Of a stretch of 64,000 nt of DNA, positions 1 through 64,000 are shown piece after piece. The stretch covers positions 1-64,000 of the forward strand of contig CATKHK010000103.1 of NCBI GenBank assembly GCA_949751835.1. The letters are read 5' to 3'. Positions within the stretch are counted from its first letter, which is position 1; every line of letters starts with the position of its first letter. Origin of the DNA: Blepharisma japonicum. Lineage: Eukaryota > Ciliophora > Heterotrichea > Heterotrichida > Blepharismidae. The notes below the pieces were generated by a model. The model saw nothing but the letters and a program-made list of their open reading frames with translations. It made no database searches and was not told the DNA's origin. Both the position numbers and the translations under genes were made by a program.

Positions 1-807
1 TGAGCATTTGAGCAATACAATTTATTACATCCATGACGCGTTAAAAATAGTTTTTCAATCTTTAAGAAATTTATAAATGGAATTAAATGCCAAAAATCAA
101 GCTAGCTTGCTTAATTTTCAATGAAATTCAAACATATATCTCAATAGCGTAATAAAGCCAGCAATAAATCAGCCCAATCAAGGTTTCATAGGTCAGGCTC
201 TAATTATCGAAGAGTAAGAGCTAAAGCATCTGAGATTTAAACAAAACTAATAATAACCTGAAAACAGAGCAAGATTTTAGAAGAATATGCAATTTATATG
301 AAAGTCAAAATTCTGTTTCTGAATTACCATGACCCAAGCATATCAAGAATATGTCAAAGCCTATCATCAAATAGTATCTCTTTTTCTTATTGATAGATCA
401 GATAAGACAACTAATTTGATTATTTATGACACTGAAAGTGAAAGAGAAGAGTTGAAAGTCTGAGAGACTGCAGAATTTTTAAATTATACCACATGCATTG
501 CTAAACTTCCTAATGATGAGCTATATATTCCAATAGAAGTGTTTATTGTTTTGGAGGATCTTACAATGATGTTCCTTTGAATCTGTCTAGCAGATTTGAT
601 TTGGATCAAAATCGATGAATTGATTTTCCTTGTAATAGTGTTATATTTAATGGAAATATTATAATGTCCAGATATAAAAATAGAAATCTTTTAAAATATT
701 CTATTGATATCAACTCTTTCTCGAGTATTCCTTATGAATTTCCAAAGAAGATAAGGAAAAAACTTATAAAAATAGAAGAAGGATTATATATATCTATATG
801 CTCTTAG
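1..807 (+). repeat. Segmental duplication, left copy
   Basis: This block matches 4768-5633 almost base for base, apart from two indels. The left copy carries about 47 extra bases near 49-96. The right copy carries roughly 115 bases after its 'gatgagctat' that are missing here, a loss flanked by short 'agctat' direct repeats. The left end lies outside the window. Similarity stops at 'gctcttag' near 807. The block carries a kelch-family gene fossil. Confidence 0.9.
209..807 (+). pseudogene. Kelch-family gene fragment (copy A)
   Basis: This is a decayed 3' part of the gene family represented at 1740-4158. From about 330 the frame reads TQAYQEY, then TNLIIYDTE and LNYTTCIAKLP, which align with QAYQDYN, TNLIIYDTE and LDYGTCIAQLP of the intact relative. 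Further on RFDLDQNRW and FNGNIIMSRYKNRNLLKYS match its kelch-like end. The zinc knuckle and coiled-coil part are absent, an internal stretch is deleted, and the frame closes with TAG at the end of the duplicated block. It is probably not expressed as a full protein. Confidence 0.75.
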
Positions 808-1739
808 GGTGGATTTGGTGCTTGACTACACAGAAAGTATATCGAAATCTCATTATTATTGGCTTTGAAAAGCTATAAATGTTTTTGGTGCTTAAATAAA
901 GAAGTTTCAAGATACTGCTCAGGGTCAAAAGCAAAAGCACTAATAAAAAGAAATCAAATTTCTTGATATCACTTTTTTAAGAAGAAACTTTCTAATTAAA
1001 ATTTATGGAAATCTTTGATGAAATTTATAATATTATTTCATCTTTGCAAAAGAAATAGAAAAGTAAATGAAATTATCCTATAAAACTAGTGCATAGGGTC
1101 TAGATAAGGAAACTTTTATTGATACAAAAGCGAATTCTATGATGAATGAATTACCTTTTATGAGGAAGCTTGGAAAAAGATTGCAAAAGTTTAAGTTTTT
1201 ATCAAATAAAAGAGACGTTCAAAGATATAATCATAAAACGGCGATATTCGTGAGTGATATAATCATTCATTTTGGATTTTATGATAGAATATTTTTATAT
1301 GAAAAAAGGGTATCTTTAAAGATTATGAAAATAGCTGAATCCCTAATGCAAGGGCTGAATAGAACAGATATTACATAAAAAATTAATAATTTTTATATTA
1401 AAACCTAAGCACAGAATCTATAGATTGTAAAAATTGTAAAATAAATATAAAAAACTTATAGTGAATATTATATTTCTTGCAAACATTATAAAGTAAATTT
1501 AAAAATTAAGCAACAATAAAGACATGAAATAAAAATCAAATAAAAAATTGCAAAATAATATTCTCATTTTAATAAGCAAAAACATATAAAAAAATGCAAG
1601 AAATGAGCTTTTAATTACTAAAAATCAAGCCAATAAATGCTTATGAATCTTAAAAACTGAATTAATTTTAACTAGCTTTAGTATATTAAAAACATATAAC
1701 TAAAATTTAACTTTAATAAGACAGCATTATAATAATTAT
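808..1739. other. AT-rich spacer, no supported gene
   Basis: Very AT-rich. A 79-codon frame at 1139-1378 (starting MMNELPFMRK) has no recognisable domain, and its composition matches the surrounding noncoding DNA, so I do not call it a gene. No RNA gene was seen. Confidence 0.6.
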
Positions 1740-4158
1740 ATGGAGCTTATGCAATGTTTCAAGCAAGGGTGCAAGCGTGAGGTTATGTATGCATGCCCAT
1801 GCGATTCTCCTAAAATTTTAACCTGTCAAAAGCATTGTGGAAAGCATTTGGCCCAGCCTGATAAGGCTCATGCTATTGAGTGAATTTTTGTAGAACCACG
1901 CAAAGGGACAAAAGAAGCGATTCTTGGATTTTTTACAAAAGAGCAGTCAAAAAATAGTAAGCTGAAGGAAAAGATACTAGCGTCCTTTAGTCAACGGTTG
2001 ATTGAATCAGAGAGCGACATTGAAGGACTTTTAAAAGGTTTGGATTCAAATTTAGCTGAGCTAAGCAATTATTTTACAAAGATTTCTCAAATTCAAAAAT
2101 TATCAAAATCAGAGCAGGATCCTATTATAGGGTTACTGAGTTTACAGCCTGATGAAGCTATTGAGAAATTAAAAAAAATTATCCCAGCTAATCGAGAATT
2201 GTACAGCAGTGCAAGATTATTTTGCGGACTCAACGAAAAAGTTGAAAAAATGATTGGGCATTTTATCGAAGACAAATTTGAAACTTATTTAAATGCAAGA
2301 CTCTCTAGTATAGAAAATACTTTTGAAGAGTACAATAAATCTACCATTTTAAGCAATGAAAAATTTGAAGCTTTAAATAAAAGAACTTTTAGCATAGAAA
2401 ATATTCTTGAAGAGCATAATAAAGCTACAAGCTCAAGCAATAAAAAATTTGATATTTTAAATACAAGATTCTCTAATATAGAAAATACTCTTGAAGAGTA
2501 TAATAAATCTACCATTTCAAGCAATAACAAATTTGAAGATATAAGTAAAAGACTCTCTAACATAGAAAATATTTTTGAAGAGCACAATAAAGCAATTAAT
2601 TCAAGCAATGACAAATTTGAAGAAATAAGTAGAAGATTTTCTAGCATAGAAAATACCCTCGAAGAGCACAATAAAGCTACAAATTCAAGCAATATCAAAT
2701 TTGAAGGCTTAAGTAAAAGATTTTCTAGCATAGAAAATATTTTTGAAGAACAAAATAAAGCTATCAATTCAAGCAATAACAAATTTGAAGATTTAAGTCA
2801 AAGATTTTCTAGCATAGAAAATATTCTTAATAGGCACAATAAAACTATCAATTCAAGCAATAACAAATTTGAAGAAATAAGTAAAAGATTTTCTAACATA
2901 GAAAATACCCTTGAAGAGTACAATAAAGCTACAAATTCAAGCAATAGCAAATTTGAAGGCTTAAGTAAAAGATTTTCTAACATAGAAAATACTCTTGAAG
3001 AGCACAATAAAGCTATTAATTCAAATAATGATGAGCATAAAAAAATTATTGAATCAATGGGTAATGAATTAGCAAACATCAAAGATGCTATTTCTAATCT
3101 AATAAATGAGAATAAAAAAAGCTGCAAAAATCTCGAAAACTTAAAAGAAGAAATAAACTCAAAAATGGAAAATGAGATCGATCAAATTAATTCTCAAATC
3201 AATCTAAATCAAGATCTCAAAAAAATCAATGAGATTATAAACCCTGAAAATCTACTTCAAGAATTAAGAGACAAGAGATTAGAAATTTTAAATAAACCAA
3301 ATGACCCAGAATTAGAAAAAGAATTTAGGAAAAATTGTTTAATCTACCAAAGCCATACCTGCATTAACAACCCACTTATTCAGCAAGCATATCAAGATTA
3401 TAACCTTGCTTACCTTCAAAAAACATCACTTTATACTATTAAAGAAGTTATTAACAAAACTAATTTGATTATTTATGATACAGAAAGAGAAAGTAGAGAA
3501 GTCAGAGTGTTAGAGACTCCTGAACCATTAGACTATGGCACATGCATAGCTCAACTGCCTGGCGGCAATTTATTTTGTTTTGGTAGCATCTCTGTTTCTG
3601 GCATTTGCTTGATAATTGACGAGAATTATAGGATTCAACATCTGCCATCTGGAACTCCATGCGAATCTTCATCATCTATCTATTTCAATAATAGTGTTTA
3701 TTGCTTTGGAGGAGGCAATAAAAGTGCTTTAACTCTATCAGAGAGATTTGATTTGAATGAAAAGCAATGGAAAAAGTTAAAACGACTGCCGCAAGCTGAT
3801 TTTGGCTGCACAAATATAATATTTAATGGAAATATTTTGATTTCTGGATTTCATAATAAAAATCTTTTGCGATATTCAATTGTTAGCAACACTTTCGTGA
3901 CAATTCCTTATGATTTTGCCATTAATAAAAGAAAAATCCTAATAAATTCAGAGAGATTATAAAAATGGATCAGTTTATGAAAGTGAAGTTTCAAATGACT
4001 CTGTCTGGAGAAGGATTGGAGATTCAATAATACGTGATTTTACTCAAGTATATCTCATATACAACAAAGGAGCAATAAATATTGCTTGCCGTTACGGTGA
4101 TAACGTTAAATACTTCAAGTTTAATTTGAAAGAAAAGACATTAGAGCAGCTAGTTTAA
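1740..4158 (+). CDS. Zinc-knuckle / coiled-coil-repeat / kelch-like protein, frame break near 3960
   Basis: The frame opens at ATG 1740, uses one TGA as Trp, and runs to TAA at 3960-3962. The N-terminus (residues 5-45) is Cys/His-rich and resembles a B-box-like zinc knuckle. Residues 60-185 form a helical domain whose core (DPIIGLLSLQPDEAIEKL) matches the TPR genes downstream. Residues 187-438 are nine 28-residue coiled-coil repeats. A second coiled coil follows, then kelch-like blades from about residue 600 (YCFGGG, FNGNILISG). After the TAA the adjacent frame stays coding-like to 4156-4158 (starting NGSVYESEVSNDSVW), so one base of a short A run is probably extra, or the gene has recently broken. 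No 15-16 nt intron fits here. The likely role is a cytoplasmic scaffold; this is inference. Confidence 0.75.
2298..3053 (+). repeat. Nine in-frame 84-bp tandem repeats (28 residues each)
   Basis: The unit reads approximately RFSSIENTLEEHNKAT, then a Ser/Asn-rich stretch and KFEDLSK. The length is four heptads, so an uninterrupted coiled coil is expected. Units differ at few positions, mainly EEH/EEY, T/I and the GLS/DIS/EIS triplet, which indicates recent expansion. The last unit is partial. Confidence 0.9.
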
Positions 4159-4767
4159 AATAAGTGGCTTAATGCATAGTTCTCTTTTAATGCTCTTAAG
4201 CTATTAATTTTAAAAATTATATCATTGATAATATAGTTTATATAGTCATACATTTATTTAGCCAAAGCTAGGGCTGCACATGTCCATAGAATATTATTAA
4301 TAGATCTGCCGTTTGAAATTGACAATTTTCTACGGCCCAATTACTCAACTGAAATCATCTTGTTAATTCAAATAATTTTTGACGATATATTTTAGGCTTT
4401 GCAAATTGTTCATTGGTCTCATAAGCATTGATTTTGAAATATAAATTTTACGAAAAAATAATCACTTGTATTATAAGCATAATTTTATAATTAAATAATT
4501 ACAGAAATCTATGAATGAGAAGCTATTTTCAAAATTTTTAGAATTTGCCTCAAATCCACTTTTAGGTGATTTTTGATTGTAGATTATCCAATCTGTAGCA
4601 TTTTCCTCTGATAGAGCCTCCGATCTAGAAATTTTTAGCAGGGTTCTTCTCTCCGCGGTATGCGGATACTATGCAGTTAATTAGACAAGTTCAGGAGTTG
4701 CTCATTGCTTTTTTATTAATTATTATAGAGTAATTGATAGTTGTTGCATGAAGATATAATCCTTTTG
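4159..4767. other. AT-rich spacer
   Basis: No convincing frame on either strand. A slightly more GC-rich patch near 4610-4680 has no recognisable gene or RNA. Confidence 0.6.
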
Positions 4768-5633
4768 AGTATTTGAGCCATACAATTTATTACGTTCATG
4801 AGGCGTTAAAAATCAAGCTAGCTTGCTTAATTTTCAATGAAATTCAAACATATATCTCAATAGCGTAATAAAGCCAGCAATAAATCAGCCCAATCAAGGT
4901 TTCATAGGTCAGGCTCTAATTATCGAAGAGTAAGAGCTAAAACATCTGAGATTTTAAACAAAACCAATAATAACCTGAAAACAGAGCAAGATTTTAGAAG
5001 AATATGCAATTTATATGAAAGTCAAAATTCTATTTCTGATTTGCCATGACCCAAACATATCAAGAATGTGTCAAAGCCTATCATCAAATAGTATCTCTTC
5101 ATCTTATTATAGATCAGAAAAGACAACTAATTTGATTATTTATGACACTGAAAATGAAAGAGAATAGTTGAAAGTCTGAGAGACTGCAGAATTTTTAAAT
5201 TATACCACATGCATTGCTAAACTTCCTAATGATGAGCTATTCTATTTCGAGAGCAATTGCTACCCAGTTTCTGGGAATACTTTAATAATTAATAGCAATT
5301 ATAATGTTCGATTGCTTCCATCTGGAACGCCTTGTTATGAATCATCAGCTATATATTCCAATAGAAGTGTTTATTGCTTTGGAGGATCTTGCAATGATGC
5401 TCCTTTGAATCTGTCTAGCAGATTTGATTTGGATCAAAATCGATGAATTGATTTTCCTTGTAATAGTGCTATATTTAATGGAAATATTATAATGTCCAGA
5501 TATAAAAATAGAAATCTTTTGAAATATTCTATTGATATCAACTTTTCTCGAGTATTATTTATGAATTTCCAAAGAAGACAAGGAAAAACTTATAAAAATA
5601 GAAGAAGGATTATATATATCTATGTGCTCTTAG
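4768..5633 (+). repeat. Segmental duplication, right copy
   Basis: Near-identical to 1-807. It keeps the roughly 115 bases the left copy has lost and lacks about 47 bases that the left copy has. The two copies flank the intact kelch-type gene in direct orientation. Confidence 0.9.
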
Positions 5634-5751
5634 AAAATATTCTAATTTGTGATGTAGTAATCAAACACAACATATGATGGGTTTTATAAATCAAAAATAT
5701 TTAGTCGCTTATGGCAAAGATTTTGATTTTGACAATTTAATAGCATTTTAA
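4925..5751 (+). pseudogene. Kelch-family gene fragment (copy B)
   Basis: This is a truncated 3' relative of the 1740-4158 gene and more complete than copy A. Readable pieces include LLPSGTPCYESSAIYSNRSV, YCFGGSCNDAPLNLSSRFDL, NRWIDFPCN and FNGNIIMSRYKNRNLLKYS. The last piece, starting MGFINQKYLVAYGKDF, resembles the intact gene's C-terminus and ends at TAA 5749-5751. A TAG interrupts the upstream segment where copy A has GAG, and the frame shifts again towards the end. The 5' zinc-knuckle and repeat parts are missing. Confidence 0.75.
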
Positions 5752-5777
5752 AATAATTTCTAATAATTAAAAATGAG

Positions 5778-8090
5778 TTAAGCTTTAGAAGCTTTTTCTA
5801 TTATTTTAGCTTTATCCTTACATTTTCGAGCTTCTACAACTCTATTTAACTTCTTTAAAGTATCTCCAGCATTTCTTCAATAAATTGCAGAATTTGGATT
5901 TATATTTACTGCCCAAATGTAATAATTATAGGCATCTTCATATCTTTTTTCGTTCCATAGAATATTTCCTATTTCATTATATACTATATCATACCTTGGA
6001 TCAATTCTAATAGCTTCCCCAAAGCAAATTTTAGAATCCTCTCTTTTATCTAGCTCTTTTAGAGTGCACCCTTTATTTTTGTAATAAAGCGCACAACTAG
6101 GATTTATTTTAATTGCTTTGTTAAAATATTTTAATGCTTCTTGATTCCTTTTATCCTTTTTAAGAGCCAATCCTATATCATTGTATGCAGGATCAAAATT
6201 TGGATCAATCTTGATAGCATTATTAAAGCACTCCATAGCTTCTGCTTTTCTAACCAATTCAATAAGAGTTAATCCTTTATTTCGATAATAAGCTGCTATT
6301 TCTGGGTTAAGATTTCTAGCTTTTTCATAATGATCCAAAGCTTCTCTATATTTTTTTTCATTAAAAAATATACTTCCAATATCATTATATGCTGCATCAT
6401 CAACTTGATTAATTTCTAATGCTTTATAAAAGCACTCTAAAGCTTCATCTCTTCTTCTTAATAAGGCTAAAGTTTTCCCTTTACTTCTGTAATATAGTGA
6501 GTTAATTGGGTTACATTTAATAGCATTTTCAAAGCAAATTAAAGCTTCATCATTTCTGCCGTCGCTTTTTAAGAGATTTCCATAATTATTATATGTAATA
6601 TCATCACATGGATTCATTTTAAGAGCCTCATTATAGCAATTAGCAGCATCTACTCTCCTGCCTAATTCTGAAAGAGCATTCCCTTTGTGTCCAAAATATT
6701 CTGCTTTTGAATTAATTCTAATAGCTAAATCGTAACATTTTATAGCTTCTTCATATCTTTTTTCGTTTTTTAAAATGAGTCCTATATAGTTGTAAACTTC
6801 ATCATCATTTGGATTTATTCTTATCGCGCTATCATAGCATTTTATTGCTTCAGCCGTTTTATTTAGCTCTTTCAGAGCATTTCCTTTTTGTTTATGATAA
6901 TTAGCGTTATTTGGGTTGATACTAATAGCATTAGTATAATAAATTAATGCTTCTTCATATTTCTTTCCTAAAATTAAAATATTTCCGATTTCATAAAATG
7001 TTGTATCATCATTTGGATTAATGGTGATGGCTTGCTTGTAAATTTCCTTTGCTTCTTCTAATCTGTCTAGCTTTTTTAGAGCATTTCCTTTATTTTTATA
7101 ATAAAATGCACAGTTTGGGTTACAATTAATTGCACTGTTGAAGTAATTCAAAGCTTCTTCATATTTCTTATTCTTGTAGAGGATAGCTCCTATGCCATTA
7201 TATGCGTTCTCTCCAGCTGGTTCAAGTCTGATGGCTTCATTATAACACTTTATAGCATCTGTACTTCTATTAAGTTCACATAGAGCATTTCCTTTGTTAT
7301 TGTAATAAACTGCAAAATTTGGGTTGATCCTAATTGCATTTTCGAAAGCTGAAATAGCTTCATCATATTTCTTTTCATCATATAATGTCATTCCTATTGC
7401 ATTATAGCTGGCATCTTCATTTGAGTTATTTTGAAATCCATTAAACTTATAAGGAGCTGGAGGTTCATCTTGCTGAGGTTCCAAGGTTAAAGGGTCTCTA
7501 ATTTGCTCAGGATTCAGGGAAATAGTTTGCTCAATCTCCATTTTTTGAAAAATATCAATCTCGTTTTTACTATGGCGCATTATCATTTTATCAATTTTCT
7601 TATATATTGCACAAAAATATAAAACATTATCAATCGAATCTGATTTTTCCGGTATAATTTCTTTGATTTTTTCAACTGCAGCGCTAGGATGCAATGCCAA
7701 TGAGCTTAAAATTGGATCTAATTTCGTTAATTTTTTGCATAAAATAATCTTTGAGCAGAGATCTTCTATTTTTGATAAATCATAGTCTAGCTTTTCAAGG
7801 AGCTCTTTACAGTTATTTTCTAAAATACTAATAGTTTGGTTATAGGCAACTATGATTTTATTTCTGGTTTCGCCTCTTATTTGCTTTTCTTGCTCAAGAA
7901 GCTCAAGAACTGCATTTTTTGACCCATCAACCATGTCTAAAACAATAGTATCAAAAGGATGAATTATATTGGTCGATTTGCAATGTTTTGATAAGTGTGC
8001 ATGACACCAGTATGTCTCAGGAGAAGTGCACCTGCACAAGCATTCTATTTCTTGCTGGCAAGCGGGCTCAAAGCATTTTTTGATGTCCAT
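5778..8090 (-). CDS. Zinc-knuckle TPR-array protein (twin 1)
   Basis: 770 codons from ATG 8090 to TAA 5778. An in-frame TGA (Trp) sits just before the last 33 residues. Residues 6-45 hold a Cys/His cluster (CFEPACQQEIECLCRC, then WCHAHLSKHC) like a B-box-type zinc knuckle. Residues 50-190 are helical and end in DPILSSLALHPSAAVEKI and YFCAIYKKIDKM, shared with its twin and with the kelch-type gene. From about residue 210 to the end there are roughly 15-16 TPR units of 34 residues. Two alternating types (YN.IG..L...K.Y.EA and Y.NKG..L..L.R..EA) give a 68-residue superunit. TPR arrays bind protein partners, so this is probably a scaffold or adaptor. The partner is unknown. Confidence 0.9.
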
Positions 8091-8847
8091 ATCTCTGTTA
8101 ATTTATATTTCTAACACAAATAATGAGCATTTTTTGCCCATAGCAAAGGGTTGAGTTAGAAATGCTAAAAAATCTATAGTTAACTGCTAAATAAACTACG
8201 CGAAGAGTTTATTATTAAATTGAAAGAAATTATTGATAGATACATAGAAAAGTGATTATTTATAGTAATTATTAAAAGCTAATAAAGCATGTGCTATAAA
8301 CTATTAATTGGCATTAAATAGAAACTGTTACAAATTAGGATTATTAATATTAAAAAAAATCTACAAGATTCTTAAACATTGTCGATCCAAATCTGAAACC
8401 TTTCTTGATGAAAATATCTATTTTGATTCCTATATTTATTTATTTATTTGATTCTTTAATACACTTGTAATTCAATTAAGCTGCTTAGAAATTATGATCT
8501 AAAATCTTAGGTAGCATAATTAATCTCTCTTTCAATTGATAACTCGAAAATATAATTTATTTATAATTTATAGAGATATCTTTGGCTTAAGGTTAATATA
8601 ATAAACATATTATCAATTCTGCTATATTTCTTAGTCAATCAAATATTTTTTAAATCAATTATCAACAGCAAAATAATCCAACTATTTCTTAAAGCACATA
8701 CATTATCTGATTTAATATTAATTGGTACATTTTTGCTAATCTTTTAGTATTTATCAAATATTAATAATTTCACAGACTCATATTTTAGAGATTTCTAAAA
8801 CTAACTGAAATAAAGTAATTTATTTATTTTCAAATATTATTTAGATT
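8091..8847. other. AT-rich spacer between the TPR twins
   Basis: About 750 bases of very AT-rich DNA. No frame or RNA gene seen. It must hold the promoter of twin 1 and the 3' end of twin 2. Confidence 0.6.
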
Positions 8848-11163
8848 TTAAGTCTTAGGAGCTTTTTCTAAAGCTTTAGCTCTCTTTAAGCACTCCTTAG
8901 ATTCAGTTTCTCTATTTAGCTTCTTTAGAGCATCTCCTGCATTTCTTCAATAAAGTGCAGAATTTCCATTTATTTTTACTGCTCAACTGTAGAATTTATA
9001 AGCCTCTTCAAAATTTTTTTCGTTCCATAGTATATTTCCCATTTCATTATATACTGTATGGTTTCCTAGATCATATTTAATAGCTTCCCCAAAGCACATT
9101 TTAGCACCATCAATTTTCCCCATTTCTTTCAGAGTATATCCTTTATTTCTGTAATAAAGCGCGCATTTGGGATTTATTTGAATTGCTCTGTTAAAATTAT
9201 TTATTGCTTCTTGATAATTTCTATCACTTTTATGAATCATTCCGATTTCATTGTAGGCTGCATCAAAATTTGAATCAACTCTGATTGCATTCTTAAAACA
9301 TTCCAAAGCATCTACTTTATTATTCAACTCGATTAGAGTGATTCCTAAATTTCTATAGTAAGCTGCTTTTCGTGGGTTGATATTTATAGAGTTTTGATAA
9401 TTTTCTAAAGCTTCTCCATATCTTTTTTCATTATAAAGCATATTCCCTATATCATTATATACTGAATCATCAAGTTGGGCAATTTCTAGTGCTTTATATA
9501 AACATTCGAAAGCATCATCTCTTCTCCCTAATAAGCTTAGAGTAGCCGCTTTATTCCTATAATATAAAGTGCAACTTTGATCACACACTATGGCATTTTC
9601 ATAACAAACTAAAGCATTATTGTAATCGCCAGCGCCTCTTAAGATATTTCCCATGGCATTATATGAAAAATCATCATATTGATTTTTTTTGATAACTTCA
9701 TTATAGCATGCTTTAGCTTCTTCTATCTTTCCACTTTCTTCATAAGCATTTCCTTTATTTCTGTAATATTCTCATTTTGGATTAATTTGAATAGCTTGGT
9801 CGAATTTTTTTAAAGCATCATCATATTTTTTTTCATTTTTTAGAATAATTCCGTAGCGGTTTCATAGTTCATCATCATTTGGATTTATATTTAGTGCTTT
9901 ATCATAGCACTCCTTTGCTTCATTTATTCTATTTAGTTCTTTCAGAGTGTATCCTCTTTGTTTATAATAATTAGCATTATTTTTGTTGATTTTAACAGCA
10001 TTATTGTAATTAAAGAGAGCTTCATCATAATTCTTTTCTAAATATAAGAAATTTCCTATCTCATAAAATGAGACATCATCGTTTCGATCAATTTTAACGG
10101 CTTCGCTATACCATTTCTTTGCGTTTTCTAATTGGCCTAGCTCTTTTAGAGTATTCGCTTTATTTTTATAATAAACTGCACAGCGTGGATTTATACTGAT
10201 TGCACTTTCGAAGTGATTTAGTGCTTCTTCATAGTTCTTTTCTTTATAGTAAATAGTTCCTATTCCATTGTATAATTTATCTTTATCTTGGTCTTGATTA
10301 AGCCTAACTGCTTCATTATAGCAGCTTTTAGCTTCATCTATTCTATTAAGCTCAATTAGAGCATTTCCTTTATTAATGAAATAAACTGCATTTTTTGGGT
10401 TGATTATTATTGCTTTATTGAAAGCTGTAATTGAAGCTTCATATGCTTTGTCCTCACATAGAGTGAGACCGATTGCATTTTGGGAGGCATCTTCATTTGG
10501 GTCGCTTTGTGGTTTATTAAATTCGTTAAGAATTCGAGGCTCATCATCTGGCTTCTTGAACAGCAAGGGTTTTTTAATTTTTTCAGCTATTTTTGGTTCT
10601 CCAGAAAGGATTTTTCTTTGAGAAATATCAGATCATTTTTTATTAAAGCTTGCTACCATCTTACAAATTTCCTCACTCATGGCACAAAAATCTGGAACAT
10701 TGTCGATGGAATCTGATCTTAGTGGTATAATTTCTTTAATTTTTTGAATAGCAGTTTTGGGATCTAAAGCTAGCAGGCTTAAAACTGGGTCCAGCTTCGT
10801 TATTCTTTTTGCTGAATTAATATTTTCGTGACAATCGTCTACTTTTAATACATCAGAGTTTAGCTTCTTAAAAAGCTCTTTAAAGGTATTTTCTAAATTG
10901 AAAATTAGTTTGCTAAAGGTTTCTAATAATTTTATTTTGTTTTCGTCTCTTAGAGACTTTTCTTTTTCAAGAAGATCAAGAACTGCTATTTTTGATCCTT
11001 CAACAAGTGTCAAAACGATACCATCAGAAGGATGAATTATACTGGCCGATTTTCAATGCTTTGACAAGTGTTCTTGGCATCAGTATGTCTCAGGAGAAGT
11101 GCATTTGCATAAGAATTCTATTTCTTTCGGGCATGATGGCTCATAGCATTTCATGATGCTCAT
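8848..11163 (-). CDS. Zinc-knuckle TPR-array protein (twin 2)
   Basis: 771 codons from ATG 11163 to TAA 8848, open only if TGA is read as Trp at several places, for example LWNRYG, NPKWEYY and FNKKWSD. The layout equals twin 1: Cys/His knuckle (MKCYEPSCPKEIEFLCKC, WCQEHLSKH), helical domain with DPVLSLLALDPKTAIQKI and FCAMSEEICKM, then about 15 TPR units in the same alternating pattern. One knuckle position that is Cys in twin 1 (SKHCKS) is Trp here (SKHWKS), so the zinc ligands may differ. The nearly equal length and same orientation point to tandem duplication followed by marked divergence. Confidence 0.9.
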
Positions 11164-11473
11164 TTTTATAATCACTTTCTAATATTCTAAGAATTTTCTA
11201 TAGATTGTTAAAATATTAATTCTAAAATTAATTAAAAGTTCTGAATTAAATGTTTATTGACGATTTTTAATGCAATTGAAATCATAAACTCTACATTTCT
11301 CTTGACAAATATTCAGGGGTAAAAAATTTGCGAAATACATAATAATTCAAAATACCTACATTTATTTAAAAAAACTTTTGATTAGATGGCAGAGGAATTA
11401 ATTTTATCAAAATACTGTTTGATTATATTTTGCTTGTTAATAAAGATAGAGCAGAATTTTGAATTCTATAAAT

Positions 11474-11850
11474 ATGGTGGATAATAGACGCTTCGATCCA
11501 GACTGCGGACTTGATGCTGAATACATATGCCAATATTCAACTCCTGAAACTTACTCATGTGAAGTGCATCTAGGAAAGCATCATAAATTTGGCAATAGGT
11601 TTCATAGTTTTAACGCATTTATCTTGCGCCAAATGAAGAAACCAAGGGTGCAATCATTGAACTTCTAGCTAACGAAAAGTCTAAAAAAGAGATTAAATGT
11701 AATTCCATAAGTTTCTCTTACTGCTGGACTTATTGCTAGCAGTCTTAATAGGAAGTAATCATGCCGCTTCTGTCAAGCATAAAGCCATCTTTTTTGAAAT
11801 TTCTGCATTGTATATCGCAAAAGCGATTAATTTTGGAAAATTCATTTGCT
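11474..11850 (+). pseudogene. Broken zinc-knuckle family gene, N-terminal part only
   Basis: The frame from ATG 11474 reads FDPDCGLDAEYICQYSTPET, YSCEVHLGKHH and a HSFNAF segment, matching the zinc knuckle of the TPR twins. The match then jumps frame (APNEETKGAIIELLANEK aligns with VDGSKNAVLELLEQEK). Traces of the helical domain follow (FCIVYRKSD against FCAIYKKIDKM). At least two frame breaks and several stops are present, and no TPR or kelch part follows. It is the fourth recognisable N-terminus of this family in 12 kb. Confidence 0.75.
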
Positions 11851-12989
11851 TATACTATTTATGCTTATCATATTTTATATGCCTAGATTACTCTAAGTTT
11901 AGCAACACAGATCCTCTAAATGAGTCTATTCGAGATCTTTTGTTCCTATATTGCTTTATCGTTTTTCCCTCCTTAAGAGTGAGTAGAAAAATCCTCGGCT
12001 CTTTAAGGTTATTTTGAAAATTATTAAATTATAGAGAATATCATCGATTAAGCATAATTTTAGATTTTATGAATTTTTTTCATAAATTATCAATCCTAAT
12101 GGGCATTCCTCTGCTTCACTTTTCATCAGGTACCATAGAACTTCCCATTATATAACGCTGACAATCTGCCCGATTACCTCGATTTTTTCTCTATTCACCG
12201 CATTTTTCCGAGGCTACCCTTCTTTTGAAAAACCTATGCTCCCTAAAATCCAAGATCAGGAGTCGTAACCTAAATTAGGACTCCCCATACTAGATATATA
12301 AAGACACACTGCAAAACTAAAAATTCTCAGATAATACAATTCGTGATAAACTAATTCTTGTAAAGAACTTATTCTGAAAGGATTATTTATTAAATTCTAA
12401 AATAAGTAACTCTCATTTAATATTGCAAAAGCGTTTCTTTATTTTATTAATTAACAACTGATGGTATGGAAGAAAGCAAATATTTAGCTGTAAGCATGCT
12501 TATGATTTTTTGAAGTCAGCGATCAAGTAATTTAATTTATTTATTATTTAAAGTAGTTTTACGATTCTAAAATTTTTATCAAATTTTTACAACTAATAAA
12601 TATTGCCTGGCCAATATTTAAAAGATTTTCGATAATTGATTGTACTTCTAATGCCAATAGTAAGAATCCCTATAAATAATAGATAAATTGCACTTTAAGC
12701 TTTATTTTATGTAAAATCTTAGCGGGAAATTTTGAAACTAATAATTGTCTCGCTTAAATGATTATCATCAGATCTGATTACACTAAATTAGTTATAAATA
12801 TTGAGTTATGAATTAAATGCTTCTTGATAGAATAATTCAGACTTATATAAATTGTTTTATTTCAAAATTACGCAATTTAAGGCCTTAATAGCCCTAGATA
12901 TTAATAGACGACTCGAATCATCTTAGAACTTGAGTAATATGCCTTTGAGATAGTCAATAATATTAAATAATAATTTGCATTGTAATTAA
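11851..12989. other. Spacer with a GC-richer island
   Basis: Mostly AT-rich. Within it 12100-12310 is clearly richer in G and C than its flanks. Short minus-strand frames there (MGSPNLGYDSWSWILGSIG; REKIEVIGQIVSVI) are interrupted and not recognised. No intact gene or tRNA seen. Confidence 0.55.
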
Positions 12990-15900
12990 ATGAAAATTAT
13001 ACTCTCCTTGCTCCTTATTTGCTCAGCTAATGCAGGATTGATTTCATCAGCAGGCTTTTCATTGAACCCATCTACAGTTCGCTCTTCAGCTACTTATTCG
13101 ATGAACTTTTTCCTATCATCTGCTACACCTGTTGACGCAAAAGTGACAATCGCTTTTCCATCTGACTTTGGAATATCAAATAATGCTAACTACCCTTGCA
13201 CTTTGAATAGAGGGGATAACATTGACTGTTCATCGGCATCATGCTCTGTTTCAAGCAATGTGTTGACAATAACCAATTTCTTTAGCCAAGGAGCAGTTGA
13301 TGCAGGCTCAACAGATGCTTTTTCTGTGACATTAAGTGGGATAACCAATCCAATTTCAACAACTAAAACCAATGCAATTATGATAACCACATATGACAGC
13401 AGCGGCAGTATAATTGACCAATCAAGCTCAGGTGATTCTTCCTGGATGGTTACAGCGACCGCGGCTTCTATGACTTCAGCTCAAATAACACCTACCTCAC
13501 AAGTAATAGGCGGGACAACTACTTGAACATTTACGTATACTCCTCAATATTCATCTCCCCAAGGCTCCACAATTTCTATCACCTTTCCTTACCAGAATTC
13601 CTACATTGGAGCAACAGGCTCTTCACTTAATTCTATAATAAGTACATCGACACCAACCTGTGCGTCTGTGAGTAATATAGCATCATCTCTTTCCTGCAGC
13701 TGATCCAGCTCAACAAATACACTTACTATTACAGGTGGCTTTCCATCAGCCTCAGCAACTGGGTCAGTTTCATTTACAGTCAGTTCGTGCTTGAATCCTC
13801 CAAGTCCATTAGCATTGTCAGGATTTGTATTTTATTTACTAAACTCAAGTGGTGGAACTTATGAGTATACCACATCCACAGTTTCTGTGACTGTCACAAC
13901 CCCCAATTCCATCTCAATTCTGGACTCATATATTTCAGCATCCACGAAAACTATAAGCTCGAGCACAACGATGTCAATCAGCTTTAGGCCGGCTAACCCA
14001 TTTGCAAATGGAGATATAGTTGAAATAACCTTTCCAAGCCAACTTTCTTATAGCACGACTGGCATGAATGTGATCGCAAAGCTAGGAATAGGCACTGCAA
14101 TTGGGGTAACACTCACCTGAACAAATTCCGGTTCTAATGTAATAAAGATAACAAATGGGTATACAGGTTATACACTTTCAGTTCAAGTCCAAGTTAGCTG
14201 CAGCACTGTGACTCTTCCAACTTCAACGCAGCCTACCGATCAGTTCAGTATTAGACATTTAACCTCAGCTGGCCTTGTTGTTGACTCTGGCACAGGAGGA
14301 AGATTTACTGCAACTGCTGGGACGATGCTTCAAGACGGCAGCAATGCTTGGATAACGGCCTCTGTTTATACAGTGGGGCTATCATCAATTTACTATTTTG
14401 ATTTTTTATTAGCCCACAGCTTGCCGTCTGGTGCAACCTTGTCAATAATCTTCCCATCGAGTGTGTCTATTTCATCAGCAGCTTCCAGCTCTTGTACTTA
14501 TATTATTTCAGGCATGACCAGCGCAAATTGTGTGGTTGCGTCAAAAATATTCAATGTTACAGATGGATTTCCAACTGGGGCATCTACAAAAGTAATCAAA
14601 GTTGGAATAGGCGGAGTTACAAATCCACTTACCACAGCTCCCACAAGCTCTTTTACAATCTCCTCATATACAGACAATACATTTCAATACATGATTGATA
14701 CCATCTCATCTGGGGTCACAATAACTTGCCAAGCTGCATCTTTGTCATCAGTTTTAGTCACCCCAACCTCTTTGATAACAGGAGATATAACAACATACAC
14801 TTTTACTGCAGTTACAACAACTCAAATCCCATCAGGCGGCTCTATGATAGTTACTTTTCCTACTGGCGTGTCAATAGAAAGCGGCAGCTTGACAAATGCT
14901 CAAAATTCATGTTCAAAAATTTCTGGGTTTAATACCAACAGCTTTTCTTGCACCTGCACAACAAGCAGTGTTACTATTGTTAATGGCTTTCAGTCAGGAG
15001 TCTTTAGCGCAGGAGGGACTTTGAGCTTTTCACTTGGCTATATTACTAACCCACCTTCAACCAAAAAGGCCCAGTCGTTTGCTGTAACCACTTATGATGG
15101 GTCTTCTTATGCCATAGACACTTTGAGTTCAGGAATTTATGTTCTAATGACAACTGCAAATACATTGCAAGCGACTATTACTCCTACTTCCCTTGTTAAC
15201 GGAGCTTCAACATCATATACAATTTCTATCACAATAAAAAATCCAACAAACACAGGGGTCGTTGTAAATGTCATTCCCCCATCCCAGGTAACTTTTCCAT
15301 CAAGCCCCGCTTGTGCTTCATCAAGCAGCACCGTCACAAGTATCAATAGTTGCACGAAAAGTGGAAGTGGAATATTGGCTTCTTTAAAATTAGCCAGCGA
15401 TCCTTCGTCGAGCGGAACAGTGTTGACATTCACGATAGCGTCAGTTACGAATCCTCCTTCGACCGAAATCACACCCACATTTGAAGTTTATACCTTGACC
15501 AGCGATGGATATTCCATTGATAAGCAAGAGTCAGGCATCACAGTTCAGACAACTACCGCAGCTTCTATTACAGATATGATTATCAGTGCAGGAGACTCGA
15601 AGATTACGGCCACAACATCTTATACAATTAGCTATGCCCCGATTAACATTCACCCAACAGGCACCACTATTACAGTCATTGTCCCTTCAGACTTCACGCT
15701 TAGCTCATCTACTTGCACTGCAGGCTCAAGCTTAAGCAACGATTTTCAATGCGTGGCTAGCGGAAACACAATCATCACCAGTGGAGGGTTTTCAACCGCA
15801 ATAACTTCTTCAAGTAGGGTCACGTTCACAATAACAGGCATCATCAACCCAAATTCTCAGAGTTCGACTTCAGCATGGTCAATAACGTCAAAGATAGGGA

Positions 15901-18900
15901 GCTACCTTATTGATACCAGTAACTCGGTCACTTCCACTTTCACCTGCACTTTGCCTTGTAAAGCTTGCCAGAGTTCACCAACTTACTGCACTGCTTGCGA
16001 TACTACTTCCTTATATCCTTACCTTTACAGCAATACATGTAATTCAGCCTGCCAAAGCGGATATTATGATGATATTACTACTCCAGCCAAAAGCTGCGTT
16101 ATCTGCGACACTAATTGCAATACTTGTCAAGACTATTCAATTTACTGTCTTACATGCAAAACCTCGAGCTCTTATCCTTACTTCTATAATAATACCTGTG
16201 TTACTAACTGCCCTTCTGGCACTGCTCCAGATTCAGGGTCTTGTGTTAACTGTGAGTCACCTTGCAAGCTCTGCAGTGCTACCAAAGACACTTGCACGTC
16301 ATGCGTTACCAGTTACTTTCTATATGGAACAACTTGCACTACTAAATGCCCAGATGGATATGTAGGAGTCGGAAGTGACTGCACTCCTTGTAGTGGATGT
16401 GCTACATGCTCAGGAACTACAACAACTTGTACAAGTTGTGGAACTGGGCTGTTTCTTTATAAACCGACAGCAACATGCACGAGCACTTGCCCAGCGTTAC
16501 TCTATGTACCTGGAAATGGGGTATGCAATGAATGCAACTCCACTTGTGCAACTTGCTCTGGGACAGTTGATACATGCAAAAGCTGCTGGAACGGATATAA
16601 ACTCTATGGTAATACTTGTGTAACTTCATGCCCTGCAGATATCACTGTTGATAATGGAAGCTCCTGCACACCATGTAGTTCGAGCTGTGCTAAATGCTCC
16701 TCAACTGACATAAATGTTTGTACAGCATGTGTTAGTCCATACCCACTTTTGCAAGATGGTGCTTGCGTTGATGCTTGTTCCGGAGGCTATATATTATCAG
16801 GAACAAGCTGCTTAAAATGCAATTCTGCCTGCTATGCTTGCTCACTTACGACGGCAAACTGTACCTCATGTCCAACCAATACTTATTTGTATAATAACTG
16901 ATGCTATAGCTCATGTCCTAACGGATATACCCCAACTTTGGGAGTTTGTGTCCTTATAACGAACTCTGAAAATTGTGCTCCTAGTTGCACTCCTTCAATG
17001 GTTGAAAATGCAAGCTGCGAAACAGTTTGCAATGTTGCAGCCTGCTTATACGACAACGGAATGTGCAACCAAGGAACTACAACATGCCCTTCTGGGTCTT
17101 ATTTGGATGTAAACGTATGCAAATCTTGCTCTTATCCTTGCAACTCTTGTACAGGACCAGCGACATGCACAAATTGTGCGATTAGCAGCACAACTGGGTC
17201 GACTTTACTTTATTACAATGGCTACTGTTATGATAATTGCCCAGCTGGGACTCTTTCAAATGGGCTGACTTGCACTGATTGCAATATTAAGTGTTCAAGC
17301 TGCCAAGGGACTGTTGACACATGTTTGACCTGCAGCTCAGGATATCTTTACAATAATGATTGTCTTTCAAATTGCCCAGCAGATACGACAGTTCTAAGCA
17401 GCTCGCAGTGCTTGGACTGCAATTCAAACTGTCTATATTGCTCAGGATTAACTACAACTTGCACTAAGTGCTCAAATGATAAAGTTTTACAGGGGTCAGC
17501 TTGTATGCTGAACTGCTTTTCAGGATGAACTGCAATCTCATCAACTTGCGTTCAATGTTCAGGATGTAGCGAATGCTCAGGTTCAGCAACTACCTGCACA
17601 GCATGTGACTCGTCTCTCTACCTCTACAACTCCCAGTGTGTTTCAAAATGCCCTGATGGAACTTATGCGTATGGAAATGTTTGTAACGATTGCGATACTT
17701 CATGTGTCACCTGTGCAGCCGCTGGAAGCTGCTTGACCTGCACAGCTGATACTGTTAAATATGGGACTTTGTGCTTAACTTCCTGCCCAAGTAGCTATGT
17801 AAACTCTTCAGGGACATGCACTCTTATAAACATTCCTGCAGACTGTGTTACTGGATGCACAACAACATTATTGGCCAATAGCGTGTGTGACTCTGCCTGC
17901 TTTTATAAGGAATGCAACTATGATAATGGCTATTGCTTAAATAGTGGAGTGTGTGCTGCAGGGCAGTATTATAACGGCACTGATTGTGAGAGTTGCTCCT
18001 ATCCTTGTCTTACTTGCAACTCAACATCAACTTGCGTATCTTGCACGACCTCAAAAGTAAACACAGGAGTGACTATGTTTTACTATATGAATTATTGCTA
18101 TGATACTTGTCCTCCTCGCACAATGCAAGTTGGCCTTATCTGTGAGGATTGCGATAGCAGCTGCTTGTCTTGCTATGGAAGCACAAGCACTTGTATTTCA
18201 TGTGATGCAGGAAAATTCTTGTATCAAGGGACATGTGTGAATGACTGCCCAGCAGATATAACAATTAAAGCAGGAACTGTTTGCAACTTATGCAGTCTAA
18301 ATTGTGCAACTTGCGCAGGGTATTATGATACTTGTACATCATGCAGTGCTGGAAAAGTAGTCCAGACTGGTAAATGCCAGGTCAGCTGTGACACCGGATA
18401 TACAGTAACTGAGAGCTCACCAGCAACCTGTCTGGCATGCACCGGAGGATGCACGACATGTAGCGTCCAAACTTATTATTGCACCTCTTGTCCTGCGGGT
18501 CAATATCTGCAAGGGAACTCTTGTGTTTCTTCATGTACTGCTGGAACTTATTTATTAGTAGGTAGCACTTGTCTTCCTTGCACGAGTCCTTGCGCGACCT
18601 GTGAAAACCTTGTAACGACTTGCAAAACTTGCATTTCTGGCTATTCATTATATTCTAGCGCTTGCTGAAATCCATGTCCAACTGGCTATGAGTCCATTTC
18701 TGGTATATGCACTCAAGAGTGTGCTGAAGGCTGTACCCAAACTTTGCTTAACAATGCCGTTTGCGACGCTGTCTGCAATACAGCAGCCTGTGTTCAAGAC
18801 AATGGGCACTGCGTTCAAAATGTGACTTGTGTAAATGGTCAGTATCAGTCAGGAAATACTTGTCTGAGTTGTGTTTATCCATGCAATAACTGTCAATCAG

Positions 18901-21900
18901 CTGCTTTTTGTACTTCTTGTCAGATTAGCTCAACAACAAGTCTTCAACTATATCTCTATCAAGGAAATTGCTATGACTCATGCCCAATAAAAACATACCA
19001 GAACGGCCTTATTTGTTCTGATTGCCCCTCTAATTGTGACCATTGCTCGAGCTCAACAGTATGCACAACCTGTTCTGGGACTTATGTGGTATATAATGGA
19101 GGATGCGTTACAAATTGCCCAAACCAGTGGACAGCTACAACAGCCCAACCAACTATATGCAGCCAATGCTCAGCTTCTTGTGACCAATGCTCTGGATCCA
19201 CTACCTATTGTACTTCCTGTAATGCTGGTTATATACTGACAGCCTCAAATACTTGCATAAGTTCATGTGCTGATGGGACTACACTAGTTGGCTCAGCATG
19301 CCAAACTTGTACTTCTCCTTGCGTGAATTGCAACGGCGCTGTGACCAGCTGTACTTCATGCATCACTGGCTTAGTGCTGCAGGGGAGCTCTTGTGTGACA
19401 TGCACTTCTCCTTGTAAAACCTGCTCTGGACTCCCAACTTATTGCCTTGATTGTGTTGAAGAATATTTTCTGTCAGGAACAACCTGCTTGCCTTGCAATG
19501 CGAATTGCAATACTTGCTCTAGCTATTCATATCAATGCACGTCTTGCGCGAGCGGAAAGTTTCTATCAGGAACTAGTTGTTTAACTTGTGATTCAACCTG
19601 TTTAACTTGCCTTGGAACCTCAACTACCTGCACAACTTGCAGCGCCACGAAATTCTTAGATTCTGGAAAATGCTGATCTTGCGATACCTCATGCTTGACC
19701 TGCGATACAACATATAATCATTGCACATCTTGCAATCCTCATTACTACCTCACTTCAAGTTATACATGTCTAGTGTGCGATTCTAGTTGTGATGGATGCT
19801 CTGGGTCTGCTACATTTTGTACAAGCTGCGTCTCTCCTTCAATTCTCCTCAACAACCAGTGTGGAACATGCAGCTCCTCTTGCGCGACCTGTGTGACTGA
19901 TTTCAATACCTGTGCTACTTGCTCAACTGGGAAAACTTTAATAAGCGGAAAGTGTGATACCTGTAAAACAGACTGCTTGACCTGCGTTACTGACTTTAAT
20001 ACCTGTGCCACTTGTCCAGCTGGGAAGTTTCTAGTAAGTGGAAGCTGTGTAGGATGCTCCTCAGAATGCGCAACCTGTCAAGGATCCAATACATACTGCA
20101 CTTCTTGCAATGCACCACTTGCGCTTATAAATAACAGTTGCCAAGTTTGTGATTCGACTTGCTTGACATGCAGTGGAACTACAAGTACTTGCACTACATG
20201 CCCCTATGGACTGAATTTGTTTGGGTCAGCATGCCTTGCTTGCACATCTAACTGCAAAACTTGTTCGGGAACTCAATCATCGTGCACATCGTGCGATGAT
20301 AACTATTATTTGTCAACCGCCCAGTGCCTACAGTGCAATGTCAATTGCTTGACTTGCTCAATATCAGCTTCAAACTGCTTAACTTGTGCTCCAGGATACA
20401 GCCTTATAGATGGCCTTTGCAAACAAATATGCAGCGATGGCTACTACCTGAGTGGGCTGACTTGCTATGCCTGCGATAATAACTGCAAGACATGTGTTGG
20501 TGTAGCTACATCATGCACTTCCTGCTACTCAGGGTTTATCTACAACAGCGCTTGTGTAACATCATGCTCAATTGGAACCTTTTACTCATCAGCCATATCC
20601 ACATGTGACAGCTGTTACTCTCTTTGCAAAGAATGCCAAACTTCAAGTACCCACTGCATTTCCTGCAATACAGGATACTCACTTTCGGATAGTAACACAT
20701 GCAATTTGATTTGTGGGGCTGGAACTTACTATGATGGCTCTCAATGCAAGACATGCTCTACGAACTGTGCGACTTGTAGTGGATCTCCTACATACTGCAC
20801 AAGCTGCTCCTATGCCAACCAAACGCTTACTTCTTCAGGATTTTGCCAAACTCCTTGCGGCATTGGATATATTCAGTTGGTAGCGAACGGAGATTGTGTA
20901 AAGTGTGATTCTTCGTGCTATAATTGTACTGGTACAACGCTTTACTGCACTGCATGTGCAGATACTACAAAATATTTGTATAAGGGAGTATGCTATACCA
21001 CTTGTCCGTCACCAACGACTGTAGTATCTGGAAGTACCTGCGTTGACTGCACTTCTCCATGCTCGACCTGTCAAACAACTCCAATTTATTGCCTAAGCTG
21101 TGTCTCTTCTTATTATTTATACCAAAATACTTGCTCAAAAAACTGTCCGACAAATTACACGCCAGCAACTGTGAGTGGAACAGGGGTGTGCTTGCCTCCT
21201 TGCGATCCAGGCTATGTGGCTCCATCATCAGATGGGAACTGTGTTCTGTGTGATACTGCCTGCAAGACCTGCAGTGTAACAACAACTAACTGCACGGCTT
21301 GCACAGACAGCACTAAATATCTATACAGTGGGGAGTGCTTAACAACTTGCCCATCTCTTATTACAGTTGCAATTGGAAGTGTCTGTAAGGATTGCACGCT
21401 GCCTTGCCTCACCTGCTCGACAACAGTCACAAACTGCTTAAGCTGCATATCTACAAACTATCTTTACCAGGGCACATGCTCAACATCATGCCCAGATGGC
21501 TATACAAAGGGCACTCAAAATGGGTCTGGGGTGTGTTTGGAGCCTTGCACTACAGGATATATCAGGGAGACTCCAAATGGAAATTGTGTTCAGTGCAATT
21601 CCGCCTGTACAAGCTGCTATGGGACCATAACGAACTGCACTGCGTGTGCTGATAGCTCGAAATATCTCTATGGAGGATCATGCGTCTCAACTTGTCCTAC
21701 AAATACAACAGTTGCTATTGGTACAAAATGCGAGGCTTGCTCTTCACCTTGTCTAACATGCAAATCGACTATCTACTCCTGCTTGAGCTGCATAGCGGGA
21801 TATTATTTGTACCAAAGCACTTGTGTGCAAAATTGTCCTTCTGGCTATACAGCCAGCACTGTTTCGGGATTAGGGGTTTGCTTAGCCGCATGCCCGTCTG

Positions 21901-24900
21901 GAAAAGTTCGAAACCCAGATACTGGAAATTGCGATACATGTGATACAGAATGTAAAACTTGCTCAGGCACTTCGAGCTATTGTACTGCATGCTCTGATAG
22001 TACAATGTATCTTTATCAAGGGACTTGTGTTTCTTCTTGTCCAGCAGATATAACAATAACTCTTGGAAATACGTGTGTGAGCTGCGATTCCACATGTCTT
22101 ACTTGCAGCACATCAACAACATATTGCACATCCTGTAACGGAAGCAAATATCTCTACTCAGGATTGTGCTATGATTCCTGCCCTAAGAATATAACTGTGG
22201 CAGAAGCCAAAACATGCGTGGCTTGCACATCACCTTGCCAGAACTGTACATCAACCGCAACTAATTGCATAAGCTGCATCAGCAACTATTATCTATATCA
22301 AAGCACTTGCGTTCTAGACTGTCCTCTAGGGTATAATAAGGAAGGATCATCATGCGTAGAATGTCCCAATTTGGATTGCACTAACGGGACGAACTCCACA
22401 AATAGTTCGAGTTCCTCAACTTTCACAGGAGGTCCTGTGCCTTTCCCATTCAGTGGCTTCACAGTAATTTCAGGAGGCATTCTAGTTGTTACTAAGCTAA
22501 CAGCATCAGGAGTTAGTTTGGTGAATTCAATTATTTCAACGTGGTCGATAAGTGCAGCTGCTTCATGGATTTTCCTAGGAGCATTCATTTTCACTAATGG
22601 CGGAGACTCTCCATCACGGCGTCTTCTAGCAATTGATCCTACTTCTGGCAGTCTTATGGTCTCAATTGTCCTACTCCTAATAATAGGTGCCCTAGCCTTC
22701 CACTATATCTGCAATTTTTCATTTATAGCACAATTCTTTGCAAAACCATGCAGAAAAGACCCTGCATTCAAATATTGGAGAAAAAAGCACAAATATTCAT
22801 TTTGGTCGATTTCTACTTGTGCTGCTTTTATCTCCTTCCATTCAATAAGGCTACTATATAGTGGGATGTGCAACAGTTTAAGTTTCAAGGCAATGTTTGA
22901 CAATAAAGGAAAAGTATATAAGCCTCTCATCAAATTTGGCTACGTAAGTCTTTTATGTACTTCTATACCACTAATCATTGCTCAAGGCTTGCTTTTAGGA
23001 CACTATAGCCTTGATGAGTGGATGTGAATGTTCTCATTAGACTCCTTGATCGTCACAATTTTACTTGCAATCCTGATATTCTGGGATATAAAGAGCATGG
23101 AAAAAGACTTACTCAGACATGAATGGGAAAAAGAACTAGGCCCACTTGACAAGTTAGAAGGCCAAAGCTTGGTAAACCCGAACAATACAATTACAGAACT
23201 CATGCAGATCTTCCCAGTTGACTTCTCTGGAATTCTTCCTCAAAAAATAACACCTATTAAAAGAAAGAAACTTAAGTATAAATCCAAATCAACGCAGCCT
23301 TCAAGAGCTAGTTCTCCGGTGTCTGAAAGACTATATCACAGAAAAAATTCGTTTCCTTTGCTTGAAAAAGATGGTGTGGAAGTGGATTTAGATTTCTTAA
23401 GAAAAGACACTTTGCCAAAGATCTTGGATGAGCCTATTGATGAGTCAAATCTTTTGGATAAACTTAGGGAAAATTCTTTGCTGAATGCAAATGACATCAC
23501 TGTGGTTCCAGAAGAGGACACGAAAGGAGAATTCGAAAAATCGAAAAAGGAGTACAAAATCCCTGTTTATCGGCCTACAGAGCAAAACTATGTACCATTG
23601 AATTTCAACCCAAGGACTGAAGAATGGACTGAATTAGTTGCTTATACAGAGAGAGGCTCAGAGCCTGAAGAAACCGAACCTAACCTTGAAGATCAAGAAA
23701 TCTTGATAGAAGAAGAAAAAGTCCCTGAAACTATGGCTCCTCCTCCTACTCCTCCACCTCCTCCAGAATCCCCCTCAAAGTCTCCTAACCATTATGGCAC
23801 AATTGAAGCCGAGCAAGAACTTGACTTTGATAAAGCCTTCGCTGACTCCAATGACCCTGAAATTGTAAGTGTCCCTCACAAGCCCACCGGAGGCAGAGTG
23901 CGAGTACGAAAAGACTTCAAAGGAGCCAGAATTGTTGACCTAGAAAACAAAGTCATTGATAGTGCCCCACCCATTGATCCTGCCAAATACGACATTCCTA
24001 AAACTATTGTCGATGAAAATGACGTCAGGTACGCTACATTGGTCACCCACTCTGGAGAAAAAGTTAGAGTGCACCGTAACTTCAGGGGGGCGAGAATTGT
24101 GGATTTGGAGAAAAAGGTCAACCACCCTCACGCATATTTGATTGGCCAGAGCGTGAAAAATGAAAGCGATTTCCAGTTCAACAATGCTTATCCTGACCCT
24201 GAAGACCCTGAAGTTGTAGTTGTCATGCATAATGAGACCGGAGAAGATGTGAAGGTTAGGAAAACTTTCCATGGCGCTGCTATGGTTGATGAGCATGGAA
24301 ATTTGATTCCTAACCAGCCTTTGATTGATAGAAATGACTATGATATTGGAAAAACAATTGTTGATAAAGAAGATGTCCATATAGCTACTCTCTCACATAA
24401 GAAAACCAATGCAAGAGTCAAAGTTCGTAGAGATTTCAGAGGAGCCAAAATTATTGACTTGGAACGCAAAGCTGAGCTACCTATTGGCCGGCATAATATT
24501 TTCTCTAAAAATGAACCTGAGCCTCTTTCTCCAAATGGAAGTGACCTGGACTTCAAAATTCTAGACCGAGGCTGGATGAGTCCTGCACATCCTGATGAAA
24601 GCTCTTTCGATTACAGCAGAAAGCCACCACGTCCTCAGCGAACTCTGAACTTTGGAGGTCCTAGAGAAGAGAATCCAGAGAGGAAGAATCTTGAAACCCT
24701 TGCAGAAATCATCCAGCAGGAAGAGAAAAAAGGCTCGAGAAGTGACCGAAAGATATTTACGAATGACTATAAAAACCAGATAGAAAGTGAAGGGGATGAG
24801 CCTTCGTTTGATTCCTTTGGGAATGAATTTATGATGCCAATTTCTCACAATTTAGACTTGGAGTACCCAATCCCTCCTGATTATGACTTTACAAATCCAG

Positions 24901-25229
24901 GAATGCTAGAAATGAATGAGTCTGTGTCATCAATTAATAGCAGAAACCCGAGGAGAAGAAGAAGGTTTAAGAAAAAGCAGCAAGGCCCAGTGTCATCTCG
25001 TATGAGGCAGATGGAAGAAATTTATCTTCAAAGGTTGGAGCCTGGGCCTAGAAGAGAGCCTAGACCAATGTTTAAAGAAGATATTGACGAGCCAGAATTT
25101 GAGCAGTGGGATCGGCCGGATTCTGGGATTGAAAGAGCTAGAGGAAGTGAAAGGACTTTATCCTCAGCTGGTGATGAAATTGTAAGAGGTGCTAGAAGAC
25201 TTCAGTATCCTCAGAGAAGAGATCTTTAA
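12990..25229 (+). CDS. Giant Cys-rich surface protein with LNR modules and membrane-anchored tail
   Basis: One frame of 4079 codons with no intron needed. In-frame TGA (Trp) occurs at 13524, 14118, 16899, 17526, 18666, 19674 and 23025 among others. Residues 1-16 are a signal peptide (MKIILSLLLICSANAG). Residues 17 to about 985 are Ser/Thr-rich beta-type repeats of roughly 120 residues marked by FP.. and ..ITNP. Residues 988-3130 are a very long furin-like, growth-factor-receptor-type Cys-rich array (C..C...C..C..CP.G). Three Notch-type LNR modules interrupt it, near residues 1327, 1617 and 1910 (C.....C, then DNG.C). Residues 3150-3370 hold about five hydrophobic segments. The tail (about 700 residues) has a proline run and four copies of an RVRVRKDFKGARIVDLE-like unit. 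It is probably a cell-surface or extrusome-type protein; ligand unknown. Confidence 0.9.
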
Positions 25230-25383
25230 TATTCAATAAAATTCTTATAAAATCTACTAATAACATCATAATTTATCTTATTTTAATAAAAAACTCAGCT
25301 CTGCAGCCTTTATAATTACTTAGATTATTAAAGATTTCTTTAAATTTCCAGTCATTACTTAGACTTCTATTCCTTAAGACTTT

Positions 25384-25803
25384 CTAATTGTAAGAAAAAG
25401 CATAAAGCACAGTCCATACACAGGCGGCAACTGGAAGAGCTCTAAGCTTGAGGTAGCTTGGCCATGACTCGCTCTTGAAATAAATATAATTCCTGACAAT
25501 ATTAGAGTTGTACCACTTGGCCATAGACCACATAGAAGCATAGAGAAGTATGCTGTAGGATCCAACGACAACCAAGGAGCGTGCTTCCCCTTCTTTGATC
25601 TTTCTCTCTTCTTCGTGGCTTAAATAAGTTGGCTCTGGCTCAAACCCTAATAGAGGTCTTTGCCAGATTGGAGTTGGAATTATCTGTCTGACGCGAATAT
25701 TGTTGAGATCCTCTGGAAGAGTGGATTGATAACTCTTTACTTCATCCCTGGGCAAGTATTGGACATATGGCCATTCATACTTCAAAGGAATTTGAGACGA
25801 CAT
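25384..25803 (-). CDS. Small membrane protein, unknown function
   Basis: 139 residues from the ATG giving MSSQIPLKYEW to TAG at 25384. An in-frame ATG 18 bases upstream (MNLIYKM) is possible but less likely. A hydrophilic N-terminal half with aromatic and proline residues is followed by two hydrophobic segments (SLVVVGSYSILLYASMW and ALPVAACVWTVLYAFSY) separated by a short basic loop. It could be an organelle membrane subunit such as a mitochondrial complex accessory protein, but I recognise no family. It is convergent with the giant gene. Confidence 0.7.
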   Translation of the reverse strand: MSSQIPLKYEWPYVQYLPRDEVKSYQSTLPEDLNNIRVRQIIPTPIWQRPLLGFEPEPTYLSHEEERKIKEGEARSLVVVGSYSILLYASMWSMAKWYNSNIVRNYIYFKSESWPSYLKLRALPVAACVWTVLYAFSYN

Positions 25804-25985
25804 TTTATAAATTAAATTCACATCTCCAATCTTATTTGAATCGAATCCATTGTTATTATTTAAAAAAGATTCATGCTACTTGCAATTTACTTTAGTGAAA
25901 TAAATTTGGCTGCAATTGTTGATGCAAATTTAAAAGATTCAAAATTTCTGTAGTCTACAATGAAAATTAAAGGTAAAATATTAAA

Positions 25986-28337
25986 ATGGATGAATTGCTA
26001 AATAGTGTTTCCTCAGTGCGAAGAGAATTTCAGCAGCGCCGAATTTCACGATCTCGAGGCGCAAACACTTCTCAGTCTAATTTACCCCAACCTTTGCTAT
26101 CTCCCAAGCCACCAATGCCAAAACAATCCCTAAACTTTTTACCTAAATATAAAAATGAGACCGAGCGGAGCACTGAATCCAGCCTTTTGCAACGCTCCAC
26201 AAGCCAGTGCAGGCTAAGAACTGAGGAGTCAGTAAGTCTAAAAATTAACCCTCAAGGAAACATGACCTCCCGTCTCAAAATCAATGACATTCAATCCGAA
26301 CTTGTAAGGATGAATTTAAGTCCTTTGCGAAGCCCAACTCGTTCTCGCATCAGAGACTACAAAATTGACGCCACAAAGCTACTCTTCACAACAATAATAG
26401 GATACATGGCACGCCACCTAAGACTTTTGAAAGCAGGCACTGAAAATATATCCCCTGAGCCATCTAAGCGAAGGCCTGACCATCACAAAAGAAGTATAGG
26501 TTCGGTAGAGTTTGAAAATAAAAGCATAGGCTCATTGAGAAGAAGCGAAAGAGAGTTCAGCGGACAAATAATAAGGAAAAAAGACGAATTGTGAACGAAA
26601 GTGATGAATGTAAATGAAAAGTCTGAAAATCAGCCAGCCACGATATTGGTGTCTCCTGTGCATAACTACAAAGGCTTCCAGCAATTTCCCAACACTGATC
26701 CGAGAGAAGAAAGAACACCAATTGTAGAGGTGATTTACGAAGAAAATAAACAAAAAATAAAAGACCAGAATCCAAGAGTGTATAATGGGAACCCAAATTT
26801 CATTATAGGGCTGAGGTCTTCTCAGTCTTGTGCAGAACTAGACCATTTGCAAATAACTTCAGTGTCAAAACTAAAAGAAAACTTTGGCAGAAATATATCA
26901 AACAAACTTATTTCCTTATCAGTGGCTCTAATGCCTGCAATTAAAAAGGTGTATCTGGACTCTCTATATTTTCTAAAAGCATATGTTGCCCAACAGTCCC
27001 AGCATTCGTTATCTGAAGAAGAATTTGTGCTAAATAACCCTCCAAAAACCAGATTTTTAGCAAGAGATACTTCTAGGTCAAAAAATCTAAACATTATAGG
27101 GGACTTGCAGTCTCAAATTTTTAATATAAGATCGTCAAAGAGCAAGATGAAAATGAATGCAAATGCAGAAAAATTCTTTAGTTTAATGACTCATTTTATT
27201 TACTCTTATCATAACAAGAATTTTCAGCTCCTTTTTCAAACTTTAAAAACAAAGCCAAAAGATGTGGGGATTTTTATTAAAAAAGTCTTCTATATACTTG
27301 AAAGAAAATACAGTGAAAATTTAGTTTCTGGACTGGAGAGCTTAAAATCTTATAATAAATCGCTAAATGAGAACAAAAGAGTAATAAAAACGCTTTTGAA
27401 GAACATAGAAAAAGACATAAAATACAGATTAAGTGTTTGCTTTATGCATTGGAAAACTACAGCAAGCCAAATGGAGAGGGAATCCATATACGGGTCCTTG
27501 AAAACAATTACAATTTCACAAATCCTGATAGACCTTATAGGAAGGCAGGAAAAAGCTTTCTTCATGGCTCTAAAAATTGCTAACAAGAAGAAAAAAGATG
27601 GAGATCACGAAAAGCTTAGACTGATCTATAAAGGCTTTAAATACCTAATCCCATACTATAAAAATATCAAGCAGAAGGTATGAAATAGATGGCAGTACTA
27701 TAATAAGGCAAAGCATTTCAGCAAAAATGCTGTTGGACTTGCATTAAAGCGGCTGAGTAGAATTGTAACGAAAAACGAATTGAGGTGGTACGAAAAATTC
27801 ATATCTGACTGCAAAATGTTCATTTCACTAAAAAAACTGCTGCTTTCAAATACCTGTAAAATATTCAAATCTAAATTTCGAACCCAGCTTAGAGTCTGGA
27901 TCCATTCCTCTCCTACCTCCAAAAAGCCCAGATGAAGCTTCCAAAAGCCATCCTACAACAGATCAATCCCAGCCAAAAAAATTTCAAGCTGAATCGAAAA
28001 GCAAATAAAAAATCAAAAGAAAAGGTCTTTTGCTTTCTTTATTTCTTCGCCCTCTTTAAATTACCCTTCAGCGTTGCCTTTATACAAATTCAAGCAGCTT
28101 AAACTTGCAATTGCTTCAATGATTTCGCATTTTGAGTCGCAAAATAGCTTTGTGGCAAGAAAATGCCTGCTGAAATGGAAACTGAAAATCGTAAATGAAG
28201 CCAGAATCGGGAATTTCAAACAAGTTTACATGAGAGAGGTAAAACGAACTTTGGCATCCAGCAATATCATGCAAGTTTTAAATGGGAAAATTAATCACCT
28301 CGTGAAATTATCTTTTACGAAGCTTAAAAATAATTAA
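25986..28337 (+). CDS. Basic helical protein with Sfi1-like W repeats
   Basis: 783 codons, intronless, read through at least four TGA codons as Trp (DELWTK at 26592, KVWNRWQYY, KPRWSF, SSWIEK). The N-terminal 200 residues are Ser/Arg-rich and low in structure. The rest is a long basic helical region with spaced aromatic signatures (CFMHWKTTAS, WNRWQYYNKAKHF, LRVWIHSS, CLLKWKLKIVNEA) like the centrin-binding repeats of Sfi1-type proteins. If so it would act at basal bodies or contractile centrin fibres, which heterotrichs have in quantity. The assignment rests on repeat style, not on a profile score. The gene at 50733-52409 has the same design. Confidence 0.75.
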
Positions 28338-28448
28338 AAACTATTATAATTGTGAAGAGGCTATTAAGTAGGAATTGATGGAAAATTTAAGGACTTTTAA
28401 TAAGAAAGAGCAGAATTCAGAAAGATTTTAAATAAGAATGTTAGGGTC

Positions 28449-28625
28449 TTATTGCTTTTCTGAGCTTTTCAGAAGGTAATGTCCAAGCCATTCAATAGGG
28501 TTCGCAGGTCTTTCTTTTGCTAGTTCTGACAGGCCTTGTAGGAGAACAGGGACCACAGTTTGATCGAGGTATGATCTAATAGGCAGTGATTGTAAGTTTT
28601 GGTTTGGTTCAGGCTTTTTATCCAT
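28449..28625 (-). CDS. DPY30: DPY-30 homologue
   Basis: A 58-codon gene from ATG 28625 to TAA 28449. Nearly the whole length is the DPY-30 dimerisation motif: [20 protein letters not shown] then [18 protein letters not shown]-30 forms a four-helix bundle dimer. It is a core subunit of Set1/MLL histone H3K4 methyltransferase (COMPASS) complexes, and related DPY-30/RIIa folds also occur in cilia (radial spokes). The length fits a minimal family member with an 18-residue leader. It is divergent from the coiled-coil gene's 3' end and convergent with the Sfi1-like gene. Which complex it serves cannot be told from sequence. Confidence 0.92.
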
Positions 28626-28754
28626 TTCTCTTGAAAATTATAAACTTTCATTTATTCCTTGGGAATTGCACTTAAAGCCAGAAATCTAGGATTATTGAGA
28701 TGCTTTAGAAATTTAAATAAATTAACTCAGATTACTGATTAATAGACATTCCAT

Positions 28755-29810
28755 TTAAAATACATTACTGTTCGCTGTGCCTTTTGGCACTTCTTTCGTT
28801 TTTTGCCTTTTCATTGATCCTTTTCCTGATTTTTTAATTGAGTAATATTCGTTCTTTCTATTATCACTTTTTGGGATTAAATAAGGAGGGTTAGAAGGCA
28901 AAGCAGCACTTTTGAATTGTTCAAAAAATAGCTCTGCCCTCAGCTGCCTTAATTCAAGGTCGCTCAGCTTGATTCTCTCTTCAATAAGGCTTCTTTTTCC
29001 TAATCCCAAATCATAAGCACTCGCAAGATCTCTACTTCCAATCAACCCTAGCAGCTGCAATATCCAGACATCAGTGTTTCTCAATTCTTCTACAATAGAT
29101 GTGTATTTAGTGACTAGTGTTTGATAGTCATTTCGTTCTTGTGCGCTTTTATAGCTGTTTAGCTTTGATAAATCGTTCATCTTTAGCTTAGCAGATTTAA
29201 GTTCTTTTTCCAGCTCCTCAATTCCGCACTTATAGTTGCTGATTTCAAGTTTTTGCTCATCGATTTTCTTCTCACAGAATTTGAGGGCTTCATAGATTTT
29301 TTTCATCTTGAAATTCTGCTCCTCCAGTTTTAGCTGTTGAGCTTCTAATAAATTATTTAGGTTATTTATTGTGCTTTGGAACGAAGTCTGCTCTGCTTGC
29401 AATTTCAGTTTCTCTGCAGTTAGTTGAGCAATAATTCTTCGGTTGGCTAAGGTATCTTCTTCAGTATCACTTGACTTTGAAAATGAAGTAATTTTTCATT
29501 CTACATAGGCTTCTTTATTTCACTCTCTTCTTTCCCTTGACAGCCTTCCTGTCCGGTTTAATTTGTTTTCTTTGTCTATTGGCATAGGGACTTCTGTTGA
29601 TTTGCTTCTTTTGATTCGTGGAGAGACCATTTGTTCAGACTTTAGCTCAATAATTTGCTCAGTTTTATTAGCTAGATCGCAATTTTCTTTTTTTGAAATT
29701 CTGTTTCTCACTGTATATTTAAAAATCCTATCGTCATCTTTGAGAGAAACCTTATGAGTAGGAGTAATTGACCTGATGTGATTTATCGATTTATCTGCGG
29801 AGTTATTCAT
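28755..29810 (-). CDS. Coiled-coil protein, unknown
   Basis: 351 codons from ATG 29810 to TAA 28755, joined through two TGA codons read as Trp (RREWNKEAYVEWKITSF). The N-terminal 100 residues are basic and polar. Residues 125-250 form a long coiled coil (LTAEKLKLQAEQTSF, LNNLLEAQQLKLEEQNFKM, CEKKIDEQKLEIS). The last 30 residues are Lys-rich. No domain was recognised. A cytoskeletal or ciliary role is plausible only from the type of protein. Confidence 0.8.
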
Positions 29811-30125
29811 TTTAATTTCTGAACTACTGATAAATCCATTGATGTCTTTATTTTTTTAATTAAAGATATCTGCATTGATATAACGAAGAATCCTCTTAAT
29901 ATGAGAAATCAGTTTAAGAGAAATTTTGAGTAAATAATTTCATATTTTTAATTTAATTTCCTATGAGATATTTTAATATTAAATAGATTGGCTATTAATT
30001 AGCAGGAAAATTTTGAATCAGATAGTCTTGACTGTTAATTATTAATAAATTCTTTTCTCAAGAATATATTCCCATGACGACATCCATATTTCTCCTAAAA
30101 TCTGAATACTCTTGCTTCTAATAAA

Positions 30126-31421
30126 ATGGGGATGCTCGACTCGGCACTTCTGGGCATGTTCTTAACACAAATGATGTCAGCTGCAGCATTTTCCGTTATT
30201 GCACCTTACTACCCATCTGTAGCAGAGGATAAAGGTCTTTCAGGTGAAACAATTGGCTTAGTATTCAGTTGCTATCCACTTGCAGCTTGGGCGACTTCTC
30301 CACTAATCGGATTAATTGCTACAAAATTCGGCAGAAAAAGAACATTTATAGCTGGAGCTTTACTTGTTGGTGTGGTGACAACAGCTTTTGCTTTGCTTCC
30401 CTTATTTGGATATGGAATGTTCACATTTTTATCATTATTGCAAAGGCTACTTCAAGGAGTTGGAGGAGCTGCAATTGGTGGTGCATCATTTGCAATTATT
30501 GCAAGCGGATATAAAGAGCGTATGGAGTTCATGCTAGGAATTCAACAAACCATGACTTCATTAGGAATGATGCTCGGACCTCTTATTGGGACTGGGCTTT
30601 ATTATATTGGAGGGTTTAGCTTTATGTTCATTGCCCTTGGATGCAATTTTTTAGCATTTATTGTGTATGCCTGCTGGGTCCTGCCACAAGATAAACCTTA
30701 TATAAAAGCAGATGCAGTGGTCAAAATACAGCAACTAATGAAAAACTTTGGGGTTATGTCAGTTGGGCTTATACTAATTATTGCGTTTATGAATTTAGCT
30801 GCCTTGGCTCCTGTATTCACAGAGCATTTGAAAAAGAATTATTCTATTGAAGAGGCATCTGCTGGATTTTTCTTTACGATTCCTTCTCTTTCCTATGCAT
30901 GTGTGGTGTTTATTATTGGAAGAATACCGCAAAGCGTATCAAGAATAAAAATTATGATTTTAGGATTATATGTTATGCTTCTCGCCATGATTCTAGCAGG
31001 GCCTTGGACCACAATAGGAATTCCAAGAAGTTTAGCGATTGTGGTTATCGCGCTTATTTTGCTTGGAATTGGCCTAGCTTTGAGTATTCTTCCAGCTATG
31101 CCTATTATGGTTAAAAAAGCCCAAGAAGACATGCCATATCACAATAGCGAACATATTTCAGACGCTGTTACAGGGCTAACTCTGTTTTGCCTTTACTCAG
31201 GACAGATTCTTGGTCCACCTCTATCAGGATTTTTCTCAGACAAAATAGGCTTTGAGAATGCTTCTGTCTTAATTGGTTCGGTAAGCCTAATTTACGCTTT
31301 TATCTTTACCTTCACATCAAGGAGCCTCAGACCAACAATAATGCAGACTCTTGAGACACCTTTATATCAAGAAATGGTTTCTGCAAAGAAGTCTGAGCTT
31401 GTCATCAATGAAGAGTTTTAA
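30126..31421 (+). CDS. Major facilitator superfamily transporter
   Basis: 431 residues with about 12 hydrophobic segments split into two halves. The loop between helices 2 and 3 has the MFS motif A form (GLIATKFGRKRTF). QRLLQGVGGAAIGGASFAII in helix 4 and GIQQTMTSLGMMLGPLIGTG in helix 5 recall the DHA1-like drug/amine antiporter group, including SLC18-type vesicular transporters. The substrate cannot be named. The start is the first ATG after an AT-rich leader. TAA ends the frame, and the next gene starts about 50 bases on in the same direction. Confidence 0.92.
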   Translation: MGMLDSALLGMFLTQMMSAAAFSVIAPYYPSVAEDKGLSGETIGLVFSCYPLAAWATSPLIGLIATKFGRKRTFIAGALLVGVVTTAFALLPLFGYGMFTFLSLLQRLLQGVGGAAIGGASFAIIASGYKERMEFMLGIQQTMTSLGMMLGPLIGTGLYYIGGFSFMFIALGCNFLAFIVYACWVLPQDKPYIKADAVVKIQQLMKNFGVMSVGLILIIAFMNLAALAPVFTEHLKKNYSIEEASAGFFFTIPSLSYACVVFIIGRIPQSVSRIKIMILGLYVMLLAMILAGPWTTIGIPRSLAIVVIALILLGIGLALSILPAMPIMVKKAQEDMPYHNSEHISDAVTGLTLFCLYSGQILGPPLSGFFSDKIGFENASVLIGSVSLIYAFIFTFTSRSLRPTIMQTLETPLYQEMVSAKKSELVINEEF

Positions 31422-31473
31422 TTTATATAAATACCACAATATTTGCGTAAATAATTTCCTAATCAGATCTAAT

Positions 31474-32280
31474 ATGATGGATATCTTAGCGACTGAAATT
31501 CAGTTTATATGTTCAGGACTTATCACTACTGATAACTTCTTTACAACACAAAGTGTTATATGAGGAATCCTTCTAGTTCTATATCATATATCAATGAAAC
31601 TAATCATATTTGCCAAGCTGAAAAGTGAATTAATGATTGCTAGTTTTGTATTTTTGCTTTTTTTGATCCCATCACTTTATCTTGCAACTTATGTGGGATC
31701 GCCTTGGTGATTTTTATTTTATCTTTGCTTTCTCATAGCCTTGAGTGCTTTACAGTTTGCACCGTATTATAATTTCGAGCATAAAGGAGCAGGAGGAATG
31801 ATTCGACTTTTTATACAGGGATTAGCACTAATCCAGCTTGATTCAATTGTAATATCTGGGGATCATTCTATTCAGCTAGAGCTTCTCATGATTTCTCCTC
31901 ATCTTATATATCAATCTTGAAGAGTTGTCAAAGAGCTGACGACTTTCAATGAAGATAACAAAATGAAGATTATTACCACAGCGATTTTACTTGGAAAGCA
32001 TGACAGTTTTAAGCTCTTTTTGACTATGCACATATTTGCTGCAGCTTATGTAGTAATAGACTCATTGTCTGACTCATTTTTCAGACTAATGCCTTTAGCT
32101 TTGATACCTTGGCTTGTTAATCTGTGCTACAAAGTAAGACTTCTCAGGACCAAAAACTTATCGTTCGAGATGTTTTCATATGTGATTTGCTATTATGCAT
32201 TAACTGTGATAGGAATTAAGCTCAGCAGGTATGATTTGGGACAAATAAATCAGTTTTTAAGCTCGAAAATATGGGGCTAG
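31474..32280 (+). CDS. Multi-span membrane protein, unknown
   Basis: 268 codons, starting at MMDILATEI and continuing through three TGA codons as Trp (VIWGILLVLYH, SPWWFLFYLCF, YQSWRVVKEL) to TAG 32280. About seven hydrophobic segments alternate with short basic loops, giving a seven-helix-like profile, but no receptor signature is visible. An upstream in-frame extension would overlap the MFS gene, so the MM start is preferred. The function is not recognised. Confidence 0.75.
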
Positions 32281-32332
32281 ATGCTTTACAATTTTATTTA
32301 TAAATTAACAATTAACAGTCTCTACTACTAAA

Positions 32333-35300
32333 TTATCCTTCGAAAAGGTGGATCCCACTGATATACGCTAAATATTTTGCTTCTTCTACTAAAAGATGGA
32401 GCAAAAATCTATTTCTGGTGTTTTTATATTCCGTTATTTTTTCTCTTCAATCTTCTATGCTTAAATTGTTTGCCTTTGTTATTATATCTATATTTATCTT
32501 TTGTATGAATTCCTCGATTTTTTCTATCATATCTTCATCACTCCCAAATGCTCAAGAAGCTTCATTAACGAAATAATTCACTTCAGTCGCGTTTAAAATT
32601 CCTTTTTTCATGCATAAATTCATGATTTTACCTGAATTTCATATTGCTGTGTCCTCAAGTTTTATTAAACCCAACTTATGTGGCATAATATTTCTTACGA
32701 TCATCAGCAGCTCGGTCTTCGATAAGCAGTCATTTTTAAGAATAGAGCTTATAGCCAAATTTACGCCTTGGATTGTTTCTTCTCTATATTGCTCATATGC
32801 TTCACATAAAATATAGATAAATTCGTCTAAGTCCAGAACATTTTTATTAATTTTCTTGGGATCTTTAACTGAGATTTTTTCAGTAGCAGCATAGACTTTT
32901 TGAAGGTTAACCCGTGATAATATTGGTTCGAGTTTTTCTTTAATGCATTCGTCAGCTCTGGTTTTAGGATAAAACGTAGGCTCCCCAGTATCATCATTTC
33001 CAGTGATAATACCAACTTGTTTATTTATCATAAAATAATAAGCTTCAAGGCAAAATATTACTGTTTCCTTTGAGTATTCTTTTAGACCTGCTTGACTACC
33101 AGTGCCAAGGCATTTTATTAGAAGTTTCACCCTCGCCAAATGCTTATACACTAAAGAGCTTGCTAGAATTTCTTTTACTTTTCTTTCGGTAATTTGTTTC
33201 ATACTAAACTTAAATAGCAACTCTTCGTAAATATACTCTAAAAGATCAAACCCTTCGTTGTTAACCATCTTTGAAGCTCCATTAAAAATTGAAAAAATAT
33301 TCCTTAAAAGCACTTTTTTGGCCATATTCGCGAATTTTTTTATTTTTTCAAAATCTTTTATAATGAATTTTTTGAATATTTGGGTGCTTTCACTTACCTT
33401 TCTGATGCTGGCTGTCCTTACTTCACGCTTCCCTATCTGAAATTCAGCAAATTTGGTTTCTTTTTTTCTGCTTGGTTTTCTTTGTGACTTGGAACGAGAC
33501 TCAAATATTTCGTTTGCTGCTGGCTGAGAAAATTCATCGCCTAAGTGCTGGGTTGAGAAAGTTGGCTTAGGGAGATTATCATCAGGGACACTACCAAGTT
33601 GAGTTTTGCTATCACAATAAAGATCAAGATTCTTTTGTTTGAGACAAGCCTCAAAGCCAGCTTTATACCCTTCTTTTCATACTTCTTGGTCCATGCCTTC
33701 TGGAGCTTCTTTGCAGATTAAATTGCTATAGCTGAGGCCTTGAAAGAAATCCAGCTTATCGAGAGTCCCAGAAATATCTTTGTCAGCAATAGGAGAATCT
33801 TCTCCTATGTTTTTACTATTCATTTCTTCAGCGTATGGGGAGTGCTCTTCGCTTGATACACTGCTTTCTTCCACTTCTTGCCCATTTGAAATTATTGAGT
33901 TTTCCTGCTCTATTTCAGCAATTTCTTCTTCATATTCATTTGGTATTTCTTCCCACTGGACTGATTGGTCAATAAATAGTCTTTCTCCCCAGTTTTCTGC
34001 ATTTTGAGTGGTTTCCTCATGTATCGAAGTATGATTTTCTTGACTGATTTCAATACTATTTCTTTCTAAATTATCGACTTGTGCTACTTCTATGTCATGA
34101 ATAGATTTTTCTCTGCTCGAGTCTAAATCAAAGCTTGAATCATTGCTCATTGAGCTGATAATTGAATGATTGTCAATTTCTCCAATTATTTGAATCTTTG
34201 GGATATCTTCATTAAATTCTTCATGCACACTATTTTCAGTTTCAATTCTTATTTGGTTAGGATCTTTATCAATATCACCAGTTTCTGTTGCTTTTTCTTT
34301 TGTTTCCTTTTGCTTTACAACTTCTATATCTGTTTGAGTGCAGTGAACGGATGTCCTTTTAACATCTTCTGATAAAATTCTATTTATAAAAACTCTCTCA
34401 TGCATAGAGTCTTGACTTGATAATAATTTCCTCTTTGATGACAGCATTTGTTCTTGCTTTCTGACAAGCTCATTCTTGAACCTTGAAATAAACCTGTTAA
34501 GTTGCGAAATTTCTTCTTCAAGGCTGTTTTGTCGCTTTTGCAAGTTGTCGTTTTCCTTTTGACTCGCTTTTAACTTCACTTGCAGCTTGGCCTTCCGTTT
34601 TGCTGCCTTATAATGCAGATCAGACAATTTTTTGGAAAATGCGGATCTTTCTGTTTCTATTTGTTTTTTAAGTGTATTTGCTGAACTTTTCCATAGAAAA
34701 CTGAGAACTTCAATGATAGACTTCAGCAAAGACCCTCTTAAAGAACAATGGACAGAAACTTGCCTAATGATTTCTTTCAAAGCAGCCCTATAGATAGTTT
34801 CGATTATTTCTTCTTTTTCTTTTTCAATACTTTCATTTTGAATAATTATACTAGATAGATTTGGGATATTTTTTTCCTGCATAAAATCAAGCCATCTTTT
34901 CAAGTTCTCAATATCTTGTTTCCCTGTTGGCTTTCCAAGTGATGCAGGTGATTTTTCTAAGCTTTTTGCAGGCTTTATCGACCCAGAATCGTTGTATTTG
35001 CTTTCTTGAAAGGCAAATCCGTACAAAGGTGAATTGTTAATATAGCATTTTAATTTATCCAGGCTAATAGGCAAAATGGTTTCTGCCTGTATTGGCTCAA
35101 GAAAACTTAGTTTTTGTTCTTGTCCTCTTTCAGTACTTTGCGGCTTATAGCTATCATGAATATGCGAAATATCTTTTGTGAATCTTTTAGTCACAAAAAG
35201 CTCGACCTCTTTATATCTATCAGAACACATGAGATTTTGGATTCGATTCGTGACTTCTGGAGAGGCGGGCTGAGATTTATTCTTGAATTTAAGTGCAGGG

Positions 35301-35416
35301 ATGCTAAGTTTGATAGACAGTGGGATTTGTTCGTTCGAGCCAGTTCTGCTTTTTGGGTGTCTGCTGTTTATAAGTCTTGCAGTTTGATATTTTATATCAG
35401 GTATTTTTTCTAGCAT
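32333..35416 (-). CDS. Large coiled-coil / acidic protein, unknown
   Basis: 1027 codons from ATG 35416 to TAA 32333, continuous when TGA is Trp (DQEVWKEGYKAG, TAIWNSGKIM, EASWAFGSD, IEDWREKITEY). The N-terminal 130 residues are basic and Ser-rich. Residues 200-340 are helical with a clear coiled coil (KRKAKLQVKLKASQKEND, LQKRQNSLEEEISQL). Residues 370-560 are acidic and Ser/Glu-rich. The C-terminal 330 residues are helical and may form a separate fold (LFKFSMKQITERKVKEILA, YILCEAYEQYREETIQGVNL). No known family was recognised. Confidence 0.82.
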
Positions 35417-35526
35417 ATATAAAAATATGAGTTATTTCGCTGCCGCATTTAATTAATAATCAAAAAAAATTAGAATCTTTCTTGTGCATCCTATCTTAAG
35501 CATTCAAATTTATTAGTTTTATTAAA

Positions 35527-36171
35527 ATGAAACCATCACTATCTCAAACTAATGATTACAATTTCAAAATAATCCTAGTAGGAGATGGAGGAGTGGGCAA
35601 AAGCAGCCTAATAAGAAGGTATATGAACAAAGAATTTTCAGAAAAAACGGCCACTACGATCGGTGTGTGGAGCTATACCAAAATTGTTGAAATGGAAAAC
35701 AAGAATATCATGCTCAACATATGAGACACAGCAGGACAAGAAAAATTCAAGTGTCTGATCCCGACTTTTTTCAGAGGGTCTCACGCTGCAATTTTAGTCT
35801 ATGATATTACCAACCAGCAGTCATTTAATTCTCTATTTTACTGGATTGATAAAATTCATGAGCATGCTACTTCTAACGTTGTGTTTATGATGATTGGAAA
35901 TAAATCTGACATGGAAACTAATCGCAAAGTAGCTCAGGAGTTAGGGCAAAGCAAAGCAAGGGAGAATAAAATGCTCTTTTTAGAGACTTCGTGTCTGAAT
36001 AGCACAAATGTGGAGAGGGCTTTTGAAGAAGTAACTAATCAGTTGCTTGTAGTTAATGGCAATCAAAGAATTGAGGAAATTAAGGCAAGCGAGCTGATCC
36101 CTTCTGCAAAAAAAATTTCAATAGTCCAGCAGCCTCAAGAAGTAAAAAAGAGAAAGAGAAGGAGATGCTAA
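35527..36171 (+). CDS. Rab-like small GTPase
   Basis: 214 codons with all G boxes: P-loop GDGGVGKSSL, switch I TATTIG, G3 W-DTAGQEKF where the Trp codon is TGA at 35722-35724, G4 NKSD and G5 ETSC. The G3 Trp is almost invariant in Rabs, so this gene is the strongest single proof of the code. The C-terminus is very basic and ends KKRKRRRC with a single terminal Cys, not the usual CC or CXC. That leaves its prenylation uncertain. A vesicle-traffic switch is the family role. Which Rab subfamily it belongs to is not clear. Confidence 0.95.
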
Positions 36172-36215
36172 TATAAGTGTAAATAAAAAATCAAGAAATT
36201 GTTATTAATAACAAA

Positions 36216-37481
36216 ATGGAAGAGAAGAGCAATGGAATTTTTACACAAGGTGATTTAAAAGAAAAACGCAAAAAAGAGAGAATCCCTGATATCAGCTTTG
36301 ACGTAGATGGAGATGGATCAGTTAGTCCGCTTGATTATTTTATTGCTAAAAGATGTGATAAGAATCAAGATGGAAAGCTTGATGCGAAAGAAAAGCTTTT
36401 GGCTCAAGAGTTCCTCAACAAGGACCTTAAGAATTTCCTAATAGGGGGAGAAACTCATGGAGCTCAAAGGCCTCTTAGGCTGCTGCAAGTCAAAGGAAAA
36501 CCTATTTATGATAACGATTACACTGTCATAACAGATACAAAAAAGAGTCCTGGGAGAACTAAAAGCGAACTTGAAAAACTAAGAAAACAAGAGAGAATTG
36601 ATATCGCATCCAAATTTGCAGACAAACACATTAAGTTTAAAAAGCAAATCTTGGAGTTCGAGAGAAAAGAAAACCGTGAAAATTTGAGCACAAAACGAAT
36701 AAAAATTGTAAAATCAGAAACTCGTGAAAATGCCAGAGAAAGCAGGAGAGATCATAGAAAAAGGGACCTGAGTTTGGATTATTATCCTTGCCCAAAGCAT
36801 CTGTCAAAATCTGAACTGGATTCTATAAGAAGGCAGCAGAATATGGATGATCTTGAAAGATCGGCTAATTATAAGCACAAAAGCTGAATTGACCAAATGC
36901 TTGAAAGGGAAAACTCAGTGCAAATCAATGAAAAAAAAATAAACAGCAAAAGCTTCAAAGAAATCATAGAAAAACAGAGAAAAGAAGACTTCGAGCATCA
37001 CGCTCAGACTTTTGCTAATTACAAACTGGGAGTTCATGGAAAAGAATTGCCGAGGTTCAGTGAAAATTGTAAAGAATATTGAGAATTTTCTCAAGGATAC
37101 ACACCCTCGCCAAGACACACCACTTTATCAGAGCTAAAAATGGATCGGCAGTTTAATTCCCGGAAATCTTCATATGTTTTAGAGAATTCAATGTCCTTTC
37201 CTCAGCGATTTCACTCAGTAACACCTGAAATTCCATTAAAACCAAATGAAATCTGGCCAATCCCTGAAAAACCTCCTATTTTACCTGACGAGAAATCCCC
37301 AATCAAAAGGCCAGTTTTTAAGGAAAAATTCAGTAATTCCTTTTTAAGTATGGTGATGCCAAATTCAATTATAATCACAAACCGCAACAAGCCAGACAGA
37401 ACTGCCTACATCCGAAACAGAGCAAAAAGCGAGCTGAGAAGTTTAGACAGAAAGAGAATTCGATCCAAAGGATTTATCTAA
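36216..37481 (+). CDS. EF-hand protein with basic coiled-coil tail
   Basis: 421 codons, with TGA read as Trp at KHKSWIDQ and KEYWEFSQG. Residues 28-66 hold two adjacent EF-hand loops, DVDGDGSVSPLDYF and DKNQDGKLDAKEKL, each with acidic or oxygen ligands at positions 1, 3 and 5 and Gly at 6. Both should be able to bind calcium, although the first has Asp at the last loop position. The remaining 350 residues are basic and helical (LEKLRKQERIDIASKFADK, SFKEIIEKQRKEDFEHHAQ), then a Pro-rich segment. A calcium-responsive cytoskeletal or ciliary protein is likely by inference. It starts 45 bases after the Rab gene on the same strand. Confidence 0.85.
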
Positions 37482-37518
37482 TTTATTAAATCTAATAACT
37501 GTATAATTATTAACTGAG

Positions 37519-38020
37519 TTATACGTCTAACCAAAACAAAACGGCAGGCACCTTGCACAGTTCTTTCTGCACTTTCGGATCAACTTGTTTGAACCCTAAA
37601 CATCGGAGAGTTCTATAAATTTGATTCCTATTGGGCAATTCTCTATACACCGCAATAACAATCTTGTCAGCACGCTCCCACTCAGCGAACCTGGAGAGGT
37701 TCTCAAACATGGTGAAGTGCATAATTGGTAAAGCTTTCATATAGAGAAGTCGCCCAGACAGAAAGCACTCAGCAATGACCAGCCTTTTTTCTAGAGGTAG
37801 ACGAATAGTCAGCTTGTAGAAGCTGCACTCAGGATTAAGTGCGTCTACGAATCCTTGCTTGAATTCCTCAACGACTGGTTCAGGTAGTGGGTCGTGGTCT
37901 GGCACATCAAAAACATTCATGAGTTGTAAATTGAGAGAAGATACTTAGAGAATCGAAGTTCTGGTTGGGAGGTTCTTCACTATTTAGGGATGATTCGGTT
38001 GATTCGTCACTGCTCTCCAT
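37519..38020 (-). CDS. OAZ: Ornithine decarboxylase antizyme, two frames joined by +1 shift
   Basis: Antizyme binds and inhibits ornithine decarboxylase, sends it to the proteasome and restrains polyamine uptake. ORF1 starts at ATG 38020 and has 37 codons (MESSDESTESSLNSEEPP... THECF) before TGA 37909-37907. ORF2 in the +1 frame gives 129 residues to TAA 37519. ORF2 shows the family core: FLSGRLLYMKALP, then ENLSRFAEWERADKIVIAVY and RTLRCLGFKQVDP, matching LSGGGLYIE, LLEFAEEQLRADHVFICF and RTFSFLGFEIVRP of animal antizyme. The junction is TTT-TGA-T, a known type of antizyme shift site, although TGA means Trp elsewhere in this window. A rival is a 16-nt GT-AG intron at 37914-37899 that would also join the frames. 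It lacks the GTA start and the A at position 10 of the local introns. Confidence 0.88.
37906..37914 (-). promoter_or_regulatory. Candidate programmed +1 frameshift site TTT-TGA-T
   Basis: Zero frame reads GAA TGT TTT TGA TGT. The +1 frame reads GTT TTT GAT GTG. A P-site UUU can re-pair with UUU one base on because a T follows. In other antizymes high polyamine raises shifting at NNN-UGA. If TGA were simply Trp here, zero frame would continue through two more TGA codons to TAA 37837-37835, giving a 61-residue dead-end product. Confidence 0.7.
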
Positions 38021-38440
38021 TGTGATAATGGATAATAAAAGATATAAAATAGCCTCTTAGAAAATGACTTTAAAACAGAAATCAGAATTGCCTAAAAAAA
38101 TAAAATTAAATACTCTTAATTAGACCTTAATTTTTACATGTAAAATCACTAAAATAATGATGTTTATTTATTCTTTAAATTCTATTCTAATAGCCAACAG
38201 TTTCAGGTAAGATGTCTGTTGTTGCTCTTTATTTTGGGGTATTTTCTAATTAAATTCTCAAAAATTATGAACTTTCGTTATTTTGCTTTCCCGGTATAAT
38301 CCTATATGTAAAACCTTTTCAAATATTTAAAATAACTTTGCATATCATAAAATCATCATTTTTCTCTCCTCTAGTATAAAGAAGAGCTTGATTAGTGGAC
38401 TAATCCTAAAGATGGCAATAATTTATGGAATCTGTGAAGG
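38021..38440. other. Divergent intergenic region between antizyme and P5B ATPase
   Basis: 420 AT-rich bases between two genes transcribed away from each other. It must hold both promoters. No conserved motif was recognised. Confidence 0.6.
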
Positions 38441-41400
38441 ATGAAGAATCATCAGACGAATAAAGAGGGTTCATCCCCTCTCTTATTTAAAGCACCCATT
38501 TCCTGCAATCAACACAAAGATGCAGACGAAGATTCTCTTCTGCTAAGTATAGAGCCATATTCTTACAAACAGTCAAAAGCCTTGACGTTCTGGATTTTCA
38601 CAATTTTATCAGGAGGTCTATTATACCTCTTCGATTTTTGGTTTCTCCATTTGCACCTCCACTTGCGATATTCCAAAGCTCCGATCTCACAAGCTTCGCA
38701 TTTGCTCATTAAAACCAAACATTTCGTTGATCTGGTCAGAATCGAATACAAAAATTCGCAATCCTTGGGCAAAATTTTGACATTCAGCCACCACCACCTT
38801 TCGTATTACTACGACGGTGACCTTTTCCAGCCCATTTTCTTCGATTCTGCTTTGCATTATAAGAGGCTGATAGACCGATTTGGACAAGGCATAAGGAACC
38901 CTGAAGAAGTTCTAGAAAAAAAAGAAATTTTTGGACCATGCCAAATTAACGTCCCAGTTAAGCCTATTATGAAGCTGCTAGTAGAAGAGCTGCTTCATCC
39001 TTTTAACATTTTCCAGATATGGAGTTGCATTATCTGGTATTGAGAAGACTATTGGTATTATGCTTCAGCCATCGTCGTGATCACTTTGATATCATTGACC
39101 ACCTCATTGGTACAGACCAGAAAAAGTATGGATTCTCTTCATAAATTGGCCCTTAGGGAAATAAAAATTACAGTGATAAGAGACAATGTAAAAAAAGAGG
39201 TCTCGAGCACAGAATTAGTCCCTGGAGATCTGGTTGAAATTCCTGAAGGTGGAGAAATCCCTTGTGATATTGTGCTCATATCCGGCAGCTGTATCATGGA
39301 AGAAGGAATGCTGACAGGAGAGTCAGTCCCAGTCATGAAAGACGCACTTCCTTATTTGGCTGAGCCAATTTACAACATTGAGCATGACAAACGACATTCT
39401 TTATACGAAGGGACAAGAGTGATCCAGACCCGCAACTTTGGAGGCGCAGAAACACTAGGAATAGTTACAAGAACTGGATTTTTGACTATGAAAGGGAAGT
39501 TGGTGAGGTCAATTTTATTCCCAAAGCCAAATAAGTTTAAGTTTTACCAAGACTCAATGAAATTCATTGCAGTTCTCATCGTTTTTACCTTTATTGGCTT
39601 TTTCTTATGTCTTCCATTTCAAATAAGCCAAGAAGTCCCAACTGAGGAGCTGATAAAGCGATGCTTAGATTTAATTACAGTCACCATCCCTCCAGCACTC
39701 CCAGCAGCTATGACTGTTGGTACTGCATTTGCTATCACCCGCTTAAGAAAAGACAAAATCTACTGCACCTCTCCACCACGTGTAAACGTTGCTGGCAAAA
39801 TTGATACTTTTTGCTTTGATAAAACAGGGACTTTAACTGAAGACGGAATGAATTTGCTTGGTGTTCACCCAGTATCCAGCCAAAAGATGGACAATTTTGC
39901 ACCCAGCCCAAAAGTAATAGAAAGCACGCACAAAGAGCTTATTGAATGCATGGCCTGCTGCCATTCATTGACCACAGTTAATGGCGAGCTCTTAGGAGAC
40001 ACCCAAGACTTGATGATATTTAATAGCACCAAGTGGCTCCTAAACGAAAACGAGCTCTATGACCCTGCCATTAAAGCTATAGTCAAGCCAAGCACTTCTG
40101 AAGAAATTTCAGATGTCTTTGATGAAGAAGGCAACGTGATGGGGATCATAAACCTCCCTTATGAAATCGGCATCCTTCATATTTTTCACTTTACTTCAAA
40201 GCTGAAAAGGATGGGTGTAATAGTGAAGAACCTAAGCGACGATTCTTTTGCCTTTTTCATGAAAGGAGCCCCTGAAGTTGTTCTGGAAAAGTGCCATGAG
40301 TCAAGTATCCCAAATAATCTTAAAGAGGTCCTTGCTGAGTACACAAAAAAAGGATATAGGGTGCTAGCTTGTGCTTCTAAGAAGATACCACCGATAAAGT
40401 ATACAGAGCTGAGATCGTTTAAATTAGAAGAAATTGAAAATGATTTAGAGTTTTTAGGGTTTTTGGTTCTGCAGAATAAGCTGAAATCACAGACTATCCC
40501 CTCAATTCATGATTTGCATAATGCAAACATTAGAACAATAATGGCAACAGGGGATGCAGTCCTTACAGGGATATGCGTAGCAAGGGAGTGCGGGATTTTG
40601 GACGAAGAAATCACAGTTTTTCTTGGAGAAATGAATAAGGGTGAAATTTGGTGGGAAAAATTTCAAGTCAGCAACTCCACAGAAATAGAAACCACAAATG
40701 AAGCTCCATGGAAATCGCTGGGATTTGAAGGAAACTACGCCCTGGCTCTCACAGGTTCTGCATTTACACATATAATCAAGCAAACCGAAAGTGAGCGCAA
40801 AGAGGATATAAATTCCTTAAAAATCGTCATGGAGAAATGCAAAGTCTACGCTAGAATGTCTCCAGAGCACAAAACCCAACTTGTCGAGCATTTGCAAAAC
40901 ATCGGATACCTCGTCGGCATGTGTGGAGACGGTGCCAACGATTGCGGAGCCTTAAAAGCAGCTGATATTGGCATTTCGCTGAGTGAAAGTGATAGTTCGA
41001 TTGCTGCACCTTTTACAAGCCAAATCGCAAATATTTCATGTGTAAATACTGTTCTTAGAGAAGGGAGATGCGCCCTCACCACTTCTTTGCAGTGCTTTAA
41101 GTTTATGGCACTTTATTCCATGATCCAATTCATCACTGTCAGCATGCTCTATTGGTCAGGGAGCAATTTGAGTGATTCTCAGTATATGACTGTGGATTTA
41201 CTTACAGTGCTGCCTCTCGCTATATGCATGAGCTACACAAAAAGCTACCCGAAATTAAGTAAAAGGCAGCCAACAGCTTCTTTAATATCAGTTCCAGTCC
41301 TCACTTCAGTGATCGGACAAGCTGTTATTGCAGGGGCTACACAGATTACAGCCTTTTTAGTATCCCGAGAAATGCCTTTTTGGGAGTCAATTGATTATAA

Positions 41401-41812
41401 GCCTGGCACCTCAGTTCTTGACTATGAGTACTCCTATGAGAATTCGGTGCTGTTTTTGGTCTCGTGGTTTGAGTATCAGTTTGTGTCTCTTGCCTTTTCT
41501 ATAGGAAAGCCATGGAAAAAGTCTATGTGGACTAATTTCTGGCTGAGCTCTTCCACTGTAATTTTGTCGGCTTGGACGCTTTATGAGATTTTGATTCCTG
41601 CTGACTGGGCTCGGCATCTTGTCAATGTAAGAGATATTTAGATTAAACCTTTCCCATTTTACTTTAGAATAGCACTGCTTTCTATTTGTCTAGCATATGG
41701 ATTGATTGTTTTGTCTTTTGAAAAATTCATAGTGCCTTGGATAGATATAGTTAATAGAAGGCGCGCGAATAAAAAGAAGTATGATGCTAAGCTTAAAGAT
41801 CTTTCTCAGTAA
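38441..41812 (+). CDS. P5B-type P-type ATPase (ATP13A-like)
   Basis: 1118 residues after removal of a 15-nt intron at 41627-41641 (GTAAGAGATATTTAG). Without splicing the frame would stop at TAG inside the intron. The splice adds IKPFPFYFRIALLSI and the last membrane helix. Motifs in order: TGES in the actuator domain, PPALP in M4 (the P5B form), phosphorylation site CFDKTGTLTEDG, nucleotide-domain KGAPE, and hinge GDGANDCGALKAADIGISLS. The N-terminal helices carry the family's IEPYSYKQSKALTFW signature. Studied P5B pumps (ATP13A2, ATP13A3) move polyamines out of late endosomes or lysosomes, and that substrate is inferred here by family. Its neighbour, the antizyme, is transcribed divergently. 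Confidence 0.95.
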
Positions 41813-42693
41813 TAATTTTGCAATAATCATAATAAGATATATGCAATAAAGCAGTTTAATTTATAAAGGAATACAACACATAAAAATATGAAGATAAGGA
41901 ATGATTATAAATTTGGAAGAAAAAAGTAAGAAATGATTCTTTTTCAGCTTTCATTTACTATATCCCTTAAATATCTACTCTAGCATTTTTTCCTTAGGGA
42001 CTGTGCCCTACTTCATTCATGACAATTTTAATTGTGATTATATCTAGATAGAAAAATTGTAGAGGCTCGAGAAGCTATATCAAATAATTTAAGTATTTGA
42101 AAATGATTGATACCACTCATCAAAGCTTTTCTCTAGCAGTGCTTAGACTATACTTTAAATTTAATAGAAAAATTTGGTTCTAGAGTAGCATTTAAAATGA
42201 TTAGTATTATTTCTAATTATAAATTGATGAATCTTCTTATCTTCAATGATTTCGTACCATGTTAATTCGAAGCCAATTGTTGAATAATGAATTTTTAGTA
42301 ATTCTCCATTTTAAAATTTAAATTTAAAACTTAAATTCTCAACGGATTTGAAAAGAGAATGTTTCTTCAATCAAATAAAGTCTCATTGTTATAAAAACAA
42401 ATATTTTCTGATATTTTTAAGATTTAGATAACATTCTTTTAATAACAGTATATTTGAAAAGAGAAATCCTAAAATGATTTTTTTATGGTTGATACTTAGT
42501 TTTAATTTATTTGAGCTAGTAATCCTGCTAAAAAATTAATTTGTTTAAATAAGATAGGCATTCCATATAAGCCCAAGAATTTTCAATTCAGGCATGTCAA
42601 TTTCAAATTAGCAGTTTCTCTTTATTTTCTATTTAATTTCGCCATTACATGGCTAGACATTTTTCAGGTAAAATTCCCAGTTTATAAAGCTAT
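41813..42693. other. AT-rich spacer, 880 bases
   Basis: One of the longest gene-free stretches in the compact half. No open frame, RNA gene or repeat recognised on either strand. Confidence 0.6.
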
Positions 42694-45084
42694 ATGATTT
42701 TGCCAATAAATTTTCCTCAGAGCTCGATCAACTGTGACAAAGAAGACGGCCAGAGCTTTTTGCCTATGGAAAACAACACAACTATATTTAATCTCGACAC
42801 AAGTGAATCACCAATAGTCATCCCTCAAATCCAGCCCAAACGGAGGCTTCAAGAAAAAATGATAAATTTCCTAGAATCAAATTCTTTACTGGTATTTATG
42901 ACAATAATAACAATATATGCTCTTTTTGGTGACGATATTCGACTTGCTGCATTTTCTAAAGACGAAGACGACGTCTTTTTTTCACTTGCTACAGTCTGTT
43001 TTGCTCTTTTCTCGATTGAATTGATTTTAAGCTGCCTATATAAACCAGGCTATATTTTGTCTATGTACTTCTTGCTTGATCTGCTTTCGACACTCTCTTT
43101 AATTACTGACATTGGATGGATTTATGAAAGCATGATCGGAGTTGATTCAAATTCTTCAAAAAATGCTTCAAGTATACAAAATGCATCAAGAGCTTCACGG
43201 GCTGGGACTAGAACAACGAAATATGTAAGAATTATTCGGCTGGTAAGACTACTAAGGGTTGTTAAGCTGTATAAAAATGCGAATGTAGCAATAACCAAAA
43301 CAGGTCCAGAAGAAATAGAAACTGCTGTGATACCAAAAGAGTCTCAGGTTGGAAAAAGATTTAGTGATTTGACTATAAAACGAGTCATTATTATAGTGCT
43401 ATTAATGCTTTTTATACTCCCATTTTTTGATACAGATTTTTACCACTCAGACCCAACAAGCTGGAATTTCGGCCTAGACGAGGTCATTGCTTTCGAAGGT
43501 AGACGTGGCTTTTGAGATGTCGTTGAAGAGTACTGAAATTACCATGTAAATGACACTCGTCCTATCATATATTTATATTTAGAATATTCCAACGGTACAA
43601 ATTACACACGAGAAGGAGATGCTGACTATACCGATCTTAGGTACAACGAATTCGAAACTTCAGGTAATGACAGTTCCTTTTCTGTTTTTGATATCAGAGC
43701 TGACACAAAACTGGCTGCTATCCTAAACATTTGCCAAACAATTTTTATTTGCTTCGTTTTCACCGTTGCTGTCTTTTATTTTACAAAAGACACTACAAAT
43801 CTTGTGATTGCTCCAATTGAAAAAATGGTCCAAAGGGTTAGAGAAATTGCAAAAAACCCACTTTCTGCTTATAAAAAGAAAGATATTTATGAAGGCAAAA
43901 AGAAAAAGTTCTGCTTTTGCTTTTCATTAGGAACAGGGGAAAATGGAAAATATGAAGCTACATTATTAGAAGATACCATGAATAAAATAGGTGCATTATT
44001 AGCCTTAGGATTTGGAGAAGCTGGAGCTTCTATAATATCTTCAAACATGGAAACTGGAGATTTACAGTTCAAAAAAGGAAGTAAAATTGTAGCAATTTTT
44101 GGGTTCTGCGACATTAGAAACTTCATGGATACCACAGAAGTCCTACAAGAAAGAGCCATGATATTTGTTAACGAAATAGCGAAAATTGTGCATAGGACTA
44201 TTGACGTGTATCAGGGAGCTGCTAATAAAAATATTGGTGACTCCTTTCTCCTTGTATGAAAATTCAAGTCAAAAGACGATTTTTCTATCAGCAATAATAT
44301 GATCCAAAGAAACCCTTTATCAAGAAAAGCTGAATATTTGCCAGATTTGGCACTTTTGGCATTTTTAAAAATCCTAGCAAAAATGAATAAAGATTCGTCG
44401 ATTCTGAAGTACCGACAAAGTGAAGCTTTAAACAAAAAAATGAGAAACTTTGAGGTAAAAATGGGGTTCGGACTGAATTTCGGCTGGGCAATTGAAGGTG
44501 CTATAGGTAGTAAATTCAAAATTGATGCAAGCTATTTGTCTCCTCATGTAAACCTTGCATCAAGACTTGAAGCTGCCACAAAACAATATGGAGTTCCATT
44601 AATCTTAAGTGGCGCTTTATATGATTTATTTTCTCCTGCAATAAAAGCATTTTGCCGCCACATTGATACAGTTATTATAAAAGGAAGCAACACGCCTATA
44701 AGAATTTATACCAGCGACTGTGATTTCTCTGAGTTATATCCTTCAAGATCAAAGCCAAAAACTAAAGAAAATTCAAATTTAAAGCGAAAAGCACTTAAAA
44801 GGAAGCTAGAAGATAGGTCCTGAAACCCTATTGATAGCTTTTCTGAGTCAAAATCAGTAACAATAATGAGGAGAAGCTTCAAAAAAGAATTTTTCGAGAC
44901 TTTTGAATCTGGGTTCAAACTCTATCTTATTGGGAATTGGAGGTCTGCATATGGGAAATTCGAAGAATGCTTGAAAATGAAGCCAAAGGATGGCCCGTCT
45001 TCAAGGTTGATGGAATTTATCAGTGAAAATGGTTTTCAGCCTTCTCCAAGTTGGGAAGGGTATCGAGCACTAAATGAGAAATAA
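42694..45084 (+). CDS. Voltage-sensor-linked class III nucleotide cyclase
   Basis: 796 codons, with TGA as Trp at RRGFWDVVEEYW, FLLVWKFK and DRSWNPID. Residues 55-200 contain four hydrophobic segments ending in an S4-like helix with regularly spaced Arg (RIIRLVRLLRVVKLYK). Two further helices flank an extracellular loop with several N-glycosylation sites (residues 230-360). The catalytic domain spans about residues 460-650: first metal Asp in FCDIRNF, second in NIGDSFLLVWK, transition-state Asn/Arg in VNLASRLEAAT, and a Lys/Asp pair (VWK, KID) suggesting ATP as substrate. A short TPR-like end follows (FESGFKLYLIGNWRSAY). Ciliates and apicomplexans are known to fuse channel-like domains to adenylyl cyclase. 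No K-channel TxGYG filter is visible, so conductance is doubtful. Confidence 0.9.
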
Positions 45085-45122
45085 TATAAAATAATGTATT
45101 TTGAAATTAAAATATATTCAAC

Positions 45123-45851
45123 ATGGAAAGTAATCTTAAACGATCATTTAGCTCCAAGCTCACTCAGAAAAGCAAAAGATGCAAATACTGCAACACAAAA
45201 GCTAAACATTCCTGCAAGATCTGTGAAAACAGGGCATGTAACTTCCATTGCTATAAGAGATTTTTGGATGGCAAGCAATGATATATATGTGATCACTGTC
45301 ATTATTATGACGTAAAAGAAGTCATTGAAAAGCAAAATGAAGATGACATGACGTCTTCTCTTGTCGCACTTAGAGGCTTAATAGTGGATAATGCAAGGCT
45401 TGAAGATGAAATTGAAGAAAATAATATAAAAGCTAATAGGATTTTGGATAAACTTTTAACAAGCGAAGCGAGCTATAAAGAAAGCGCTGAAAGCAAAAGC
45501 CATTTGTTGAGCATTGAAAAGGTGAATAATGAACAATTAAGTGAAACTTATTTTGCTTACCAAAACGCTTTAGGAGAAAAGAAAAGAGGAAATGGGGCGT
45601 TAAAAGAGAAGCTTCAAAAGAAGATGATTGAGATCAATCAGATAAAAATGGAAGTCGACCAGCTCAAAGGCCAAGAAACCCAATTTACCAATCACATTTC
45701 AAGCTTGGCTGAGCAGTCGCAATCTTGCATTTACAGTGATAAGCTTGAAGAAATTTTGTGCCAAAAATGCCAAATAAGAGTATTCGGCAGATCTTTTCTT
45801 ATTCAGGAACCTAAAAAGCCTTCACCTTCATGCAACTGCATGATAATCTAG
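45123..45851 (+). CDS. Small zinc-binding coiled-coil protein
   Basis: 242 codons, read through one TGA (DGKQWYICDHC). Residues 20-58 form a Cys/His cluster (CKYCN, CKICE, ACNFHC, WYICDHCH) with spacing like a treble-clef or ring-type zinc fold. The middle is a coiled coil (RLEDEIEENNIKANRILDKL, EKKRGNGALKEKLQ). The C-terminus has a second CxxC (LCQKCQIRVFGR) and ends SCNCMII, which resembles neither a clean CaaX box nor a tail anchor. It could be a RING-like ligase, but the pattern is not decisive. Confidence 0.78.
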
Positions 45852-45912
45852 CTTGCCCTCTTTCTATATATATATATTTTAACATTAAAACAATCATCAG
45901 TTAAATTAATAA

Positions 45913-46950
45913 ATGACAGACAAAGAGCTGAGGATTGCCAAAATCACAAAAAACCACCACAAATCTATATCAAAAAGAAAAGAAATCCTGGAAACCTATA
46001 AAAAAATTCTATCGGATTTAGAGCATACTCTTCATAACGAATTAGCATTAAATCGGCAGCATGGGACTTCTATAAGTTTGCAAGATAACGCTGAAAGAAG
46101 CCGAGAAGAATTAAGAGACCAAATAATTAAGCATCATTTTGAAATGCTGAAGCTACAGATCAAAGAGAAAGAGGCCCAGAAAAAAGAAGAAAAATTGGAG
46201 ATATCGCCTAAAAGACATAGAAAGCATGAAGAGAAAAAAGAAAGCTCAGAAAGGAAATCAACTGAAAAATCGATACAAAAAGAACAGAAAAATACAGAAA
46301 ACGAGCATAAACAAGAAGAAGGGAAAAACGAAGCGGAAGAGAAAAAGGAAGAAGAAAAGACATTAGAAGAAGCAAAGGATAATTTTGCAGAAAATACTAA
46401 AGCTGAGGGTGATAAAAAGAATGATGGGCTTAGTGAACAAGAGCTAGAACTGATCAAGCAGGATGAGCATTTGATGGATGTGATTAGAAGATACGAAAAG
46501 ACATTTGGGAGGATCAAAGATCTCGATAGAGATTCGCTAAGGTCTTCTAAGAGATCAAGCGATTACTCCAGTGTAATTTCATATGAGTCAAGGCCTCGCT
46601 CTAAATCTTCCTACTCTAATGTTTCAACTCAAAGTCAGAAAGATGCACTTGAACGTCTTGAAAAGCTTCGCTTAGAAGAAGAAAAAATAAAAAAAGAAAA
46701 AGACGACCTTCTCCTGTTTCTTGAAACCAGATCAAACCGCTCCCAAGCATCTTCTCGATTAACAACTGTATCATCATTATTCCAATCACGCCCACAATCA
46801 TCAATTGAAATCCCTCAAAGAAGGCCACTCACCCAGACTTCAATCCTTCAAAAGCAAACTCCTAAGTCTGCACAACCTACCCCAGTAAAAGACCCAGTTA
46901 GATCTCTTGTTATAAAAGATCCTGTAAGCGAGCTTATAAAAAATCTTTAA
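45913..46950 (+). CDS. Highly charged coiled-coil protein
   Basis: 345 residues. The N-terminal helical part (ITKNHHKSISKRKEILETYK) leads into an extreme Lys/Glu-rich segment (residues 75-165, long EKK and KEEE runs). A Ser-rich segment, a short coiled coil (DALERLEKLRLEEEKIKKE) and a basic Ser/Pro-rich tail follow. No domain recognised. It ends eight bases before the next gene, typical of the tight packing here. Confidence 0.8.
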   Translation: MTDKELRIAKITKNHHKSISKRKEILETYKKILSDLEHTLHNELALNRQHGTSISLQDNAERSREELRDQIIKHHFEMLKLQIKEKEAQKKEEKLEISPKRHRKHEEKKESSERKSTEKSIQKEQKNTENEHKQEEGKNEAEEKKEEEKTLEEAKDNFAENTKAEGDKKNDGLSEQELELIKQDEHLMDVIRRYEKTFGRIKDLDRDSLRSSKRSSDYSSVISYESRPRSKSSYSNVSTQSQKDALERLEKLRLEEEKIKKEKDDLLLFLETRSNRSQASSRLTTVSSLFQSRPQSSIEIPQRRPLTQTSILQKQTPKSAQPTPVKDPVRSLVIKDPVSELIKNL

Positions 46951-46958
46951 TAATTATA

Positions 46959-47546
46959 ATGATAATTTTCTTATTGATTTTTACAGCTTTTAGCTATGAA
47001 ATTAAGATTCCTGGAAAAACAGCTGCTTGCCTAATAAAAACTTTGCCCAGGGGATCGGTATATGCAGGAGAATGCGGAACAAAGCTATGGAGACCTGACC
47101 TGAAGTATTTATCTGTTCAAGTTATTAATACACGTAGTCAATATACCTATACAAGTGTGCATACAAACTCTGCAAAATTTAAAATAAACACTGATGAAGC
47201 TGGGCCTTACTCAATTTGTGTCACAAATACAGCAGACTGGGAGTTTGATATAGTTTTCAAATTGACACAAGAATCTTCTAATAATGGTCCTGGACTAGTC
47301 GGCTATGATCTACCAATAAACGCTACAGAATTTCGAATGATTAAAGAGCCTAATGGTAATTTTCAAATACACACTGAATTAAAAGATATTTATGACAAGG
47401 TCAGAGAAGAAAGAGAAAAAGCCAACATAAAAGAAAAGGATTATACCGAAATTCTTTGGTCAATCTTGATCTTTGGGCTGCTTGGGGTCATTCTTTGCTC
47501 TTATCTTAGAAAAGATGTGGTGTTAGAGGAAAAAAAGTCAATTTAA
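46959..47546 (+). CDS. p24 (EMP24/GOLD)-like type I membrane protein
   Basis: 195 residues: signal peptide (MIIFLLIFTAFSYEI), a lumenal domain with conserved-looking Cys (AACLIKTLPRG, GECGTK, PYSICVTNT), a juxtamembrane helix (EREKANIKEKDYTE), one transmembrane segment (WSILIFGLLGVILCSYL) and a short tail (RKDVVLEEKKSI). Order and size match p24 cargo receptors that cycle between ER and Golgi. The tail lacks a clear terminal dilysine. The GOLD match is by pattern only, so another small type I protein remains possible. Confidence 0.6.
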   Translation: MIIFLLIFTAFSYEIKIPGKTAACLIKTLPRGSVYAGECGTKLWRPDLKYLSVQVINTRSQYTYTSVHTNSAKFKINTDEAGPYSICVTNTADWEFDIVFKLTQESSNNGPGLVGYDLPINATEFRMIKEPNGNFQIHTELKDIYDKVREEREKANIKEKDYTEILWSILIFGLLGVILCSYLRKDVVLEEKKSI

Positions 47547-47570
47547 TAATTCTTAATCGTATACAGCAAA

Positions 47571-48521
47571 CTAATTTGTATTATTTTGCCTCGTTTTTTC
47601 TTTTATTTCATTAATAAAATTCCACTCAAAATCCAAGTTTCCTTTTTCTTCTTCAATCAGGATCTTTATGCAATCAAAAATTAAAGCGGTGACTTCTGTG
47701 TCTTTGCAGATGTCTGCAAAAACACTCAGCACTATTCCGTGAAAATCTTTTGCATAGGGAATTCTTTTCTTGCCCCAAAAAGCTAGTTTTATTAGTGACA
47801 ACGCATTTTTCCGAGCTTCTTTGACATAAAGCATCCTAATCAAACTCATTGTGTGATAAGAGCCGTTATCTGAATGCAATAGATTTCTTATGGTTTTCCA
47901 TGATTTTTTATAATGAAAGCATGTGCATAATACTTGCATAGCTTTTTCGCTCCATATTCTTGCCCCAATCATGATGATATGGGAAATAAAATGCAGAGCA
48001 GTTGTTTTATAATCGTCCTAAATTACCATTACTTTGCAATCAAGCATGCATATTTCTGAAATTCTGTCAATAAAGCAATTGATTTCTGAAGCTTCAATTA
48101 AATGGGTACTGAATATTTTTTACTTATTTGTAATTATATCGAGCAGCAAAAGCACAAATTTCCGTTTCGTCATATACTGTTGGGTCCATTCAATAAATAG
48201 TGCTGCCAGTTCTTCACTTTTGTCGATTTTTACCACCTTTACTAAGTCGTGGAACAGCTAAGTAGCTTTTACATTAATTTTTTCAGAAAATCTGAGTCCA
48301 GGATTTCTGAGCAGCGCAATTATTACTTCTTCATCACTATCTAATGAAAATTTATAATGACGCATGGGCACTGATGCTGGTGATTTTTCATCAGCTATAC
48401 TGCGCTCATATACAACATCTTGTGAATCTTCTATTGGAGACACATCTTTGTACTTTTCAGCCAAGTATTTAAACATTTTTGGACTTGTGTTTGATCGTTT
48501 TCTTGCCCTGAAGAAAAACAT
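47571..48521 (-). CDS. Helical-repeat protein, three 15-nt introns
   Basis: Spliced product of 301 residues from ATG 48521 to TAA 47571. Introns at 48272-48258 (GTAAAAGCTACTTAG), 48123-48109 (GTAAAAAATATTCAG) and 48032-48018 (GTAATGGTAATTTAG) each carry a stop that would otherwise end the frame. Removing them joins SEKIN to LFHDLVKVVKI, LDIITN to NTHLIEA, and MLDCK to DDYKTTALHF. The protein is almost entirely alpha-helical (FVLLLLDIITNNTHLIEA, TEVTALIFDCIKILIEEEKG), like an ARM/HEAT fold. A distant tuberin-type N-terminal domain is possible, but I cannot support it. Confidence 0.82.
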
Positions 48522-48570
48522 TTTTAAAAATGTTTAAGCAAAAGCCCATAAAATTAATGAAGAATTAGGA

Positions 48571-49740
48571 TTATCTCTTCTGAGCTATTATATCTTCATA
48601 TAGTTTGGCATTTCTTTTAAGAATTTCTTCAAGAGGTCCTAGCATTCTCTTAAATGAATGCCTGTCTAGTGATACACATCTTAAGCGGGAAGTCGCTATT
48701 ACATTTGCAGCTCTAGGCTCGTTTCTTATTAGTGCAAGTTCTCCAAAATAGTCTCCAGGCCCATACTGTTTTACCTCCTCTGGAGCTCTTCCTTTTACAA
48801 TAGTTTTTGTCGCTACAGCTGAGCCTTCTTCAATAATGAAAAACACATCTCCAGCCTCTCCTTCTCTAATAACATGCTCTCCTTCCTCGTAATTCGCATT
48901 AATAAATGCATCAGCAAGCTGAGACCTTTCATAAGGATCCATAGACTCCAAAATTTCTACCCTCGACAAGAATGCTTCATAACGTTCTTTTTTCCTAATT
49001 GCTGAGCCTTTTACAATGTGATTAAAACACTCTCTATCAAGGGACCATAAAACACAGTCGCTTGCAGCTAAAATTGTAGCAGCGCGTGGGGCGTTATAAA
49101 GTAATGCGAGTTCTCCAAAAGCTTCTCCTGGAAAATAGTCTTTTAAGTATTTATTTTCTCCATGGATATTTTTATAGCATTTTAGTGTTCCGGAATCAAC
49201 CACAAAAAGCTCATTTCCGTCGTCTCCTTGGCGAATTACAGTGTCATTATTTTGGAAAATGCGTTCCTCCATGGCGTTGACGACAATTTCTTTTTCTTTT
49301 TCGTCTAAAGCACTAAACATAAAAGAATGGCTGAGTCTTTCAAAAATCCTGGATTTTTGCTCAGGCGTTTTTTCAATTATTCTTGGGACAAAATCTTCTT
49401 TTTTGTTCCAGCTGCCGTACACTTCGGCCGAAACTGCAGCTCTGTGTGATTTTCTTCGGCTTTTTTCTGCTAAATCTTCTTCTATGGCTTCTCCTTCAGA
49501 AATTTCGCTTTCTTCACCTTCTGACCCGACATTTTGAGTTGATTTTAATCTTGCAACTTCTTGTCTGAGGATTCTAAGCTCTTCTTTTTCAGAAGGCTGA
49601 TCTGTCATTCCTAAGCGGTCCTGGAGCCATTTAACCATAAAAAGGACTGGATCTTCAGGTTTAGCTTCAATTAAAGAAGCAACGATATCTTTTAGCAAAG
49701 GGTTTAGAGTACGCTGAATGTATTCTTTATGTGCACTCAT
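48571..49740 (-). CDS. cAMP-dependent protein kinase regulatory subunit
   Basis: 389 residues from the ATG giving MSAHKEYIQRTL; a frame extension of 25 residues upstream lacks family features. Residues 1-45 form an RIIa-type dimerisation/docking domain (LNPLLKDIVASLIEAKPEDP). After an acidic linker comes the inhibitor stretch HRAAVSAEVYG, with Ala at the phospho-acceptor position (pseudosubstrate) and His where RI/RII have the first Arg. Two cyclic-nucleotide domains follow with intact phosphate-binding cassettes: GEAFGELALLYNAPRAA and GDYFGELALIRNEPRAA, both with the key Glu and Arg. It should hold the kinase inactive until cAMP binds. Confidence 0.95.
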   Translation of the reverse strand: MSAHKEYIQRTLNPLLKDIVASLIEAKPEDPVLFMVKWLQDRLGMTDQPSEKEELRILRQEVARLKSTQNVGSEGEESEISEGEAIEEDLAEKSRRKSHRAAVSAEVYGSWNKKEDFVPRIIEKTPEQKSRIFERLSHSFMFSALDEKEKEIVVNAMEERIFQNNDTVIRQGDDGNELFVVDSGTLKCYKNIHGENKYLKDYFPGEAFGELALLYNAPRAATILAASDCVLWSLDRECFNHIVKGSAIRKKERYEAFLSRVEILESMDPYERSQLADAFINANYEEGEHVIREGEAGDVFFIIEEGSAVATKTIVKGRAPEEVKQYGPGDYFGELALIRNEPRAANVIATSRLRCVSLDRHSFKRMLGPLEEILKRNAKLYEDIIAQKR

Positions 49741-50013
49741 ATTTATTATTGAATTTTTAAATATTTTAAAGTTTTGAGCTAAAATCATTAATTTTAAATT
49801 GTGAAATTGCATCATTTTCGGATATTATAAACAATAAATAACTTTATTTATAAGTATTTTATTAGGAATAAATCATTTAGCTATAAATTGTAGGAAAATT
49901 AAAAGAAAACGTTATTATAAATTTATTGTAAAAGGAGTTTTATTGATTTTTTTGCCTAAGACAAATTTTGCGAATAATTCAGTTTTTTTTGGTGATTTTG
50001 ATGCAATATATAA

Positions 50014-50361
50014 ATGGATTTGCTTAAAAAACTAAGCACAATATCAGAGGCTGACTCCGGGCAAGAGCACAGCCCGGGGTTATCTCCACAAGGGTCTCAG
50101 TTAACTGTAAAGCCCCACAAATCTCTTGAAAGTTTTTTATCTCTAATATCTGAAGAAGAACAAGAAATCGATCCTCCTTCTCCTCACGAAGGCAAAATCA
50201 CTACGACTTTGACTTCTATAAATAAAATTTCTATCGAGCAACTTTCAGAACCTAACCAAATTATAAAAATAATTAAAATCGAAGAAGAAAGCATTGAACC
50301 TTTGGTTAACTCGAAAATAATTCATAACAACAACTGTTCGTGTACATGTGCTGTATTTTAA
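50014..50361 (+). CDS. Small acidic protein with CaaX-like end
   Basis: 115 residues from ATG to TAA, without known domain. Ser/Pro-rich and acidic, ending NNNCSCTCAVF. The last four residues (CAVF) fit a CaaX box, and Phe at the end favours geranylgeranylation in animals and yeast. Two further Cys nearby could be acylated. A membrane-attached signalling adaptor is conceivable but unproven. The gene is short and the codon pattern is normal for its neighbours. Confidence 0.55.
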   Translation: MDLLKKLSTISEADSGQEHSPGLSPQGSQLTVKPHKSLESFLSLISEEEQEIDPPSPHEGKITTTLTSINKISIEQLSEPNQIIKIIKIEEESIEPLVNSKIIHNNNCSCTCAVF

Positions 50362-50732
50362 TTACCATTCAAGCGATTTTTAACAAGTTAATATGTAAGT
50401 ATTTAATGGTTTTAATATTGATATTTCTTAAAAAATAGGAATAAATAGTCTGGGAAATACAAGTTAATTAAATATATGGATAGAAACCCTGAATAATAAA
50501 TCACAAAGATCATGAAAATTTAAGTGCATAATAATATAAAAGTTCATAGCTTTTTAATTTGGCAATTATATAAAAATTAATAAACCTTATCAATCCCTAA
50601 ATATTATTAAATTATCATCCTTAATTTCAATATGAAAATTTTACTTCAAAAATTAAGAAGAATTATTCTTAATTTTGATAAGGTAAATTTGCATTAACAG
50701 AAAAATTTCAAATTTTCAAAGAATTAAAAGAT
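50362..50732. other. AT-rich spacer
   Basis: 370 bases of very AT-rich DNA. No frame or RNA gene recognised. Confidence 0.6.
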
Positions 50733-52409
50733 ATGGCGACAAGTCATGAAACTCAGCTCAAACGATTCCCAATTGTAGAAAATCAGCCAAAAATCCGTAA
50801 AGAATACCAAATTAATGCAAAAAGTGTCTATGAGCGATTAGTTTTGCAAGTGGTTAATCTTAAAAAAGACTCTATGAAGAAAAAGATTTTTGAAATTTTA
50901 AAAAGTAATAAAATGAAAAAAGGAATCGAAAAAATTGAAGTTTTAAAAGAAAATCGGCTGATTATTAACACAAAAATCCAATATCAAACGATAAGCGAAA
51001 AACTCAGAAATTTACAGATGACGATGTCAAGCACCAAAAATTCGACTTGTTGCAGTGAGCCATTATCAAGCCAACGATCACTAGTCAGTATAAAAGATCC
51101 TTCAGTTTTCTTGAGGAATAAGCTGTTTTCTAAAGTTTTTAGTGAGATGGTCTCAAATTATCAAAAAAATGCAACAAAAGAGTCATTCTTACTGCTTAAA
51201 AATTCAAAGAAACAGAAAAACTCATATGTACACAGATCACTTGCATTTGTTTATTTAAGATGTAAGCAAAATGCCCAAAAAACATTACGAAGTTACTTTG
51301 ACAGATGGTTTTCAATAAAAAAATTTGAATGCAGCTCAATAGAAAAAAACTCGCTTTCAAATATGACATTTACAAATGAAAATTGAACTGAGCAAAGCAT
51401 TTCTCCATATTCAGACCAAAGATGGAGAAATTTAAAAAGTTTTTCTTTTACTCTTTCATTAATAACCCAGGAAATCATCAGAAAAATCAAAAAAAGCACA
51501 ATAAATTCCTTTAAAAAAATCATTTTGAGAGAAAAACTGTTATGAAAAATTATTAATAAATATATAGTCAAACAAAAGCAAAAAAATTTTTTAAAATGAA
51601 GCTACACTGTGTCTGCACTAAAAACTATTGGAAGTCTTAGAGAAAAGAGCTTTAAAAAAATAAACCAGTTAAAGCATTCGATCTATTGTATGTCCAAAAA
51701 TTCAGCAATGCAAAAACTTCTTTCAGTCCGTTCAAAGATTTTAGAGAAAAAGAAAATAGTAGCATGAATATTTTGGAGATCACAGGTTTTAGCTTATTTT
51801 TCAACAAAAAAATCTAAAGTATATGGCAAAAAAAAAGCAAGCCCAAGCCCTCTAAAAAAAGTAACATCAAAGTCATCAAAATCCATTAAAAACTTAAGAA
51901 AAAGCATATCAAGATCTCCATCTGCGTCCAGGTCTCCATCCGCTTCAAGATCTCCTTCGGCTTCAAGATCTCCATCAGCTTCAAGATCTCCATCAGCTTC
52001 CAGATCTGCTTCAGCTGTCTCAAAATCCTCAAGCCTAATAATAAAATCACCAAAATTAATGAAAAAATCTCCACTTCGCAAAAAGCTAAAGATGGTATCA
52101 GAAATTGCATCCCCTATCAATAAATCATCAAAGCCATCTTTATCTTTCAAATATGATGATTTAAAAAGCTCTGTAAAAAGAATAAGAATTCATCATGGCA
52201 TTGAGAAATTATGGTTTGCTAGAAGAATGATGAATAAATCAAAAGGGCTGGCTCCAATAAGAAATTCATTCCTCCATTGGAAATATTTTACCAACAAAGA
52301 AAAAATCAATGTAAGCTTGCCAGTTATAGTTATTGAGCCTTGCAAGAAGAATAGAGGAATTTTGCATAAGTCTTTATTTAGTCCTAATGAGAGAAGGAGT
52401 AAGTTATAA
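50733..52409 (+). CDS. Sfi1-like basic protein with RSPSAS repeats
   Basis: 558 codons, continuous with TGA as Trp (NENWTEQ, LLWKIINKY, FLKWSYTVSAL, IVAWIFWRS). Very Lys-rich and helical, with spaced W signatures (LRSYFDRWFSIKKFE, FLKWSYTVSALKTI, SFLHWKYFTNKEKI) as in centrin-binding Sfi1-type repeats. Residues 394-423 are five copies of RSPSAS. A second basic region follows (HHGIEKLWFARRMM). Design and composition recall the gene at 25986-28337, so the two may be paralogues or functional relatives at basal bodies. The centrin-binding role is inference. Confidence 0.72.
51912..52001 (+). repeat. Five 18-bp coding repeats (RSPSAS)
   Basis: Five near-identical 18-base units encoding Arg-Ser-Pro-Ser-Ala-Ser, followed by a partial sixth. 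Synonymous differences are few, which suggests slippage expansion. SP sites are possible kinase targets. Confidence 0.9.
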
Positions 52410-52647
52410 ATAATGAGATTTTCATAATGATTTTACTTTTAAATAATTGTGGTTCATTTTTATAAACCTTTATGCATAATCATTACAATCATCTATTTTA
52501 ACATGCAACTAATAGCCTATTTATCTCTTTCAGTATTGCTATAATATCATTTGCCAGGCAAATGAATAGAACTTTTTAACTGATTTATTCAAGTAATTCT
52601 TAAATTTAATCTATATCCTAAATAAATTTGTTAGCAAAATATAAATA

Positions 52648-53136
52648 ATGCTTCCGAGCTTATCAAGGAAAAGTTTGGCTGATGCAGTCGAAATTCAAAG
52701 AATTACCAGACATGTCAGCCTACCAAGAAGTTTGAGTACTTTATCCAGACGAAAATGCAACTATGAAACTGACCTTTCAAAAGATATTGAATCATATTGA
52801 AATGCAAGAAAAGAAGTTCAAAAATTCAACAAACCTTCAATACCAAAAATATTTATTCATAGGGGATCTGCAAGAAAAAGCAGCAAAATTCACGAACTTT
52901 TTCGAAAAGTCAGCGAAATCAATATTTCTAAAAGCGATATTTCAGAAGTTGAGAAAAGCCAAGACTTAAGCAAAATTAAAGATTCTTTAAGAAGTCTAAT
53001 GCCAAAAAAGTATAAACGACAAATTGTTAGAAATTTGGATCCTTTACCGACTTCCAGTGAAGTAAAATCAATGGCTACAAAAATTAAATTTGAATCGAGA
53101 AGAGTGAAAAACAGCCTCCAGTTCTTGGGTATTTAG
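52648..53136 (+). CDS. Small basic protein, unknown
   Basis: 162 codons from ATG 52648 (MLPSLSRKSLADAVEIQRIT) to TAG 53134-53136, open because TGA is Trp (DIESYWNARKE). Basic and Ser-rich, with a helical middle (IHELFRKVSEINISKSDISE). No domain recognised. A shorter frame in another phase at the same place is only a shadow. It follows the Sfi1-like gene on the same strand after 238 bases. Confidence 0.68.
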
Positions 53137-53363
53137 CTTTAAGTGGAAATTTTCGAATTTAATTAATGATAAAATAGATTTCCCTAGCATTTCAAGATTA
53201 TTTTTTAACAGCTTATATTGTTGCTTAAATTAAGTCTATAATAATAAGCTGTTTATAATGGTAAAAAATCTTAAAATATTTTTTGAGTTCAATTTTGATT
53301 TCACTTGCCCTCACATTCCATATAAATCAAATTAATTTTCATAATAGTTTTGAAGATACTTAT

Positions 53364-54899
53364 ATGGAATCTCCTCAATCTTCTACTTCCTCTCTATCGT
53401 CTGAGTATAGTGGCAATCCAAAGATAGAAACAACAAATAAATCTCCCCTTTCTACCTTAGAAATCGCCAAAAGGAGTCCAAGTCTCCGGAACCTTAAAAC
53501 GACTTCTTCTCAAGAGAAATTTTATAATCATAAAGAAGCCAAGCCTAATCTTACTAACAGTGTCCAAGAATTTATTAAGCAATCTAACGACATCCAAACA
53601 GAAATCAAAAAAATCTGCGAAATCTGTGAAAAAATTAGCCCGACAAAAGAATTTGAAGAGTCTTCAGAGGAATCTGAAAGCACGGGCGGAATATTATGGA
53701 ACGAAATAAATGACATGCTCAATGAATATGGATTTCATCCAATAACCCTAGTTGAAAAAGACGAATTTTTAGTTCCTGACAGCTCCAGCATGGCTGATAC
53801 TTTAGTAGACTTGCTTTATGAATTTACCTCTCAAAATCAGCTACTTAAAGAAAGGTCAATTGAATATCAAAACGCAATTTCTGAAATAAATGAGCTTAAA
53901 GACAGCCAAAATGACCTTGAAAATAAAATCGAAGCTTTAAAAGCAGAAAAAACAAATAACAAATTAGCAGATGATGTAAAAGAATTAGAAAAAATTTGTA
54001 TGCAGATGGATGAAAAAATGAGGAAGTTTAAAAAGGAGCAGCATAGAAAAGATTCATTAATAAGAGAGCTTCAAGCAAAACTTTATTTAAAATCATCAGA
54101 AAAATCTATAGTTGATATTTTGAACTCATCAGTAATTGATAAACAAAAAAAAATTTTCTTTAAAATGATGAATCGAGACTATGATGAAAAGCAGCCCACA
54201 GATATAAAAATTATGGCAATAATATTGATGTATGAGCAGCAGCGCATCATGCAGGATCAAGAAATTTCACGTATGAGGCTTTCTCTTCAAGAAACCCGAG
54301 GCTTCAGCAAGTCTTCAGAAAACTTAAGCTTCCTTAACGCTTCTTTTCAAATGAGCAGGGATTCTTATTCACTTCAAGGCATCTGTGATAGGCTAGGAGT
54401 TCAAGGCGCACCTGAAGCTTTTAAAGAAATAGAAAAATTGAAAGGGGCTTATTTAGCATCAAAATCATTAGAAGACTCAATAAATAAAATCCATATCGAG
54501 CTTTTCAATGAGCCTTTTACAATGAGCAATATGCACGATGATATTGACGAAATGATAAAAGCCCTAAAATCTTATAAAGATATAGCCAGAGATTTCAACG
54601 ATTTCAAAAAAGACATTTCAACTGCTTTTGGAACTGAAATTTATGACTGTGAAAATTTAGTAAAAATTAATTAGATCATTAAAGCACAGTCCTTAGGGCA
54701 TTTTAGGAAGCTATTTCAGTTAAAAGATGATGACCAAGAGTTTGATGCAATTGAGCAACTGTTTTTATTTGTTCATGAAATGAAAATGTTTCTTCAGGTA
54801 ATTTTCATTTAGCTGGCAAGAAAAGCACTAGGAACTAATGAGAAAGTTCCAATTAAATTTGTTCTTGAGGAAATTGCAAATAAAATATTGGATTCTTAA
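53364..54899 (+). CDS. CEP70: CEP70-like centrosomal protein, two 15-nt introns
   Basis: 501 residues after removing introns at 54660-54674 (GTAAAAATTAATTAG) and 54798-54812 (GTAATTTTCATTTAG). Residues 110-165 (ILWNEINDMLNEYGFHPITL, then TLVDLLYEF) match the start of vertebrate CEP70 (WESINVLLMMHGLKPLSLV). A coiled coil covers residues 165-240. The C-terminus made by splicing (IIKAQSLGHFRKLFQLKD, then LARKALGTNEKVPIKFVLEE) matches CEP70's TPR-like end (LQAIVSHFQKLFDV). CEP70 acts at centrosomes and basal bodies, binds gamma-tubulin and helps ciliogenesis. The start is the first ATG in a Ser-rich leader; an upstream non-ATG extension is unlikely. Confidence 0.85.
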
Positions 54900-54913
54900 T
54901 ATAATTGATTTAA

Positions 54914-55828
54914 ATGGAAATAATAAGACAGAACCTCTCCCGCGAGGAAAGAGAAAGGAGGCTTGAGATTTTGATGAAAGTAGGACATAAATAGGCTGAC
55001 CAAGAAACAAAATTAGCAGAAAAAGAGCTTAATGAGTGAAGGAAAGACAGAATAATACCGAATTATAGTAAAATCCCTCAAAATGTATATAAATTTGAAG
55101 AAATCGATAGAAAAGAATCGCCTGTGAAACCTCCTGTAATAGCCGAAATAAATAAAAATCCTAAAAAACCAGAAAAAGACTGGCACAAACATTATAAAGA
55201 ACTTAAGGCCAAGTTTTTAGAGCAAGAAAAGCTTCACAATAAAGAAAAAGAAAGATTCCAGGAGGAAATTGAAAGACTAGAAAAACTCATTGACGAAATC
55301 CAGAAAAATAGAAGCGGCAGCAATTTAAGCCAAATTAAAATTCTTGAACAAGAAATTGAGCAGCATAAAATACAAGTCAATTTAAAGTGCGCTGAAATTG
55401 AAAATCTATTGAAAATCCAGAAGCAAAAAGACATCGAAATTGGAAAAATAAAGGTTAAATATCAAAATTTGAAAGAAAAATTGCAGAAGATAAAGATTGA
55501 GCATGAAGAAAACCTGAAAAAAGAAGAAAATGCAATGAAATGGGTAAAAAATGAGCCTGCACAAAAAGCTGTTTTGAAGAAAAAGAAAGTAAAAAAAGAG
55601 CCTCAGCTCTGCAAAGAATGCAAAACTCAATCCAGCGAGGAACATTGAAGGAATGTAGCTTTAGAGCTTACAGAAAAATATTTTTCAGCGTTGAAAGGCT
55701 TAAAGGAAGATTTAGGGAATTTTAAAGAAAATTTGACAAAAACATATCACAATAAATTTAAATCATTTGCGGACCATTATAAGAAAAAAATTGAAAAAAA
55801 GCTGTTAAAATCACATGAAGTTAAGTAA
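54914..55828 (+). CDS. Coiled-coil protein with one 15-nt intron
   Basis: 299 residues after splicing the intron at 54980-54994 (GTAGGACATAAATAG), which joins RLEILMK to ADQETKLAEKELNEW. TGA is Trp in LNEWRKD and EEHWRNVAL. Residues 75-200 are a long coiled coil (KEKERFQEEIERLEKLIDE, KIKVKYQNLKEKLQKIK). A basic patch with a single CxxC follows (EPQLCKECKTQS), then an amphipathic helix to TAA. The start lies only 14 bases after the CEP70-like gene on the same strand, so the two may share regulation. No family recognised. Confidence 0.8.
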
Positions 55829-55988
55829 AATTTTATTAAAAGAATTATTGACTTCTATACTCATTTTTGCATATTATTTTAACTGGTTCACTATCAAATA
55901 ATAAGTAATTTAATGTTATCATACAAAATATGAGCTTAAATTGAAAAATTAATTGTAAACTTCACTCACTTAAATATCAAGAATCTCA

Positions 55989-56831
55989 CTAAATTTTTTT
56001 AGCCTTAATAGAATATCCATCAGAGTATTCCCCTACTCTCAAAATATTCTTATCGTCATCAGGATTTAAGCCAGAATTAGGGTTCATTTCTAAGGGCTTA
56101 GCACTGATAAGTTCAAATCCGCTTCGATTAAGTGCCTCTCTAATCTGATCAACTTGATAAATAAAAGCTGAAGCAGTGAACAATTCTTCCCCAGTTTCTA
56201 GATTTTTAAAGGCAAGCTTTTCTTCTGGAATCATATCTTTTGAGTATTTCAGGCTTTTAAATCGAAGGAAAAAATGCCTGGTTTCAGCCAATTCTTGGAA
56301 ATGTTCAAATTCTGTTGCAATCTTAGGGTTTGTAGTTGTAAAGCATAGTACTCCGTCTCGTTTTAGCCATTTATGTGATACTAAAAATGACTCAGCCAGC
56401 TTATCCAAGGTTTCTGCATAGCAATGCAAGTATTGTCCAGTTATAGCATCAAAATACTCTCTATATTGCTCTAAGGGCAAGGCTTTATAAAGTTCTGCTG
56501 ATGAAAAACAATTGGCTTGCTTTATTAAAAATTTGTCTTGAGGAATTCCGAGTTCAGTCAAAAACCTTTTTGCATCGTCAACCATATGTGGAGACAAATC
56601 TAGGCCGACAGCTTCAGATGCCCCTTTTTCAAATAAATGTGCAATGGTTCTGCCTGACCCACATCCTAGGTCAAGAATTTTCATGCCTGATAAGCAATTG
56701 TCAGAATAAATTCCTGATGGGGAAATTTCTTTTATTGTTGTATATTCGCCACAGTAGTAATAAAGTGGGTCAGCTTTCACAGCATTGTAGCATTGGAAAT
56801 ATGGATCATATTGGTCATTAATGTTGGACAT
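55989..56831 (-). CDS. Class I SAM-dependent methyltransferase
   Basis: 280 residues. Motif I LDLGCGSGRT (residues 52-61), the acidic end of strand 2 (AVGLDLSPHMV), motif II region (FDAITGQYLHCYAE) and a later strand (LKRDGVLCFTTTNP) give the Rossmann methyltransferase order. The N-terminus (YDPYFQCYNAVKADPLYYYC) and the GYSIKAKKI end resemble small-molecule methyltransferases of the UbiE/type 11 style. The substrate is unknown. It is intronless with no TGA. Confidence 0.9.
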   Translation of the reverse strand: MSNINDQYDPYFQCYNAVKADPLYYYCGEYTTIKEISPSGIYSDNCLSGMKILDLGCGSGRTIAHLFEKGASEAVGLDLSPHMVDDAKRFLTELGIPQDKFLIKQANCFSSAELYKALPLEQYREYFDAITGQYLHCYAETLDKLAESFLVSHKWLKRDGVLCFTTTNPKIATEFEHFQELAETRHFFLRFKSLKYSKDMIPEEKLAFKNLETGEELFTASAFIYQVDQIREALNRSGFELISAKPLEMNPNSGLNPDDDKNILRVGEYSDGYSIKAKKI

Positions 56832-57160
56832 TTATAAATTCTGATCATATTTGTAGTGTTTTAATTAAAAAATAATATATCAGATAATTGCCATTCCTAT
56901 TGTAAAAAGCTTTAATTTATGAATTTATCAATATTATCTACTACAATTTTATGAATTGATATTAACGCTATATGCCAAATTAAGCATATTTTCTCGCTTA
57001 TATGTGAATCATAAAATGATAAATTTTAAGCCTATCTCAAGTCTGAGCAAAAATAATGTGGTTATAAAAAAATATATGGACTAATTTATATAACTTATAG
57101 CTACTTTTACTTGTATTTTATTCTCTAATTAGCAAAAAATATTTATCAAATAACAGATAT
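56832..57160. other. AT-rich divergent spacer
   Basis: About 330 bases between divergent genes, presumably two promoters. No gene or motif recognised. Confidence 0.6.
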
Positions 57161-58909
57161 ATGTCTAAAATATATTTTAAAATGGAAAAACTTTCAGCAT
57201 CACTCCCTTTAGTAATTCATTCCCCAAATGGGCAGCTGGAAATAACATCTGAAGGCTCAGAAACTCTTTCTAACATAAAATCTTCTATAAGTGTCATTTC
57301 TATGACAGGACCTTACAGAACTGGGAAATCCTTTGCTCTGAATTCTATATTAGGAATCCAAGGAAGCACCTTTGGGGTCGGGAACGACGTCCGAGCCTTT
57401 ACCCAAGGCATATGAATGTTCATTGAGCCTCTTCCTGATAAAACCCTTATTTACCTTGACATTGAAGGCTTTGGATCTACCTCAAGATCCTCAAAAGATG
57501 ATGCCAAAATTTTTGCTTTGGCTGTATTATTGTCCTCCTTAGTAATCTACAACTCAAAAGGTGTTATTGACGAAGGCAGCATAAATCAGCTTGTGCTTGC
57601 TCTGTATTTTATTGAGTGCCTCAATTTAAAAGTAACTTTTAATTAGTCAGCATCTGATGACACCGAAAAACTTACCCCAAATTTCATATGAATATTAAGA
57701 GACTTTGTGCTTTCTTTAGAAGACGAAAATGGGAGGCCAATTACGTCAAAAATGTATTTAGAAAGGGTGTTAAGAGAACAAATTAAAGGAAGGAGTGCAG
57801 AAAACATCCAAGTCGGAAGACAGCTAATTGGCCAAACCTTTGAAAATAGAGACTGCTATGTGCTGCCAAGACCAGTGGATAGCGAAAATATGCTGCAGAG
57901 AATGGACGATATTCCTTTTGATGAGCTGAAAGACGAATTTAAAGAAGGAATTATCAAGATAAGGGAAGCCATAAGGAGATCTAATGTAAAAAAAGTTAAA
58001 GGGAGAAGCATAAAAGGTAAAGACCTGCTCAGACTTTTAGAAAACTATGTAAAATTTATAAATGATGGGAATATCCCGCCAGTGCCGAATACATGGGACT
58101 TCATAGTTCAACGAGAATATGAAGAAATTACAGCCCATTCTATGCTGGAATACCAAAAAGCGAAACAAGACATAATAAAACAAATCCCAATCGAAGAACA
58201 AATGATCAAGCTTTTCATTAAGGGACAAAAAGACATTGCAGAAGGCCGTATTTTAGGCTGCCATTTAAGACATGAAAAATATATGTATAATGCTCTGCAA
58301 GAATTAATGAAATTTTATGAAGATGAATTAAAAGAAATTTTGAAGCAAAATCTGAATTCTTCGTTGAATTATAATTTGGATATAATTTATTCACTTTTTA
58401 ACCCAGTTTTCCAAAGAATTGAGCTAAATGAATACAAAATGAATATTGATGTCCTTGAAGCTGACTGGACTTATGCAATGGATCAGTATGAAATTCAAGC
58501 TCGCGGGCCTGGAAAATTTATAGCAATCGCTGAATTTTCTAAAAGAAACCAAAACTCACCTTGCGCAAGACTATTAGGGACAATTTTTGAAGAAATGAGA
58601 AACCAGCTCTCACAGATGAAAATCCAAGAACTTTTCTTTGAGCAGCATCTCAGAAATGCAGAAGGGCACAAAAATTCAAAATCAATAATAGAACTGCGGT
58701 CAGAGCTGGCACTTAATAGATACAGAATGACCCAATTTAACGAAATTGTAAAAAATATCCAAAAAAAAGTCCTCAGGCAGCTGTAAAATTTAAATAGTCT
58801 TGAAAAGCTTAACCAAGGCGAAGAAGAGCTCGACGTGAAAATGACAATTGAGGTAATTTTTATACAGAGTGTCGCTATGAATCGGCAATGTGAATGCACT
58901 ATTTTTTAA
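57161..58909 (+). CDS. GBP-type large GTPase, three 15-nt introns
   Basis: 567 residues after removing introns at 57632-57646, 58783-58797 and 58853-58867. GTPase domain: P-loop GPYRTGKSFALN, switch with TQGIW (Trp is TGA), DIEGFGS (G3, the DxEG form), and ILRDF (G4, the RD form of guanylate-binding proteins). A long helical bundle follows from about residue 260 (NVKKVKGRSIKGKDLL onward), as in GBPs and atlastins. No C-terminal transmembrane helix is visible, so it looks GBP-like, not atlastin-like. The last intron yields a short end, NRQCECTIF, with Cys four from the end as in a CaaX box (CTIF). Start at ATG 57161 or at the Met seven residues on. Its stop is three bases from that of the convergent lipase gene. 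Confidence 0.9.
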
Positions 58910-58912
58910 TAT

Positions 58913-60082
58913 TTAAACTACTTTCTTTATTAGTGATATAACGTCGTTAAACCATGTGGAATTTTTGAACCACATAAAAGTACCATGTCCGAGGGGATAG
59001 TCGTCTTTGTACCACATGATATTGGCGTTAACTATTTGTGATTTAAGCCATTGGACGTCAACTTGGTCGCCAAGTCTGTCATATTCTCCACCAAAAAGCC
59101 CGAAATTTGATGTCAGGCTTGTCAAATTATAAACTGGAGGCTTCGCTGAGCCATAGATTTCGTAGTTTTTAATAGGGTCTTCGTAGTCGAATTTTTGCAT
59201 TCTTGGCTCTTTGTATAAGGCCATTTGGCTCCACATTTTGATGTTTTTCAAGGAATCTGAGCTTGGGTAATGCCCCATAATGACATCTAGTCTTTCATTG
59301 TTGTCTACATTTCCATCAGAGTCAGCGATCATGTCGACTACATCTTTGCAGACAAGATTTAAATATTCACAAATCCACGGCATTATAAGGGAATCTTTTT
59401 TAAAAACTTCGTCAATCCCGAACATTGCCATCAAGTCAAAAAATTCGGGATGATTTGCATCAGAAAGGACTTTTGACGTCTGATGCATGACTGTTGCAAT
59501 TGGGGCTAATAAAATAGAAACTGCTAATTTTGATGCAAATTCTGGGTGTTCTATTAGATGAGCCATAATGATAGTCGTCCCTTGTGAATGGCCGATGTAC
59601 ACTAATTTCTGATAGCCAGTGAAATTTAACACAAAATTTATTTCAGTTGGAATATCATATTGAGCCATCTCATTCCAAGTGTAATTCCAAAATAGTGGGT
59701 CAGTATTTGGGTTTAGCGTTGTGTGGTTTCTTGAATGATGGTTTCCACGAGTATTTCCGAACCAGATATCGTACCCTAAATTTACTAAAATAAAGCCAGG
59801 AGCTATGTCTTCATCATTTATAATCCAATCATCAGAGGAGTCCACAAGTCCATGCTGCATGAAAATGGGAGTCCCTGAGTTAAAGGTTTTTGAATGCTTT
59901 TTTCCAATGCGAAACAGATTAAGAATGTAACCATCTGGGGTCGTAACCCAATAAGGGGTAACTGGGTAGCGCAAAAATTGGCAATATTCAATGAAGTCCA
60001 TGTACGCTTCAGGGTTTACGATTGAAGCTCTGAGAGAAGCATAAACTTGTAGGAGGAGAAGGATAAAAAGGGGAAATTTCAT
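58913..60082 (-). CDS. Acid-lipase-like alpha/beta hydrolase, secreted
   Basis: 389 residues: signal peptide (MKFPLFILLLLQVYASLRA), the N-terminal lipase segment (YPVTPYWVTTPDGYILNLFR), oxyanion region (MQHGLVDSSDDWI), nucleophile elbow GHSQG, acid residue in GGEYDRLGD and catalytic His in LGHGTFMW. Family: gastric/lysosomal acid lipases that hydrolyse triglycerides and cholesteryl esters. Several N-glycosylation sites are present. It probably works in food vacuoles or lysosomes. Intronless. Confidence 0.94.
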   Translation of the reverse strand: MKFPLFILLLLQVYASLRASIVNPEAYMDFIEYCQFLRYPVTPYWVTTPDGYILNLFRIGKKHSKTFNSGTPIFMQHGLVDSSDDWIINDEDIAPGFILVNLGYDIWFGNTRGNHHSRNHTTLNPNTDPLFWNYTWNEMAQYDIPTEINFVLNFTGYQKLVYIGHSQGTTIIMAHLIEHPEFASKLAVSILLAPIATVMHQTSKVLSDANHPEFFDLMAMFGIDEVFKKDSLIMPWICEYLNLVCKDVVDMIADSDGNVDNNERLDVIMGHYPSSDSLKNIKMWSQMALYKEPRMQKFDYEDPIKNYEIYGSAKPPVYNLTSLTSNFGLFGGEYDRLGDQVDVQWLKSQIVNANIMWYKDDYPLGHGTFMWFKNSTWFNDVISLIKKVV

Positions 60083-60265
60083 TTATTCAACTGTTGTAAG
60101 TAGAAAATAAAGCCATTTTGCTTAAAATGCATGTTGATTTATCAGTTATGACATACAATTTTGCATTTAAAACAATTAAGTTACATATAAATAATGAAAA
60201 ATTCTTCATATGAAAATTTCTGATTTTATCAGTATTCTGACACTCAAAATCCTTTTTCATAAATT

Positions 60266-61162
60266 ATGGGAAAACTGTCAGACGACCAAAAATCTGGAGT
60301 TTATGCAGCAGATATAGTATGCAGCTGTGCTAGCTTACTCGGCTCATTATTTGTGATTATCATGTATTTAGGGTACAAAGAAATCCGCTCTTTTTCTTTC
60401 AGACTTGTAGTATATCTTTCAATTTTCGATTCGATGTACGCAATAGGTATCTTAATCGGGCCAACTCAAAATTACACAACTTGTATGGCCCAAGCCATTA
60501 TAGTCTCTTATTTTCCTTTAGGAACCATTATATGAACCAACATAATTGCCTTTACCCTCTATAAATCTATAGTCAAACAAGTCGATGTAGGAAAATACGA
60601 ATGGAAAATTATTTTATTTGGAATTTTAGCACCCTTGCCAGGCACATTACTTCCTTTAACAACAAACTCATATGGCAAAGCTCGGTTTGGCGAATGCTGG
60701 ATTGTAATAGATGATGACAGAACTAATGGGATTATCTGGCAGCTTTTTCAATTTTATTTGCCTTTATGGATTGGGTTTATATTTAATGCATTTTGCTATT
60801 ATAGAGTCAGGCATTTTGTAAAAGTTATGATGATGCATGTACAGAATGATTTAGATGACGCTGTCAAGCAGCAGAAATTAAAATTAATTTCTCGACTGAA
60901 ATATTACCCACTTGCATTGATTTTTTGCTGGTTTTTTGCAACTATTGATCAGATTTATTTGTATAGTAATTATAATGATCCAAGTTTTGGGCTGGCACTG
61001 CTAGATGTGTCGTTTGGGTCGAGCCAAGGACTTTTAAATGCGCTTATATATGGACTTAATCCGGTGGTAATGAATGCGTTTATGAAGTCTTTGCATCAAT
61101 GCATGCCATGTGTGAGCTATGAAGATAAAGGAAGAGAGATAGAAATTACTTCAAAGGTTTAG
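60266..61162 (+). CDS. Seven-helix receptor, cAMP-receptor-like
   Basis: 298 codons with one TGA as Trp (LGTIIWTNIIAF). Seven hydrophobic segments are visible: AADIVCSCASLLGSLFVIIM, RLVVYLSIFDSMYAI, AIIVSYFPLGTIIW, KIILFGILAPLPGTLL, QFYLPLWIGFIFNAFCYY, LALIFCWFFATIDQIY, and SSQGLLNALIYGLNPVVMN. The helix 3 and 7 patterns resemble Dictyostelium cAR/CRL-type receptors. A Cys near the extracellular end of helix 3 (TTCMAQ) and one in loop 2 (FGECWIV) could form the usual disulphide. The ligand is unknown. Confidence 0.85.
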
Positions 61163-61219
61163 ATAATTACAAAATAATTTAATTAAAGTTAATAAGACAG
61201 ATAATTGTTAAAAGATTAA

Positions 61220-61639
61220 TTATCCCATGATTTTTGTGTGTGTAATGAATAAACAAACAAAGAGTAACGCTAAAAAGAGAATTCCTATACCAGCAAAATC
61301 TTTTCCCATAATAAAAGCTACTATAGAGAAATAGAGCCCAGCTAATATTGTACCTGCAATCCTGAAATCTTTTTGTGCTTTTATGAAGGTTGAACTCCAG
61401 GAATGGTCTGCCTTTAGCCTGAAATTGTAGTATTTAAAGATTTTAATCTTTTCTTCAAAAGTTAAACCTGAACATGCCAATACCGCCTGCTTATAGATAT
61501 CCATATCTTTTATTTCTACACTGTAAATTGGTTCAAGATCTTGGTTTCGGATTGCTGCATCGATCGCATCTATTGCTAAAGCTTTGGTAATTGGATTGGA
61601 TCTGGTACTTAAATTTGGATTAGGGGCTTCGACTGACAT
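61220..61639 (-). CDS. Small two-helix membrane protein
   Basis: 139 residues. The polar N-terminus (LAIDAIDAAIRNQDL) is followed by two hydrophobic segments in a hairpin (RIAGTILAGLYFSIVAFIMG and GIGILFLALLFVCLFI). No family recognised. Its first 48 codons are repeated in a truncated copy at 63711-63857. Confidence 0.72.
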   Translation of the reverse strand: MSVEAPNPNLSTRSNPITKALAIDAIDAAIRNQDLEPIYSVEIKDMDIYKQAVLACSGLTFEEKIKIFKYYNFRLKADHSWSSTFIKAQKDFRIAGTILAGLYFSIVAFIMGKDFAGIGILFLALLFVCLFITHTKIMG

Positions 61640-61782
61640 TTATTTATAAATCTCCCTAATTAAAATCCCCATTTTAAATTTCTATGCATTTAATCAAGAG
61701 GTTATTTTCAAAATCTAAGTCTCAAAAAGCATCCCCTTACCTCGAATTCGAAGAGAAAACTCTTGAAAGTCCTGAAGAGTTT
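61494..61782. repeat. Left copy of tandem-duplicated segment
   Basis: Matches 63712-64000 with a handful of substitutions and one single-base gap, at an offset of 2218. It contains the start of the minus-strand gene, the divergent spacer and the start of the plus-strand gene. Confidence 0.93.
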
Positions 61783-62199
61783 AAAGCTGCTCATCACCGA
61801 ATGGCTTTAAAAGAAATTTCCAAGTATGAAAATGTGGATTTTAATAATTTTTCCGATTCACAGGTAAAGAGAATAGTAAAAGAAATTGGATTGATAATTA
61901 AAACTTCGCTTCTGAAATATCCTGATACAGCAGAATGCGACACAGAAGTCTTGGAAATAAGCAGAGTTTTGATCAAAGTTACCCGGTTTCGGCTTTACTT
62001 CATGGATTATCTCAGCGACAATTATCATGAAATTATTCGTCAAGGAACAAAAATTGAATGATATTATCGGACAGAGATGATTTATTTTCTAAAGTGACGA
62101 GGACCCAATAAGCTAAGTCCTGGAGTCAGCTTATTTCATTCGATTAGGCAAGGAACAACACCAGTGAGCTATCTTAAAGATCTTTTAAACTGTAACTAA
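61684..62199 (+). CDS. Small protein, unknown
   Basis: 171 codons, open through two TGA (TKIEWYYRTEM, FLKWRGPN) to TAA 62197-62199. It starts with a basic leader (MHLIKRLFSKSKSQK), then helical segments (RMALKEISKYENVD, QVKRIVKEIGLIIKTSL). No domain recognised. A second, partial copy starts at 63901. The divergent neighbour lies 44 bases away. Confidence 0.7.
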
Positions 62200-62202
62200 G
62201 GT

Positions 62203-63459
62203 TTAAATTTAATAGATAGTAAGCTTAGCTCATAGAGAGGAAGTAAGAGATGCTTAATTTGATTTTTAAATCCTTTAATAAAATTTATTTTCCTATTTTC
62301 TGTCAACTTTTTAAGATTCATACTAAAAGACAAAATATTGCCATTATTTAGACATAGTCTAAGTTCAACATAAATACCATTTAGTAATTTAGGCAATGGC
62401 TATTATGCTTGTCATAAAGATTGATGAAGCTATATAGTAGATTCCTTTTTTATCAAATGCTTTCAATTTATCAGTTATCCTGCACAAATATCTAGACTTA
62501 AAATCAAGTTTATATTTTTACACTAATCCATAACATTTGATAATTGTTTCTCTAATTTTTTAAGTTTAAGTGCAATAAAGTCCATGAGATTGCTTATCTT
62601 AAAGGCATTAAAAATTGTTTTGATATTATTCAATCATGAAATAGTATGAAGTAATTTTTCCTCATTTGATCGCAAGCTTTTAAGATCTTGAATAGGTTTC
62701 GAAATATTTTCTATTTCTTTCTCTTTTTTTTTTCGAATTCATGCTAAAATTTTTTCTTTAAGATCTGGGATATTGAGGGTATTATTGATATATTTGAAAT
62801 TTTTATCTGTTTCTTCTTAAATGCTATAAGATAATTTAGAGGCTTTATTTCAGTTAGCTTTATCATTAGCAAGCAAGAAATGTAATTTCAATTTGATTTC
62901 CTTCTCAATTTTATTGTTCAGTTTATTTTTAATTTTATAATATCCATCAACATCTTCAAAATTTAAATTTAAGCTTATAGCTCTTCAAGGGTTGTATAAG
63001 ATTGTTTCATAAATTTGCGAAAGTGATTGATTTGGTTTTATATCGTCTAATTCACTTTCTTTTACTCCTTGATTCATTTCATCATCAGATATTTCTTCAT
63101 GCTTTTCTGTATAAATTGCCAAATGATTTTTGATTGCAAATTATTACACTATCATTATTTAAATTTGGAATGATATTAGCAAGTCGTTCAGCACTTCATA
63201 CTAGTATCTAAAAGAATTATTTTATCATTAATTTTATTTTTAGAAGTCATAATTCATTTGGTATGGATCTTTCTATATTATAGCGCAGGCGATCAAACCA
63301 CTTAGCGATATCTGATAAATTGGGATCTGCTAGTTTTATCAAACTAATCAAATCGTTATATCCTTCAAAGCTATTTTTTTCGTTGTTTCATTTTATTTTA
63401 TTAACTCTACAAATAAATTTATCTAATTGAATTGCACATCAAATCTCAAAATTAAGCAT
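62203..63459 (-). pseudogene. Decayed helical protein gene
   Basis: Minus-strand coding traces in several phases. From ATG 63459 a clean 80-codon stretch (MLNFEIWCAIQLDKFICRVN, NDLISLIKLADPNLSDIAKW) ends at TAA 63217. A second open stretch, 63140-62523, is helical and has only one TAA, at 62819 (SELDDIKPNQSLSQIYETIL, NKLNNKIEKEIKLKLHFLL). A third piece lies at 62396-62203 (KLLNGIYVELRLCLNNGN). TGA falls at Trp-like sites, so the gene once used this code. No 15-16 nt intron with local consensus removes the breaks. At least three breaks. Family not recognised. Confidence 0.62.
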
Positions 63460-63710
63460 ATTCAAAATTGAAATCAATAATAATAATATAAAATGTCTAA
63501 AAATGGCCTCATTCCACGAAACACTGAATCAATATTATTTCCTATTCCTGTCAAAGTTTTCTCATATTCCCCAAATGTAAGATAGATTATTTTAGAAAAG
63601 AAAATAAGTTATCCCAAATAATTTTTTAAGGGGTGCGAACAAAGTCAATAATATAGTTCACTCTTATTTTAAAAATTCTTTCTTTTTTACATTAAAACTA
63701 TTATTGATTT

Positions 63711-63857
63711 TTAGATATCCATATCTTTTATTTCTACACTGTAAATTGGTTCAAGATCTTGGTTTCGGATTGCTGCATCGATCGCATCTATTGCCAAAAC
63801 TTTGGTAATTGGATTGGACCTGGCACTTAAATTTGGATTAGGGGCTTCGACTGACAT
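63711..63857 (-). pseudogene. Truncated copy of the 61220-61639 gene
   Basis: The first 48 codons match the intact gene with few changes (SVEAPNPNLS, YSVEIKDMDI). The duplication junction then supplies TAA, and both membrane helices are lost. Confidence 0.85.
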
Positions 63858-64000
63858 TTATTTATAAATCTCCCTAATTAAAATCCCATTATAAATTTCT
63901 ATGCATTTAATCAAGAGGTTATTTTCAAAATCTAAGTCTCAAAAAGCATCCCCTTACCTCGAATTCGAAGAGAAAACTCCTGAAAGTCCTGAAGAGTTTA
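63712..64000. repeat. Right copy of tandem-duplicated segment (runs off edge)
   Basis: Begins at 'tagatatcc', equivalent to 61494. The base order fits a direct tandem duplication with a 2218 bp unit whose second copy continues past the window. The spacer just before (63460-63711) holds a 30-codon frame (MSKNGLIPRN) that I cannot support as a gene. Confidence 0.9.
63901..64000 (+). CDS. Partial second copy of the 61684 gene
   Basis: Starts MHLIKRLFSKSKSQKAS like the copy at 61684, with Pro for Leu at one position (EKTPESPEEF). It is cut by the window edge, so whether it stays open is unknown. Confidence 0.7.
   Translation, partial: MHLIKRLFSKSKSQKASPYLEFEEKTPESPEEF

What the first reader, a model, noticed from the sequence alone, without database searches (positions are those of the whole stretch)
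37899..38020. Antizyme +1 frameshift at TTT-TGA in a genome where TGA is Trp
Seen: ORF1 (37 codons) ends at TGA in TTT-TGA-T, and the conserved antizyme domain continues in the +1 frame from GAT. Known: antizyme synthesis needs a +1 shift, usually at NNN-UGA, raised by polyamines, with slow UGA termination as the trigger. In this window TGA codes Trp in most genes, so UGA should be a sense codon. Either UGA is read ambiguously or inefficiently here so it still stalls the ribosome, or a slow UGA-Trp tRNA has replaced termination as the trigger, or splicing has replaced frameshifting. Each option would be new for antizyme control. The 16-nt rival intron (37914-37899) has GTTT at its start, CCAG at its end and no A at position 10, unlike all ten local introns.
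Basis: partly seen in the sequence, partly recalled or inferred. Interest (0 to 1): 0.93.

Follow-up and report, generated by a model that had tools for sequence, protein, structure and literature searches.

The report
Antizyme frameshift at a sense UGA
A ciliate that reads UGA as tryptophan appears to keep the ancient UUU-UGA slip signal in its polyamine-control gene antizyme, which could show whether that signal really needs a stop codon.

Summary
On the minus strand a 37-codon ORF1 (38020-37910) ends at TTT-TGA-T; an antizyme homologue runs on in the +1 frame to TAA at 37519. ORF2 is the best match to human antizyme among 383 window ORFs, and Foldseek ranks human antizyme chains first. ORF1 has gene-like codon usage. 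TGA is a Trp codon here yet strongly avoided: 43 TGA to 88 TGG, against 1942:704 for A- versus G-ending Lys/Glu/Gln codons. The 16-nt intron rival does not resemble ten 15-nt local intron candidates.

Best explanation (0.66): programmed +1 slippage of tRNA-Phe on UUU-U while UGA sits in the A site, triggered by slow UGA decoding (near-cognate tRNA-Trp, perhaps residual release factor) rather than ordinary termination. Rivals: initiation at the in-frame ATG 37920, splicing, indel error.

Weak points: no homologue, RNA-seq or proteomics examined; a TGA in the overlap is expected by chance (TTT-TGA at most about 0.05); another gene here reads TTT-TGA in frame; no stimulatory RNA structure found. 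The divergent neighbour resembles the polyamine ATPase ATP13A2. Organism inferred: Blepharisma, probably B. stoltei.

The parts
37910..38020 (-). ORF1, 37 codons from ATG 38020 to TTT, N-terminal part of the proposed antizyme
   Evidence: codon log-odds 7.27 in frame 0, about -8.4 and -8.5 in the other frames; A at -3 of its ATG
37906..37915 (-). proposed shift site TGT TTT TGA T: P-site UUU (37912-37910), A-site UGA (37909-37907), skipped T 37909, first +1 codon GAT (37908-37906)
   Evidence: UUU-UGA is the antizyme shift site of Agaricomycetes (PMC4505036 passage)
37519..37908 (-). ORF2 in the +1 frame, antizyme domain, 129 codons from GAT plus TAA
37918..37920 (-). alternative ATG in the ORF2 frame (133-aa product), basis of the initiation rival
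   Evidence: C at -3, seen in 0 of 22 genes
37835..37909 (-). frame-0 continuation if UGA is read as Trp: 24 codons (37909-37838) then TAA (37837-37835)
37899..37914 (-). rival 16-nt intron GTTTTTGATGTGCCAG
   Evidence: score -1.22; ten local candidates score 4.4-10.7 when each is left out; the ten were found by pattern, so the test is partly circular
38441..41641 (+). divergent neighbour, P5-type ATPase closest to polyamine-transporting ATPase 13A2
   Evidence: E 9.1e-200 to 8iem_P; Pfam P5-ATPase

Best explanation
This is an ornithine decarboxylase antizyme gene expressed by programmed +1 ribosomal frameshifting. Ribosomes start at 38020, read 37 codons and pause with tRNA-Phe on UUU in the P site and UGA in the A site; the tRNA slips one base onto the overlapping UUU and reading resumes at GAU to give a 166-aa antizyme. 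Ribosomes that do not slip read UGA as Trp and end at UAA after 24 more codons, instead of terminating at UGA. Because UGA is not an ordinary stop in this code, the pause is inferred to come from slow near-cognate decoding by tRNA-Trp(CCA), perhaps with residual competition by eRF1. Polyamine feedback is assumed by analogy. Shown here: layout, homology, the sense use of TGA and its avoidance. Inferred: the slip, its trigger and its regulation.
For: ORF2 is antizyme-like: score 73 to a human AZ1 fragment against 42 for the next of 383 ORFs, 0 of 5000 shuffles; 25/67 identities; three PDB sequence hits at E<=1, all antizyme; Foldseek top hits antizyme with two models. ORF1 looks coding and has the better ATG context. 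UUU-UGA is an established antizyme shift site and the U after UGA and the +1 codon GAU match human OAZ1; UUU can re-pair fully after a +1 slip. UGA is avoided as a sense codon, odds ratio 0.18, p 5e-21, as expected if it is decoded slowly. The antizyme gene itself uses only TGG for Trp, including one TTT TGG. Near-cognate tRNA-Trp in Blepharisma, eRF1 assays.
Against: No homologue, RNA or protein data. TGA in the overlap is expected by chance and TTT-TGA up to 0.05 times; TTTTTGAT occurs 17 times in the window. Gene 42694 has TTT TGA G in frame and stays open for over 500 codons, so UUU-UGA alone does not force a shift. No nested RNA structure (z 0.37 and 1.61; pseudoknots not tested) and no Rfam antizyme element. 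The gene-model DP prefers a start at 37920 and takes the frameshift only at a penalty of -7 or weaker, where it makes three other calls that look unneeded. PMC4695839 says Blepharisma eRF1 reads only UAR. Antizyme of Tetrahymena, another ciliate, is reported to need no frameshift.
Confidence: 0.66

Rival explanations
1. Antizyme is simply initiated at ATG 37920 by leaky scanning or reinitiation; ORF1 is an overlapping upstream ORF.
For: The 133-aa ORF is complete from 37920 and was the gene predicted at the default frameshift penalty. The antizyme-matching stretch starts only at residue 44 of it.
Against: ORF1 has gene-like codon usage; its ATG has A at -3 while the inner one has C, seen in 0 of 22 genes.
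Confidence: 0.15
2. A 16-nt intron (37914-37899) is spliced out and joins ORF1 to ORF2, giving 161 aa.
For: GT...AG, 16 nt joins the two frames, and 16-bp introns occur in B. stoltei (PMC9942806 passage). It was one of 25 candidates passing a coding-gain filter, as any join of these two frames would be.
Against: Starts GTT, no A at position 10, score -1.22; 74% of 343 random-like GT-N12-AG in the window score as well or better. The matrix rests on ten 15-nt candidates found by pattern; real 16-nt introns may differ. It would make TTT-TGA a coincidence of about 0.05.
Confidence: 0.1
3. An indel error in the five-T run of the assembly; the true gene has one frame.
For: The site is a homopolymer, and one T fewer would put ORF1 and ORF2 in frame.
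Against: 382 runs of five or more bases, 75 of them exactly TTTTT, lie in 22 ORFs (44,322 bases) that stay open (biased, because these ORFs were chosen for being open). The published B. stoltei assembly used PacBio HiFi reads, if this window is from it. The error would have to fall at the antizyme-type site of the antizyme gene.
Confidence: 0.05

Closest known systems
Agaricomycete fungal antizyme mRNA (UUU-UGA shift site; PMC4505036, passages)
   Same: +1 shift layout, P-site UUU and A-site UGA
   Different: There UGA is a stop, and a nascent-peptide stimulator is reported; here UGA is a Trp codon and no stimulator was identified
Human OAZ1 (UCC-UGA-U; PMC9841425, passages and section 15)
   Same: Homologous domain, UGA followed by U, +1 codon GAU
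   Different: P-site codon UCC, 3' pseudoknot, and polyamines act mainly through termination efficiency
Tetrahymena antizyme (PMC5009743, section 17)
   Same: A ciliate antizyme with a variant genetic code
   Different: Reported to need no frameshift
Euplotes +1 frameshifting at stop codons (PMC10235951, passages)
   Same: Ciliate with UGA reassigned, +1 shifts at standard stop triplets
   Different: There the shifts are abundant, not regulatory; here a single antizyme gene, and the triplet is a reassigned sense codon
Yeast Ty1 hungry-codon +1 shift (PMC5009743, passage)
   Same: P-site re-pairing at a slow sense codon, the trigger proposed here
   Different: CUU-AGG, a retrotransposon, not antizyme

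Membership tests
Ornithine decarboxylase antizyme | Homologous antizyme domain by direct comparison | tested here: met
   all 3 PDB hits at E<=1 antizyme, score 73 vs 42 for the next of 383 ORFs
Ornithine decarboxylase antizyme | Pfam PF02100 above its gathering score (a detection threshold, not a trait) | tested here: not met
   12.4 bits, E 0.15, cut-off 24.2
Ornithine decarboxylase antizyme | Antizyme fold | tested here: inconclusive
   models weak (pLDDT 46.6, 50.7), no Foldseek E <= 0.001, but antizyme ranks first with both
Ornithine decarboxylase antizyme | Binds and inhibits ornithine decarboxylase | not testable with these tools
   needs experiment
Antizyme +1 programmed frameshift | ORF1 and ORF2 overlap with ORF2 in the +1 frame | tested here: met
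Antizyme +1 programmed frameshift | Shift site of the type NNN-UGA, UGA followed by U | tested here: met
   TTT-TGA-T
Antizyme +1 programmed frameshift | UGA in the A site is a stop codon | tested here: not met
   TGA is a Trp codon in this genome; residual termination at this site not excluded
Antizyme +1 programmed frameshift | Stimulatory RNA structure near the site (many but not all antizymes) | tested here: inconclusive
   no nested structure, no Rfam antizyme element; pseudoknots not tested
Antizyme +1 programmed frameshift | Polyamine-responsive shift producing the fused protein | not testable with these tools
   needs reporter, profiling or mass spectrometry
Blepharisma tiny intron | 15 or 16 nt with GT...AG | tested here: met
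   16 nt
Blepharisma tiny intron | Starts GTA, A at position 10, ends (T/C)AG like the local candidates | tested here: not met
   GTT start, G at position 10, CCAG end; score -1.22

The most novel reading that the evidence does not exclude
Antizyme frameshifting in this ciliate runs without termination: a sense UGA, slow because a near-cognate tRNA-Trp reads it, replaces the stop codon as the trigger, so polyamine sensing would act on slow sense decoding or on tRNA slippage rather than on release-factor efficiency. The ancestral shift site would have survived a change of the genetic code by changing its mechanism.
Probability: 0.33. Interest if true: 0.9.

Novelty: new variant of a known kind. 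Interest (0 to 1): 0.74.

Why it matters
Antizyme is the classic eukaryotic frameshift switch. In human cells polyamines act on it mainly by lowering termination at UGA (PMC9841425 section 15). A lineage that keeps UUU-UGA while reading UGA as Trp separates 'slow A-site codon' from 'termination' in nature. It also poses a sign problem: in the same study spermidine raised near-cognate reading of UGA at another site more than 20-fold, which here should reduce slipping. Either UGA stays partly a stop in this ciliate, or the polyamine sensor does not need termination. It also bears on how a regulated stop-codon signal survives codon reassignment.

Tried and rejected
Own genome: none held. Homologues in genome contigs and viral contigs: pattern matches (33 and 2) but none confirmed; metagenome scans have cap 0 and were not tried. 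A first gene-model DP found three introns; with a matrix from ten pattern-chosen candidates it found eight, partly circular. Lists of GT..AG candidates ranked by coding gain or open frames held many antisense cases inside gene 12990-25229 and no clear intron type (25, 43). Besides the 16-mer, the enumeration of frame-joining GT..AG stretches (lengths 10 to 127 in steps of 3) gave 24 others, the shortest 19, 22 and 28 nt; none is 15-16 nt. Frameshift calls of the DP at penalty -7 besides this one: 27831, which lies in an intact ORF and is codon-usage fluctuation although it appears already at -10, before the antizyme site; 3954 and 46936, 8 and 14 bases before gene ends; at -6 also 11618, not followed; at -5 eleven in all. 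Preference for A after sense TGA (28 of 43) is weak: p 0.005 against other A-ending codons, 0.09 against TGG. The only TGA of the ATP13A2-like gene (codon 201) lines up with an Ala, not a Trp, of the solved relative, so it does not help to prove TGA = Trp. RNA structure around the site: none better than shuffles; two chance Rfam matches below cut-off. Ivanov and Atkins 2007 is not held.

Full report
Setting. The window has 34.5% GC, TGA inside genes and 15-nt intron candidates. This fits Blepharisma stoltei as described in passages of PMC9942806 (66% AT, predominantly 15 and 16-bp introns, UGA = Trp). The organism is inferred; no record was matched and no genome is held.

Observation. On the minus strand ORF1 runs from ATG 38020 to TTT 37912-37910, followed by TGA (37909-37907). 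ORF2 in the +1 frame continues GAT GTG CCA to TAA at 37521-37519. The fused product has 166 aa; ORF2 from its own ATG at 37920 has 133 aa. Frame 0 stays open to TAA at 37837 if TGA is Trp; the +1 frame is open from 37944. The junction must lie between those points.

Identity. phmmer against solved structures gave three hits at E<=1, all antizyme (E 0.11, 0.12, 0.18). Pfam ODC_AZ scored 12.4 bits, below its cut-off of 24.2, and an unrelated family (DUF7543) scored slightly higher, also below cut-off. A direct comparison with the human AZ1 fragment gives 25/67 identities (the fragment was trimmed to the stretch matched, so its E-value is optimistic). Against the same fragment ORF2 scored 73; the next of 383 stop-to-stop ORFs of at least 60 aa in the window scored 42, and 0 of 5000 shuffles reached 73 (maximum 49). 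Single-sequence AlphaFold models are weak (pLDDT 46.6 and 50.7) and no Foldseek match reaches E 0.001, yet antizyme chains rank first with both: ranks 1, 2, 5, 9 and 29 for the full ORF2, ranks 1-4 with probability 0.85-0.98 for the domain. I take ORF2 as an antizyme homologue.

ORF1 looks coding. Its codon log-odds is 7.27 in frame 0 and about -8.4 and -8.5 in the others. None of 2308 overlapping intergenic windows (1154 positions, both strands, one frame each, each in-frame stop penalised by 5) reaches it; 378 coding pieces of 37 codons average 6.57. The table was trained on the same DNA. GC is 0.39 against 0.25 upstream. Its ATG has A at -3; the ATG at 37920 has C, seen in 0 of 22 genes.

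The code. In 22 genes there are 43 TGA and 88 TGG, against 1942 A-ending and 704 G-ending Lys/Glu/Gln codons (odds ratio 0.18, p 5e-21). TGA is a Trp codon (for example W of WDTAGQE in the Rab gene 35527, codon 66) but strongly avoided, as expected of a codon decoded slowly or with errors. Incomplete drift from TGG since reassignment is not excluded. The antizyme gene has two TGG, one of them in TTT TGG, and no TGA within ORF2. [quoted passage not shown] PMC12005148); absence of a cytosolic UCA tRNA is stated there for other organisms, not for Blepharisma. A figure legend says B. japonicum eRF1 recognises all three stops in assays (PMC4967479). Against this, PMC4695839 says only UAR are recognised (it also gives UGA as Cys for Blepharisma in that sentence) and lists eRF1 changes tied to weaker UGA reading; and the authors of PMC4967479 regarded none of the predicted UGA stops of B. 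japonicum as genuine.

The site. PMC4505036 (passages) reports UUU-UGA as the shift site of all Agaricomycete antizymes analysed plus one from Dacrymycetes (35 sequences). PMC9841425 (passages) notes the conserved U after UGA in OAZ1 and the +1 codon GAU; both are present here. By chance: in the same relative frame of 22 other genes TGA occurs in 644 of 14774 codons, so up to about 1.6 TGA are expected in the 36-codon overlap, and TTT-TGA up to 0.05. A TGA there says little; TTT-TGA is moderate support. The octamer TTTTTGAT occurs 17 times in the window.

Against. Gene 42694 (guanylate cyclase domain by Pfam; the channel-like part is my reading) has TTT TGA G in frame at codon 274 and stays open for over 500 codons more, so UUU-UGA alone does not force a shift. 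No nested RNA structure beats shuffles (z 0.37 and 1.61) and no Rfam antizyme element was found; pseudoknots were not tested. The gene-model DP starts the gene at 37920 at its default frameshift penalty. It takes a frameshift here, at 37915, two codons from the TGA, only at -7 or weaker; at -7 it makes three other calls, of which one (27831) appears earlier and proved codon-usage noise in an intact ORF and two lie at gene ends.

Splicing. Ten local 15-nt candidates begin GTA, have A at position 10 and end TAG or CAG; eight are chosen by the DP. They were found by that pattern, so the comparison leans against other types, and true 16-nt introns of this species may differ. The rival 16-mer scores -1.22; the ten score 4.4-10.7 when each is left out; 74% of 343 GT-N12-AG 16-mers in the window do as well as the rival or better.

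Sequencing error. 382 runs of five or more bases, 75 of them exactly TTTTT, lie in 22 open ORFs. These ORFs were chosen because they are open, so the control is biased.

Mechanism and paradox. In human cells polyamines act on OAZ1 mainly by lowering termination, and at another UGA they raise read-through more than 20-fold, attributed to near-cognate decoding. If UGA here is read by near-cognate tRNA-Trp, polyamines should favour in-frame reading and so oppose the feedback, unless residual eRF1 competition, slippage itself or the nascent chain is the sensor. This makes the locus a natural test.

Neighbour. The divergently transcribed gene (38441-41641) is a P5-type ATPase whose best solved match is polyamine-transporting ATPase 13A2 (E 9.1e-200, best of 137 matched sequences, 60 shown). 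The two start codons are 420 bp apart. Shared control of polyamine genes is a suggestion only.

Literature. One held paper contains both 'antizyme' and 'Blepharisma', and its passages do not link them. Searches with ciliate, Tetrahymena and Blepharisma-frameshift terms listed no title on a Blepharisma antizyme. Ivanov and Atkins 2007 is not held, so a prior mention there cannot be excluded. PMC5009743 (section 17) says Tetrahymena antizyme needs no frameshift and adds that UGA is reassigned there; other text seen here gives UAA and UAG as the reassigned codons of Tetrahymena (PMC4695839).

Verdict. Observation confirmed. Programmed +1 frameshifting at a UGA that is formally sense is the best explanation (0.66), with inner initiation (0.15), splicing (0.10) and error (0.05) as rivals. 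New variant of a known kind; interest 0.74.

Noticed in passing
38441-41641 (+) and 38020-37519 (-): The antizyme homologue stands head to head, 420 bp apart, with an ATP13A2-like (polyamine-transporting type) P5 ATPase: a possible co-regulated polyamine gene pair.
   Followed up: partly
42694-45084 (+), codon 274: An in-frame TTT TGA G in a guanylate cyclase-domain gene: a natural control for the antizyme site.
   Followed up: partly
window genes: 28 of 43 sense TGA codons are followed by A; suggestive of a preferred 3' context for reading UGA as Trp, but weak against the TGG control (p 0.09).
   Followed up: partly
41627-41641, 54660-54674, 57632-57646 (+): Three ORF ends at TAG coincide with the 3' end of a 15-nt intron candidate, so those genes may continue downstream and some apparent TAG stops are intron ends.
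   Followed up: partly
PMC5009743 section 17: The review ascribes the lack of frameshifting in Tetrahymena antizyme to UGA reassignment, but another review seen here gives UAR as the reassigned codons there.
   Followed up: no
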